The notes under the pieces are model-generated. The model had not been told where the DNA came from. It saw nothing but the letters and a program-made list of their open reading frames with translations, and made no database searches. A stretch of DNA of 46,487 bases. It comes from Lachnospiraceae bacterium. Lineage in GTDB: Bacteria > Bacillota > Clostridia > Lachnospirales > Lachnospiraceae. The position numbers and the translations under genes were made by a program. Of this stretch, positions 1 to 46,487 are shown piece after piece (positions within the stretch are counted from its first letter, which is position 1; the number at the start of each line of letters is the position of its first letter). The DNA is taken from NCBI GenBank assembly GCA_017539565.1, contig JAFYCS010000083.1, positions 1-46,487 of the forward strand, given 5' to 3'.

Positions 1-333
1 GTATTTCTTTCGATGGTACTTTTGGGAGTATCCATTTCCAGATCAAAGCTTGGCGCGTCACTTAAAGATGTACGCATCTGGGTGTTCATACTGCTGCGTA
101 TGATACTCGTACCCATAGCTATCGTACTGGTACTTCACAGCATATCTTTTGATAAGACCGCTACGCTTGCAATGTGCCTTATGGCTGCAGTCCCTGTCGG
201 CAATCTCCCTATGATACAGGCAGAAAAGCAGGGTATGGATTCAACCATACTTTCATCTGCCATAGCCGTGACCACCGCGATATCCATACTTACGATAACT
301 ATCCTTATCGCAATATCCACGGCATTGCTGTAA
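1..333 (+). CDS. AEC-family transporter, C-terminal fragment (5' end outside window)
   Basis: The reading frame is open from base 1, so the gene begins upstream of the window; only about the last 110 residues are present. They form three to four hydrophobic helices with the pattern of the C-terminal half of auxin-efflux-carrier (AEC/YfdV-like) permeases, including a helix ending in AVPVGNLPMI and a following glutamine- and lysine-bearing loop. Family members export or import small organic acids through the membrane; the substrate cannot be read from this piece. It is followed after 61 bases by a small membrane protein on the same strand. The family call rests on recalled pattern, not on a search. 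Confidence 0.7.
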   Translation, partial: VFLSMVLLGVSISRSKLGASLKDVRIWVFILLRMILVPIAIVLVLHSISFDKTATLAMCLMAAVPVGNLPMIQAEKQGMDSTILSSAIAVTTAISILTITILIAISTALL

Positions 334-394
334 AGATGACATTAAATATCATAAGTGTTATAATTTTTCCCGGTGTGTAAAAGGAGGAACAGAA

Positions 395-889
395 ATGATA
401 GAGAATAATGTAAAGATACCGCAGATAATAGCGCTGATACTGGAAGGATTTTCACTTGCCGCGGCTATACTGAGTGTTCTGTCACAGGACAGTATCATGA
501 ACGCTTACAACGGTTCCACACAACTGACCGGACAGCATGTGGTACCTGTCACCGTGTACATCATTTCCGCAGCCTTTATCGTGCAGCTGGTATTTTTTAT
601 AGCCAGTCTCAGTTATAAAGGACAATCCAGACGCCTTATTGCAGGCATAACAGCAGCAGTCTATGTCGTGATCAACATTTCATCACAATGGCTCAATTTA
701 CTGGTAAATGTGGCGATGGCCCGTCAGGGATCTGCTAAACTGGCCGCTTATGCGACCTTAAGCTCTTCGATATCCAATACGACCGGAGCATTTATAGCCG
801 TATCCTCAGCGCTTTTCTTTATAGCTCTTGGGCGTTACGGTTTAAGCAAAAATCCGGAGGATATCAACCCTTTATACTATCAAGCTTAA
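395..889 (+). CDS. Small four-helix integral membrane protein, unknown function
   Basis: This 164-residue protein has four clear hydrophobic segments (about residues 8-27, 48-70, 80-102 and 124-147) separated by short polar loops, and a short polar tail. A strong AAAGGAGG site lies 8 bases before the ATG. I do not recognise a family or catalytic residues. It follows the AEC-type transporter on the same strand and may be co-transcribed with it. Its last 26 bases overlap the 3' end of the convergent adenylate cyclase gene, so no terminator separates the two converging transcripts. Confidence 0.7.
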   Translation: MIENNVKIPQIIALILEGFSLAAAILSVLSQDSIMNAYNGSTQLTGQHVVPVTVYIISAAFIVQLVFFIASLSYKGQSRRLIAGITAAVYVVINISSQWLNLLVNVAMARQGSAKLAAYATLSSSISNTTGAFIAVSSALFFIALGRYGLSKNPEDINPLYYQA

Positions 890-2660
890 GTACTTCAAAA
901 CCTTCGGCCTTACCTTTGAGTTTGATGGTATCGCCTAAAGATGTATATTCTATACGATCACCAAGTGCATCGGCCACGGCGCGGCTTATATAGACCGTAC
1001 CGCCCGGTGCATTTGCTTCCAGTCTGGCGGCGGTATTTACCGTATCACCGATAGCCGTATAATCCATATGGCGCTCGGCTCCCATATTTCCCACAACTGC
1101 AGGACCGAAGTTAACACCTACGCCTACACGAAGCTCTTCACCTATCTCTTCCTTGAGCTCCTCGGAAACACGTGCGGCGCCTTCCACTATTGCCTGCGCA
1201 GTCTTAACCGCATTGTATACCGCATCTTCCTGCGGAAGTGGTGCTCCCCAGAATGCCATCATCGCATCACCGACGAACTTATCAAGCGTACCCTTGTTAT
1301 CTTCCACGCAGCTGCTGGCCATCGTAAGATAGCGGTTTAGGATATGTACCACCTGCTCGGGTTTAAGTCTTTCCGACATAGTGGTGAATCCGCGCACATC
1401 CACGAACAATACCGCGATATCCACCAGCTTGCCGCCAAGGGATAATGCACCTGTACCTTCCTTTAGTATCTCCCGCACTATCTCCGGGGCCACATAACGC
1501 TCGAAGGTGCGTGTGATCTGCTGCCGCTGTGCACCTGCCAGTACATAGTGACGCACGAGTGCCACCAGAAATACCGTTATCACTCCCACCGGTATCCATA
1601 AAGGATGAAGTATATGTCCGTAATCATATGCTTTATAACATACCAGGAAATTGACTGCCGATATCACGGCACATAAAGCAAGCGAAGGAGCTAAGCTTAA
1701 ATGCATGAAACAGATGCCGGCAAGAAAACAGACCATGAAAAGCACAATGTACTGGAGACTGTCCGTCACCTCCATACGGTAATTGCCTGCCAGGAACTGC
1801 TGAACCTCGTTTGCCTGGAATTCCACACCATACATGGCCTTGGCACGATCGATGGGTGTAAAATACGAATCCTGAAGTCCCGCAGCATACGGTCCGATAT
1901 AGACTATCTTATCTTCATAATAACTTGAGGGGATATTTCCTGCTACCAGATCCGCAAATGACTGATCATAATAATCACCGGGGCGGCCGCTGAACGCTAC
2001 ATAAAACTGCCCGTGGCTGTTTGTCATCGGAGGGACAAAGCCTCTGTTCTGTTTCGCAAGATACAGCCGTACCACCTCATGAGCCATCGAATAAACTCTG
2101 TTCTCCGTTTCCAGGTACAGTATACCGTGGCGCATGATACCGTCGGTATCATCCATGGCATTGATGTGTCCCTGTGTAGTTACGGCTTTCAGGGCTTCAT
2201 AAGGTTCCTCATATTGCAGGATACGGTAATCATCGCGTACCATGCTGCCGTCTTCCGCTTCATACCAGCCTGATCCGAAAACAGCAGCCGATGCTGTTAC
2301 CACACAGCCCAGCTTCTCTGCCGCCGCTGCCAGATGTGCATCCGCTTCAGGATCCGTAGTTCCGATATAAAGAGTATCGATAGCAACAACAGCCGGAAGG
2401 TGCTCCGGGTCTGAGGCCAGGACCTCTAATGCACGCGCCATGATATGTCTGTCCCATGTATTATAAGGCCCCAATTCTGCTAAAGACTTTTCATCAATAC
2501 CAAAGACCAAAACCTCACCGCTCATATACTGTGGTCTCTGATACAGGTTATCCTGTACCCAGTGATCCGGCCAGCGCAGTATACCCGTTGAAACCAGCAT
2601 GGTAAATGCAAATGCAAGAAGCAGGGCATATATGATTGTGCGTATTATCCGGTTTTTCAT
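864..2660 (-). CDS. CHASE2-domain class III adenylate cyclase
   Basis: The product makes cyclic AMP from ATP in response to an extracytoplasmic signal. In 598 residues it has an N-terminal membrane helix (8-27), a CHASE2 sensor domain (about 35-295, with FGIDEKSL, GP and WDR near 53-71), three membrane helices (302-372) and a class III cyclase domain (about 385-595). Visible catalytic residues are the metal-binding Asp421 (FVDVRGF) and Asp465 (KFVGDA), the adenine-selecting Lys461 and Thr535 (a Lys/Thr pair as in bacterial class IIIb adenylate cyclases) and transition-state residues Asn542 and Arg546. The start overlaps the stop of the FecR-domain gene in an ATGA, so the two are translationally coupled. 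A guanylate cyclase is unlikely because Lys461 is the adenylate-type residue. Specific signal unknown. Confidence 0.92.
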   Translation of the reverse strand: MKNRIIRTIIYALLLAFAFTMLVSTGILRWPDHWVQDNLYQRPQYMSGEVLVFGIDEKSLAELGPYNTWDRHIMARALEVLASDPEHLPAVVAIDTLYIGTTDPEADAHLAAAAEKLGCVVTASAAVFGSGWYEAEDGSMVRDDYRILQYEEPYEALKAVTTQGHINAMDDTDGIMRHGILYLETENRVYSMAHEVVRLYLAKQNRGFVPPMTNSHGQFYVAFSGRPGDYYDQSFADLVAGNIPSSYYEDKIVYIGPYAAGLQDSYFTPIDRAKAMYGVEFQANEVQQFLAGNYRMEVTDSLQYIVLFMVCFLAGICFMHLSLAPSLALCAVISAVNFLVCYKAYDYGHILHPLWIPVGVITVFLVALVRHYVLAGAQRQQITRTFERYVAPEIVREILKEGTGALSLGGKLVDIAVLFVDVRGFTTMSERLKPEQVVHILNRYLTMASSCVEDNKGTLDKFVGDAMMAFWGAPLPQEDAVYNAVKTAQAIVEGAARVSEELKEEIGEELRVGVGVNFGPAVVGNMGAERHMDYTAIGDTVNTAARLEANAPGGTVYISRAVADALGDRIEYTSLGDTIKLKGKAEGFEVLKLDSIKG

Positions 2661-4744
2661 TCGTTATCTGAAACGGTCGTGTCCGCCCTGAAAGTAAACA
2701 GCATATCTTTCGTCGGATGGGATCTTAAATACCGGGATCTCTGTAAAGGATCCGTATAGGAATCAGAGCCGGAGACAGCCCCTGTTACCGTTACACTGCA
2801 AATGTCCATTCCATTCGAACCGGAACCTATTGCAACACGTATCTCTGTCGATCCCGGACTCACTCCTGTTACCGTAACATACTTTCTGTCACTGCTTTCA
2901 CTCATAGTTGCAACACTTTCGTACGAATTACTCCATCCGACACTTTCCCATATAGAATCATCTGAAACAATAGCGCTTATTGTTGCCGACCCGCCTACAG
3001 GAATAGATAGTGACCTCGGAGAAATACTAATAAGAGGACTGGATCTGGTCACTCTCACAGTACAGCTGGCTGTCTTCCCGCCGCAACTGGCCGTTATGGT
3101 TACCGACCCCGGTGATATACCTGTTACTGTCGCACTGCTTATAGTTCCGCTTACTGTCGCGATCGATTCATCACTGCTGCTCCAAGCCATAGTCAGACCT
3201 GCAAGAGAATCAGCTGTTATGGCTACAGCGATTGTTGCACTTTCTCCAACATATACCGGATCCGAAGGTCCCTGTATATCAAGGCTTGATATAACACCGG
3301 TTCCGGTTACTGTTACGGTAACAGAATCTGACCTGCCTCCGGCGGTGGCTGTTATAACGGCCGTACCTGCCGATATACCGGTAATCGCAGCCTCTCTTCC
3401 GTATGATGTAACACTTGCTACTGAAGAATTACTGCTGCTCCAGCTTACTGTTATATCAGCATCTTCCGGTTCCATTTCAAGATCTGCACATGCTGCGACA
3501 GTGGTCCCAACAGAGATTGAGCTTGATTCTATGTCTATCGATATATCATTAACCCTTACCATAGGTGAAGGCGACGGTTCCTCCGATGGAGAAGGTTCTT
3601 CCGAAGGTGACGGTTCTTCTGTGGGCGACGGCTCCTCCGTAGGCGTCGGCGTCGGTGACGGCGTTGGAGTAGGACTGGGTGTAGGAGTCGGCGTCGGCAT
3701 CGGCGTAGGACTGGGTACAGGAGTCGGCGTCTCTGTAGGTGCAGAGGTAGGCGCATTTGTAGGTGTAGCTGTGGGCTCCGGTGTTGACGTAGGTGCAGAT
3801 GTAGGAGCTACCGTAGGTGTTGATGTCGCTGCGGCCGTCGGTGTAGGACCTGCCGGAACCGGTGTCGGTGTTACAGCCTTAGTCGGAGCAGCTGCCTTTG
3901 TCGGAGTAGGTGTTGATGTTGGTGTAACTGTCGGAGTAGTAGAAGGATCCGCCGTCGGCTCCGCGGTAGGTTCAGGCGTAGGTTCTGTTGTCGGTGTTGC
4001 AGTCACTGTCGGTACAATACCACGGATCTTATCCTCAGACCATCCCGTAGCATCACATACACGCTTCAGCAGATCTTCATGCTCCAACATATAATCCACA
4101 ACCTCAGGCGGGATCTCATCCTCCGTAGCATCATGCATTTCAAAATCGACGCTGTTGCCTATTTCATCATCAAATAAAAAGACACGGACCCACTGTCCGC
4201 CCTTTGCATGTGTTGTTTTCTGATCACCGGTCTTTATATTCATACCGGTAATATCCACTTCACCATCGGTCAGAAGGATACCGTCCTGGCCTTCATTCTC
4301 AACATAAACATAACCGGAAGTACCGCGTATACCGACCACCATTGTGGATGTACGTATCTCAAAAGTCTCGTCATCAGCCAGCTTCTTATCTACGGCGAAA
4401 TAAAGGGAGCCCTTCTTAAGATTCAGATCCAGCTTCTTACCGTTCTGTTTGAACTCCGCCTCACTCTCTTCCTCCAGAGTGATCATCTTATTATCGTCAA
4501 GACTGATGGAAGCCAGACTGTCGACTGCCGTTGACAATATATCTCCGCTGTTAAGCTTGATATTTTCTATGATCTCTTTCTTTTTACCGCCGGATTCCAG
4601 GGTAACTTCGCCCTTTATCTGCAAAAGGCGCATAGTGGAAGCCGTCATCTTATTCCGGGAATTAAGGATCAGAACGATAACAACCGCGGCTATAAGAATG
4701 ACCGCGGCAGCTGCACCTATGATAAGCTTTTTCTTCTTACTCAT
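2657..4744 (-). CDS. Membrane-anchored FecR-domain protein with Pro/Thr stalk and Ig-like (BIG2) repeats
   Basis: This 695-residue protein begins with a lysine-rich head and one membrane helix (about 6-28), so most of it should lie outside the cell. A FecR domain follows (about 65-190, with LNSGDIL and the VVGIRGTSGYV motif near 136-147), then a Pro/Thr/Glu stalk (about 245-400) and three Ig-like BIG2 modules of about 85 residues (405-660), each with a W-S-S-S/N-x-x-x-V/I-A core and a final VTVTG or similar strand. FecR domains act as periplasmic or surface sensors, and BIG2 modules usually project proteins from the surface. Its stop overlaps the start of the CHASE2 cyclase, suggesting that it presents the signal to, or restrains, that cyclase. 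That partnership is inference. Nothing suggests a sigma factor partner in the window. Confidence 0.88.
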   Translation of the reverse strand: MSKKKKLIIGAAAAVILIAAVVIVLILNSRNKMTASTMRLLQIKGEVTLESGGKKKEIIENIKLNSGDILSTAVDSLASISLDDNKMITLEEESEAEFKQNGKKLDLNLKKGSLYFAVDKKLADDETFEIRTSTMVVGIRGTSGYVYVENEGQDGILLTDGEVDITGMNIKTGDQKTTHAKGGQWVRVFLFDDEIGNSVDFEMHDATEDEIPPEVVDYMLEHEDLLKRVCDATGWSEDKIRGIVPTVTATPTTEPTPEPTAEPTADPSTTPTVTPTSTPTPTKAAAPTKAVTPTPVPAGPTPTAAATSTPTVAPTSAPTSTPEPTATPTNAPTSAPTETPTPVPSPTPMPTPTPTPSPTPTPSPTPTPTEEPSPTEEPSPSEEPSPSEEPSPSPMVRVNDISIDIESSSISVGTTVAACADLEMEPEDADITVSWSSSNSSVASVTSYGREAAITGISAGTAVITATAGGRSDSVTVTVTGTGVISSLDIQGPSDPVYVGESATIAVAITADSLAGLTMAWSSSDESIATVSGTISSATVTGISPGSVTITASCGGKTASCTVRVTRSSPLISISPRSLSIPVGGSATISAIVSDDSIWESVGWSNSYESVATMSESSDRKYVTVTGVSPGSTEIRVAIGSGSNGMDICSVTVTGAVSGSDSYTDPLQRSRYLRSHPTKDMLFTFRADTTVSDNE
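3560..4010 (-). repeat. Degenerate tandem repeat encoding the Pro/Thr stalk
   Basis: The DNA is built from short GTAGGCGTCGG-like units that encode alternating proline with threonine, glutamate or serine in the FecR protein. Such tracts change length by slippage and produce long open but meaningless frames on the opposite strand. It is a coding repeat, not a CRISPR array: there are no regular spacers. Confidence 0.8.
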
Positions 4745-4753
4745 AAAATCTCC

Positions 4754-5533
4754 CTACAATTCCAAAACCATTCCTTCACGCGCAAAGCCGGCACGTGTAT
4801 CTTTAAGCCCCGCTTCCATCTCCTTAAGCTTATCATCATTATGGCGGGGATCATGATGTACAAAAAGTATACGCTTTGCACCGCTCTTTTCAAACAGCTT
4901 CATCCCCTCAAAAACAGTGGAATGGCCGAAGCCTTTCATGCGCTCATATTCTTCATCCGTATACTGCGCATCGTATAACAGAAGATCCGTATCCTTTGCA
5001 AACTCTGCAAGCTCTGCCTGCTTATCTTCACTATGTTCGTAATCTGTCGCGTATACCAGCGACTTTCCTTCATGTTCCAGTTTAAAGATCGTAGATCCTC
5101 CGGGATGATTTGATTCCATCGTATCTACATATACATTACCCAGCTGTATGCCCTTACCGATATCGTGGAAGACTACATCCGACGGATATATATCCACTCC
5201 CACAGGCCAGAGCGGCGGCGACATCAGTCGTTCAAGCTGCTGCCTCGCATCAAGCCCGTCACGGGTTTTTGCATACAGGTCTATACGCCTGTGCGATAAT
5301 AACAAAGGTGACAGAGGCAGTCCCAGTATGTGATCCATATGTGTGTGGGTTATAAGCAGTGAAACCTTCCTGTCTCCTGTATCCGGTGAATGCAGCAAGC
5401 CGCTGCCCGCGTCCAGATAGATAGCCTGATCACCGGCTTCCACCAGACAGCAGGCTGTAGCTCCGCCGTATTCAAGAAATCCTTCTCCGCTTGTCGGGAT
5501 CGAACCCCTTACCCCCAATATCGTGATCTTCAT
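4754..5533 (-). CDS. MBL-fold metallo-hydrolase (RNase Z / cyclic phosphodiesterase-like)
   Basis: A 259-residue metallo-beta-lactamase-fold enzyme without signal peptide, so cytosolic. The two-metal ligands are visible: HTHMDH at 63-68, His143 (SNHPGG), Asp164 (YATDYEH), His204 (GFGHST) and His226/His227 near the end. The compact form and the GHST motif fit the branch containing RNase Z, PhnP and small-molecule cyclic phosphodiesterases rather than beta-lactamases. It lies between the diguanylate cyclase (15-base gap) and the FecR-cyclase pair (9-base gap), which makes a phosphodiesterase acting on a cyclic nucleotide an attractive but unproved role. An RNase or a general phosphodiesterase is equally compatible with the sequence. 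Confidence 0.85.
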   Translation of the reverse strand: MKITILGVRGSIPTSGEGFLEYGGATACCLVEAGDQAIYLDAGSGLLHSPDTGDRKVSLLITHTHMDHILGLPLSPLLLSHRRIDLYAKTRDGLDARQQLERLMSPPLWPVGVDIYPSDVVFHDIGKGIQLGNVYVDTMESNHPGGSTIFKLEHEGKSLVYATDYEHSEDKQAELAEFAKDTDLLLYDAQYTDEEYERMKGFGHSTVFEGMKLFEKSGAKRILFVHHDPRHNDDKLKEMEAGLKDTRAGFAREGMVLEL

Positions 5534-5548
5534 TGAATCCTGTCCTGT

Positions 5549-6556
5549 CTAATAAACAACCTTGTTGCGTCCTGTCTCTTTAGCTGTATACAAATGTCCG
5601 TCTGCCACGCTTACATTGTCCTCGATGGACTTTTCCGGATCAAAGGTGAAGCAGCCGAAACTTGCGGTAAGATTTATGATATTTCCTTCTGCATTACAGG
5701 GTGTTGCTTCCAGCTTTGCCCTGATGCTTTCCGCCATCTTTGCGCAGTCTTCAAGCACGGTATCCGGCATGATCATGATGAATTCCTCACCGCCCCAGCG
5801 GTATACGCCGTCATCGGTACGCGCAAAACTCTCCACCAGCGAAGACATGAACTGTAGCACAACATCACCCGCATTATGTCCGTAGGTATCGTTGACACGC
5901 TTAAACTTATCTATATCGCATATGAACATTGAAAGCGGTTTTCCTTCGTTAAGTACTTTCGTATATTTTCCGGAGAAATCACTGTAGAAGCCCATGCGGT
6001 TCTTAAGGCCTGTAAGCTTGTCATGCATGGATGCTTCCTGGAAGGTCTCGGATTCAAGCGCTATACCGCAGACAAGTGCCGCAAGGGAAAGCTGCCTTAC
6101 ATCCCTCTCTTCTTCAAAACCTCCGTCCAGCTTATTGATTATCTGGAAGGCACCGATGTATTCGCCGTTAACATTTGTCACGGGCATTACCAGTACAGAC
6201 CTGGTAACATATCCGGTCTTCTTATCGACGGATGCATTAAAGTCGGGATCATTGTAAGGATCGTTGGTCACGATGACCTTTTTCTCACGCAGGGCTTTTC
6301 CCACCAGACCGGAACTGTCGGGAATGACTATCCTGTCTGTGCCTGTCGCGGAAGCTGTCCACAGTTCGTGACGGCGTTTATCCCATTTCCAGAAGCTGGC
6401 GCGGTCTGCACCCGCCAGAGCTTTACCCAGCTCCGTAAGGTAATTGAACACCTCGGAATGATCCCTGGCTGCTCCTTTTGACATACCCGTATAAAGTTTG
6501 TCACAGATATCATATATCTCTGTTAAGATGCGGCTGCTGTTGTCCTGCTCCTGCAT
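5549..6556 (-). CDS. GAF-GGDEF diguanylate cyclase
   Basis: This 335-residue soluble protein should condense two GTP to cyclic di-GMP. A GAF sensory domain covers about 20-170 and a GGDEF domain about 175-335. The active-site loop is GGEEF at 255-259, the metal-binding DID is at 214-216 (ICDIDKFK), and an intact inhibitory I-site RxxD (RTDD, 246-249) lies five residues before the loop, so product inhibition is expected. No EAL or HD-GYP domain is attached. A good AGGAGG site lies 7 bases before the ATG. The GAF domain probably binds a small ligand, unknown here. It heads the signalling block with the MBL hydrolase and the FecR/CHASE2 pair. Confidence 0.93.
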   Translation of the reverse strand: MQEQDNSSRILTEIYDICDKLYTGMSKGAARDHSEVFNYLTELGKALAGADRASFWKWDKRRHELWTASATGTDRIVIPDSSGLVGKALREKKVIVTNDPYNDPDFNASVDKKTGYVTRSVLVMPVTNVNGEYIGAFQIINKLDGGFEEERDVRQLSLAALVCGIALESETFQEASMHDKLTGLKNRMGFYSDFSGKYTKVLNEGKPLSMFICDIDKFKRVNDTYGHNAGDVVLQFMSSLVESFARTDDGVYRWGGEEFIMIMPDTVLEDCAKMAESIRAKLEATPCNAEGNIINLTASFGCFTFDPEKSIEDNVSVADGHLYTAKETGRNKVVY

Positions 6557-6594
6557 AAGAAATCCTCCTGTGATCTGTCTGCCGATAAGCTGTA

Positions 6595-7422
6595 TTATTT
6601 CCTGCGTCCCATGATCCTTAAGAGACGAATAAAGATATTGATGAAATCAAGATACAGCTCGAATGCGCCGGAAAGGGCCAGTGTAGCGGTCCTGTCAGGT
6701 GTTGCGTATGCAACCGATTTCTTGATCTTCTGGGTGTCGTATGCGGTGAGTGCCACAAAAATGAACACACCGATATAGGAAACTGCCAGATCAAGACCTT
6801 CACTGTGAAGGAACAGCATATTTACAAGTGTTACGATGATGATACCGATAACACCCATGAGGCAGATGCTTCCTATGGAAGAAAGATCGTTCTTTGTTAC
6901 AAGGCCGTAGATCGCAGTAGCTGCAAACATGCCGGCTGTCATTAAGAACACGGCACCTACAGAGCCCAGATCATATGCCCAGAAAATGATACCCAGTGTA
7001 GCACCTGTAAGGAATGAGTATATTGTAAAGAGTACTGCGGTAAGTACGGCGTTGTTTTTCTTGATAGCGATATTGGATACAAACACTATTGCAAGTTCGG
7101 CAATGAAAAGTATAAAGATAGCCGAAGGATTTGCCTGCAGTACCGTTGCAAGAGCGTCGGGTGCGGCAAATGCTGCAACTGCTGTAACAACAAGTGCTGC
7201 TACCATGTACAGGAATGATTTGGCGATAACTTCCTCATGCATGAGGGTGTTAACCTGACCGAATACGGTTTCCTGCTGTGCACTCATCCCCGGGTCAAAT
7301 CCCATATTGTTCTGATAGGGATCCTGCTGGTAGTACTGATTCTGCTGCGGCTGCTGGTAGTATTGATTCTGCTGTGGCTGCTGATAGTACTGATTGGGTT
7401 GCTGGTTAAAATTCTGATCCAT
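6595..7422 (-). CDS. Bax inhibitor-1/YccA-family membrane protein with Gln/Asn/Tyr-rich N-terminus
   Basis: This 275-residue protein has a cytosolic N-terminal tail (1-45) made of repeated Q-Q-N-Q-Y-Y-Q units and then about seven closely spaced membrane helices (about 68-270), with the AYDTQKIKK segment near 230 typical of the Bax inhibitor-1/YccA (TMBIM) family. Members are proposed to leak calcium or protons and to interact with membrane proteases; the bacterial role is poorly defined. The N-terminal extension is unusual and looks like a low-complexity interaction tail. A strong AAGGAGG site precedes the ATG. The neighbour tadA ends 54 bases upstream. Confidence 0.88.
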   Translation of the reverse strand: MDQNFNQQPNQYYQQPQQNQYYQQPQQNQYYQQDPYQNNMGFDPGMSAQQETVFGQVNTLMHEEVIAKSFLYMVAALVVTAVAAFAAPDALATVLQANPSAIFILFIAELAIVFVSNIAIKKNNAVLTAVLFTIYSFLTGATLGIIFWAYDLGSVGAVFLMTAGMFAATAIYGLVTKNDLSSIGSICLMGVIGIIIVTLVNMLFLHSEGLDLAVSYIGVFIFVALTAYDTQKIKKSVAYATPDRTATLALSGAFELYLDFINIFIRLLRIMGRRK

Positions 7423-7476
7423 AATTCTTTTCCTCCTTATATTATGATCCCGCGCATAGCCCGGGATAAAACTACC

Positions 7477-8025
7477 TTATGTTGCATTTTGTTTTCCGGA
7501 ACGCAGATTGACAAAAAAGTCAGTCAGTATATTGCTGCATTCCTCTTTAAGTATACCGCCCGTTACTTCCACCTGATGATTGAACTCCTTCATCTGCAGA
7601 AGATTTATAACGGAACCTGCGCATCCGGCTTTAGGATTCATGCATCCCATGACGACTCTGGGGATCCTTGCCTGAACTATAGCTCCGGCGCACATCTGAC
7701 AGGGTTCCAGCGTTACATACATCGTGCAGTCTTCCATCCGCCAGTCACCCACCACTTTACCTGCTTTTTTCATGGCGCTTATCTCCGCGTGTGAAAAGGT
7801 ACTCTTATCGGTATTGCGGCGGTTATAACCCCTGCCTATTATCTTATCCTGATATACTATAACGCAGCCTATGGGAACTTCACCAATAGCTGCCGCTTTC
7901 TTCGCCTGTTTGATGGCTTCTTTCATATAACGCTCATCGGTCTTTAACTGTACAGCGGCGGCTTCCTGCGCCTCTATAGCCTTGCGCTCGCGTTTTGCCT
8001 GACGGCGCGCTCTCTTTCCCGCCAT
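7477..8025 (-). CDS. tadA: tRNA-specific adenosine deaminase
   Basis: TadA deaminates adenosine 34 of tRNA-Arg(ACG) to inosine, which is needed to read CGN codons. The cytidine-deaminase-fold core starts near residue 30 (DERYMKEAIKQAKKA) and carries the zinc ligands His79 in the HAE motif and Cys109/Cys112 in PCQMC, with Glu81 as proton shuttle. The family normally starts close to the core, so the first 30 residues (rich in Lys, Arg and Ala) are an added basic tail that could help bind tRNA. The start is supported by AAGGAG at 9 bases and by a one-base gap to the preceding regulator gene. Confidence 0.92.
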   Translation of the reverse strand: MAGKRARRQAKRERKAIEAQEAAAVQLKTDERYMKEAIKQAKKAAAIGEVPIGCVIVYQDKIIGRGYNRRNTDKSTFSHAEISAMKKAGKVVGDWRMEDCTMYVTLEPCQMCAGAIVQARIPRVVMGCMNPKAGCAGSVINLLQMKEFNHQVEVTGGILKEECSNILTDFFVNLRSGKQNAT

Positions 8026-8026
8026 C

Positions 8027-8923
8027 TCAGTGCTCTCCTTTTTGGTACAGCCTGCTCTCTATCATAAGAGCCAGTTTAAGGCGGCACGCATCTTCAAAAT
8101 TTCGTATGTCAAGACCGGTTTTTTTCTGAAGCTTTTCCAGATGATATACCAGTGTATTCCTGTGAAGATAAAGCTCTCTTGCGGTTTCCGATATATTCAG
8201 ATCCTTCTCGAAGAAACGGTTTACCATCTGAAGCTCTTCTTCATCAAGCTTTGAGCGGAGTTTACTGCCGAAGCACTCACTAAGGAAACGCTCACAGGCT
8301 TCATCGCTTAAGTCGCTTACCATACCGCCGATACCAAGAGATGCATAATCCGCAACAAGCCTCTCTTCATAAAACAGATTCATCACTTTCATGGCAAAAC
8401 GGGCTTCACGCATACTGTCCGATAAATTACCCAGTTTAGCTGCCGCACTGCCGTAGGAAATACGCAGCTTTATCATGAGCTCCGTATTGAGCATGCTCAG
8501 TGCACTGTCTGCATTTTCCTTAAGCTGCTCCGATCCTTTTTTTGAAGACAGCGCATGCACGAGTATCAGATCATGACTGCCGCTGTTAAATACCACAGCA
8601 CTCTTATCCGCACTGTACAGCTCACGCAGCAGTTCCGCTGCCGCTTCTTTAACATCATTGCCAACATCCGGCTCGAGCTTAAGAAGATACAATGCCCTGC
8701 GGACATCATCCTTTATACCCAGCGTGGATGCGCGTGTTATCATCTCCGTATCGTCACAGCGTCCTTCAATGATATCCGAATAAAGCGCTTCCGGGCTGTC
8801 CTTGCTGCCTATGGCTTCCTCAAGCTCTGCAGCACTTATGCTCATAAGCTTTTTGCCGTTTGCATCCAGTATGGTAAGCTGTCCGGCGCCTTCAAGTTTT
8901 TCCAATAGTTTTTCTCTCTTCAT
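8027..8923 (-). CDS. PucR/CdaR-type helix-turn-helix transcriptional regulator
   Basis: A 298-residue cytosolic protein whose C-terminal 55 residues form the HTH_30 domain of PucR/CdaR regulators (NISETARELYLHRNTLVYHL near 240-262, then a glutamine-lysine helix and DACRLKLAL). The middle region resembles the degenerate GGDEF-like module found in this family; the N-terminus (1-60) is unassigned. Such regulators typically activate operons for the use of purines, sugar acids or glycerate. It sits 7 bases after the glycosyltransferase and one base before tadA, so it is part of a mixed operon and its target cannot be inferred from position. The site before the start (GGGCTT) is weak, and translation may depend on the upstream gene. 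Confidence 0.8.
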   Translation of the reverse strand: MKREKLLEKLEGAGQLTILDANGKKLMSISAAELEEAIGSKDSPEALYSDIIEGRCDDTEMITRASTLGIKDDVRRALYLLKLEPDVGNDVKEAAAELLRELYSADKSAVVFNSGSHDLILVHALSSKKGSEQLKENADSALSMLNTELMIKLRISYGSAAAKLGNLSDSMREARFAMKVMNLFYEERLVADYASLGIGGMVSDLSDEACERFLSECFGSKLRSKLDEEELQMVNRFFEKDLNISETARELYLHRNTLVYHLEKLQKKTGLDIRNFEDACRLKLALMIESRLYQKGEH

Positions 8924-8930
8924 AAGCCCA

Positions 8931-9893
8931 TCAGGTCCGTTTCATTCTCCAGATCTTTATGCAATAGTACATCCTTAACAGTACATGAAGAAGCCCCGGT
9001 CCCGGCTGTATGATATATGCCGCGATACGGTTTATCATACGTGCTTCTTTATCTTTCTTTACGTATACGGAAAGCCTGCTCATATCTTTATAAAGCCTTT
9101 GGGTAAAAGCTCCCTTTTCCTTTAGCGGAGTCTCAGAAAGATCCTGTGCGCAGGTGGAAAAGTGCCTGCTTGCCGCTGCGGGATATGAATCCGGCCTCTG
9201 TTTTTTTATCACATGCAGCATGTTACGGCTGTGCCTGTAATATGCTTTCCGTCTTGATGACGCAGTGGTATAAATGGTACTGGAACTGCGCTGTATATAA
9301 TGGTAGCAGACTTTATCGCCCTTTACCGCATTTTCCGCTGCCATGAAGAGACGGTAGATAGTCCCCATGTCTTCTGCTTCCGTTCCCTCCGGGAAACGTA
9401 CCTCATCAAACAGGCTGCGTTTAAAGAGATAACCCCAAGGCACACTCATCAGTCCTCTCTGATAAAGCAGATCATCAAGACCGACCTTCTTAAATCCGCC
9501 GTTATCTCCGGCAGATCTTATCTCCTGTCCTTCCTTCGGCTCATCATGTCCGCAGCAGACTATATCCGCAGCATGCGCGATGGCCGCATCATACATATAC
9601 TTAAGATAATCCGGCTCTACCGTATCATCACTGTCCGCAAAACAGATATATTCACCTTTGGCCTCTTCTATGCCTCTGTTACGCGCTGCTGCCGCTCCGC
9701 CGTGAGGTGCACGGATGACTTTTATCCGTTTATCCTTCGATGCATACCCGTCACATACATCAGCAGAATCATCCGTTGAAGCATCATCAACAAGCAGCAG
9801 CTCCCAGTCGGGATACTCCTGCTTAATCATGCTGTCGATACATGCCGGAATATACTTTGCTGAATTATAAACAGGAACTATAACAGATATCAT
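8931..9893 (-). CDS. Family 2 glycosyltransferase
   Basis: The product transfers a sugar from a nucleotide donor to an unidentified acceptor. A GT-A fold covers the first 210 residues: MISVIVPVYNSAKY at the start, LLVDDASTDDS near 35, the metal-binding ADSDD near 88 and the catalytic-region TEAEDMGTIYRLF near 180. About 100 residues of mixed helix follow. I chose the ATG at 9893 because it begins directly at the conserved first strand and has AGAGGAGG ten bases before it; the longer frame to 9953 would overlap the upstream gene and adds residues without family resemblance. No membrane helix is obvious. It is unlinked to other polysaccharide genes; a role in wall or capsule glycan synthesis is only general inference. 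Confidence 0.85.
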   Translation of the reverse strand: MISVIVPVYNSAKYIPACIDSMIKQEYPDWELLLVDDASTDDSADVCDGYASKDKRIKVIRAPHGGAAAARNRGIEEAKGEYICFADSDDTVEPDYLKYMYDAAIAHAADIVCCGHDEPKEGQEIRSAGDNGGFKKVGLDDLLYQRGLMSVPWGYLFKRSLFDEVRFPEGTEAEDMGTIYRLFMAAENAVKGDKVCYHYIQRSSSTIYTTASSRRKAYYRHSRNMLHVIKKQRPDSYPAAASRHFSTCAQDLSETPLKEKGAFTQRLYKDMSRLSVYVKKDKEARMINRIAAYIIQPGPGLLHVLLRMYYCIKIWRMKRT

Positions 9894-9930
9894 CAGACCA
9901 CGGCCTCCTCTTTCAAACCCGGGAATGATA

Positions 9931-12048
9931 TCAGAATACCAGTCCGCCGTCACCGCCGTGACGGAGTATCATGGCAGAATGTCTGGGAAGCGTGATGGTT
10001 ATGCGGCCGGCTTCAAGCCAGAATTCCTCATTACTGTCATCAAAGCCCTCCTCGGTAGAAAGCATTATCAGCTTCAAAGTAGCATTCTTTCTTATTCCAA
10101 GAGTCCAGAGCTGGTACTCCTGGGTTATTTCTTCATCGTTATTATTTATAAAGACCGCACTCTGGCCTTCACGGTCGAAACGGCCGTATGCTAAGAGTCC
10201 CAGCTGTGAATGCAGGATCTTGATCGAACCGTGTTTAAGCTCATGACAGCGCTTATGTATGCTGATCATCTTCTTATGGAATTCGATCATCTCCTTATCT
10301 TCGTGTCCCCAGGGATAACTGCGGCGGTTATCGGGATCGGTCCATCCGCAGAGTCCGGCCTCATCACCGTAGTAAATGGTGGGAGCGCCTATCCAGGTAA
10401 ACTGCATGAGAACGGCTTCTCTCATCACGGCCTTGTTGATACCTTCCGATGCGGCTTCGGGACCGATGGTACCGGTACGTCCCACCTTATGGTTGGTACG
10501 CGTCAGGAAACGCGAATGGTCGTGATTGGACAGCTCGTTCATGCTTATCATAAGGGACTGCATGGACATATCGGAAATATGATACATCATTGCGGCCCAG
10601 AAATTATCGGCGTTATTAAGCTGGTCGGAGCGGAAGTCGTCACTGTGTTTCTGCATGCCGGTAAGGAACCAGGTAATAGGCTCCATAAAGGCATCATAGT
10701 TCATGACGGTGTCCCATTCATTACCCTGCAGCCATGCCGCGGGTGAACCGTAATGCTCTGCGAGTATTATGGCATCAGGATTGGCTTCCTTAACAGCTTT
10801 GCGGAAATCCTGCCAGAATTTATGATTATATTCCGTGGAGTGGCCCAGATCGGCGGCAACGTCAAGACGCCAGCCGTCGGCATTATAAGGCGGGCTGACC
10901 CACTTCTTTGCTATACGCAGTATGTAATCATGAAGGGTCTGGGAGCCTTCGTAATTAAGCTTGGGCAGTGTATCATGTCCCCACCACCCGTCATAGGTAT
11001 GGTTATAGGGCCACTTGTTATCATCCGCATCATGGAAGCGGAAGAAATCATGATAAGGACTGTCCTTTGTAATAAATGCACCCTTTTCGTAACCGTCGGC
11101 ATTTTCATATATGCGTTCACGGTCAAGCCACTTATTGAATGAACCGCAGTGATTGAAGACGCCGTCCAGGATGACACGTATGCCGCGCCTGTGGGCTTCG
11201 GCAACCACACGGGCAAAGAGCTCGTTGCTGGCCTCCAGGTTAGCCGGATTGGTAACACGGTTTATATAGCGTGTCGCATGCTGGTTATCATTATCGCCAC
11301 CGTTCAACAGATCGCCGCGCTCATCAACTATACGTCCGAAATGAGGATCGATGTAATCGTAATCCTGAATATCGTACTTGTGATTGGAGGGTGAAACAAA
11401 GAGCGGGTTAAAGTAGATAACCTCTATACCCAGCTGTTCCAGGTAATCCATCTTGTCAAGAACACCCTGCAGATCGCCGCCGTAAAATTCACGTACGCCC
11501 ATGGCGTCGGGCAGCTTGTCCCAATCCTTCACCTGTACGCTGTGTTCGCCTATATAGCTGAACTCGTCTGTCAGCACATCATTGGTGGGATCGCCGTTAT
11601 AGAAACGGTCTACAAATATCTGATACATAACGGCACCCACTGCCCACTTGGGAGTATTGAAGCCGGGTATCAGTTTAAATTTAAAGTGCTCATCGATATT
11701 GCGGACCACACCGCGTGTATCAAAGAGCACGGTAAGATTTCCTACATGAACTTCAAAATAATAAGCGAATGGCTCGTTACCTAAACGCACTTCCGTAACG
11801 TAGTAATCAAAGAGCTCATCACGCTCAGACATTTCCATTATGTGTTTTTCGCCACCGGAAACTAAATAGACACGATCGACATTGTAAGCTGCGCTTCTGA
11901 AGCGTATCTTAACCTTATCATAGGCAGCCGGCTGGGCCGGAGAAATGTAGTTATCGCTTACATCTGAATAAAGGGCGTGCTTCCTGAGAATAGGACGCAT
12001 GCCGGCGATATAATACAGATTATGTCTGGTAAAATTTGTCTCCGCCAT
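9931..12048 (-). CDS. GH13 alpha-glycosidase (neopullulanase/cyclomaltodextrinase-like)
   Basis: A 705-residue intracellular enzyme (no signal peptide) that should cut alpha-1,4 and perhaps alpha-1,6 links of maltodextrins, cyclodextrins or pullulan fragments. An N-terminal beta-sandwich (about 15-125, CBM34-like) precedes the TIM barrel, and a C-terminal beta domain covers about 600-700. The four GH13 regions are clear: DGVFNH at 295-300, nucleophile Asp396 in GWRLDV, acid/base Glu431 in ILAEHYG, and Asp510 in ELSNHDHSR. Length and CBM34-like N-terminus fit the neopullulanase/cyclomaltodextrinase group. No ribosome binding site precedes the ATG, and the promoter lies only 7 bases before it. 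A separate finding discusses this. Confidence 0.9.
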   Translation of the reverse strand: MAETNFTRHNLYYIAGMRPILRKHALYSDVSDNYISPAQPAAYDKVKIRFRSAAYNVDRVYLVSGGEKHIMEMSERDELFDYYVTEVRLGNEPFAYYFEVHVGNLTVLFDTRGVVRNIDEHFKFKLIPGFNTPKWAVGAVMYQIFVDRFYNGDPTNDVLTDEFSYIGEHSVQVKDWDKLPDAMGVREFYGGDLQGVLDKMDYLEQLGIEVIYFNPLFVSPSNHKYDIQDYDYIDPHFGRIVDERGDLLNGGDNDNQHATRYINRVTNPANLEASNELFARVVAEAHRRGIRVILDGVFNHCGSFNKWLDRERIYENADGYEKGAFITKDSPYHDFFRFHDADDNKWPYNHTYDGWWGHDTLPKLNYEGSQTLHDYILRIAKKWVSPPYNADGWRLDVAADLGHSTEYNHKFWQDFRKAVKEANPDAIILAEHYGSPAAWLQGNEWDTVMNYDAFMEPITWFLTGMQKHSDDFRSDQLNNADNFWAAMMYHISDMSMQSLMISMNELSNHDHSRFLTRTNHKVGRTGTIGPEAASEGINKAVMREAVLMQFTWIGAPTIYYGDEAGLCGWTDPDNRRSYPWGHEDKEMIEFHKKMISIHKRCHELKHGSIKILHSQLGLLAYGRFDREGQSAVFINNNDEEITQEYQLWTLGIRKNATLKLIMLSTEEGFDDSNEEFWLEAGRITITLPRHSAMILRHGGDGGLVF

Positions 12049-12055
12049 AGCCTGT

Positions 12056-12085
12056 ATTATAGCACTTTTTTAGCTGATTTTGCAA
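12056..12085 (-). promoter_or_regulatory. Sigma-A promoter predicting a leaderless mRNA for the GH13 gene
   Basis: On the minus strand a TTGCAA (-35, 12080-12085), an 18-base spacer and a perfect TATAAT (-10, 12056-12061) lie directly before the GH13 start codon (12046-12048), with only seven bases between. Transcription would start at or within a few bases of the ATG, leaving no room for a ribosome binding site. Confidence 0.65.
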
Positions 12086-12113
12086 GGGCGTGGGTTGACA
12101 TAAATCTTGATTA

Positions 12114-13049
12114 TCACCCGCTTACGCGGATCACGCCCATATAGCGTGAGAATGCAGGTGAAAACACCGTCTGGTGCACGTGGGGACTGACCATGCCCTG
12201 CCAGCTGAAATGAAGATGACCGCAGAGGATCTCTACGAAAGGAGAATCATCTGCGTATATAAGATCCAGAAGCTGCCTGGTATTTTCATCGGGCCAGTAT
12301 TCGGAATTATAGCCCCATAATAATGAACGGCCGTCAAAAGCTTCCTTCGAAGCTTCTGCCAGGCTGTTATCATTCAAGGGTTCGATGGGAACGTGGGTTG
12401 CCAGGATAAGCGGCTTTCCTTCTGCAGCAAGCTGCTTTATGCGCTCCAGCCCGCTTTCCGTAATATTCGAAGTAGAGTTGTTCCATACGACCAGATAGAA
12501 ATCCTCAAAGTCCATACTCATCACGGACTCATCTTTACAGAGTGCATCCTGTCTGTCCTGCGCAGCCTGATAATCCGGATCGGCCTGATAAGTGGGCAGC
12601 ATATCATGATCTGCCCTGGCATAAATATACTGCTTGTTCAAAAGACTAAAGCCATCCTGCAAAAGATCCACAGACTCCGGACAGTTATAGTCCAATAAAT
12701 CACCCCCAAAAATAACAGCGTCTGCCTCAGTGCGGTTCAAGACCTGCACCCAGCCTGACTCCCAGCTGTAATCTGCATTTTTGCCCGACCACTGCTGCTG
12801 CGCACTGACAGCCTCGTATGTCGAATACTGCTTACGGGATGCAATATCCCCGCTATACTGCGGATCAAAACCCGCGCTGTCCGCTGCAATATGCAGATCC
12901 GAAAGCCATAAAAGCGTCACCTCCCGGTCCATGCCGGGAACAGTGACGCTCACATTCTCTTCAAATACCGGCAATGCTTCGTCTGCCTTTAAACAGGAAC
13001 AGAGCAGCAGCATTAAAAACGCCGATACTAACACTATTTTCTTTTTCAT
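12114..13049 (-). CDS. Metallophosphoesterase lipoprotein (calcineurin-like)
   Basis: The product is a 311-residue lipid-anchored calcineurin-fold phosphoesterase. The first residues MKKKIVLVSAFLML and the lipobox LLCSC give a lipoprotein signal. Metal-binding motifs follow in order: LSDLHI, FGGDLLDY, ARADHDM, ATHVPIE and CGHLHFSW. The third is usually GNHD or GNHE, so the Asn ligand is replaced by Asp here. The start at 13049 is one base after the dnaJ stop and begins exactly at the signal peptide; a longer frame running into dnaJ has no such logic. The gene is therefore the last member of the heat-shock operon. The substrate is unknown; family members cleave nucleotides, phosphodiesters or phosphoproteins. 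Confidence 0.85.
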   Translation of the reverse strand: MKKKIVLVSAFLMLLLCSCLKADEALPVFEENVSVTVPGMDREVTLLWLSDLHIAADSAGFDPQYSGDIASRKQYSTYEAVSAQQQWSGKNADYSWESGWVQVLNRTEADAVIFGGDLLDYNCPESVDLLQDGFSLLNKQYIYARADHDMLPTYQADPDYQAAQDRQDALCKDESVMSMDFEDFYLVVWNNSTSNITESGLERIKQLAAEGKPLILATHVPIEPLNDNSLAEASKEAFDGRSLLWGYNSEYWPDENTRQLLDLIYADDSPFVEILCGHLHFSWQGMVSPHVHQTVFSPAFSRYMGVIRVSG

Positions 13050-13050
13050 C

Positions 13051-14235
13051 TTATCCGAAGATACTCTTCTTTTTCTTCTTCTTTCCATTATCAACATCAG
13101 CGCCGCCCATATTTTTCTCATTACGGAAACGCTCTGCCGCATGAAGGGTATCGCCGCATTCCGCATCGAATTCCTTTAACAGTTCTTTTGCCCTATTACT
13201 AAGCTTAGTGGGCACCTGAACAGTAAGGAGCACATAATGATCGCCTCTGGACTTTGCATCCCTTAATGAAGGAACGCCCTTGCCCTTTAAACGTACACGG
13301 GTATCCGTAGATGTTCCGGGCTTAACTTCATAAGTCACGGGTCCGTCGACGGTATCGATAACTATCTCACCGCCCAGTGCAGCCACTGCAAAGGAAACGG
13401 GAACCGTTGAATATATATCCCTGTCTTCACGCTGGAAGATGGGATGACGGTCTACCACTGCTTCTACCAGAACATCACCGCGGGGACCGCCGTTCTGCCC
13501 GGGCTCGCCAAGACCTGTCATACGCTTAAACTGTCCGTTATCAACGCCTGCAGGGAATTCCACCTCGTATCTCTTACGCATGGGAACAAAGCCTGTTCCG
13601 CGGCAGTCCGTACATTTCTCTCTTATCACCTTGCCGCTGCCGCCGCAGTCGGGACAGCTCTGTACGTTCTGCATCATGCCAAAGAGGCTCTGCTGTGTGA
13701 ATACCACCTTGCCTTTGCCACCGCATTTGGGGCAGGTGTCTATAGCACTGCCGGGCTTTGCGCCGCTTCCGCCACAGGTCTTACAATTCTCTTTAACTTC
13801 AAGTTCTATCTGCTTCTTGCAGCCGAATACAGCTTCTTCAAATTTAAGCCTTACGCTGGTACGCAGGTTGGCTCCCTTCATAGGGCCGTTGCTGCGGCCG
13901 CCGCCTCTCCTGCCGCCTCCGAAAATATCGCCGAAGCCGAACAGATCGCCGAATATATCCGAGAAATCCATGCCGCTGAAATCAAAGCCGCCGCCACCTG
14001 CGCTGCCATCAAAAGCTGCATGTCCGAACTGGTCGTATTTCTGTCTCTTTTCAGGATCGGAAAGAACACCGTATGCTTCGGATGCTTCCTTGAACTTTGC
14101 CTCTGCATCCTTGTCACCGGGATTCATATCGGGATGGTACTTTTTAGCCAGCTTACGGTAAGCCGCCTTTATGGTGGCATCATCCGCATTCTTATCTACG
14201 CCCAGTACCTCATAATAATCTCTCTTATCAGCCAT
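13051..14235 (-). CDS. dnaJ: Chaperone DnaJ
   Basis: DnaJ (Hsp40) delivers unfolded clients to DnaK and stimulates its ATPase. The 394-residue protein shows the J domain (1-70, HPD at 34-36), a Gly/Phe-rich linker (about 75-120), four CxxCxGxG zinc-finger motifs (about 150-215; one is CTDCRGTG) and the client-binding C-terminal domains (about 220-360). The tail ends in a run of lysines. It is the fourth gene of the hrcA operon, separated from dnaK by 95 bases that hold a hairpin, and has AGAGGAAG nine bases before its ATG. Confidence 0.97.
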
Positions 14236-14259
14236 AGTCTGTCACTTCCTCTTAACACA

Positions 14260-14288
14260 AGGCATGGGGCGCTTTCGCACCCCTGCCT
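14260..14288 (-). terminator. Hairpin without U-run between dnaK and dnaJ
   Basis: AGGCA pairs with TGCCT around a second GGGG/CCCC stem and a GAAA tetraloop; one base bulges and there is a G-U pair. No T-run follows, so it is not a classical terminator; it may be an RNA-processing or stability element that lowers dnaJ relative to dnaK. Confidence 0.45.
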
Positions 14289-14330
14289 GTTAATATTACT
14301 ATGATATCAGGATCGCTCCGCCTATATCAC

Positions 14331-16247
<1,917 letters not shown>

Positions 16248-16270
16248 TTAATAATTAATGTACTTTGTTG

Positions 16271-16948
16271 TTAATTAGCTACCTTTACCATTGAATGCCT
16301 TATCACGGCTTCCCTGTATGTGTAGCCCTTCTGGAACTCTTCAACTACCGTGTTCTCACCGGCTTCCTCATCCTCTACATGCATTACCGCATTATGAAGA
16401 TTGGGATCGAACTCTTTTCCTACAGCTTCGATGGGTTTTACTTCAAGCTTTGAGAGCTCTTCCATCAGCTGCTTGTAAACCATCTCTATACCTTTTGCAA
16501 ATGCTCCTTTTGCTTCTTCCTCGGAGAGTGAAGTCAGGCCTCTTTCAAAGTTATCAACTACCGGCAGGAGCTTTTCTATCACGCTCTTTGCACCTACTTC
16601 AAACATTGCCTGCTTTTCTTTTTCGGTGCGCTTGCGGTAATTTTCGAATTCGGCCATCTGGCGCATTACCTTGTCATTCAGTTCATCTATCTTTGCCTGA
16701 GCCTTGTCATTGGCAGGAGCTTTTTCTTCCTCTGCTGCCGGTGCAGCTTCCTCTTTCTTCTCTTCTGCTGCCTCAGCTGCTTTTTCCCCGGGAGCCTCCG
16801 CTTCAGCTTTCTTTTCTGCTTCTTTTTCTTCTGCCTTAGCTTCTTCTTTCTGTTCCTTTGCTTCCTGCTCTGCGGCTTTCTTGAGACCTTTCAGCTTTTC
16901 TATGGTCTCCTCCCTGGAGTTCTTCTTGTCCTTCTTGCCCATTGCCAT
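16271..16948 (-). CDS. grpE: Nucleotide exchange factor GrpE
   Basis: GrpE releases ADP from DnaK. The N-terminal 80 residues are an acidic and lysine-rich, alanine-containing low-complexity tail; the conserved part starts near 85 with the long dimerisation helix (EFENYRKRTEKEK) and ends in the beta domain (NLHNAVMHVED, then the last 30 residues). At 225 residues it is of usual length. The gene starts 12 bases after hrcA and has AGAAAGGA before the first ATG; a second ATG two codons later is an alternative start. Confidence 0.95.
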   Translation of the reverse strand: MAMGKKDKKNSREETIEKLKGLKKAAEQEAKEQKEEAKAEEKEAEKKAEAEAPGEKAAEAAEEKKEEAAPAAEEEKAPANDKAQAKIDELNDKVMRQMAEFENYRKRTEKEKQAMFEVGAKSVIEKLLPVVDNFERGLTSLSEEEAKGAFAKGIEMVYKQLMEELSKLEVKPIEAVGKEFDPNLHNAVMHVEDEEAGENTVVEEFQKGYTYREAVIRHSMVKVAN

Positions 16949-16960
16949 CAGATCCTTTCT

Positions 16961-17995
16961 CTATTCCTTTTTATAAATACGCTCAAGTTCTTTCATCATA
17001 GTCTTGAGCGAACTGACTACCTTATCATAATCCATGCGCTTGGGTCCGATTATCGCTATACTTCCGCGCATGCCCTCCTCAAGTTCGTAAGTCGCAGTTA
17101 CCATACTGCAATCCTTCATCGAATCGATCGGTGCCTCATCTCCGATGTACACCTGTATGCCGGTATTTCCTTCTTCGGCAAGCTTATCCGTTGCCAGCTT
17201 GGCCAGGGCTTTCTTTTCCTCAAAGGTCTGTATCAGCTCACTTGCCTTCTGCTTGTCCGCCAGTTCCGGATACTTTAATATGTTGTTAGCGCCGCTGGTG
17301 TAGACTTCCAGGTCTTCCTCTCCCTTTATCGCCATGGCCAGGGCATCTATAACATTTCCGACGATGCTCGAATGTATGCCGGCCTGCTCTTTCAGGGCCG
17401 TTATCATGCCAAGGTTTATCTCTTCCAGTGCCAGCCCGTTCAGATGTGTATTGATGAGGATGTTGAGCTTTAACATGTTCTCATCGCTTATGGGCTCGTC
17501 AACATGGATGATCTCGTTACGGATCACATTACCTTCCATTACTATGACTGCCAGGATCTGGCTTTCATCAACCTTGGAAAGCTGCAGGAACTTAAGCCTG
17601 TTACCCCTTATCTGGGGAGCGCTGACTACGGTCGCGTAATTGGTATTGGTCGCAAGGAGGTTTGCCACATTCTTGAGCACCTTGTCCATCTTGTCCTCGG
17701 TGCGCAGCAGCATGCCCTTAAGCTCTTCTATCTCGCGGTCCTTCTCCTCCATCATACTGTCGACATACAATCTGTATGCCCTGTCGGTAGGGATACGTCC
17801 TGCTGAGGTGTGGGGCTGTATGATATAACCCATCTCCTCAAGGTCGCTCATCTCATTCCTTATGGTGGCGGAGCTTAAATTCAGATCCGTATACTTCGAT
17901 ATGGTACGGCTGCCCACGGGCTCGCCGGTTTCAAGGTAATTGCGGATGACTGCATGCAGGATCCTCTTTTTCCTGTCATCTAATTCTTCCTGCAT
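16961..17995 (-). CDS. hrcA: Heat-inducible transcription repressor HrcA
   Basis: HrcA binds the CIRCE operator and represses the chaperone operon until heat stress draws away its GroE partner. The 344-residue protein has an N-terminal winged helix (RKKRILHAVIRNYLETGEPV and following, with SSATIRNEMSDLE) and the GAF-like HrcA core. I chose the ATG at 17995 because AAAGGGGGG lies at a suitable distance before it and residue 2 onward matches the family; the longer open frame to 18025 would start inside the CIRCE element. It is the first gene of the hrcA-grpE-dnaK-dnaJ operon and so regulates itself. Confidence 0.95.
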   Translation of the reverse strand: MQEELDDRKKRILHAVIRNYLETGEPVGSRTISKYTDLNLSSATIRNEMSDLEEMGYIIQPHTSAGRIPTDRAYRLYVDSMMEEKDREIEELKGMLLRTEDKMDKVLKNVANLLATNTNYATVVSAPQIRGNRLKFLQLSKVDESQILAVIVMEGNVIRNEIIHVDEPISDENMLKLNILINTHLNGLALEEINLGMITALKEQAGIHSSIVGNVIDALAMAIKGEEDLEVYTSGANNILKYPELADKQKASELIQTFEEKKALAKLATDKLAEEGNTGIQVYIGDEAPIDSMKDCSMVTATYELEEGMRGSIAIIGPKRMDYDKVVSSLKTMMKELERIYKKE

Positions 17996-18018
17996 TTTCT
18001 CATCCCCCCTTTCGGTTA

Positions 18019-18045
18019 TTAGCACTCAGTTTATTAGAGTGCTAA
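18019..18045. promoter_or_regulatory. CIRCE operator (HrcA-binding inverted repeat)
   Basis: A perfect TTAGCACTC, nine-base spacer AGTTTATTA, then GAGTGCTAA. This matches the CIRCE consensus exactly and lies between the promoter and the hrcA start codon, as is usual for class I heat-shock operons. Confidence 0.98.
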
Positions 18046-18056
18046 CATCTATGGAT

Positions 18057-18085
18057 AAGATACCACCGAGTTATTTAAATGTCAA
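18057..18085 (-). promoter_or_regulatory. Sigma-A promoter of the hrcA operon
   Basis: Minus strand TTGACA (18080-18085), 17-base spacer, TATCTT (18057-18062). The predicted start of transcription is about 18050, just before the CIRCE element, so bound HrcA would block RNA polymerase. Confidence 0.85.
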
Positions 18086-18096
18086 CTGTTTTCTAT

Positions 18097-18126
18097 AAAA
18101 AAATGACCGGCTGCTTAAGCCGGTCA
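18097..18126 (-). terminator. Rho-independent terminator after the Lys/Pro/Glu repeat gene
   Basis: A 9-bp stem TGACCGGCT/AGCCGGTCA with a 5-base loop is followed on the minus strand by seven T. It separates the upstream gene (ending 18155) from the hrcA promoter. Confidence 0.9.
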
Positions 18127-18154
18127 ATATCATTTATAATACGAAGTTTTTCTT

Positions 18155-19000
18155 TTACAGATCGAAACTTCCTTTTCTTTTTCCGTTAAAAACGTAATAT
18201 ACTGTCTTTTCCTGGGGTTTGATATACAGCTCCATGGTGTGAAGCTCATTGCGTCCCCTCTTTAATACGCTGGTCCATACCTTGAGGGCCTTGTTCATCA
18301 GCTCTTCCCTTGAATAGGAGCTTCCGGCGTATTCTATATAAAGCTCTTCCTTTGAACCCGCTTCTTTCCCGGTCTTCTTATCCTCTGCCTTTTTCTCTTC
18401 AGCTTTTTTTGCTTCGGGCTTTTTAGCTTCAGCTTTCTTTACTTCAGGTTTTTTGGGTTCGGGCTTTTTTGCTTCGGCTTTCTTTACTTCAGGCTTTTTG
18501 GGTTCAAGCTTTTTTGCTTCGGCTTTCTTTACTTCAGGCTTTTTGGGTTCAGGCTTCTTTGTTTCGGCCTTTTTAACTTCCGGCCTTTTCTCCTCAGCCT
18601 TCTTAGCGGGGGCTTCTTTCTTTGCAGCAGGCTCTTTTTTATCTTCCTTAGCCGGTGCTTTTTCTTTTTTCGCTCCGCTGTCTTTCTTAGGTGCAGCCTT
18701 CTTCTCCGGAGCCTTCTCAACTGCCTCTTCCGCAAAAGGAACTTCATCCTCAGCGGCTTCGGGCCTCAGAGCTTTATCATCTATTACTCCCGCAACAAGC
18801 TGCTCCTTTAAAAGCGCTCTCGTCTCCTCTTTTGTAAGCTCACCGATCTTTACTTCGGCGGGTTTAACAACCGGTCTGGGAGCGGGCTTCTTTGACTGGG
18901 GCTTTGCCGGTACGACAACCTCCTCCTCGGGCTCTGCTGTCAGAAACGCTGCTGCCAAAGGAGTGATTATGTTTGTTACGTTCTTTTTTTTCGTTGACAT
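18155..19000 (-). CDS. Lys/Pro/Glu/Ala-repeat protein with small C-terminal domain (DUF6465-like)
   Basis: This 281-residue protein has a short conserved-looking start (to about 25), a long low-complexity region of Lys, Pro, Glu and Ala (about 25-210), including four near-identical 15-residue units of type KPEVKKAEAKKPEPK, and a folded C-terminal part of about 65 residues with the pattern LYIEYAGSSYSREELMNKA and YYVFNGKRKGSFDL. The latter reminds me of the DUF6465 family of Lachnospiraceae, from memory only. There is no signal peptide, so it is cytosolic; the lysine-rich arm resembles histone-H1-like tails and might bind nucleic acid. It has its own sigma-A promoter and terminator and is a single-gene unit. 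A good GGAG lies 8 bases before the ATG. Confidence 0.75.
   Translation of the reverse strand: MSTKKKNVTNIITPLAAAFLTAEPEEEVVVPAKPQSKKPAPRPVVKPAEVKIGELTKEETRALLKEQLVAGVIDDKALRPEAAEDEVPFAEEAVEKAPEKKAAPKKDSGAKKEKAPAKEDKKEPAAKKEAPAKKAEEKRPEVKKAETKKPEPKKPEVKKAEAKKLEPKKPEVKKAEAKKPEPKKPEVKKAEAKKPEAKKAEEKKAEDKKTGKEAGSKEELYIEYAGSSYSREELMNKALKVWTSVLKRGRNELHTMELYIKPQEKTVYYVFNGKRKGSFDL
18400..18585 (-). repeat. Tandem 45-bp coding repeat
   Basis: Four copies of a 45-base unit encode 15-residue units in the Lys/Pro/Glu protein. For example GCTTTCTTT recurs at 18432, 18477 and 18522. The copies are almost identical, so recent expansion by unequal recombination or slippage is likely. Confidence 0.85.
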
Positions 19001-19041
19001 TATATATACTCCACGCTAATGAATATACTACACCAAATTTC

Positions 19042-19070
19042 ATTGTATCTCAACAGCAGCGGATTGTCAA
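19042..19070 (-). promoter_or_regulatory. Sigma-A promoter of the Lys/Pro/Glu repeat gene
   Basis: Minus strand TTGACA (19065-19070), 17-base spacer, TACAAT (19042-19047), a near-consensus promoter. It begins only three bases after the stop codon of the preceding small gene. Confidence 0.85.
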
Positions 19071-19073
19071 ATG

Positions 19074-19328
19074 TCAGAATATCCTTATGCCCATCCCGGG
19101 AGGCGGTGTAAGACCGTCTACCGCATCCTGAAGTTTCTTCTCAACACAGAGTATGTTGGTAACATGCTTCTTATAGACTATCCTCTTGTGGAAATACCCG
19201 CCTACATCCTCTCTTATATAGAAAGCATCCTGGTCCGCTCCCAAAAGGGCACCGTTCACATTAGTCCCTGTTACCAGCTCAATGGATACGTTTTTCTCAA
19301 GGAAATTAAACTCCATGGGATCCATCAT
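19074..19328 (-). CDS. Small Hfq/Sm-like protein (predicted)
   Basis: An 84-residue protein starting in the stop codon of the aminotransferase gene (ATGA overlap) with GGAGG seven bases before it; a second ATG follows at once. Residues 8-58 match the Sm-fold pattern: FLEKNVSIELVTGTNVNGAL (strands 1 and 2, with the turn G-x-x-x-x-G), then GADQDAFYI (strand 3), and RIVYKKHVTNILCVEK, which closely parallels the Hfq Sm2 motif YKHAIST. I infer an Sm/Hfq-like RNA-binding fold; this rests on my visual alignment to Hfq. The last 20 residues are an unstructured tail. It ends an operon that starts with the PyrK-like gene. Whether it binds RNA is untested, and a canonical Hfq elsewhere in the genome is possible. 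Confidence 0.55.
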   Translation of the reverse strand: MMDPMEFNFLEKNVSIELVTGTNVNGALLGADQDAFYIREDVGGYFHKRIVYKKHVTNILCVEKKLQDAVDGLTPPPGMGIRIF

Positions 19329-20512
19329 CTGTACTCCTCCTTAACAAATCTCCTGAGAGCCTCAAGACTGCGCTCTACTTTTTCGGTATCTATACAATAT
19401 GCCATACGGAAATATCCCTTAACGCCGAAGGAATCCGAAGGCACCAGTATCAGATCGTACTTCTTGGCCTTTTCGCAGAAGGCAACGGCATCATCCTCAA
19501 GAGCCTTGGGGAAGATATAGAAGGTACCGCCGGGGCGGACAACCTTAAAGCCCAGTGCCGTGAGTTCATCATATAAGATATTCATGTTCTTCTCGTATAC
19601 ACTCAGATTGCTGGTCATATCCACACAGCGTGCCATAGCCATCTGTATTATGGAAGAAGGACAGTTGTGTCCTATACCTCTGGAGATCTGTACACACATG
19701 GGTACGATCATCTCCGCATCCTTCGCTTTGGGATTGACTGCCACATATCCGATACGCTCACCGGGTATGGACAGGGATTTGGAGAATGAATAGCAGGATA
19801 AGGTATTGTCGTAGAACTTCGATACATAAGGCGCATCAGCTCCGTCAAATACTATCTCCCTGTAAGGCTCATCAGAGATCAGGAAGATCTCGTGGCCGTA
19901 CTCTTCCTGGGCCTCGCTGAGTATAGCCGCCAGCTTAGTCAGAGTCTCTGAAGAATATGCTATGCCCGAAGGGTTGTTGGGCGTATTTATCATAACAGCC
20001 TGCACGTTGGGATTGAGCATCTCCTTAAATGCATCAAAGTTGATCTGGAAGCTCTCCGTATCTGCAGGTACCACCTTAAGCTTTGCCCCGGTCTGGGTCA
20101 CATAAGGATTATATTCAGGGAAGAAAGGTGCAAAGGTGATCACCTCATCCCCGGGCTTGGTCACGCAGCGGAGTGCATGGGCTATAGCCGATGCGGCGGC
20201 GCTGGTCATAAAGATATGCTCCGGACCGTAATCGATACCGAAACGTCTCTTTAAGGAATCCGCCACGATCTTCCTTACCTCGGGATTGCCGGGGTTGGGG
20301 CTGTAACCGTGAAGCTGGGCCGAAGTCTTTTCCTTTGTCAGGTCACAGATGGCCTGATTGAAGGCATCGGGTACGGGAACGGAAGGATTTCCAAGGCTGT
20401 AGTCGAAGACGTTCTCATAACCTATCTCTTTTCCCCTCTCCGTTGCATATACCGATAATGCCCTGATCACTGAGGGCGTATTGCACATATCCTTAAACTG
20501 CTGTGATAACAT
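19325..20512 (-). CDS. Class I pyridoxal-phosphate aminotransferase (aspartate aminotransferase-like)
   Basis: A 395-residue cytosolic fold-type I PLP enzyme. The PLP-binding residues are visible: NNPSG at 179-183, SDEPYREI near 213-220, Schiff-base Lys245 in SFSKSLSIPGER and Arg253 downstream. The GYSPNPGNPEVRK segment near 69-81 is the substrate/cofactor loop of the aspartate-aminotransferase superfamily. It transfers amino groups between amino acids and 2-oxoacids; I cannot tell aspartate from other substrates. It is the middle gene of a three-gene operon with the PyrK-like protein (16-base gap) and the Sm-like protein (overlap). Confidence 0.85.
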   Translation of the reverse strand: MLSQQFKDMCNTPSVIRALSVYATERGKEIGYENVFDYSLGNPSVPVPDAFNQAICDLTKEKTSAQLHGYSPNPGNPEVRKIVADSLKRRFGIDYGPEHIFMTSAAASAIAHALRCVTKPGDEVITFAPFFPEYNPYVTQTGAKLKVVPADTESFQINFDAFKEMLNPNVQAVMINTPNNPSGIAYSSETLTKLAAILSEAQEEYGHEIFLISDEPYREIVFDGADAPYVSKFYDNTLSCYSFSKSLSIPGERIGYVAVNPKAKDAEMIVPMCVQISRGIGHNCPSSIIQMAMARCVDMTSNLSVYEKNMNILYDELTALGFKVVRPGGTFYIFPKALEDDAVAFCEKAKKYDLILVPSDSFGVKGYFRMAYCIDTEKVERSLEALRRFVKEEYR

Positions 20513-20528
20513 TTTTATTTCCTCCGTA

Positions 20529-21308
20529 TTATATCTCTACATCCTCTGCGTCGAACACCGGGCCTTCCGTACAGATCCTGGTATTGTTCACATGAGTGTG
20601 ATGATCTTCTTTTGCGGTCTTTACTACGCAGCCCAGGCAGGCTCCCACTCCGCAGGCCATTCGCTCTTCAAGTGAGATATATGCCTTCATTCCCGTATCC
20701 TTGGCCAGCTGCTTTACTGCCCTAAGCATCGGCATGGGTCCGCAGGCACAGACTACATCCGCAAATATCATATTTTCATTAATAGCATCGATGACCGTTC
20801 CCTTTGTACCTATGCTGCCGTCCATGCTGGCGGTGTAGGTATGGCAGACATCATCAAACTCCCTGCGCAGGAAATCCTTTGAATCCGCATATCCCAGAAT
20901 ACTGATGCAGTTTATCCCGGCAGCGCTCAGGCTTTTTGCCAGATACAGCATGGGAGGTATGCCTATGCCTCCTCCCAGGAGCAGGACCTTCTTTCCCTTC
21001 ATGGCATCGATGTCATAGCCGTTTCCCAATACACCGAGAAGTTCCAGTTCCTCACCGGGTGCTTTCCTGCTGATGGCTTTGGTCCCTTCGCCGCCGGCTC
21101 TGAATACCAGACGCAGCTGGGTCTTATCATCACTGACATCGCAGATGCTTATGGGTCTCATCAGCATGTGGGCTCCGTCTCCCGGGTACACACCGACAAA
21201 CTGGCCGGGCTGTGCTTCCTCAGCCATACTGCTCTTAAGCCACAGGGACCATATCCCGGGCGCAAGTTCCCTTATACCTGTTATCTCCGCATTTTCCTTA
21301 CGTTTCAT
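20529..21308 (-). CDS. pyrK: Dihydroorotate dehydrogenase electron-transfer subunit-like protein (PyrK)
   Basis: A 259-residue FAD and [2Fe-2S] protein. The FAD-binding RPIS is at 51-54, the NAD-binding GGGIGIPPM at 112-120 and the iron-sulphur ligands Cys219, Cys224, Cys227 and Cys246 near the C-terminus, all in the order of PyrK. With PyrD it passes electrons from dihydroorotate to NAD. No pyrD lies in this window, so the protein is either an orphan PyrK serving a distant PyrD or a PyrK-like reductase with another partner. It leads an operon with the aminotransferase and the Sm-like protein and has a recognisable promoter. The ribosome binding site is weak. Confidence 0.88.
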   Translation of the reverse strand: MKRKENAEITGIRELAPGIWSLWLKSSMAEEAQPGQFVGVYPGDGAHMLMRPISICDVSDDKTQLRLVFRAGGEGTKAISRKAPGEELELLGVLGNGYDIDAMKGKKVLLLGGGIGIPPMLYLAKSLSAAGINCISILGYADSKDFLRREFDDVCHTYTASMDGSIGTKGTVIDAINENMIFADVVCACGPMPMLRAVKQLAKDTGMKAYISLEERMACGVGACLGCVVKTAKEDHHTHVNNTRICTEGPVFDAEDVEI

Positions 21309-21342
21309 ATGATTCTCGCTTTCAAAAGATCATTTATGTACG

Positions 21343-21371
21343 ATTTTAAAGCTTTTTGCCCTTTTTTTCAA
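21343..21371 (-). promoter_or_regulatory. Predicted promoter of the pyrK-aminotransferase-Sm operon
   Basis: Minus strand TTGAAA (21366-21371), 17-base spacer, TAAAAT (21343-21348). It sits in the 145-base gap between divergent genes and gives a leader of about 30 bases. Confidence 0.6.
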
Positions 21372-21406
21372 CAAAAAGCAGGGCAGCATTTGCCTTTTTT
21401 TACTGT

Positions 21407-21435
21407 TTATGTTAATCTAACCCGTGTTATATAAA
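21407..21435 (+). promoter_or_regulatory. Possible promoter of the acyltransferase gene
   Basis: Plus strand TTATGT (21407-21412), 17-base spacer, TATAAA (21430-21435). The -10 is good, but the -35 is poor and the predicted leader is short. Confidence 0.4.
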
Positions 21436-21453
21436 TAATAAGGAGATTCTTGA

Positions 21454-22182
21454 ATGATACGCTTGATATTTGTGCTCATATTCGTACTGGTATTTCTTTT
21501 ACTGTCATTTATCATCCAGCCCATAATGCTGCTCATCGGCCTCTTCAGCCGTCACGGACGTGACGTTGTCTGCCAGGGTCTTGTAAACTGGGCATTCAGG
21601 GTAGTACTTTTCTTATCAGGCGTTAAAGCAGATGTCATCGGCGAGGAAAACGTGCCGAAGGATGAAGCCGTACTCTACATACTTAACCACAACAGCTTCT
21701 TCGATATAATATTCACATACCCCCGTGTTCCCAGACCTACCGGATATATTGCAAAGAAGGAAATGCTCAAGTTCCTTACCCTTACCTGGTGGATGATGCT
21801 GCTCAACTGTGAATTCCTTGACCGCAAAGACCTGCGCAAGGGCATGAAGACCATCAATGATTCCGCCGATAAGATAAAAAACGGTATCTCAATGGCTATA
21901 TTCCCCGAGGGGACCAGAAACAAGACCGAAGAACCTATGCTGCCCTTCCATGCCGGCAGCTTTAAGATCGCAGAGAAGAGCGACTGCAAGATAGTGCCCG
22001 TTGTTCTCTACAATACCGCAAACATTTTCGAAAACCATCTTCCTTTTCTTAAGAAAACACACATAAAGGTGGAATATCTCCCTCCCGTCGATGTTGCTCC
22101 TTTAGACCGTGATGCACGCAAGGAGCTTCCCGACCGCATCCGAAATATGATGCTGGAATCTTACGCAAAGTTAAGCGCATAA
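21454..22182 (+). CDS. 1-acyl-glycerol-3-phosphate acyltransferase-family protein (PlsC-like)
   Basis: A 242-residue membrane-bound acyltransferase that should attach a fatty acyl chain to lysophosphatidate in phospholipid synthesis. A hydrophobic N-terminal segment (about 1-30) anchors it. The family motifs are present: NHNSFFD (NHxxxxD, catalytic His and Asp) near 75-81 and FPEGTRNK near 149-156, with a third block in KIVPVVLYN. An AAGGAG site precedes the ATG. It stands alone on the plus strand; its transcript probably ends in the hairpin at the left arm of the adjoining inverted-repeat element. Confidence 0.88.
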   Translation: MIRLIFVLIFVLVFLLLSFIIQPIMLLIGLFSRHGRDVVCQGLVNWAFRVVLFLSGVKADVIGEENVPKDEAVLYILNHNSFFDIIFTYPRVPRPTGYIAKKEMLKFLTLTWWMMLLNCEFLDRKDLRKGMKTINDSADKIKNGISMAIFPEGTRNKTEEPMLPFHAGSFKIAEKSDCKIVPVVLYNTANIFENHLPFLKKTHIKVEYLPPVDVAPLDRDARKELPDRIRNMMLESYAKLSA

Positions 22183-22189
22183 GATAAGG

Positions 22190-22507
22190 GTGAGGACACG
22201 GAACGGTCCTTTTGTCCTCATATTTTTCTTTATAGCGTATCGCATCAGACATGATCACAGACACGCTCGATTCCGTCGCTAAGAGGCTCTATGAAGCTGC
22301 CCAAGGTATTCTATACCGCCCGAAACCGGTCGATATTCGGAATCCATTCCTCATATCTCCCTTGCTCAGCCATCCGGGCTTCGCATTTCTGGTTTATATA
22401 GCAGCTTCAAGAGCCTCTAAGCTCCTCCATACGCGGTCTGTGATTCATGCCTGGCTGCTCTACGCTCATAAATACATCAGGACAAAAGGACCGTCCCTGT
22501 GTCCTCA
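22190..22507. repeat. Long imperfect inverted repeat (MITE-like or structured-RNA element)
   Basis: This is the only stretch over 300 bases without a gene. Bases 22190-22300 and 22401-22507 are inverted copies of each other with mismatches and one-base gaps. The outermost part GTGAGGACAC...CGGTCC and TTTTGTCCT recurs inverted at 22478-22507; AGCGTAT/ATCACAGAC blocks and an AAGAGGCTCT...GAAGCTGC block also pair. Each end is itself a hairpin, GAGGACA pairing with TGTCCTC. The left one (22191-22220) is followed by T-rich sequence and can terminate the acyltransferase transcript. The centre (about 22301-22400) is not clearly paired. There is no open frame for a transposase. The right arm ends next to the stop codon of the fumarase gene. 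Confidence 0.75.
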
Positions 22508-22509
22508 CA

Positions 22510-23352
22510 TCACAGTTCTCTCACTGCATGCCTGTTCACATGGCAGCAGATATTTACTCCCACCGGCAAACCTGCGATATGTGTCGCATAAGTCTCGATA
22601 TTCACCGCAAAGGCGGTAGTGCTTCCGCCCAGTCCGCCGGGACCTATATTACTCTCATTGATCTGCCGCAGTATATCCTCTTCCAGTTCACGTACATGGG
22701 GTTTATCCGAACGCACTTCGATATTACGGGTAAGTGCTTTTTTTGCGAGCAGCGCACACTTCTCAAAAGTACCGCCTATACCCACGCCTACTACCATGGG
22801 AGGGCAGGCATTGGGGCCGGCATCCTTAACAGCCGTAAGTACAGCATTCTTTATACCCTCAACACCGTCCGCAGGCTTTAACATGAACACCCTGCTCATA
22901 TTCTCGCTTCCGAAGCCCTTAGGTGCGATGGTTATCTTAAGCTTATCCCCTTCCACCACAAAATAATGGATGACTGCAGGGGTATTATCCTTAGTATTTA
23001 CTCTCTCTATGGGATCGCCGACGACCGACTTACGCAGATACCCTTCTACATAACCGCGGCGTACACCTTCATTTATAGCCTCTTCCAGACTGCCGCCGTT
23101 TATATGCACATCCTGTCCAAGCTCGACAAACACCACAGCCATACCGGTATCCTGACAGATGGGTATCTGATCATCCCCTGCTATCTGCAGGTTCTTCTTA
23201 AGCTGGCATAAGATGCTGCGGCCCAACTCGGAACTGTCTGTAGCTGCTGCTTTATCAAGTGCTCCGCGCATATCATCCGACAAACCGTAATTGGCTTCGA
23301 TACACATATCCCTGACCGCATTTATTATGTCTGAAGTTTGTATTTCTCTCAT
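22510..23352 (-). CDS. Class I fumarate hydratase, alpha (N-terminal) subunit
   Basis: This 280-residue protein is the alpha part of the iron-sulphur, oxygen-sensitive fumarase (or related tartrate dehydratase) that interconverts fumarate and malate. Three cysteines for the [4Fe-4S] cluster are seen in PICQDTGMA, NACPPMV and NICCHVNRH, and the family block KGFGSENMS is present. I chose the ATG at 23352, which has GGGAGGG five bases before it; seven codons further up there is no ribosome site. Two-subunit enzymes need a beta subunit, which is usually next door but is not in this window. The gene ends 2 bases from the inverted-repeat element, raising the possibility that the element separated it from a former partner. 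Confidence 0.88.
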   Translation of the reverse strand: MREIQTSDIINAVRDMCIEANYGLSDDMRGALDKAAATDSSELGRSILCQLKKNLQIAGDDQIPICQDTGMAVVFVELGQDVHINGGSLEEAINEGVRRGYVEGYLRKSVVGDPIERVNTKDNTPAVIHYFVVEGDKLKITIAPKGFGSENMSRVFMLKPADGVEGIKNAVLTAVKDAGPNACPPMVVGVGIGGTFEKCALLAKKALTRNIEVRSDKPHVRELEEDILRQINESNIGPGGLGGSTTAFAVNIETYATHIAGLPVGVNICCHVNRHAVREL

Positions 23353-23373
23353 GTTTCCCTCCCATAAAGGCAT

Positions 23374-23401
23374 ATAAAAGGGGACGGTTAATGCCGTCCC
23401 C
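23374..23401 (-). terminator. Rho-independent terminator upstream of the fumarase gene
   Basis: An 8-bp GC-rich stem GGGGACGG/CCGTCCCC with a six-base loop is followed on the minus strand by four T and an AT-rich stretch. It would end the transcript of the unknown gene that stops at 23424. Confidence 0.75.
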
Positions 23402-23423
23402 CTGATCAGATACTTAAAATAAT

Positions 23424-24035
23424 TTAACCTTCCACGCGACGCTCAAAAATGACAACTGTCTGCTTCTTAACAGAATTAAAGCCTGCCATCATAAGCTTTC
23501 CGCCGCTGCCTATCTCTCTGGTGGTAACTGCTTTAACGCGGAAGCCCTGTGCTGCATATCTGTTGAGCAGGGTCTGAAGTGATACGAACTCTAAGAGGCT
23601 GCCGCCGGTCTTCTCATTATCAAGAAGGATCTCGTCTATTGCCTCTACCGCATACTCATAACGTCCGCCTGACATACTATCCAGCTTATCGCTGACCTTC
23701 ATCAGATTATCAAGAAGGCATACGTTCATAAGCTTTTCGATGTCCTCGCCTTCTGCTTCCGAAAGCAGGTCCTCTACGATACGGCGGGTCTTGCGGAAAC
23801 ACACGGTATCAGAATACTGGCTGACATCCGTTATGTGCTGCTTCGCCTTGTCCATGTTTTGGACAGAACGTGCATATCCTTTGTTGTCCAGGTATTCAAA
23901 CGCTATCTGCTGGATATTATCCTCGGTCTTCTCAAGACCGGTATCCACTATCTCTTCTATCTCATTAACACTTGACGTAGCAACCGAATTGCTCTTTCTG
24001 ATCATATCTAACATGATCTGGTTAATGTCTATCAT
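23424..24035 (-). CDS. Conserved-looking protein of unknown function, helical
   Basis: A 203-residue soluble protein I do not recognise. The first 120 residues look like amphipathic helices rich in Asp, Glu and Lys; the last 80 are of mixed alpha-beta type (YEYAVEAIDEILLDN, then FRVKAVTTREIGSGGKLMMAG and a final beta strand VVIFERRV). There is no signal peptide or membrane helix. A purine-rich AAGGGAAGG lies before the ATG, a promoter-like sequence lies about 80 bases upstream, and a terminator follows, so it is probably a single-gene transcript. Pattern and expression signals argue for a real gene. Confidence 0.65.
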   Translation of the reverse strand: MIDINQIMLDMIRKSNSVATSSVNEIEEIVDTGLEKTEDNIQQIAFEYLDNKGYARSVQNMDKAKQHITDVSQYSDTVCFRKTRRIVEDLLSEAEGEDIEKLMNVCLLDNLMKVSDKLDSMSGGRYEYAVEAIDEILLDNEKTGGSLLEFVSLQTLLNRYAAQGFRVKAVTTREIGSGGKLMMAGFNSVKKQTVVIFERRVEG

Positions 24036-24109
24036 GGCCTGTACCTTCCCTTTTTATTATTCTCCGTCTGTCCCCCAAACGCCGGGGTACACATATACCC
24101 ACAAATATT

Positions 24110-24138
24110 ATCCTAACATAAGGTACGGCCTTTTTCAA
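24110..24138 (-). promoter_or_regulatory. Possible promoter of the unknown gene ending at 23424
   Basis: Minus strand TTGAAA (24133-24138), 17-base spacer, TAGGAT (24110-24115). The match is moderate; the leader would be about 70 bases. Confidence 0.4.
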
Positions 24139-24152
24139 GTTTTTCTTTATTA

Positions 24153-25160
24153 TCAGGCCTTTGCAGGAGCCTCTTCTGCAGTCTTCACGGATACGTTCTT
24201 TTTCTCCATTATGGCTTTGATCTTCCTGACGATCTTTTTAATAACAGCCTTGCCGATGAAGAATACTGCTATCAGGACTGCTGCCCATACCAGGATGTAA
24301 GGCAGGTTCATTACAACGCCTATTCCGAAATTCGCCAGTCCGCGGCCTATATTATGAAAGCTTGCAACAAAGCCGCTGCTCATCTTTTCCCATGCAGTCT
24401 GCTCCGCTACAGGTGTGAGTTCCTCAACTTCACTGACATTTACGGAAAGAGTCGCATAATCTACCAGGTTATCATAAGTACGGAGCTGGCTTTCCATGCT
24501 CTCGATCTGGTAACGTACATCTGCCAGTCTGCTCTCTATGGTGATCAGATCCTCTACACTCTCTGCCTTGGCCAGCATGTTGATCAGGCTTTCTTCCTCT
24601 GTACGCAGAGCATTTTTGTGGCTTTCCATATCCACATAGGTAAGTGTAACATCCTGTACGTTCTCGTTACGGCTGATCACATTTGCCCTTCCTTTTATAT
24701 CAGCCAGGAACTGGTCCAGTTTATCGGCAGGTATACGAATGACGATGCTGGCGCTTCTGTTGGATCCGCTTCTGTCATAGCTGCTGCCGTTATAATTATA
24801 GCTGCTCTCTATATAACCGCCTGCAGCCTTTACGTTATTCTGCAGGAAATCGATCATGTCATCGAATTCCTTTGTCTCAACATCCATACAGACGTTACGG
24901 ATCAGCTTGCGGGTTGTTGCGGTCTGCGCGCTCTCACCCACTTCCGGTTTACCGGAGAATTCAGAGAAGCCCGCTTCATCGTACATTTCATAATCAGCTG
25001 TTTCCACTGCGGTCGCGGGCGTTTCCATAGCATAGTAGTAATCAGCCTGTCCGTTTGCTGCCTCGCTCTTCATCATGGTGTCACTGCTGTATCTGCTGCC
25101 GCATGCCGTAAGGAGCATGATACCTGTAAGTATAGGTGCTATCAAATATCTTTTCTTCAT
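24153..25160 (-). CDS. DUF4349-domain lipoprotein
   Basis: A 335-residue membrane lipoprotein: MKKRYLIAPILTGIM with lipobox LTAC (Cys20), a Ser/Ala/Asp-rich linker to about 85, the DUF4349 region (about 90-270, including a long coiled coil with LRTEEESLINMLAKAESVED) and one membrane helix (about 285-310) before a lysine-rich cytosolic tail. Function is unknown; DUF4349 proteins are envelope proteins often linked to sensors. The ATG at 25160 has AGGGGAGGG before it and begins the signal peptide. That ribosome site is buried in a perfect hairpin, described separately. A GTG further up at 25211 would start inside the hairpin and is unlikely. Confidence 0.82.
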   Translation of the reverse strand: MKKRYLIAPILTGIMLLTACGSRYSSDTMMKSEAANGQADYYYAMETPATAVETADYEMYDEAGFSEFSGKPEVGESAQTATTRKLIRNVCMDVETKEFDDMIDFLQNNVKAAGGYIESSYNYNGSSYDRSGSNRSASIVIRIPADKLDQFLADIKGRANVISRNENVQDVTLTYVDMESHKNALRTEEESLINMLAKAESVEDLITIESRLADVRYQIESMESQLRTYDNLVDYATLSVNVSEVEELTPVAEQTAWEKMSSGFVASFHNIGRGLANFGIGVVMNLPYILVWAAVLIAVFFIGKAVIKKIVRKIKAIMEKKNVSVKTAEEAPAKA

Positions 25161-25165
25161 AATCA

Positions 25166-25222
25166 ATCCCTCCCCTGAGATCGTATTTGTTCTGATAATC
25201 TTTATACGCACAGGGGAGGGAT
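25166..25222 (-). promoter_or_regulatory. Perfect 12-bp hairpin sequestering the ribosome binding site of the DUF4349 gene
   Basis: On the minus strand ATCCCTCCCCTG (25211-25222) is followed after 33 bases by CAGGGGAGGGAT (25166-25177), its exact reverse complement. The 3' arm contains the ribosome binding site AGGGGAGGG six bases before the ATG at 25160. If the RNA folds, the site is masked; anything that opens the stem would turn translation on. There is no T-run, so it is not a terminator. Confidence 0.6.
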
Positions 25223-25263
25223 ATTTATGGTTATGATATAAACTTTTGAAAACTTATCTGGAT

Positions 25264-27000
25264 CTATAACTTTGCAAAGCGGCCGACCTCTCTGTTCAGG
25301 CCTTCGCTTATACTCAGATTCGTATCTGCCAGTGCATTCACACCGGCGATATTGTTGCTGATTTCTCCCATACTGCTTTCAGCGGCATCTATAGCTTTTG
25401 AAGAACTTCCTACCTCACCGGTTATACCGTCAACAGCATGCGACATCGCATCCATGGCCGTATTCAGTTCCTTCACATTACGGAGAAATCCCTGCAGTAT
25501 ATCATTAAAATGCCCCGCACTCTGCTCGTATTTATCTCCCGTTTCCACAAAAGCGTCATAATCTGCCAGTACCACTTCATTTATAAAGCTTATCATGGCA
25601 GTCGCGTTATCCGAAAGCTCCTTTACTGCTGCAGTCACATTATGACTGATACTCTGTATATCAGCAGCTGTACGGGAACTGTCCTCAGCCAGATGGCTTA
25701 TCTCTCCTGCCACCACTGCGAAACCTCTGCCGGCTTCACCTGCCCTGGCGGCTTCTATGCTGGCGTTTAATGAAAGCAGGTTTGTCTGGGATGCAATATC
25801 CAGAATATTATCCGTCAGTTCCCCGATCCTCTTAACCTGTTCAGAATTCTCCACCGATCTGCGGAGTACTTCATTTAACTCCTCTATACGATGTCCTGTA
25901 TTATTCTTCTTCGCAGCAGCCTCGGTCTGTATCTGCTTGGCTTCTTTCATAACCTTACCCGCAAAGCTGCTGCCGTCACCTGTCTTTTCGCTTATTTCCT
26001 TAACAGATGACCGCACTTCACCAAGACAGCCTGCTATATCTTCTGTCGAACGTGATACGCTCAACATTGTGGATGCCACCTGGTTCATTGCCGAATCGGA
26101 ACGCTCCACGCTGCCGTTAGCTTCTTTCATCTGTAAAGTAATAGCCGCCGAAGTCTCACTTAAGCTTTCAGCATTATTCTTAAGCTTCTGCATGATCATC
26201 TGGAGAGTCTCCACATACTCGTTTATGCCGTTGACCACGCTCCCTATCTCATTTTTAGAACGAACACTTATCCTGCGGCTCAGATCACCTTTCTCCGCAT
26301 GTATCTCTTCTATCATCTCCCCGAGCTGGCCTGCAGTCTTACGCAGCGGCAGAGTCACCTGTGAGATGATGATCACTGTCGTTACCGCCACGATCACCAT
26401 AAACACAAGCATTCCGGCGCAGGAAATTATCCTGCTGCTTCTCATCATGGTTTCGGCACGGTCCATTCCATCCTTCTGAAGATCGGAAATAAGCTTTGTC
26501 AGATCATCATAGGATTTATCCAGCGCCGCCTTCGGAACACCAAGTTCTTCCACAGACATATTGAATGCCAGCTGGCGGTTTATTTCCGATGCGGTTATGC
26601 ACTTATCACAGATTGCGGTATATTCATCCAGATTAAGCTGGAGTGTTTCCAGTGTATCACCGCCTTTATCGCCCATAGCAGTACGCAGTTCAGCAATAAG
26701 AGAGCCTATGTTTTCCTTAATGGTATTATACTGAGCAAGTGAATCCTGCCTTGCCGCATCATCTGCCGCAAGTATCGCAGTTACAAGATGGCGCTGCATC
26801 TCGGTGGTCGCCACCTCGATAGCCGCCTGTTTATCGGAATAAGAAACCAGTGATTCCGAGATGCGTTTGTTTTCTTCCTGTGTGCTACGACTCCCAATGA
26901 TGCTGTATATACTGGTAACCAGATATACCAGCGTCAGGACCGCAAAACATATTCCGGTGATAAAGTTGATCCTTTTTACGAACGGTACGGAATTCTTCAT
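25264..27000 (-). CDS. Methyl-accepting chemotaxis protein
   Basis: A 578-residue membrane chemoreceptor. A first membrane helix lies at about 8-32, an extracytoplasmic four-helix bundle sensor to about 180, a second helix at about 195-220, then a HAMP linker and a long cytosolic signalling coiled coil. The conserved hairpin tip [19 protein letters not shown] is present, so it should couple to CheA and CheW. I chose the ATG at 27000 because AAAGGGGG precedes it at eight bases; the longer frame to 27033 lacks one. No che genes are in the window. The ligand is unknown. The sugar-uptake genes upstream on the same strand suggest a nutrient but prove nothing. Confidence 0.9.
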
Positions 27001-27034
27001 AACTGTTACCCCCTTTATATTGTTTTTGTTCAAC

Positions 27035-27724
27035 CTACAGTCTCATCCACCAGGCATCTACATCTGAATCCGGATCAGGCTCCGGAGTGTATTTTTTGAA
27101 GGCCTTCTCCAGAAGGAAAGAAGAAAGCAGCGCCCATAGTCCGGGTGCAAACATTATAGCAAGCGGCAGTCGTATAACCAGATACACCATAGCTACAAGT
27201 ATAACCAATACTGCTATACTGTAATAGAAGAAACGGATCATCATCACGAAAGACAGGAGCAGGATCTTTATCCCGTTCTGGTCAAAACGTGACAACAACG
27301 GAAATACATAGCAGAACAGCCCTCCCAGAAGGATAATAAATCCGGCTGATACAAAATACATTCCCAGAGCCACTCCCTTATTATCCACACTGGCGTTCTT
27401 AATGGCCTCAACGGAAATATCATTAAGCTGTATTCCCATCATCTGGAGAACCGTCCAGAGTCCCAACAGGCATACTACAAAAAATAATTCCAGAAATGTA
27501 GCCTTTAAAAAATTATCTTTCCACGCCTTAAAATATTCTTTAAAAAAGTATCCCCTGTCCATGCGAAGGCTCTTTGCGGTCGCATAATAAAGTGCGGTGG
27601 TTGAAGCGCCTATTGTTATCACGGGAAGAGAAGTAAAAAACCAGAGTATGCTTAAGATAACCAGCTCCCCAATCTTGGTAAGAGCTTTTCCTATCGCGCT
27701 GTCACCGGAAAACAAACCACGCAT
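27035..27724 (-). CDS. YesL-family (DUF624) membrane protein
   Basis: A 229-residue membrane protein with about five hydrophobic helices and the DUF624/YesL signature near the N-terminus ([20 protein letters not shown], then a [15 protein letters not shown] loop). YesL-type proteins accompany sugar ABC transporter operons in Firmicutes, but their biochemical role is not known. It follows the two sugar permeases, after a terminator, so it probably has an own weak promoter or is read through. AAAAGGA lies 9 bases before the ATG. The call is by recognition of the family pattern. Confidence 0.8.
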
Positions 27725-27757
27725 ATTTATAATTCCTTTTATATTTTACTTACTTTT

Positions 27758-27790
27758 AAAAAAAGAGAGGCAGAGAAAACCCTGCCTCTC
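27758..27790 (-). terminator. Terminator after the sugar ABC permease operon
   Basis: A 9-bp stem GAGAGGCAG/CTGCCTCTC with an eight-base loop is followed on the minus strand by seven T. It closes the binding protein-permease transcript and insulates the YesL-type gene. Confidence 0.9.
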
Positions 27791-27823
27791 CTTAATACAT
27801 TATACTGTTTGAAACCTTTTAAA

Positions 27824-28702
27824 TCAACCCTTCACGGAACCTGCTGCCAGACCGCCAACTATGAACTTCGACAGTACCAGGTAAACAACCACAACAGGGA
27901 AGATCGAGAATGCGATGGTCGCATAAACAACACCCATATCAAACTTAAGAAAGTCTGCACCACGCAGCTGGGCGATCAGGATAGGCAGTGTCTTCTTCTT
28001 ATCTGTGGAAAGTACCAGAGCGGGAGTAAAGTAATTATTCCAGCTTGATACGAAGGAGAAGATCGCCTGTACTGCCATAGCAGGTACCATCAGAGGTAAC
28101 ACTATGGTGTTGAATATCCTTATCTCACCGGCACCGTCGATACGTGCTGCTTCCAGCAGTTCCAGAGGAAGTGTACTCTCCATGTACTGCTTCATATAGA
28201 AGAATACGATCGGCGCGGCTATCGAAGGCACGATCAGAGGTATAAAGTTATCCATCAGGTTCATCTTATCGATCAGCTGCAGGAAACCAAGAGCGGTAAC
28301 CTGTGTGGGGATCATCATGATTGCCAGTATCACAGTGAATATTGCCTTCTTAAGCTTGAAATCATATGCATGGATGGCATATGCAGTCATGCAGGAGAAG
28401 TATACACACAGTGCAGCGGTACATACAGAAACGATGACACTGTTTAACATACCGTTAAGTATGGGCTGTGTACCGGTCAGCGCGTTATGCAGGTTTTCGA
28501 TCAGGTGTGTACTGGGGAAAGGCGTAAAACCTTTGGTCAGCTCACCCTTTGATCTGGTAGCATTTATTATCAGGATGTAGAACCATATCAGGCAGAAGAA
28601 GCAGGTGATGCTGAGAACAACATATGCTACTGCACGTCTGCTCTTTACACTGCCTTTTACTTTTCCTTCAACCATATCTATCTTGATCTTATTGTCAGCC
28701 AT
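27824..28702 (-). CDS. Sugar ABC transporter permease, MalG type
   Basis: A 292-residue membrane protein with six predicted helices and the cytoplasmic EAA loop EAARIDGAGEIRIF near residue 190, which contacts the shared ATPase. It pairs with the permease encoded just upstream (14-base gap). Belongs to the MalG/AraQ-like class of carbohydrate uptake (CUT1) systems. No ATPase gene is in this operon, so a housekeeping MsmX-like ATPase from elsewhere is probably used. The substrate is unknown; neighbouring hexonate genes hint at an aldose. Confidence 0.9.
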   Translation of the reverse strand: MADNKIKIDMVEGKVKGSVKSRRAVAYVVLSITCFFCLIWFYILIINATRSKGELTKGFTPFPSTHLIENLHNALTGTQPILNGMLNSVIVSVCTAALCVYFSCMTAYAIHAYDFKLKKAIFTVILAIMMIPTQVTALGFLQLIDKMNLMDNFIPLIVPSIAAPIVFFYMKQYMESTLPLELLEAARIDGAGEIRIFNTIVLPLMVPAMAVQAIFSFVSSWNNYFTPALVLSTDKKKTLPILIAQLRGADFLKFDMGVVYATIAFSIFPVVVVYLVLSKFIVGGLAAGSVKG

Positions 28703-28716
28703 TTCATCACCCTCCT

Positions 28717-29634
28717 TTATGCCTTGCCGTATTTATCTTCATTACCGCTGAACTTGAACACGATTATGCTCAGCACGCCGGTGATAAAGAAGAGGATCAC
28801 GGATAATGCACCACCCATACCATAGTTCTTACTGTACAGATGATTGTTCAGACACATGATAAGTGTAGTTGCGCTGTTGTTCGGCGAACCTTTACCATCG
28901 GTAAGGATCTGGGGAACATCGAACATCTGCAGACCACCTATCAATGATGTTACCATAACGTAGATCAATATGGGTTTAAGTATAGGAAGCGTTATCTTCC
29001 AGAATACCTGGTTAGCTGTAGCTCCGTCTACTTCTGCAGCCTCAAAGAGGGCTGTATCGATACCCATCATACCTGCCAGCAGCAGTATGGTAGTATTACC
29101 GAACCACATCAGGCAGTTCATTAAAGCTACCAGAGCACGTACGCTTCCGGTGTGAGCCATGAAGTCGTATGCCTCTTTGAGGATTCCGACCTTCATCAGT
29201 ATATCATTCACAGGGCCTACAGTAGAGAACAATGTGAAGAATAACATGGAGAATGCCGATGCCATTATCAGGTTCGGCAGATATATAACTGTCTTGAAAA
29301 ATCTCTGGCATTTAAGTCGCAGGCTGGGATCCGAAAACCATGCTGCGAACAGAAGAGAGATTATAATCTGCGGTATAAAGCCCATGATCCACATGATCAT
29401 GGTGTTTTTAAAGTACTTTAATATGTTTCCTTCCGAAAACAGTTTAATATAATTCTTAAAACCTACCCAATTGGGGCCTATTATCGTAAGTCCGTCACGA
29501 TAATGCTCAAAGAAACTGTTCTTGATCGTATTGATCAGGGGGATCAACTGAAATACAACAAATACTACAGCAAAAGGTATAAGAAAGATATAACCCCATT
29601 TATTATAAGAAACAACGGATTTCTTTTTGTTCAT
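28717..29634 (-). CDS. Sugar ABC transporter permease, MalF/UgpA type
   Basis: A 305-residue membrane protein with six helices and the EAA loop EAAEVDGATANQVF near residue 205, typical of the first permease of CUT1 uptake systems. The N-terminus is short, without the MalF periplasmic insertion. It follows the solute-binding protein gene after a 131-base gap that contains a terminator, so it is translated from read-through transcript. The next gene is the partner permease. Confidence 0.9.
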   Translation of the reverse strand: MNKKKSVVSYNKWGYIFLIPFAVVFVVFQLIPLINTIKNSFFEHYRDGLTIIGPNWVGFKNYIKLFSEGNILKYFKNTMIMWIMGFIPQIIISLLFAAWFSDPSLRLKCQRFFKTVIYLPNLIMASAFSMLFFTLFSTVGPVNDILMKVGILKEAYDFMAHTGSVRALVALMNCLMWFGNTTILLLAGMMGIDTALFEAAEVDGATANQVFWKITLPILKPILIYVMVTSLIGGLQMFDVPQILTDGKGSPNNSATTLIMCLNNHLYSKNYGMGGALSVILFFITGVLSIIVFKFSGNEDKYGKA

Positions 29635-29688
29635 GCTATTTTTCCCTCCGGATTACCTTCTTTTTTCTTAAAATCCTTTTTTCCGACT

Positions 29689-29720
29689 AAAAACGTGCCT
29701 GCCCTTTCGGACAGGCACGT
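29689..29720 (-). terminator. Terminator between solute-binding protein and permease genes
   Basis: Stem ACGTGCCTG/CAGGCACGT with a short GC extension, followed by five T on the minus strand. Such partial terminators make binding protein far more abundant than permeases. Confidence 0.8.
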
Positions 29721-29765
29721 CCTCATACTTATTCAGTCTGCTTATCTTTCCGCAAGATCCGTTAC

Positions 29766-31211
29766 TTATTTGCTAAGTGCGGGATACTTTGTGGTGATCG
29801 CATCATAGAACTTGTTGAGTGCAGTGTCATAATCTGCATTGCCATCGAAGTAATCCTTCATAGCGTTCTGGAACTCTTCGTTGCAACCCTGATCATATGC
29901 GCTTATCTTGTCAAGAGCGATGTTCTTAGCACCTGCTGCGAACATACCCAGAGGATTCTGGCCGCCGAATACTGCGCTGGTGTAATCGCTTGCTGCAAGC
30001 TCTTCCATAGCGGGCTGGTTGTTTACGAAGTCATCATCCTGCTTAACGATATCGATCATGATGTCCTTATCAACGGTAAGCTTTCTCATGATATCAGCAA
30101 CGGTAGCCTTGTTGTCGGTGCCGTTAGCTGCGCAGATCCAGGTACCGCCCCAGAAGAAGCCCTGAGGTCCTTCGGTTGCGCCCCAGCCACCCTGGTTAGC
30201 GATAGATCCGTCGGTATCAGCTGCCATACAGAAGTTGATCAGCCAAGCGGGTCCAAAGTAGCAGAATACCTTACCATCGGGATAGAAGCCTGATGACCAA
30301 GCATCGCCCCAGAGGTTCTCAGTAGACTTGATCTGTCCTGCATCATACATTTCCTTGGAATCGTCAACCCATCTCTTGATGTTGTCGTCGATCTGAACCT
30401 TCTTGTCAGCGCTTACCCAAGGCACGCTCACGTTGTTGGAGAATGTACGATAGGTATCGTTAACGGTAGCGGTCATGTAGTAACCAGCTGCCTTCATATC
30501 AGCTGCGGTAGCCTTGTAGGTATCCCAATCCTTAACAGCTGCCTGTACATCAGCGGGCTCGTCAGAACCAATAACGGCCTTAGCAGCCTCACGGTTGTAG
30601 ATAAGAACACCGGGGCAGCCCTGCCATGAAAGGCCCTTAAGCTTTCCATCGCTGCTGGTCATAACGTCCTGGGTGTACTTGTACTGATTGCTCAGCTCGG
30701 AAAGTGAAATACCCAGATCGGTAACAGGCAGAGTGTAATCGGTATCTACATACTTAAGTGCGTAGTCAGCCTCAACCAGGAACAGGTCGATCTTGTCATC
30801 AGCTGCTGCGCTGTCCTGCTTAAGCAGGGTCTCATCCAGATTGTTCTGATATGCATTGTCATCTGAAGGAGTGATGTTCCATACAACATCGATATCACCG
30901 ATCTTACCGTGGGTAGCATCTACCTCGGTGTATCCGGGATAATGATCTGTAAGACGGCTCTTGAACTCCTCATTCCAGCAGTAGATGTTCAGAACGCTTC
31001 CTTCAACTTCACTTGAGATATCCTCTGCCTCAACAGTAGTGTCAAGCTCGGGAGCCTTGGTAGGCTCAGCCTCAGTAGTAGTTGAACCGCTGCCACCATC
31101 AGTATCAGTAGTAGTAGTGGTGCTTGCGCCTGTGTTACCGCCGTTGCAGCCTGCCAGTGTGCCTGCTGCCATGATCATTGCCATGCTTAATGCCAATAAT
31201 CTCTTTTTCAT
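29766..31211 (-). CDS. Extracellular sugar-binding lipoprotein of an ABC importer (family 1)
   Basis: A 481-residue surface lipoprotein: MKKRLLALSMAMIM with lipobox LAGC (Cys22), a Thr/Ser/Gly-rich linker to about 75, and a family 1 solute-binding fold that starts with LNIYCWNEEFKSRL. It captures a carbohydrate and hands it to the two permeases downstream. The protein is longer than the family average mainly because of the linker. It has its own promoter and a cre/LacI-like site upstream, and is followed by a partial terminator. The ligand is unknown; the L-galactose idea from the adjacent operon is inference. Confidence 0.92.
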   Translation of the reverse strand: MKKRLLALSMAMIMAAGTLAGCNGGNTGASTTTTTDTDGGSGSTTTEAEPTKAPELDTTVEAEDISSEVEGSVLNIYCWNEEFKSRLTDHYPGYTEVDATHGKIGDIDVVWNITPSDDNAYQNNLDETLLKQDSAAADDKIDLFLVEADYALKYVDTDYTLPVTDLGISLSELSNQYKYTQDVMTSSDGKLKGLSWQGCPGVLIYNREAAKAVIGSDEPADVQAAVKDWDTYKATAADMKAAGYYMTATVNDTYRTFSNNVSVPWVSADKKVQIDDNIKRWVDDSKEMYDAGQIKSTENLWGDAWSSGFYPDGKVFCYFGPAWLINFCMAADTDGSIANQGGWGATEGPQGFFWGGTWICAANGTDNKATVADIMRKLTVDKDIMIDIVKQDDDFVNNQPAMEELAASDYTSAVFGGQNPLGMFAAGAKNIALDKISAYDQGCNEEFQNAMKDYFDGNADYDTALNKFYDAITTKYPALSK

Positions 31212-31271
31212 TGCAATTTACCTCCCATAAAATTTGGTTTTGGAAACGGCCCTATGCCGTTCACTTTCTGC

Positions 31272-31300
31272 AGTGTAGCACAGCCCAAAATGTTATGCAA
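31272..31300 (-). promoter_or_regulatory. Sigma-A promoter of the sugar ABC operon
   Basis: Minus strand TTGCAT (31295-31300), 17-base spacer, TACACT (31272-31277). It gives a leader of about 55 bases before the start at 31211. Confidence 0.65.
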
Positions 31301-31344
31301 GGATTTTTGTATTTCATGACATATTTTTGTTAATTGTTGACAAT

Positions 31345-31360
31345 CTGCAAGCGCTTACAT
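31345..31360. promoter_or_regulatory. cre/LacI-type operator upstream of the sugar ABC operon
   Basis: CTGCAAGCGCTTACAT fits the CcpA cre consensus (WTGNNARCGNWWWCAW) in 15 of 16 positions on the plus strand and is a near palindrome with central CG. It lies about 45 bases upstream of the -35, so it may act by activation or as a remote LacI-family operator. This interval (31212-31503) holds no gene. Confidence 0.65.
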
Positions 31361-31503
31361 TAATCTTTTTAACAATTAGTTCATAGTTTATTCATACTTA
31401 TCAAAGCTTTTTCGGGGAAAAACATGAATTTAGTCAGTAGAAACGGTTTTTTTAAGTATTTGTTTACTCTCTGTTATCCTGCGTTGATAATTCGTCAAAA
31501 TGC

Positions 31504-31941
31504 TTACAAAACACAGCCTTTCTGCAGTATAACGTTGGCATATTGACTGGTTTCCGAGGTCGCTATAACGGCATATGCCTTCTTTGCTTCTTCATAAAAA
31601 GCGAAGCGCTCGAGAGTCTGTATCACATCCGTCCCGCGGGGTTCTTCCTTCGCTATCATCTTCTCATATATCTTCCATATGGAGATATCCGCATTGTCTC
31701 CGGGCACCCGTTCCATAAGGCTGACCGGCTTATCCACATACTGGTCCAGCGGAAACACTTCCAGGACAGCCTTTAAGATCTCCGGCACTCCGTGGCCGTC
31801 CATACGCAGTACTATGGCGTCCTTACCCATAGTTTCTGCCGGAAAATTACCGTCTGCTATAACTATCGTATCGCCATGTCCCATCTCACATAAAACCTTT
31901 AACAGGTCAGGTGAAAGCATAGGTGAGATTCCTTTTAACAT
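31504..31941 (-). CDS. RbsD/FucU-family sugar mutarotase
   Basis: A 145-residue cytosolic protein of the RbsD/FucU family, which interconverts alpha and beta anomers of sugars (fucose, ribose, galactose-like aldoses). The signature LKGISPMLSPDLLKVLCEMGHGD and IADGNFPAE near the N-terminus is clear and is closer to FucU (L-fucose mutarotase) than to RbsD, with the active-site His in MGHGD. It is the last gene of the six-gene hexonate operon and 58 bases separate it from the amidohydrolase. A mutarotase implies that the operon begins with an anomeric free aldose, not a uronic acid. Confidence 0.88.
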   Translation of the reverse strand: MLKGISPMLSPDLLKVLCEMGHGDTIVIADGNFPAETMGKDAIVLRMDGHGVPEILKAVLEVFPLDQYVDKPVSLMERVPGDNADISIWKIYEKMIAKEEPRGTDVIQTLERFAFYEEAKKAYAVIATSETSQYANVILQKGCVL

Positions 31942-31969
31942 TATTGTTCCTCCTTAGATTTAACATAAG

Positions 31970-31993
31970 ATCCTTCGCTGCGCTCAGGATGAC
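31970..31993. repeat. REP-like short palindrome in the gap before the mutarotase gene
   Basis: TCCTTCGCTGCGCTCAGGA with flanking bases (ATCCT...AGGAT) resembles a short extragenic palindrome seen in many genomes, from memory. It lies in the 58-base gap between the amidohydrolase and mutarotase genes. Confidence 0.35.
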
Positions 31994-31999
31994 ATGAAT

Positions 32000-32881
32000 T
32001 CACAGCATATTTTCCCGTTCGGGGAGCGGCTTAAGGCCTTCAAGACCGTAGAACTTTACGGCGTTTCCGCCAAGGAAGGCATCCTTTTCGGCTTCCGTCA
32101 TCTTAGGCGTATCGGCGATAAAGCGTACCGCCGAAGTGTAGGTGATATCAGTCATGGTACGGGGATAATCGCTGCCCCACATCAGTTTTTCCATCCCGCA
32201 GATATCCCTTGCTTCCAGAATGGCGTCTATAGCCGACGGATAAGGATAAAACTCCTTATGAAACAGCCATGTCAGGCCTCCGCTTTCTATATATACATTG
32301 GGATTCTTCGCCAGAGCGATCTGTTTCTGCCAGCCTTTAGTAGTCACCATTCCAAAATGTCCGATCGTTATCTTAAGCTCCGGACAGGCATCGATCAGAT
32401 ACTGCATATCCTCAGTCTGAAGGTCTCCGTCTGCCAGGTCAAGACCTATAAAAACCCCGGCCTCTTCAGCCTTTCTGAATACCGGGAGTAGCTTCTTAAG
32501 ATCCTGACATTTAAGCCTTCCGGCACATATCTTGATCCCGTCAAAGCCCTCCAGCCTGTAATCCTCCCTTTCTTCATAAAGAGAGCATACCCTGAAACGC
32601 TCCGGATATTTGTGTCTTACCTTTAACAGATACTCATCCTGGTTTCCGTCCATGTATTCCTGGGTCACAACGCATGCATTTACCTGTGCATAATCCATAT
32701 TGGCCAGAAGACGCTCCGCATTGTTAACATTATCGTCCATATAAGGCGGCATCATCTGGTGCGGTCTGCCCAGGAAAGTTGAAACCCCTCCTCCCAGGCC
32801 ATATACGGGAAGGCCGTCTATACAGCCGTTCTGCTTTTCCCACAGATGTACATGGGCATCGATGATGATCCTCTCTCTCAT
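32000..32881 (-). CDS. Amidohydrolase-2 family protein, probable sugar lactonase
   Basis: A 293-residue TIM-barrel metal hydrolase with the HxH metal motif IDAHVHLW at the start, a histidine in ITIGHFGM in the middle and the final Asp in WGSDYPRTMTD. This order fits the amidohydrolase-2 group that contains sugar lactonases (L-rhamnono- and L-fucono-lactonases). The start ATG at 32881 overlaps the stop of the dehydratase (ATGA) and begins at the metal motif; a longer frame inside the dehydratase gene is unlikely. In context it would open L-galactono-lactone to L-galactonate. A decarboxylase is an alternative for this superfamily. Confidence 0.8.
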   Translation of the reverse strand: MRERIIIDAHVHLWEKQNGCIDGLPVYGLGGGVSTFLGRPHQMMPPYMDDNVNNAERLLANMDYAQVNACVVTQEYMDGNQDEYLLKVRHKYPERFRVCSLYEEREDYRLEGFDGIKICAGRLKCQDLKKLLPVFRKAEEAGVFIGLDLADGDLQTEDMQYLIDACPELKITIGHFGMVTTKGWQKQIALAKNPNVYIESGGLTWLFHKEFYPYPSAIDAILEARDICGMEKLMWGSDYPRTMTDITYTSAVRFIADTPKMTEAEKDAFLGGNAVKFYGLEGLKPLPERENML

Positions 32882-34266
32882 AATGTCACCCCGTCTTTGA
32901 ATATGGCTATCTCGCGGTATCCGTTCTCTTCGTTCTTTGTCAGGGTTCCTTCCGCAACCTGTATACAATAGTCGATAAAATTCTCTTTAAGTACTATTCC
33001 GTCGATCATGGGACCGGCGTCAAAATCTATCCAGTTTTTCTTTCTGTAGCTGATACCGCAGTTGGTCCCCACTTTTATTGTCGGGACCGGCGCTCCCAGG
33101 GGAGTGCCGCGTCCCGTTGAAAACAGTATCATGTGACAGCCTGCAGCAGTCAGGTTAGTTACGGCAACCATATCATTTCCGGGACCGTTTAAGAGATTAA
33201 GCCCGCTCTTTACCACTATATCCCCGTAATCCAGCACATCCGTCACCTCTGAAGTCCCGCCCTTCTGGGTACAGCCCAGAGACTTCTCTTCAAGGGTGGT
33301 GATCCCGCCTTCTTTGTTACCGGGGGAAGGATTTTCATATATCACCTGGTCGTGTCTGGTGAAATAATCCTTAAAATCATTGATCAGCGCAACCGTTTTA
33401 TCAAACACTTCACGGTCCGCGCAGCGGTTCATGAGCAGATGCTCCGCCCCGAACATCTCAGGAACTTCCGTAAGTACGGTGCTTCCGCCGTTTGCGCACA
33501 GCCAGTCGGAAAACTGTCCTATCAGGGGATTGGCGGTTATCCCTGAAAATCCGTCGGATCCGCCGCATTTTAAGCCGACTTTAAGCTTTGATACCGGGAC
33601 CGGGACCCTCTGATCCCCGGCAGCGATCTCCTGCAGCTCCCGGATCAGGCTGACTCCCTCTTTGATCTCATCCTCACAGGACTGGGCGTTTAAAAACCTG
33701 ACGCGCTCCTCATCCACCGGCCCCAGCACTTTCTTAAACTCCTCAATATTGTTATTCTCACATCCAAGCCCCAGGACCAGAACTCCTCCGGCATTCGGAT
33801 GTTTCACCAGTCCCTTAAGTATCTTCTGCGTTGTGGCATGATCGCCACCCAGCTGTGAACAGCCGTAGGGATGGGGAAAAGCCAGAGCCCCGGTAATACC
33901 GGCCAGTTTTTCCGCAAGCTTATTGACGCAGCCTACGGTGTTTATGATCCAGATGTCATTCCTTACGCCTATTTCACCGTTCTTACGGACATATGCCATA
34001 ATAGAGCGTACGTATTCATTTTCAGGCTTCATTTCCCCGGCTTTTTCAATGGGTGTATATTTATACTCCAGCTTATCCTTAAGCTTCGTCGCCATATTAT
34101 GGGTATGAACATGCTCCCCTGCAGCGATATCCGCTGTGGCATATCCGATGGGAAAGCCGTATTTTATCACATCGGATCCTGCGGGTATATCACATATCGC
34201 CTTCTTATGCCCTGTATCGGTATCTACCGCCACATTATCTGCCTGATGGATCTGCAATAAACTCAT
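32878..34266 (-). CDS. uxaA: Altronate dehydratase (UxaA family)
   Basis: UxaA removes water from D-altronate to give 2-keto-3-deoxygluconate. The 462-residue protein has the small N-terminal SAF domain (1-80, including HTHNMATKL near 65-75) and the large C-terminal part with NTVGCVNK, HPYGCSQLGGDH and LKCGGSDGFSGITANP, whose cysteines fit the metal/iron-dependent UxaA-GarD family. The overlap ATGA with uxaB and the amidohydrolase shows tight translational coupling. GarD-type galactarate dehydratase is the main alternative, but the neighbouring tagaturonate reductase favours altronate. Confidence 0.92.
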   Translation of the reverse strand: MSLLQIHQADNVAVDTDTGHKKAICDIPAGSDVIKYGFPIGYATADIAAGEHVHTHNMATKLKDKLEYKYTPIEKAGEMKPENEYVRSIMAYVRKNGEIGVRNDIWIINTVGCVNKLAEKLAGITGALAFPHPYGCSQLGGDHATTQKILKGLVKHPNAGGVLVLGLGCENNNIEEFKKVLGPVDEERVRFLNAQSCEDEIKEGVSLIRELQEIAAGDQRVPVPVSKLKVGLKCGGSDGFSGITANPLIGQFSDWLCANGGSTVLTEVPEMFGAEHLLMNRCADREVFDKTVALINDFKDYFTRHDQVIYENPSPGNKEGGITTLEEKSLGCTQKGGTSEVTDVLDYGDIVVKSGLNLLNGPGNDMVAVTNLTAAGCHMILFSTGRGTPLGAPVPTIKVGTNCGISYRKKNWIDFDAGPMIDGIVLKENFIDYCIQVAEGTLTKNEENGYREIAIFKDGVTL

Positions 34267-35594
34267 CCCAGTACCTCTTCGTAAGCGGCAGCCATGCCCT
34301 TATTCTCAATAATATCGTAATAGTACTTCACTTTATCTGTCATAAAGGAAATGTCCGATCCCCAGTATTCCTGCTTAGCCAGGATGTCTTCTACGGATGC
34401 CGTCTTCATGAAAGCCATGATATCCTCACCGTCGTCTGTCTCATCGGTACGGTAGAAAGCGATCAGTGCGGCAAGCGAAAATGTAAGGCAGGGCGGAAGC
34501 TCATGATGCTGTTCATTATACTCAAGAATTGTCGGGAGCACGCGTGCCTTGAACTTGCTGACCGAATTAAGCGCGATGCTCAGGAGCCTGTGCTTAACAA
34601 AGGGATTGGCAAAGCGCTCCAAAACCGCATTTCCGAAGGGGATATCTTCTTCTTCATGACCCAGGGTAGGTATGATCTCCTCAAATACGGCCTTTTTAAG
34701 GAAACGGCTGACGATCGGATCATCCAGGCATTCCTTTACCGTGGAAAGGCCGTAAAGTCTTGCTGCCAGCACCATCGAGGTATGACCGCCGTTTAAAATG
34801 CGGACCTTACGCTTCTTATAAGGCTTGACATCATCGGTCCAGATAACATTGATACCTGCTTTCTGCAGAGGGAAAATATCTTCAAAATGGCCTTCGATAA
34901 CCCAGAGATGGAATATCTCCGCAGTGTTCATAAGCTTATCTTCCGCACCCAGACGCTTTGTGAAGCTCTCCGCGTCATCCTTCGGGTAGCCCGTGCAGAT
35001 ACGGTCCACAAGGGTATTGCAGAAATGATTTTCCGTCCTGATCCACTCTTTAAAAGCATCAGGCAGATTCCAGAGCTCCGCATACTTAAGAACACAGGAA
35101 AGAAGCTCCTTGCCGTTATTATCTATCAGCTCACAGGATAGTATCACAAAGCCCGGTAATCCTGTCTGGTAACGCTCCCACAACAGCGCCGTAAGCTTGG
35201 CCGGGAAGGACTTGGGCGGCGTATCATTAAGACTCTCCGTCCCTAAATATTCGATACCTGCCTCTGTGGTATTGGATATGATGATGTGCATATCGGGGTT
35301 ATATGCCAGATCAAGGTATCCGGCATAATCCGTATAAGGATCCACACCGCGGGATATCGACTTAACCTCTATGCACTCATCTACAACATTGCCGTTGTCA
35401 ATGCCACGCAGAAACTGATGATACACTCCCTGCTGTTCGTTGATCACCGATATAAGTCCCTTAGGGATAGGCTGGACTACAACTGCTTTACCGTCGTAAA
35501 GCCCCTGCTCATTCATTTTATGAATAAAAACATCTACAAAACTCCTGAGGAACCCGCCCTCTCCGAACTGTATTATACGCTCTTTATACTCCAT
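34263..35594 (-). CDS. uxaB: Tagaturonate reductase (mannitol dehydrogenase family)
   Basis: UxaB reduces D-tagaturonate to D-altronate with NADH. The 443-residue protein starts with the NAD fold IIQFGEGGFLRSFVDVFI, then ISNTTEAGIEY and the C-terminal catalytic half (LNGGHTSMVLAARLYG, with the conserved Lys/Asn region). Length and sequence fit tagaturonate reductase rather than mannitol or fructuronate reductases. AAGGAG precedes the ATG at eight bases. No UxaC isomerase lies beside it, so tagaturonate must come from another source, here possibly the LgoD-like dehydrogenase directly upstream. Confidence 0.9.
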   Translation of the reverse strand: MEYKERIIQFGEGGFLRSFVDVFIHKMNEQGLYDGKAVVVQPIPKGLISVINEQQGVYHQFLRGIDNGNVVDECIEVKSISRGVDPYTDYAGYLDLAYNPDMHIIISNTTEAGIEYLGTESLNDTPPKSFPAKLTALLWERYQTGLPGFVILSCELIDNNGKELLSCVLKYAELWNLPDAFKEWIRTENHFCNTLVDRICTGYPKDDAESFTKRLGAEDKLMNTAEIFHLWVIEGHFEDIFPLQKAGINVIWTDDVKPYKKRKVRILNGGHTSMVLAARLYGLSTVKECLDDPIVSRFLKKAVFEEIIPTLGHEEEDIPFGNAVLERFANPFVKHRLLSIALNSVSKFKARVLPTILEYNEQHHELPPCLTFSLAALIAFYRTDETDDGEDIMAFMKTASVEDILAKQEYWGSDISFMTDKVKYYYDIIENKGMAAAYEEVLG

Positions 35595-35609
35595 ACCCCT
35601 GTCTCCTTC

Positions 35610-36641
35610 TTATATCTCTTCCGGTGTTCCTATCTCTATCAGTACCTTTGCCAGGCTTCCGTCATTTGCTGCCAGAGCCTTGAATGCTTCATCAGCACGT
35701 GCGATGGGATAAACATCGCTCACCATATCCAGCACGTTTACCCTGCCTGAGGCTATCAGATCTATAACCGCCGCAAAATCCGTGGGATAGGAATTCCTGC
35801 TGCCGAATACGTTCAGCTCCTTCTTTATCAGTAACGAATGCAGGAAAGTCGTCTCCTTCTTGCCGTTACCTATAAGTATGATATTTGCTGCAAACGCCGC
35901 ACAGTCAATGCAGCTGAGGAAGGTAACGGACTGTCCGCAGGCTTCCACACATACATCAAAGCCGTTTCCTCCCGTGATCTTCTTAGTCTCCTCAATGATA
36001 TCCTGATCCTTTGAATTGATCACTCCGTCCGCACCAAAATGCAGCGCCTTCTCAAGCCTGCCCTGTAAGATATCCGCTACATATACCTTAGCACCCTGCG
36101 CTTTTGCTGCGATAAGTGCAAACAAACCGATAGGACCTGCACCTACCACCAGGACATTATCCCCTTCCTTTACCGGTGCACGGTGAAGGGCATGGTAACT
36201 GATGGTAAAAGGCTCCACCAGAGCCAGTTCCTTTGCTGAAAGACCTTTGCCTTCGTATATCCTCTCTACCGGCATGCTTATATATTCACGGAAAGCACCG
36301 TCCCTCTGTACGCCCATGGTCTGGTTATCCGTACAGCAGTTAACGAACCCGCGCTTACATGAATAACAGCCTCCGCAGTTAAAATAAGGATTGGCGGTAA
36401 TGATATCCCCGGGCTTAAGTCCCTTATCATTTTCCGGGATCGATATTATCTGTGCGCTGAATTCGTGACCCGGTATACGCGGATACGTAGTAAAAGGCTG
36501 GTTTCCGGTATAGCTTGCCACATCGGCTCCGCAGATACCTCCGTAGAGTACTTTAAGCAGTGCCTCGCCCTCCTTCGGTACCGGTTTTTCCGTATCCGTT
36601 ACCGCTATCTGATAAGGTTCGTTGATCAATACTGTCTTCAT
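35610..36641 (-). CDS. Zinc-dependent MDR dehydrogenase, LgoD-like (predicted L-galactonate 5-dehydrogenase)
   Basis: A 343-residue medium-chain dehydrogenase. The catalytic zinc site is in GGICGADVASYTGNQPF and PRIPGHEF, the structural zinc cysteines in CGGCYSCKRGFVNCC, and the NAD fold in VVGAGPIGLF. The motifs GNQPF followed by YPR and GHE, GVQRDGAF and GSRNSYPTDF parallel E. coli LgoD (YjjN), which oxidises L-galactonate to D-tagaturonate; that comparison is from memory. In this operon it would supply the substrate of UxaB. A different polyol or hexonate substrate remains possible. It overlaps the upstream MDR gene by four bases. Confidence 0.7.
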   Translation of the reverse strand: MKTVLINEPYQIAVTDTEKPVPKEGEALLKVLYGGICGADVASYTGNQPFTTYPRIPGHEFSAQIISIPENDKGLKPGDIITANPYFNCGGCYSCKRGFVNCCTDNQTMGVQRDGAFREYISMPVERIYEGKGLSAKELALVEPFTISYHALHRAPVKEGDNVLVVGAGPIGLFALIAAKAQGAKVYVADILQGRLEKALHFGADGVINSKDQDIIEETKKITGGNGFDVCVEACGQSVTFLSCIDCAAFAANIILIGNGKKETTFLHSLLIKKELNVFGSRNSYPTDFAAVIDLIASGRVNVLDMVSDVYPIARADEAFKALAANDGSLAKVLIEIGTPEEI

Positions 36642-37849
36642 TTCTCACCCTCCAAATCTACGTACTTCTTATTCCATACCACTGCCGTCTTCATCGGCGC
36701 ACTCTTGCTGTATATCTTATTCTTATAAGCCCCTATGGGATCGCTTATGAATTCGTCCTTATCGATCAGCTCTACTATCTCATCGTAACTGCTTTCCGCC
36801 AGCATCTCTATCGCTTTCTCCATATGATCCTGACGGAAATTTATGGATCCCATGATCAGATGGTTTTCGAATCCGAAAGGCATTGTGTCGAAAGTGATCT
36901 GAGGTCCCAGGGAAAAACTGTTGTATATGCCGTTGCAGCCCAGCACCTTATGCTCAAAGGCGATGCGGTGTTCCACATTGCTGCCGCTGACGCCTATAAA
37001 GAGGGTTGCACGTCCGCCCATTTTATCAATAATGGCTTTTCCCAGTTCCTCTTCACTCTCATAAGTATTCTGCAGATATTCCGCAGCTGTCTGTTTAAGA
37101 GCATATTTAACTTTGGGTGAATCGGCGCTGCTTCTGGCCACAAAGAGTATCTTTGCATCTTTGTGGCTGCGCTGTATAAGGTCTCCGATGAACATGCCCG
37201 TGGTCCCCAGTCCGAAGATCACCGTTCGTTCAAAGAGCTCTTCCTTTGCTATCTTTCTGGCAGTATGCTCATCACATTTGCATTTGCGCATCGTGCGTCT
37301 GAAGTTGTGTGCACTTCCCAGATCCTCCATACGCTCCAGCTGGAACAGCATACAGGCAAAAGGATCAGGAAATACCATCTTCTTTGCAAACTTAAGATCC
37401 AGCTTACCGTCCTTCACATAACCCTCAGGTATCTTAAGCAGCATGTCCGGATGAAAGTACTGCTTATCGCAGAACAATCCGTCTGCCTTATCACAGCCAT
37501 ACTCAAAATAGCTTTCATCCTCCGTATAACGCGTGGGATCCCAGCTGTCCCCGCCGCGGATGAGCACTATGGCAAAGCGGTTTTCCGAAGGTACCCATAC
37601 GATGCCTTCATGTCCGTTTATCAGGCGGTTTTTGCCTTCCGGGAATTTGGGTCCAAGCAAACCCTTACTTCCCATATTCATCAGCTCGTTATCGGTCCCG
37701 CAAAAGCCCACCATTACAGGCTCGCATAAAACAGCGTCCTTAGGCTCCTCCCCCCGCAGTCTCTGTCTGCGGACATTTTCTATCTCCACATCCCCGTATA
37801 CCAGCGGCCTGTCGGGATCATTCTGAAAATAAGTTCCTTTTACCGTCAT
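36638..37849 (-). CDS. MDR dehydrogenase, glucose-1-dehydrogenase-like
   Basis: A roughly 403-residue medium-chain dehydrogenase. It keeps the catalytic GFCGTD and GHEG motifs and the nucleotide fold FGLGTTGMFIGD but has a long insertion, and the later segment is unlike alcohol dehydrogenases. The general plan resembles archaeal and bacterial glucose 1-dehydrogenases (GlcDH). In the operon it could oxidise the C1 of an aldose to a lactone. The start at 37849 has AAAGGAG eleven bases upstream; a start at 37894 with a shorter gap is possible and would add 15 lysine-rich residues. First gene of the operon; divergent from the AraC regulator. Confidence 0.65.
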   Translation of the reverse strand: MTVKGTYFQNDPDRPLVYGDVEIENVRRQRLRGEEPKDAVLCEPVMVGFCGTDNELMNMGSKGLLGPKFPEGKNRLINGHEGIVWVPSENRFAIVLIRGGDSWDPTRYTEDESYFEYGCDKADGLFCDKQYFHPDMLLKIPEGYVKDGKLDLKFAKKMVFPDPFACMLFQLERMEDLGSAHNFRRTMRKCKCDEHTARKIAKEELFERTVIFGLGTTGMFIGDLIQRSHKDAKILFVARSSADSPKVKYALKQTAAEYLQNTYESEEELGKAIIDKMGGRATLFIGVSGSNVEHRIAFEHKVLGCNGIYNSFSLGPQITFDTMPFGFENHLIMGSINFRQDHMEKAIEMLAESSYDEIVELIDKDEFISDPIGAYKNKIYSKSAPMKTAVVWNKKYVDLEGEK

Positions 37850-37930
37850 ATCTTTAACAACTCCTTTTTTACGTGTTGTCAGCTTTTTCTTCATTGTATC
37901 CTTAATACGGAAAATATCGAAGATTAGCGT

Positions 37931-37962
37931 ATGACGTCTTTTACAATAATATGTCGCCTTTT
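37931..37962. promoter_or_regulatory. Direct repeats, candidate AraC-family operator
   Basis: ATGACGTCTTTT (37931-37942) and ATGTCGCCTTTT (37951-37962) agree in 10 of 12 bases and start exactly 20 bases apart, two turns of the helix, as AraC-type regulators often prefer. They lie between the dehydrogenase gene and the araC-type promoter. Confidence 0.5.
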
Positions 37963-37975
37963 CGCAGATTCCTCC

Positions 37976-38005
37976 TTGACAAAAAGCTTATCCTGACATT
38001 AACAT
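37976..38005 (+). promoter_or_regulatory. Promoter of the AraC-family regulator gene
   Basis: Plus strand TTGACA (37976-37981), 18-base spacer, TAACAT (38000-38005). The -10 is weak, as in regulated promoters. Confidence 0.55.
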
Positions 38006-38043
38006 AAACTGAGAAGACCGTTAAATTTACAGGGGTTTACGTC

Positions 38044-38910
38044 ATGAAATACCGCAATCTTGATCTGACTTTTACAATGGAAGATGTGTCTTTTACAGTA
38101 CTGAGTATCAGCAACGAACTGATGCTGCAGCCTATCCCCAGACACAGCCACAGCCGCAACAGTTATGAGCTTCACTATATTTCCTACGGCTACGGCACCC
38201 TTATCGCGGATGATGAGCGTTACGATGTTACGCCCGGGACCTTCTTCATGACAGGCCCACAGGTATTTCACGAACAGATCTCCGATCCCGATGAACCCAT
38301 GCGCGAATACGGCGTATATCTGAAGGTGAGCCTGCCCCGCCGCGGCAGCGCATGTGAGGCGCTCCGCCTGTTTTTGGGAAAGCCGTTTTTTATAGGCCAG
38401 GCGGATATCGAAGTCTATGAACTGATGAAAAAACTCATCAACGAGCTTGAGCAGCCTTCGGAAAACGACCGTCTTATGCTGTCGGCCATACTTCAGCAGC
38501 TGATAGTCCAGATATCACGCCAGTACAGAAAAAGCGGCCAGAATGAAGACGATAAGGAACAGTCTGCCGGCGAGCGCATTCCCGAGGACCGGACTTACCT
38601 TACCATCGAGGAAGCGTTTTTATATAATTACCGCGATCTTACGCTGGAAGGGCTCTCCTCCCTGCTTAACCTCAGTAAACGCCAGACAGAACGGCTGCTG
38701 AAAAAGCATTACAACAAGACTTTCCAGCAAAAGAAAAAAGAGGCCCGCATGTCAGCCGCCTGTATCTTACTGCAGGACGGCAGCAAAAGCGTAGCCTCCG
38801 TAGCCGAAGAACTCGGTTATTCATCACCCGAGCATTTCGCTCATGCTTTCAAAAACTATTATAATATAACGCCTTCAGCGTATTCCGCATCAGATTCCGG
38901 AAGGCTTTAA
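38044..38910 (+). CDS. AraC-family transcriptional regulator with cupin domain
   Basis: A 288-residue regulator: an N-terminal cupin domain (about 25-120, HSHSRNSYELHYISYG with the cupin histidines) that binds a small ligand, a linker, and a C-terminal pair of AraC helix-turn-helix motifs (about 190-285), the second ending in SVAEELGYSSPEHFAHAF and TPSAY. It is transcribed away from the hexonate operon, so it is the likely regulator of that operon and of itself. The ligand should be the sugar or a pathway intermediate. AGGGG lies 8 bases before the ATG. Confidence 0.9.
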   Translation: MKYRNLDLTFTMEDVSFTVLSISNELMLQPIPRHSHSRNSYELHYISYGYGTLIADDERYDVTPGTFFMTGPQVFHEQISDPDEPMREYGVYLKVSLPRRGSACEALRLFLGKPFFIGQADIEVYELMKKLINELEQPSENDRLMLSAILQQLIVQISRQYRKSGQNEDDKEQSAGERIPEDRTYLTIEEAFLYNYRDLTLEGLSSLLNLSKRQTERLLKKHYNKTFQQKKKEARMSAACILLQDGSKSVASVAEELGYSSPEHFAHAFKNYYNITPSAYSASDSGRL

Positions 38911-38925
38911 AAAATTTTGTCATGT

Positions 38926-38967
38926 AAACAGTTGACAACTGTTTAACACTGTTATACACTGTTTATA
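38926..38967 (+). promoter_or_regulatory. Promoter of the GntR-ABC operon with overlapping operator and phased repeats
   Basis: TTGACA (38932-38937), 17-base spacer, TACACT (38955-38960). The -35 lies inside a perfect palindrome AAACAGTT-GAC-AACTGTTT (38926-38944). ACTGTTTAAC, ACTGTTATAC and ACTGTTTATA follow head to tail with a period of exactly 10 bases (starting at 38938, 38948 and 38958). Confidence 0.75.
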
Positions 38968-38986
38968 TCCAAGGAGGGATACATGC

Positions 38987-39367
38987 ATGCATTTGATAAT
39001 CAATAACAGTTCCATGATACCTGTATACGAACAGGTCGTGGACCAGATACGGCAAAAGATAATGCTGGGCGAGCTTAAAGAAGGTGAAGGCCTCCCTTCA
39101 GTCCGTAATTTAGCAAACGAACTTAAGATCAGCGCCCTGACAGTAAAGAAAGCATACGACAAGCTGGAGGAAGACGGACTGGTGATAACAGTCCACGGTA
39201 AAGGCACTTACGTGGCCGCTACAGATACCGATGCTGCCTCCGAAGCCAGAAAAAAGGCTGCTGAAGACGAGCTTTCTCTTGCAGTATCCAAAGCAAGGCT
39301 TGCGGGACTCAGTAATGACGACATCCGCGAGATCCTTGAGATGATCCTGGAGGAAGATGAAATATGA
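38987..39367 (+). CDS. GntR-family transcriptional regulator, YtrA type
   Basis: A 126-residue regulator with a GntR winged helix at the N-terminus (YEQVVDQIRQKIMLGELKEG and LPSVRNLANELKISALTVKKAYD) and a short C-terminal tail, the size of the YtrA subgroup that usually represses its own operon with an ABC transporter. The start ATG at 38987 has AAGGAGG nine bases before it. The stop overlaps the ABC ATPase start (ATGA). The promoter contains the candidate operator described above. Confidence 0.92.
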   Translation: MHLIINNSSMIPVYEQVVDQIRQKIMLGELKEGEGLPSVRNLANELKISALTVKKAYDKLEEDGLVITVHGKGTYVAATDTDAASEARKKAAEDELSLAVSKARLAGLSNDDIREILEMILEEDEI

Positions 39368-40236
39368 TCAGATTAAAGGAATTAACCAAAGTATATAAAG
39401 ATTTCGATTTAAACATTTCCATGGAGATACAGCCCGGTACTGTAGCAGGTCTCATCGGAAAGAACGGTGCGGGCAAGAGTACCACCATTAAAGCCATCCT
39501 GGGGCTTATAAGACCCACATCAGGGCAGATAGAGGTGCTGGGAAAGAATCCTCTGGAGTTTTCCTCTAAGGACAGATCATCCATAGGCGCCTGCCTTGCG
39601 GAATCGGGCTTCAACCGTATGCTTAATGTTAACGACGTAACGGCCATCCTGAAGAAGATGTATCCGGAATTTAATGAAGATACTTTCCGCGCACAGTGCA
39701 AGGAACAGGGACTGCCCTTTGACAAACCCATCGGGGATTTCTCCACCGGTATGAAGGCTAAGCTGAGAGTCCTGACCGCTCTCTGCCACGATGCCAAGCT
39801 ACTGATCCTTGACGAACCCACAGCAGGTCTCGATGTCATGGCCAGAAATGACATACTTGATATGCTCCGTAACTACATGGCAGAAGATGAAGAGCGCAGC
39901 ATGCTGATCAGCTCACATATCTCCACCGATCTTGAAGGCCTGTGCGACGAGATCTACATGATAGGCGAGGGCAGGCTGATACTTCACGAAGATACCGACA
40001 TACTGATGGGCAAGTACGGAATAATAAAACTGAGTGATGAAGATTATTCGAAGATGGATAAGAGTTATATCGTAAGTACAAAGAAACAGCCTTACGGTTA
40101 CGACTGCCTCACAAATGAGAAGCAGTTCTATATGGAGAACTATCCTACCACCGCCATCGAAAACAGCAATCTGGACAGTGTGATAATGCTGATGCTTGGC
40201 GGCAGTTCAAAGGCTTTAAAGGAGGAGCAGAAATAA
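39364..40236 (+). CDS. ABC transporter ATP-binding protein
   Basis: A 290-residue ATPase subunit with Walker A GLIGKNGAGKST (about 29-40), the signature region DFSTGMKAKLRV (a degenerate form of LSGGQ) and Walker B LLILDEPTAGLD (about 150-161). The last 80 residues are a C-terminal extension often found in YtrB-like transporters. It powers an ABC-2-type exporter with the permease directly downstream (TAATG overlap). Substrates of this group are cell-wall-active compounds or unknown. Part of a GntR-ABC-permease operon. Confidence 0.92.
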   Translation: MIRLKELTKVYKDFDLNISMEIQPGTVAGLIGKNGAGKSTTIKAILGLIRPTSGQIEVLGKNPLEFSSKDRSSIGACLAESGFNRMLNVNDVTAILKKMYPEFNEDTFRAQCKEQGLPFDKPIGDFSTGMKAKLRVLTALCHDAKLLILDEPTAGLDVMARNDILDMLRNYMAEDEERSMLISSHISTDLEGLCDEIYMIGEGRLILHEDTDILMGKYGIIKLSDEDYSKMDKSYIVSTKKQPYGYDCLTNEKQFYMENYPTTAIENSNLDSVIMLMLGGSSKALKEEQK

Positions 40237-40889
40237 TGAAGGGATTAATGGAAAAAGATATAAGACTTATATTACAGAAAAAGAAATATTATCTGATACT
40301 TATGTGCTGTGCGGTATTCATCTCATTTGCGATGGACGGCCCGTTCATAATATCATACCTGACCATGATAGGTTTGCTGCTTGCCCTCTCTACCATTTCC
40401 CTTGATGAAGCGGACAACGGCCTTTCTTTCATAATGACAATGCCGGTAAGCCGCAGGGATTATGCAGTTGAAAAGCATCTATTCGGTTACCTCACTCTTA
40501 TTGTTGCATGGGTGATCGGTATGATCCTGCAGTTTGTCACCGGTATAGTACAAAAACAAGATATTCAGCTGAACGATACCGTTTCCGCAGCGGTTTTATA
40601 CCTGGGCATTTTCGCATTGATACTTTCCATCATGATCCCCATAGAGATACATTTCGGGATCGAAAAATCACGTATAGCGATGTTCGTTATTTTCGGTGTA
40701 TGCTTCGCTATCGGCATCCTTGGCGGCAAGATCGCAGCAGCGCTCAATATCGATCTTACTCCCGCTATCGCTACCATAAAAAGCATTTCAACACCGGTCC
40801 TGATCGCCTGTGGCGCCGGAGCAGGCATAGTGATAATCGGGCTGTCAATATTAATTACGATACGTATCATGAATAAAAAGGAATTCTGA
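40236..40889 (+). CDS. ABC-2 transporter permease
   Basis: A 217-residue membrane protein with six predicted helices (about 15-33, 35-53, 79-101, 116-134, 141-166, 182-208) and the YtrC-like N-terminus MKGLMEKDIRLILQKKKY. It forms the channel for the ATPase encoded just upstream; its start overlaps that gene's stop by one base, and GGAGGAG precedes it at eight bases. The gene is followed by a 63-base palindrome. Confidence 0.88.
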   Translation: MKGLMEKDIRLILQKKKYYLILMCCAVFISFAMDGPFIISYLTMIGLLLALSTISLDEADNGLSFIMTMPVSRRDYAVEKHLFGYLTLIVAWVIGMILQFVTGIVQKQDIQLNDTVSAAVLYLGIFALILSIMIPIEIHFGIEKSRIAMFVIFGVCFAIGILGGKIAAALNIDLTPAIATIKSISTPVLIACGAGAGIVIIGLSILITIRIMNKKEF

Positions 40890-40897
40890 ATCTAAAC

Positions 40898-40960
40898 GGT
40901 GACAGGCACTTTGTACAAAACGGCACATTTTGTGCCGTCTTGTACAAAGTGCCTGTCACC
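40898..40960. repeat. 63-base near-perfect palindrome between convergent genes
   Basis: Two 30-base arms (40898-40927 and 40931-40960) differ at one position and are separated by TTT. The outer part GGTGACAGGCACTTT and the inner CGGCACA are both inverted. There is no clear T-run on either side. It may act as a bidirectional terminator, or be a mobile extragenic palindrome. Confidence 0.85.
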
Positions 40961-40969
40961 TGTTATTTG

Positions 40970-42424
40970 TTATTTTATCCGTACTTCTTCTTTCCAATCA
41001 GCGTATTCCTTCTCAAGGTCTTCAGCAATCTCATCACCACAACATTTTGCTGCCGCTATGGATTTTACGTAAAGATTTCCAAATTTCTCTTTCTTCCCCA
41101 TCGTAAGTAAATGCTTCTTCGCCCATTCCCATAGATCAACAGGGGTATCACTTAAGCCGCAAACGATCTCAAAACAATCTTCCAGAACAGCTTTAAAAAG
41201 GCGGATCATTTGTATTTCCGTGAAATCCGTAGTGTCGATCATTTCCCGCATATACGAATAGGCTGCTTCAAATCTATCTTCCGAAATATATAACTCTATG
41301 ATCTTATTGTAGGCAGAAACTATATCGATACACTTTCCTTTTTTCTTGGCTGATTCCAACATCTTAATGTAATGTTCTTCATTCTCATTATTCTTTCCCA
41401 GAAGGCCATTGAAACGAATTAGCATTTCGCGCTTGTCGTCATTCCATTCCTTAACACCTGCTTTCCATTCTGTTACTAACTGCTCCATTATATCCATATA
41501 CCGCAGTTCATTTGAAAGATATATACAATCTATCAGATCAAGTGAAGGTAATGAATCATTAACTATTACATCTTTGTCATATCCGGCGGCGCAATCGAAA
41601 TTTGCATTTTCCGCCTTTTCGAATAAACCGGAATATTTCCCTGTATTGTTATAACGCTGTAACAAAAAGGTTAATATCTGTATTGTCTCGCCTATTCCCT
41701 GAAAAGAATTTGTTTTCCGGTCTTTAAGCTCTTCTTCAAAGAGAGTTTCTATAACTTTTTCATCATCGATCTTCTCATAAAGCAGATAATGAGACAAGCG
41801 GTTTCGTTCTGTATAATTCCTATCATATGTCCCGCGCTCTTTTTCATATGCTTTTTCATAACGGATCGACGACAGGTCTCCGTCTTTAACTTGAGCATAC
41901 ACTGCCGCTTGTTCCGATATCCGTTCTTTTAAACAAAGCCAGTAATTATTATCCTGTTTTCTTTTACAAAATGCGTTGATAAAATTAGCCGGATCACCAT
42001 TGCACTCATCAAAAAACAGATGCTCTTTTCTTTCGTGGTCTCCCCGATATATGATTTCAAGGAACTTTCTCGAAGCCGCCTCTTCAGCCGGATCCAAAGC
42101 ACCATGGCGTTTCTTGCTGCCGAAAAAAATATCCCGGATATGTCCCGTTCTCCGGTCAACAGATTTTACTCCTGCTTTTTTATCCAAAGAAACGCTCGTG
42201 TATCCGATCGATGTTTTGTATGGTTCGGAGATTTTTATCTCATCAATCTGGGCAAGATCAAGGATGTAGTGATCCTCATATGTTCCGTCATAATTATCCT
42301 CGGAGATAAAGACATGTCCTGATGTTAAAATGATATAACATCCGCATTCCGGAACTCTCTTATCTGTCGGATGCAACCTGGCGTTTAAGGATTCTATTAC
42401 TTCTTCGGATCTATACATATCCAT
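40970..42424 (-). CDS. Unknown protein, 484 residues, beta-rich N-terminus and helical-repeat remainder
   Basis: I do not recognise this protein. Residues 25-115 look beta-rich and resemble a PH-like fold (CGCYIILTSGHVFISEDNY, then HYILDLAQIDEIKISEP and RRTGHIRDIFFG). The rest is almost all helix with a repeated pattern of 30-40 residue units (SYMREMIDTTDFTE and following), similar to TPR-like proteins. There is no signal peptide or membrane segment. The codon choice appears more AT-rich than in neighbouring genes, a possible mark of transfer, judged by eye. It follows the HAD-like gene after 16 bases and ends near the palindrome. Confidence 0.6.
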   Translation of the reverse strand: MDMYRSEEVIESLNARLHPTDKRVPECGCYIILTSGHVFISEDNYDGTYEDHYILDLAQIDEIKISEPYKTSIGYTSVSLDKKAGVKSVDRRTGHIRDIFFGSKKRHGALDPAEEAASRKFLEIIYRGDHERKEHLFFDECNGDPANFINAFCKRKQDNNYWLCLKERISEQAAVYAQVKDGDLSSIRYEKAYEKERGTYDRNYTERNRLSHYLLYEKIDDEKVIETLFEEELKDRKTNSFQGIGETIQILTFLLQRYNNTGKYSGLFEKAENANFDCAAGYDKDVIVNDSLPSLDLIDCIYLSNELRYMDIMEQLVTEWKAGVKEWNDDKREMLIRFNGLLGKNNENEEHYIKMLESAKKKGKCIDIVSAYNKIIELYISEDRFEAAYSYMREMIDTTDFTEIQMIRLFKAVLEDCFEIVCGLSDTPVDLWEWAKKHLLTMGKKEKFGNLYVKSIAAAKCCGDEIAEDLEKEYADWKEEVRIK

Positions 42425-42440
42425 GACAAATATCCCATCC

Positions 42441-42953
42441 CTATTTACTACATCTGTTTATATTATCTATCTCTTCCAGCACCTGCTGTGCGTTCTTAAA
42501 GAGTATCCCTGTTCCGCCTTCCGCTTCCCATTCTCTAATATTCTTTTCCAGATCATCCACAAGGATGCAATCCGGCCCGGCGCAGAACAGGCGCTTATCT
42601 TTTCTTGCCACTGTATTTACTTTTACCTTGTCGGAAAGGATACGTCTGGTCCAGTTTATCTTATCATCCGCAGAAGTAACGATCCCTCTTTCCGGCCTTG
42701 GGATTCCTGTCAGTATCTCGCAACGATCGCCATACTTCTCATATACTTTTTTAAACATCTCCACCGCACCGGGCATGGGCTTTAGCTTATCATAAAAGTG
42801 CCCTGCCTCACGGACCTTCTCCCACATCAGTGCATCTTCCTCATCCGTTCTGCCTTCACCCTGCGGTACCAGGTTCAATCCGCACAGCTCGATCACTCCA
42901 CGGTCAAAATCTGCGAGTACTCCGTCCATATCAAAATAGATCTTTGCTATCAT
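42441..42953 (-). CDS. HAD-family 5'(3')-nucleotidase-like phosphatase
   Basis: A 170-residue cytosolic HAD enzyme with motif I FDMDGVLADFD (Asp8 nucleophile and Asp10), a threonine in ILTGIPRPERG as motif II and the acidic motif IV ILVDDLEKNI. The short form and the DMDGVLADF start fit deoxyribonucleotide 5'(3')-nucleotidases of the NT5C type. It would dephosphorylate deoxynucleotides. It stands after the two-component genes and before the unknown 484-residue protein, in a co-directional group; no functional link is evident. Confidence 0.8.
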   Translation of the reverse strand: MIAKIYFDMDGVLADFDRGVIELCGLNLVPQGEGRTDEEDALMWEKVREAGHFYDKLKPMPGAVEMFKKVYEKYGDRCEILTGIPRPERGIVTSADDKINWTRRILSDKVKVNTVARKDKRLFCAGPDCILVDDLEKNIREWEAEGGTGILFKNAQQVLEEIDNINRCSK

Positions 42954-42979
42954 TCACATCCTCCGAAATATAATTCCAG

Positions 42980-44296
42980 CTACCCTATCGGTATTATCAG
43001 TGTTACTTCCGTGGTATCTTCCGATGTCCAGCTCTTCATAAAGATATCACCGCCCATGCTCTCGGCGATCTTCCTGGCGACATACAGACCGATACCCTGG
43101 CCTTCCTTGCTCTTTGCATTTGAACCACGCCAGAAACTCTTAAATACATATGCACATTCTTCTTCCGATAAGACATTTCCTTTATTCCTGACACTGATTA
43201 TCACGTCTTCGTCCTGCCTTCCCATACGGAGGCTTATCCCTGCGCCGGAACCGTACTTGACGGCATTATCCAGAAGCTGCGATATCACTTTATATATACC
43301 GTCCTTGTCGCTTGTAAGCAGCGGATTATTCTCGCATACTATATCAAAGGGAATATGCAGCAGTTCCATTCTGGAAGCGTAATCCTTCTTTACCATATCC
43401 TTAAGCTCCTTAAGATAGAACGTGGTGATCACTGCCTTATGATCGACATCGACTTTTGCACTGCTGTCCATTATCTCTTTGACCAGGACTTCGACTTTAT
43501 CTACATTCTGCTTTATCTTTGCAGCCGTTTCTGCGTCCTTTTCATCCGGCTTCTTATCATCATGATAGATACCTCTTTCGATAGCCTCCGCATACAGTTT
43601 AATATTTGACAGCGGTGTCTTTATACCATGGGCTATGGAAATGATCAGGGTCTGTTTCTCTTTCTCCATGGCATTTATATTCTTATCCTTAAGGTTCATC
43701 TCATCTTTGAGCATATTCATGCCCCAGATATACCTGCCGAAAAGCCGTGACTTGCTCTCCGGTATGCCTTCATCCAGCCTTCCTTTTGCGATCTTCTCCG
43801 GATATTCGGAAAGTGTATTGAAAGGCTTCACCATCAGTCTATATCCGGCTATAGTAAACGTAATGATGATTATATAAGAAATGATCAGTACTGCAGCCGT
43901 TACAGTCCGGGTAAATCTTATATCAGTTGTATAATAAACTATACGGAGAAATCCGCACAAAGAATTATCAGTCCCTTTTATGGGACAGATCATATCAGAC
44001 GCATAAGGATCCATCATCAGACCTTCCTCTGATGCGGACATATCTTTTATATCTATATAATCAACCCTGTCGGGAACTGCCCTTTTTTCATATTCCCGTC
44101 TGTAAGCATCCAGATCGATCATAACCGCATTACCATTAGCTACGGCTGTCCGGGCTTCGGCAATTATACGGTTGATCACTACGATCTTCATACCGTTTTC
44201 GTTATCATAATGCCTGTTGATCAGCGGAAATATGATAAGTGAAACGGCCAGAAAGAACAGGGTTATCAGAGCAATAAAACCTGCCGTTCTTTTCAA
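42980..44296 (-). CDS. Sensor histidine kinase (HisKA)
   Basis: A 438-residue membrane kinase. One helix lies at 5-27, an extracytoplasmic loop of about 100 residues follows, then a second helix (130-155), a short HAMP-like linker, the HisKA H-box with His223 in SIAHGIKTPLSNI, and the ATPase domain with the N-box QLLDNAVKYGSG and GQGIGLYVARKI. It autophosphorylates and passes phosphate to the response regulator, with whose gene it overlaps by four bases (ATGA). The signal is unknown. Confidence 0.93.
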   Translation of the reverse strand: MKRTAGFIALITLFFLAVSLIIFPLINRHYDNENGMKIVVINRIIAEARTAVANGNAVMIDLDAYRREYEKRAVPDRVDYIDIKDMSASEEGLMMDPYASDMICPIKGTDNSLCGFLRIVYYTTDIRFTRTVTAAVLIISYIIIITFTIAGYRLMVKPFNTLSEYPEKIAKGRLDEGIPESKSRLFGRYIWGMNMLKDEMNLKDKNINAMEKEKQTLIISIAHGIKTPLSNIKLYAEAIERGIYHDDKKPDEKDAETAAKIKQNVDKVEVLVKEIMDSSAKVDVDHKAVITTFYLKELKDMVKKDYASRMELLHIPFDIVCENNPLLTSDKDGIYKVISQLLDNAVKYGSGAGISLRMGRQDEDVIISVRNKGNVLSEEECAYVFKSFWRGSNAKSKEGQGIGLYVARKIAESMGGDIFMKSWTSEDTTEVTLIIPIG

Positions 44297-44976
44297 CTAT
44301 CTTCTCCAAATATGAAACCTTTTCGCCATACGGTCTTTATTATCTTAGGGGATTCCGGTTCATCTTCGAGTTTCTCACGAAGCCACCTGATATGAACATT
44401 CAGTGTGGCCTGCTCAACAAAAGCATCCCCCCATACGGCATCATACAGTTCATCCTTATAAAGCAGCCTGCCTTTATTCTCCATCATGTATAAAAGCAGG
44501 TCATACATTTTACCTCTTATTTCACAGGGTTTGCCATCCCTGGAAACCTGTCTCTTATCCGTATCTATCGTGATGTTACCGTAACTTAAAAGCTCTCTGT
44601 CTTTGGATACGGTCTCACTTCTGTGAAGCAGGGCTTTTACCTTGGCGCTGAGTATGGGAACAGAGACCGGCTTTTCTATATAATCATCCGCTCCCAGCTT
44701 ATATCCTGTGAGTTTACTCTCGTCATCCCCTCTGGCACTCATCATAATGATAGGGATATCCTTATGCTCTCTTATGGTACTGCAGGCGGTAAATCCGTCT
44801 ATACCCGGCAGCATCAGATCCAGAAGTATGATCCGGACAAGGTCATGCTCAAGAAAGCTTATCCCCTCTTCCGCCGTTTCCAGACCAACGACCAAATAGC
44901 CTTCTGCCTCCATAAAGTCGGCAAGAAGGCCACGAAGCTCTTCATCATCCTCGATTATAAGAATATCGGTCATCAC
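44293..44976 (-). CDS. Response regulator, OmpR/PhoB family
   Basis: A 227-residue DNA-binding response regulator. The receiver domain (1-120) has the acidic pair EDDEE near the start, the phosphoacceptor Asp53 in LLDLMLPGIDG and the conserved Lys in YIEKPVSV; the winged helix (130-225) ends with EDEPESPKIIKTVWRKGF. The gene follows the C45-like lipoprotein after 34 bases and overlaps the kinase gene. Either of the two adjoining ATG codons could start; AAAGGA precedes them. Confidence 0.93.
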   Translation of the reverse strand: MMTDILIIEDDEELRGLLADFMEAEGYLVVGLETAEEGISFLEHDLVRIILLDLMLPGIDGFTACSTIREHKDIPIIMMSARGDDESKLTGYKLGADDYIEKPVSVPILSAKVKALLHRSETVSKDRELLSYGNITIDTDKRQVSRDGKPCEIRGKMYDLLLYMMENKGRLLYKDELYDAVWGDAFVEQATLNVHIRWLREKLEDEPESPKIIKTVWRKGFIFGEDS

Positions 44977-45010
44977 TGTGTTTTCCTTTGTAAGATGACA
45001 CTATTATACT

Positions 45011-46414
45011 TCAATGCTCTATCTTCGTAAACACCGGATGATCCACCGTGCCTTCCTCACCGATAAAGCATGCATCAAGCTCCCGCGTACTGTAATCATA
45101 GATTATGATCTCAAATACTATATCCGAATATATCTTCTGATAAGAAGTATAACTATCGACTTTTTCTCTTGTGACCATGCTCTTAACATCGGCCAGGCTG
45201 AACTTATCCTTTTCACCCAACCAGTCTCTGTATTTGCAGAAACGTGTATAATTTGAGCCCGAATATGTAAATTTGTCGAGACAACCGTCTGTAACATGGG
45301 CGTTCACCACACAAAGACAATCCGGAACATCCCATGTGATCCCGGGCAGTAAAGGCGTATCCTGATCACGCAGTATCGACTGTCCTGAGGAGTATTCATC
45401 GCCTTCATATGCATTATTCTCTGCCACAAAGGAGTTATCCCTGTCCGTTATGATTATGTTATGAGTGTATGTAAAATTCTTGCTTTCGGAAACCATATAC
45501 TCTCCAACGCTGCGGGCATCAGGCATATTCTCAAGCGCATACCTCAGTTCGTAAGCATAACACTTCTTCCCTTCAGCGTTGAAGTCCATGCCTGTTCCCA
45601 CATCCAGCAATCCGGCAAAAACTTCCTTATCATTCAGCACCGTGATGGCATCCAGCATTCCCAATACGGAAAAGCCCGTATAGCTGTTCTTATCCTTTCC
45701 GTTGATAAAATGTGTAACGCAATGTGCCGTACACATCTGATTCTCACTTCCCAGAGGCCATTCCATCGTCCTGCTGACGATGCGACCACCTGTTACGGTC
45801 TTCTCTCCCCATAATGATACCGCATTACAATTGTTGGCTCTAAGAACGCTGTCGATCATATTTGCCAGCAGCGCTTCCTCATAACTGAAAGCCCCGTCAC
45901 ATTCAAATCCCTTTTTACCGCCGGATAAGGTCTGTGCATACCCTTCCAGTTCCTTCCGGTAGTCTTCCGGGATATTTACCAGGATCTTATCCATCCTGTC
46001 GAGTACCGGTGAATAATCACCATCGATGCTGGGGAAGGTGCGATATATATTTTCGTAAAGGAAAGGTTCGAGCACTGCTATAAATTCATCCCCGATATCC
46101 AGCAGACATTTGGCATAAGCACAGCCCACATCGTAATGGGTGCCCTTAGTGTAATCCAGATATACTTCATAGTATGAAGGCTTTTTATCGATCCTGCAGA
46201 GCCCGTCTCCGGATGAAAATGTCTGTAACACTTCATCTTCGGTCTTTGCATCCTCACCCTCATAACTCTGCCTGCAGTATATATCATCCACAGGCTCCAA
46301 AGTGCTTATGTCAGACACTGCAGGCACGGAAAAATCCGGAGTGTCATCGGCACAGGCGGTGAGGATGAGCATGAGGGCGGATGATAATAATGTTTTTAAC
46401 ATGTAGTGTTTCAT
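45011..46414 (-). CDS. Lipoprotein of the C45/acid-ceramidase-like Ntn-hydrolase group
   Basis: A 467-residue surface lipoprotein: MKHYMLKTLLSSALML with lipobox LTAC (Cys21), then a region of about 170 residues and a motif NNCNAVSLWGEK near 194-205 in which Cys196 would be the N-terminal nucleophile after self-cleavage, followed by TGGRIVSRTMEW. This pattern resembles C45-type acyltransferases and acid-ceramidase/NAAA-like amidases, which hydrolyse amide bonds of N-acyl compounds. AGGAG lies 8 bases before the ATG at 46414. It precedes the two-component system, which may sense its product. Bile-salt hydrolase-like or lipase functions are alternatives. Confidence 0.65.
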   Translation of the reverse strand: MKHYMLKTLLSSALMLILTACADDTPDFSVPAVSDISTLEPVDDIYCRQSYEGEDAKTEDEVLQTFSSGDGLCRIDKKPSYYEVYLDYTKGTHYDVGCAYAKCLLDIGDEFIAVLEPFLYENIYRTFPSIDGDYSPVLDRMDKILVNIPEDYRKELEGYAQTLSGGKKGFECDGAFSYEEALLANMIDSVLRANNCNAVSLWGEKTVTGGRIVSRTMEWPLGSENQMCTAHCVTHFINGKDKNSYTGFSVLGMLDAITVLNDKEVFAGLLDVGTGMDFNAEGKKCYAYELRYALENMPDARSVGEYMVSESKNFTYTHNIIITDRDNSFVAENNAYEGDEYSSGQSILRDQDTPLLPGITWDVPDCLCVVNAHVTDGCLDKFTYSGSNYTRFCKYRDWLGEKDKFSLADVKSMVTREKVDSYTSYQKIYSDIVFEIIIYDYSTRELDACFIGEEGTVDHPVFTKIEH

Positions 46415-46487
46415 AATTTTACTCCTAAAAATCCTTAACTGCCCGAGGTCGCTAAATTCAAACTGCGCCTTCGGCTTGTTTTCATTA

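Follow-up and report, generated by a model that had tools for sequence, protein, structure and literature searches.

A likely inducible L-galactose operon of gut and rumen Clostridia, with UxaB-UxaA as a probable optional module

Which sugar feeds an operon that joins a mutarotase, two MDR dehydrogenases and an amidohydrolase to UxaB and UxaA? We address this question for a 46,487-nucleotide contig of a Lachnospiraceae bacterium (GenBank JAFYCS010000083.1), analyzed over its full length and referred to here as the window. We consider it likely that the operon encodes an inducible route from L-galactose via D-tagaturonate to KDG in which UxaB-UxaA would be an optional module. A sequence-only reading had described six tightly packed genes with an AraC regulator divergent from them; the gene order (minus strand, 37849-31504) and the position of the regulator were both confirmed (Table 1). 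Three junctions are 4-base overlaps, and two are gaps of 15 and 58 bases. The six-gene operon is real and not a product of chance, because dozens of genomes hold the same set of genes. The ATG at 37849 agrees with the starts of homologues and has AAGGAG upstream. Searches and structure modeling of the amidohydrolase used a start at 32887, two residues longer than the ATG at 32881.

Table 1. Positions of the operon and adjoining features in the window
Feature	Length	Positions	Strand	Basis
GDH-like MDR	403 aa	37849-36638	minus	
LgoD-like zinc MDR	343 aa	36641-35610	minus	
UxaB tagaturonate reductase	443 aa	35594-34263	minus	
UxaA altronate dehydratase	462 aa	34266-32878	minus	
Amidohydro_2 protein	293 aa from ATG	32881-32000	minus	
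FucU-type mutarotase	145 aa	31941-31504	minus	
AraC-family regulator, divergent		38044-38910	plus	
ABC importer (binding protein and two permeases)		31211-27824	minus	
Two direct repeats, TGCGAAAAGGCGACAT and TTGTAAAAGACGTCAT, 20 bases apart		37931-37966	minus	pattern search

According to the proposed route, FucU would interconvert the anomers of L-galactose, the 403-aa MDR would oxidize C1 to give L-galactonolactone, and the amidohydrolase would open the lactone ring, giving L-galactonate. Oxidation of C5 by the LgoD-like MDR would then give D-tagaturonate, which UxaB would reduce to D-altronate and UxaA would dehydrate to KDG. The last steps would fall to a KDG kinase-like protein and KDPG aldolase, whose genes lie beside uxaC elsewhere in the genome. 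Substrates, reactions and regulation are what we infer here. The sequence-only reading had proposed the same L-galactose-to-KDG route; each gene does get a job, and the distribution of UxaB and UxaA supports D-tagaturonate as the intermediate, but the pathway is already known.

The 343-aa MDR is a proposed L-galactonate 5-dehydrogenase. When nine E. coli MDRs were compared, LgoD was the closest (36% identity, 212 bits; RspB, 176 bits), in line with its earlier description as LgoD-like, but its placement with LgoD in the tree is weakly supported (93/35). UxaB exceeds the NCBIfam tagaturonate reductase cut-off (531 versus 359 bits), with 42% identity to E. coli UxaB and 27% to UxuB. It is the only tagaturonate reductase copy found in the window genome, where the other match (27%) is taken as UxuB-like. 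UxaA, also the only copy found there, has Pfam altronate/galactarate dehydratase domains and is 53% identical to E. coli UxaA and 31% to GarD.

For the 403-aa MDR, a proposed L-galactose 1-dehydrogenase, Pfam and PDB profile searches returned weak matches and no close characterized relative: Glu_dehyd_C scored 20 bits (cut-off, 34.9), and the three PDB matches were all glucose dehydrogenases. Its residues C50, H80 and E81, which we take to be zinc ligands, do not vary across 26 aligned sequences. The amidohydrolase is a proposed L-galactonolactonase. It has an Amidohydro_2 domain (Pfam, 106.9 bits) but scored only 30.6 bits with the NCBIfam L-fucono-1,5-lactonase model, against a cut-off of 400. 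Its AlphaFold2 model has a mean pLDDT of 91.5, and PDB profile matches by sequence only were 4i6k (amidohydrolase) and 2ffi (putative 2-pyrone-4,6-dicarboxylic acid hydrolase). FucU narrowly missed the NCBIfam L-fucose mutarotase cut-off (137.4 versus 141 bits) and scored 48.7 bits against the D-ribose pyranase model (cut-off, 93). It is 45% identical to E. coli FucU, and its best PDB match is 3mvk (protein FucU).

Conservation was assessed in 81 loci, comprising the window and 80 related loci (of 300 relatives) with flanks of at most 10 kb. The six-gene form, with uxaB, is represented by 42 loci (some cut by contig ends) and a four-gene form by 25; 5 loci lack LgoD, and 9 could be assigned to neither form. 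Among the four-gene genomes, 17 of 21 have a nearly full-length canonical UxaB at another place and 2 more have pieces of one at contig ends, versus 1 of 25 six-gene genomes with a canonical copy elsewhere; this either/or pattern has a Fisher p of 4e-9 when the two fragment genomes are dropped and kinship is ignored. Canonical UxaA was found elsewhere in 18 of 21 four-gene genomes (one as a contig-end fragment) versus 1 of 25, and 24 of 25 six-gene genomes have no other UxaB or UxaA. A kinship-corrected test, too small at 6 pairs, gave on average 4.5 pairs in favor of the pattern and 0.3 opposed to it (p about 0.125). Overall, UxaB was found in 49 of 51 operon genomes, two fragments counted, and UxaA in 48. 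The exceptions are G232, which has both the operon and the canonical sets, and G218 and G219, which have the four-gene core and in which neither UxaB nor UxaA was found; G218, taken as G006, is 67% complete. All but a few of the genomes are MAGs, so absence here means absence of assembled sequence; among the 80 related records, the one noticed without a MAG, uncultured or Candidatus label is Lachnospiraceae bacterium YSD2013 (L030, four-gene form). The operon, its protein families, its conservation and the either/or pattern are direct observations.

In 13 of 17 genomes canonical uxaB lies on the same contig as uxaC, and the two were adjacent in all 5 inspected. The best MDR tree requires at least 7 changes between the six-gene and four-gene forms, and a UxaB tree that includes 29 operon sequences groups 28 of them in a single clade. 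Operon-type UxaB (62-72%) is not exclusive to the pathway, because it occurs without the MDR in 7 of 200 genomes of the window's family; G150 has a UxaB close to the operon UxaB together with uxaC and uxaA. UxaB-UxaA is probably an optional module, with operon copies mainly where the genome lacks canonical uxaB-uxaA. Genomes with canonical uxaB-uxaA would carry the four-gene core, and others would hold uxaBA within the operon.

The four-gene core thus seems to need UxaB and UxaA, which implies D-tagaturonate and therefore L-galactose. From the established stereochemistry, we know of only two substrates, L-galactonate and D-altronate, whose C5 oxidation yields D-tagaturonate. GH95 also speaks for the L-galactose route: this family of L-fucosidases and L-galactosidases was found in 47 of 51 operon genomes versus 50 of 197 genomes of the window's family without the operon, and the window genome has a GH95 gene at L155:8098-10407. 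The substrate is probably L-galactose rather than L-fucose by pathway logic; no deciding sequence feature was found.

L-fucose (6-deoxy-L-galactose), alone or with L-galactose, is the best surviving alternative, and we regard it as unlikely. Mutarotase, MDR and lactonase would produce L-fuconate, to be followed by a UxaA-type dehydratase and later steps. Neighboring glycosidase genes would suit L-fucose as well: a GH95 gene adjoins the operon in L041, L042 and L050, and GH29 lies within or next to it in L032, L074 and L079, although no GH29 was found in the window genome. Matches to PF02952 occur in 47 of 51 operon genomes and exceed 150 bits in only 3, so a typical fucose isomerase may be missing from many of them. 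The non-phosphorylating L-fucose route is likewise marked by mutarotase and lactonase genes (excerpts of PMC11199699), and the C. jejuni locus is described as having a dehydratase, a hydrolase and a mutarotase (excerpts of PMC6946681). Excerpts of PMC6336799 report that the archaeal MDR SSO1300 acts on L-fucose and that one UxaA-family enzyme is slightly active on L-fuconate, with others assigned to L-fuconate. Against L-fucose, LgoD and UxaB would be left without a role and the UxaB/UxaA pattern without an explanation. Family profile searches found UxaA and no aldolase gene in the window operon, and the four-gene form has neither a dehydratase nor an aldolase.

Two candidate substrate tests were set aside. 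Fucose isomerase presence decides nothing: the window genome's own PF02952 match (496 aa) resembles only sulfoquinovose isomerase in NCBIfam, and weakly (68.9 of 700 bits). A Thr/His residue in GH95 was considered as a test of L-galactose versus L-fucose and dropped given a Thr-bearing enzyme specific for L-fucose, whose T395H mutant kept its preference (excerpts of PMC8245568). In sets picked from longer lists, with most weak, short or second matches omitted, 47 genes of operon genomes gave 40 Thr, 3 His and 4 without the motif, and 41 controls gave 28, 10 and 3, respectively. The three GH95 genes beside the operon all have His, two of them already being among the 3 His of the operon genomes.

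A mainly D-galacturonate operon, with UxaC elsewhere and the remaining four genes regulated together with it to serve a different pectin sugar, is very improbable. UxaC was found in 48 of 51 genomes, and the operon UxaB and UxaA are the sole copies found in nearly all six-gene genomes, as this alternative would have it. The sequence-only reading had stressed that UxaC was absent; it is missing from the operon but present on another contig of the window genome and is therefore no argument by itself. It lies there beside a PfkB kinase, KDPG aldolase (Eda) and a LacI regulator. In L008, Eda scored above its cut-off and the kinase below the KDG kinase model cut-offs; we infer KDG as the substrate of this KDG kinase-like protein. 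An ordinary D-galacturonate operon, uxaC with uxaB and uxaA, is not what the window genome has, since uxaC is on a different contig. The scarcity of GH28, missing in 23 of 25 six-gene genomes including that of the window, is a better argument against galacturonate. The four-gene form lacks uxaBA, the one perfect genome match to the operator-like repeat pattern lies outside the uxaC contig, and UxaC can also serve D-glucuronate according to E. coli annotation. Weakest, and hardly credible, is direct dehydration of L-galactonate by the operon UxaA to 2-keto-3-deoxy-L-galactonate, with LgoD and UxaB serving something else: Acidovorax ACAV_RS08155 (UxaA family) is called an L-galactonate dehydratase from its authors' unpublished data (excerpts of PMC6336799), but no UxaA beside the operon protein was found in 24 of 25 six-gene genomes, that protein is 53% identical to E. 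coli UxaA and travels with UxaB, and LgoD is kept in the four-gene form without UxaA.

Under the favored L-galactose route, AraC would turn the operon on, perhaps via the two direct repeats, a possible AraC operator. TGCGAAAAGGCGACAT is the only perfect match to the repeat pattern in the genome; TTGTAAAAGACGTCAT has 3 mismatches and by itself is no better than chance. A stricter pattern requiring both repeats matched only in L011 and L029. An AraC relative was found on the strand opposite the MDR and upstream of it in 31 of 80 related loci, several of them truncated at their upstream end. The ABC sugar importer reported earlier, presumably of the CUT1 type, does lie downstream on the operon strand (292 bases away) but does not accompany the operon in relatives: none of the 80 related loci yielded its binding protein (E 1e-10, flanks at most 10 kb), which rules the importer out as part of the conserved unit. 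A plasmid search with the operon region gave no match.

The L-galactose dehydrogenases of Arabidopsis and B. vulgatus are aldo-keto reductases. Hobbs (2014) reportedly described the B. vulgatus L-galactose pathway (Bvu0219-0222), its first enzyme being an aldo-keto reductase; to our knowledge, it does not combine a mutarotase and UxaB-UxaA in one operon. E. coli lgoD-lgoT shares the LgoD, UxaB and UxaA logic and supplies the nearest of the compared E. coli proteins for three operon enzymes, but its route begins with L-galactonate, the genes lgoD, uxaB and uxaA are at separate places, and no sugar dehydrogenase, lactonase or mutarotase gene is beside lgoD. An L-galactose route with enzymes and knockouts is published for Luteolibacter LG18 (lguABCDEF, a dual L-glucose/L-galactose pathway; PMC12632266). 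Both systems have a C1 dehydrogenase, L-galactonate dehydrogenase, tagaturonate reductase, altronate dehydratase and divergent activator, with D-tagaturonate as the junction. However, LguA is placed among the known dehydrogenases of Arabidopsis and B. vulgatus without being described as an MDR. The cluster contains an aldolase but no gene named as a lactonase, a gene annotated rbsD is found outside it, next to lguG, and the host belongs to Verrucomicrobiota (PMC12632266). The earlier Bacteroides pathway, as summarized there, likewise leads from L-galactose to D-tagaturonate by a C1 dehydrogenase, lactonase and L-galactonate dehydrogenase (Bacteroides [Phocaeicola] vulgatus Bvu0219-0222; PMC12632266). 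The non-phosphorylating L-fucose pathway (FucM, FucA, FucB, FucC; Campylobacter fuc locus) shares the mutarotase, 1-dehydrogenase, lactonase and sometimes a UxaA-type dehydratase, but the available text names neither LgoD nor UxaB, and C. jejuni FucX is a FabG homologue (PMC11199699, PMC6946681). New relative to published systems are the GDH-like MDR in the presumed place of the aldo-keto reductase and the mutarotase and lactonase-type genes in the operon. The spread of this putative L-galactose operon through gut and rumen Clostridia is also new; no paper on a Clostridia operon for L-galactose use was among the literature matches listed.

L-galactose is a side-chain sugar of corn-fiber glucuronoarabinoxylan (excerpts of PMC7176698 and PMC4491172). 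In a broader picture that we judge evenly balanced between right and wrong, the 403-aa MDR would found a new L-galactose (or L-galactose/L-fucose) 1-dehydrogenase family that is not orthologous to the known enzyme. It would let many Clostridia of the rumen and gut, and through transfer perhaps some Treponema, live on L-galactose cut by GH95 from grass xylans or other plant glycans, and the UxaB-UxaA plug-in would be gained or lost with the host's galacturonate cluster. If true, this would allow a substrate to be assigned to a family of dehydrogenases and L-galactose users to be recognized from their genomes, and it would clearly exemplify a pathway that brings along its downstream enzymes mainly when its host has none of its own.

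All six genes of the operon lie on the minus strand where the sequence-only reading had placed them (see table), with three junctions overlapping by 4 bases and the other two separated by 15 and 58 bases. The family names proposed there hold for UxaB (42% to E. coli UxaB, 27% to UxuB), UxaA (53% to E. coli UxaA, 31% to GarD), and the FucU-type protein (45% identity to E. coli FucU). The amidohydrolase keeps its superfamily only, being far from the curated fuconolactonase model, and the likeness of the 403-aa MDR to glucose dehydrogenases is remote. For the 343-aa MDR, the suggested comparison ranks E. coli LgoD first of nine E. coli MDRs (36%, 212 bits), followed by RspB (176 bits) and seven others; in the tree, the LgoD-like enzymes adjoin E. 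coli LgoD on long branches with weak support (93/35).

The 403-aa MDR was found in 3 of 200 genomes sampled from the window's family, counting this genome and leaving out a fourth match (34% identity over about 100 residues). A scan of genome contigs yielded 300 relatives, the best 80 of which were fetched; by label, these 80 are mostly Lachnospiraceae and other Clostridia, commonly of rumen or gut origin, with two labelled Treponema and one Chloroflexi. In the Treponema-labelled loci L037 and L065, the operon ends with uxaB-uxaA; its presence there suggests transfer between phyla, unless a bin error is at work. Across the 81 loci (window plus the best 80), uxaB is present in 42 (six-gene form, some cut short), 25 have the four-gene form, 5 are without LgoD, and 9 are unassigned. 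The downstream ABC importer is not conserved along with the operon: its binding protein, which has no match in Pfam or NCBIfam, was found in 0 of the 80 related loci. The importer genes of the window are followed by a protein matching the MusI family weakly (70 bits, cut-off 160). In six loci, a gene for a 457-aa pyridoxal-phosphate enzyme (PALP; Pfam check on L012) immediately precedes the MDR gene.

In the most distant group, five loci (L077, L080, L081, L084, and L088) contain an iron-type dehydrogenase gene, identified by Pfam in L077 and L088, and no recognised LgoD was found beside their MDR. The gene directly follows the MDR, in LgoD's place, in L077, L081, and L088 and follows the lactonase gene in L080 and L084. 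Its product is possibly a non-homologous L-galactonate dehydrogenase.

Locations of the operon and other features (L, fetched loci; G, genomes; G000, this genome)
Feature	Location	Remarks
Six-gene operon	window, 37849 to 31504	minus strand
Importer genes and MusI-like protein	window, 27035-31211	
Sole GH95 gene of this genome	L155:8098-10407 (G000:C6)	769 aa; contig other than the operon's
Fucose-isomerase-domain protein	L129:6453-7943 (G000:C16)	496 aa
PALP gene	L012:2181-3554	family also in L013, L015 (cut short), L016, L018, L020
Fe-ADH_2 (iron-containing alcohol dehydrogenase) gene	L077:3712-5076	
Fe-ADH_2 gene	L088:11223-12587	
UxaB cluster of G150	L151:5089-9388	with uxaC and uxaA

An either/or pattern of the operon's uxaBA and canonical copies elsewhere emerged from a comparison of this genome with 50 relatives out of the 80 (21 four-gene, 24 six-gene, and 5 iron-type). 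Canonical UxaB is near full length in 17/21 four-gene genomes, a contig-end fragment in 2/21, and not found in 2/21, versus presence in 1/25 six-gene and 5/5 iron-type genomes; other UxaB matches in six-gene genomes (24-30% identity) were taken as UxuB-like on identity alone. Canonical UxaA occurs in 18/21 (one a fragment), 1/25, and 5/5, and UxaC in 19/21, 24/25, and 5/5, respectively. Canonical uxaB and uxaC share a contig in 13 of 17 cases (exceptions, G201, G211, G215, and G216), and uxaC, uxaB, and uxaA are clustered in all five four-gene genomes inspected. The nearest relative, L009 (MDR 93% identical), combines a four-gene operon with a uxaC-uxaB-uxaA cluster. The best MDR tree implies at least 7 changes between the six- and four-gene forms, and 28 of 29 operon UxaBs (the window's and those of 28 out of 41 uxaB-carrying relatives) form one clade, which would fit repeated loss of uxaBA from the operon. 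A pairs test corrected for kinship points in the same direction, with too few pairs for significance (p about 0.125). Four-gene genomes G218 and G219, in which neither UxaB nor UxaA was found, and G232, which has both sets, are exceptions that may reflect assembly gaps or transitions, or neither. Operon-type UxaB (62-72%) occurs without the MDR in 7/200 family genomes; in G150, a UxaB 65% to the operon's is clustered with uxaC and uxaA, a neighbourhood that supports the predicted function of operon-type UxaB. GH28, a marker of pectin use, is present in 11/21 four-gene, 4/5 iron-type, and only 2/25 six-gene genomes, so the last look less like galacturonate users.

The plain reading of this pattern is that the product of the four-gene core would need UxaB and UxaA, with D-tagaturonate as the predicted intermediate. 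By established stereochemistry, L-galactonate and D-altronate are the only sugar acids that yield D-tagaturonate by C5 oxidation; the FucU mutarotase and C1 dehydrogenase of the operon point to L-galactonate as the likely precursor. UxaC, earlier described as absent, is missing from the operon but not from the genome (3.37 Mb, 120 contigs), where a separate contig carries a PfkB kinase gene, eda, lacI, and uxaC in a row. The post-KDG steps are therefore probably available, along with an enzyme to isomerise galacturonate or glucuronate.

GH95 enzymes, according to passages of PMC4491172 and PMC10154630, free L-fucose or L-galactose. GH95 is found in 47/51 operon genomes versus 50/197 window-family members without the operon, two sets of differing taxonomic spread. 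GH29, counted for operon genomes only, is present in 34/51 (33 over the cut-off); this genome yielded none. The nearest solved structure to this genome's GH95 protein is 7kmq, a Xanthomonas fucosidase (PMC8245568), followed by 2rdy, 8zbv, and the L-galactosidase 4ufc. A GH95 residue once proposed to tell L-galactose from L-fucose fails to do so (passages of PMC8245568), so the glycosidases cannot choose between the two sugars. Several loci have GH31, GH43, and GH2 genes close to the operon; GH31, GH43, and GH95 enzymes have been applied to L-galactose-bearing corn-fibre xylan (in passages of PMC4491172 and PMC7176698). This genome also encodes a 496-aa protein with a fucose-isomerase C-terminal domain and without a good NCBIfam name; many operon genomes give matches of comparable frame length.

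Of eight loci compared upstream of the MDR, seven have an alignable pair of direct repeats with a spacing of 20 bases, and L009 lacks it. An exact search with one repeat matched 15/248 loci, corresponding to 12/80 relatives and including four-gene L017 and L032; the two-repeat pattern matched two loci only, and the window's second repeat alone did no better than chance. In this genome, the sole perfect match to the pattern is upstream of the operon MDR, and one-mismatch matches number two versus nine for a reversed control pattern. The repeats are at most a plausible candidate site for the AraC regulator.

The oxidative L-galactose pathway is itself already known: Luteolibacter uses L-galactose via L-galactonate, D-tagaturonate, D-altronate, and KDG, as shown by enzymes and knockouts (PMC12632266). 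For the use of L-galactose that paper refers to Bacteroides vulgatus, and for that of L-galactonate to E. coli. The orthologue search of that paper, which gave zero organisms with the L-galactose set alone, could have missed this operon because its first enzyme differs. Among the matches listed, in which subscription papers are thinly covered, no literature on this operon in Clostridia was found. The operon would thus be a variation on this known pathway, with a putative dehydrogenase family at its head.
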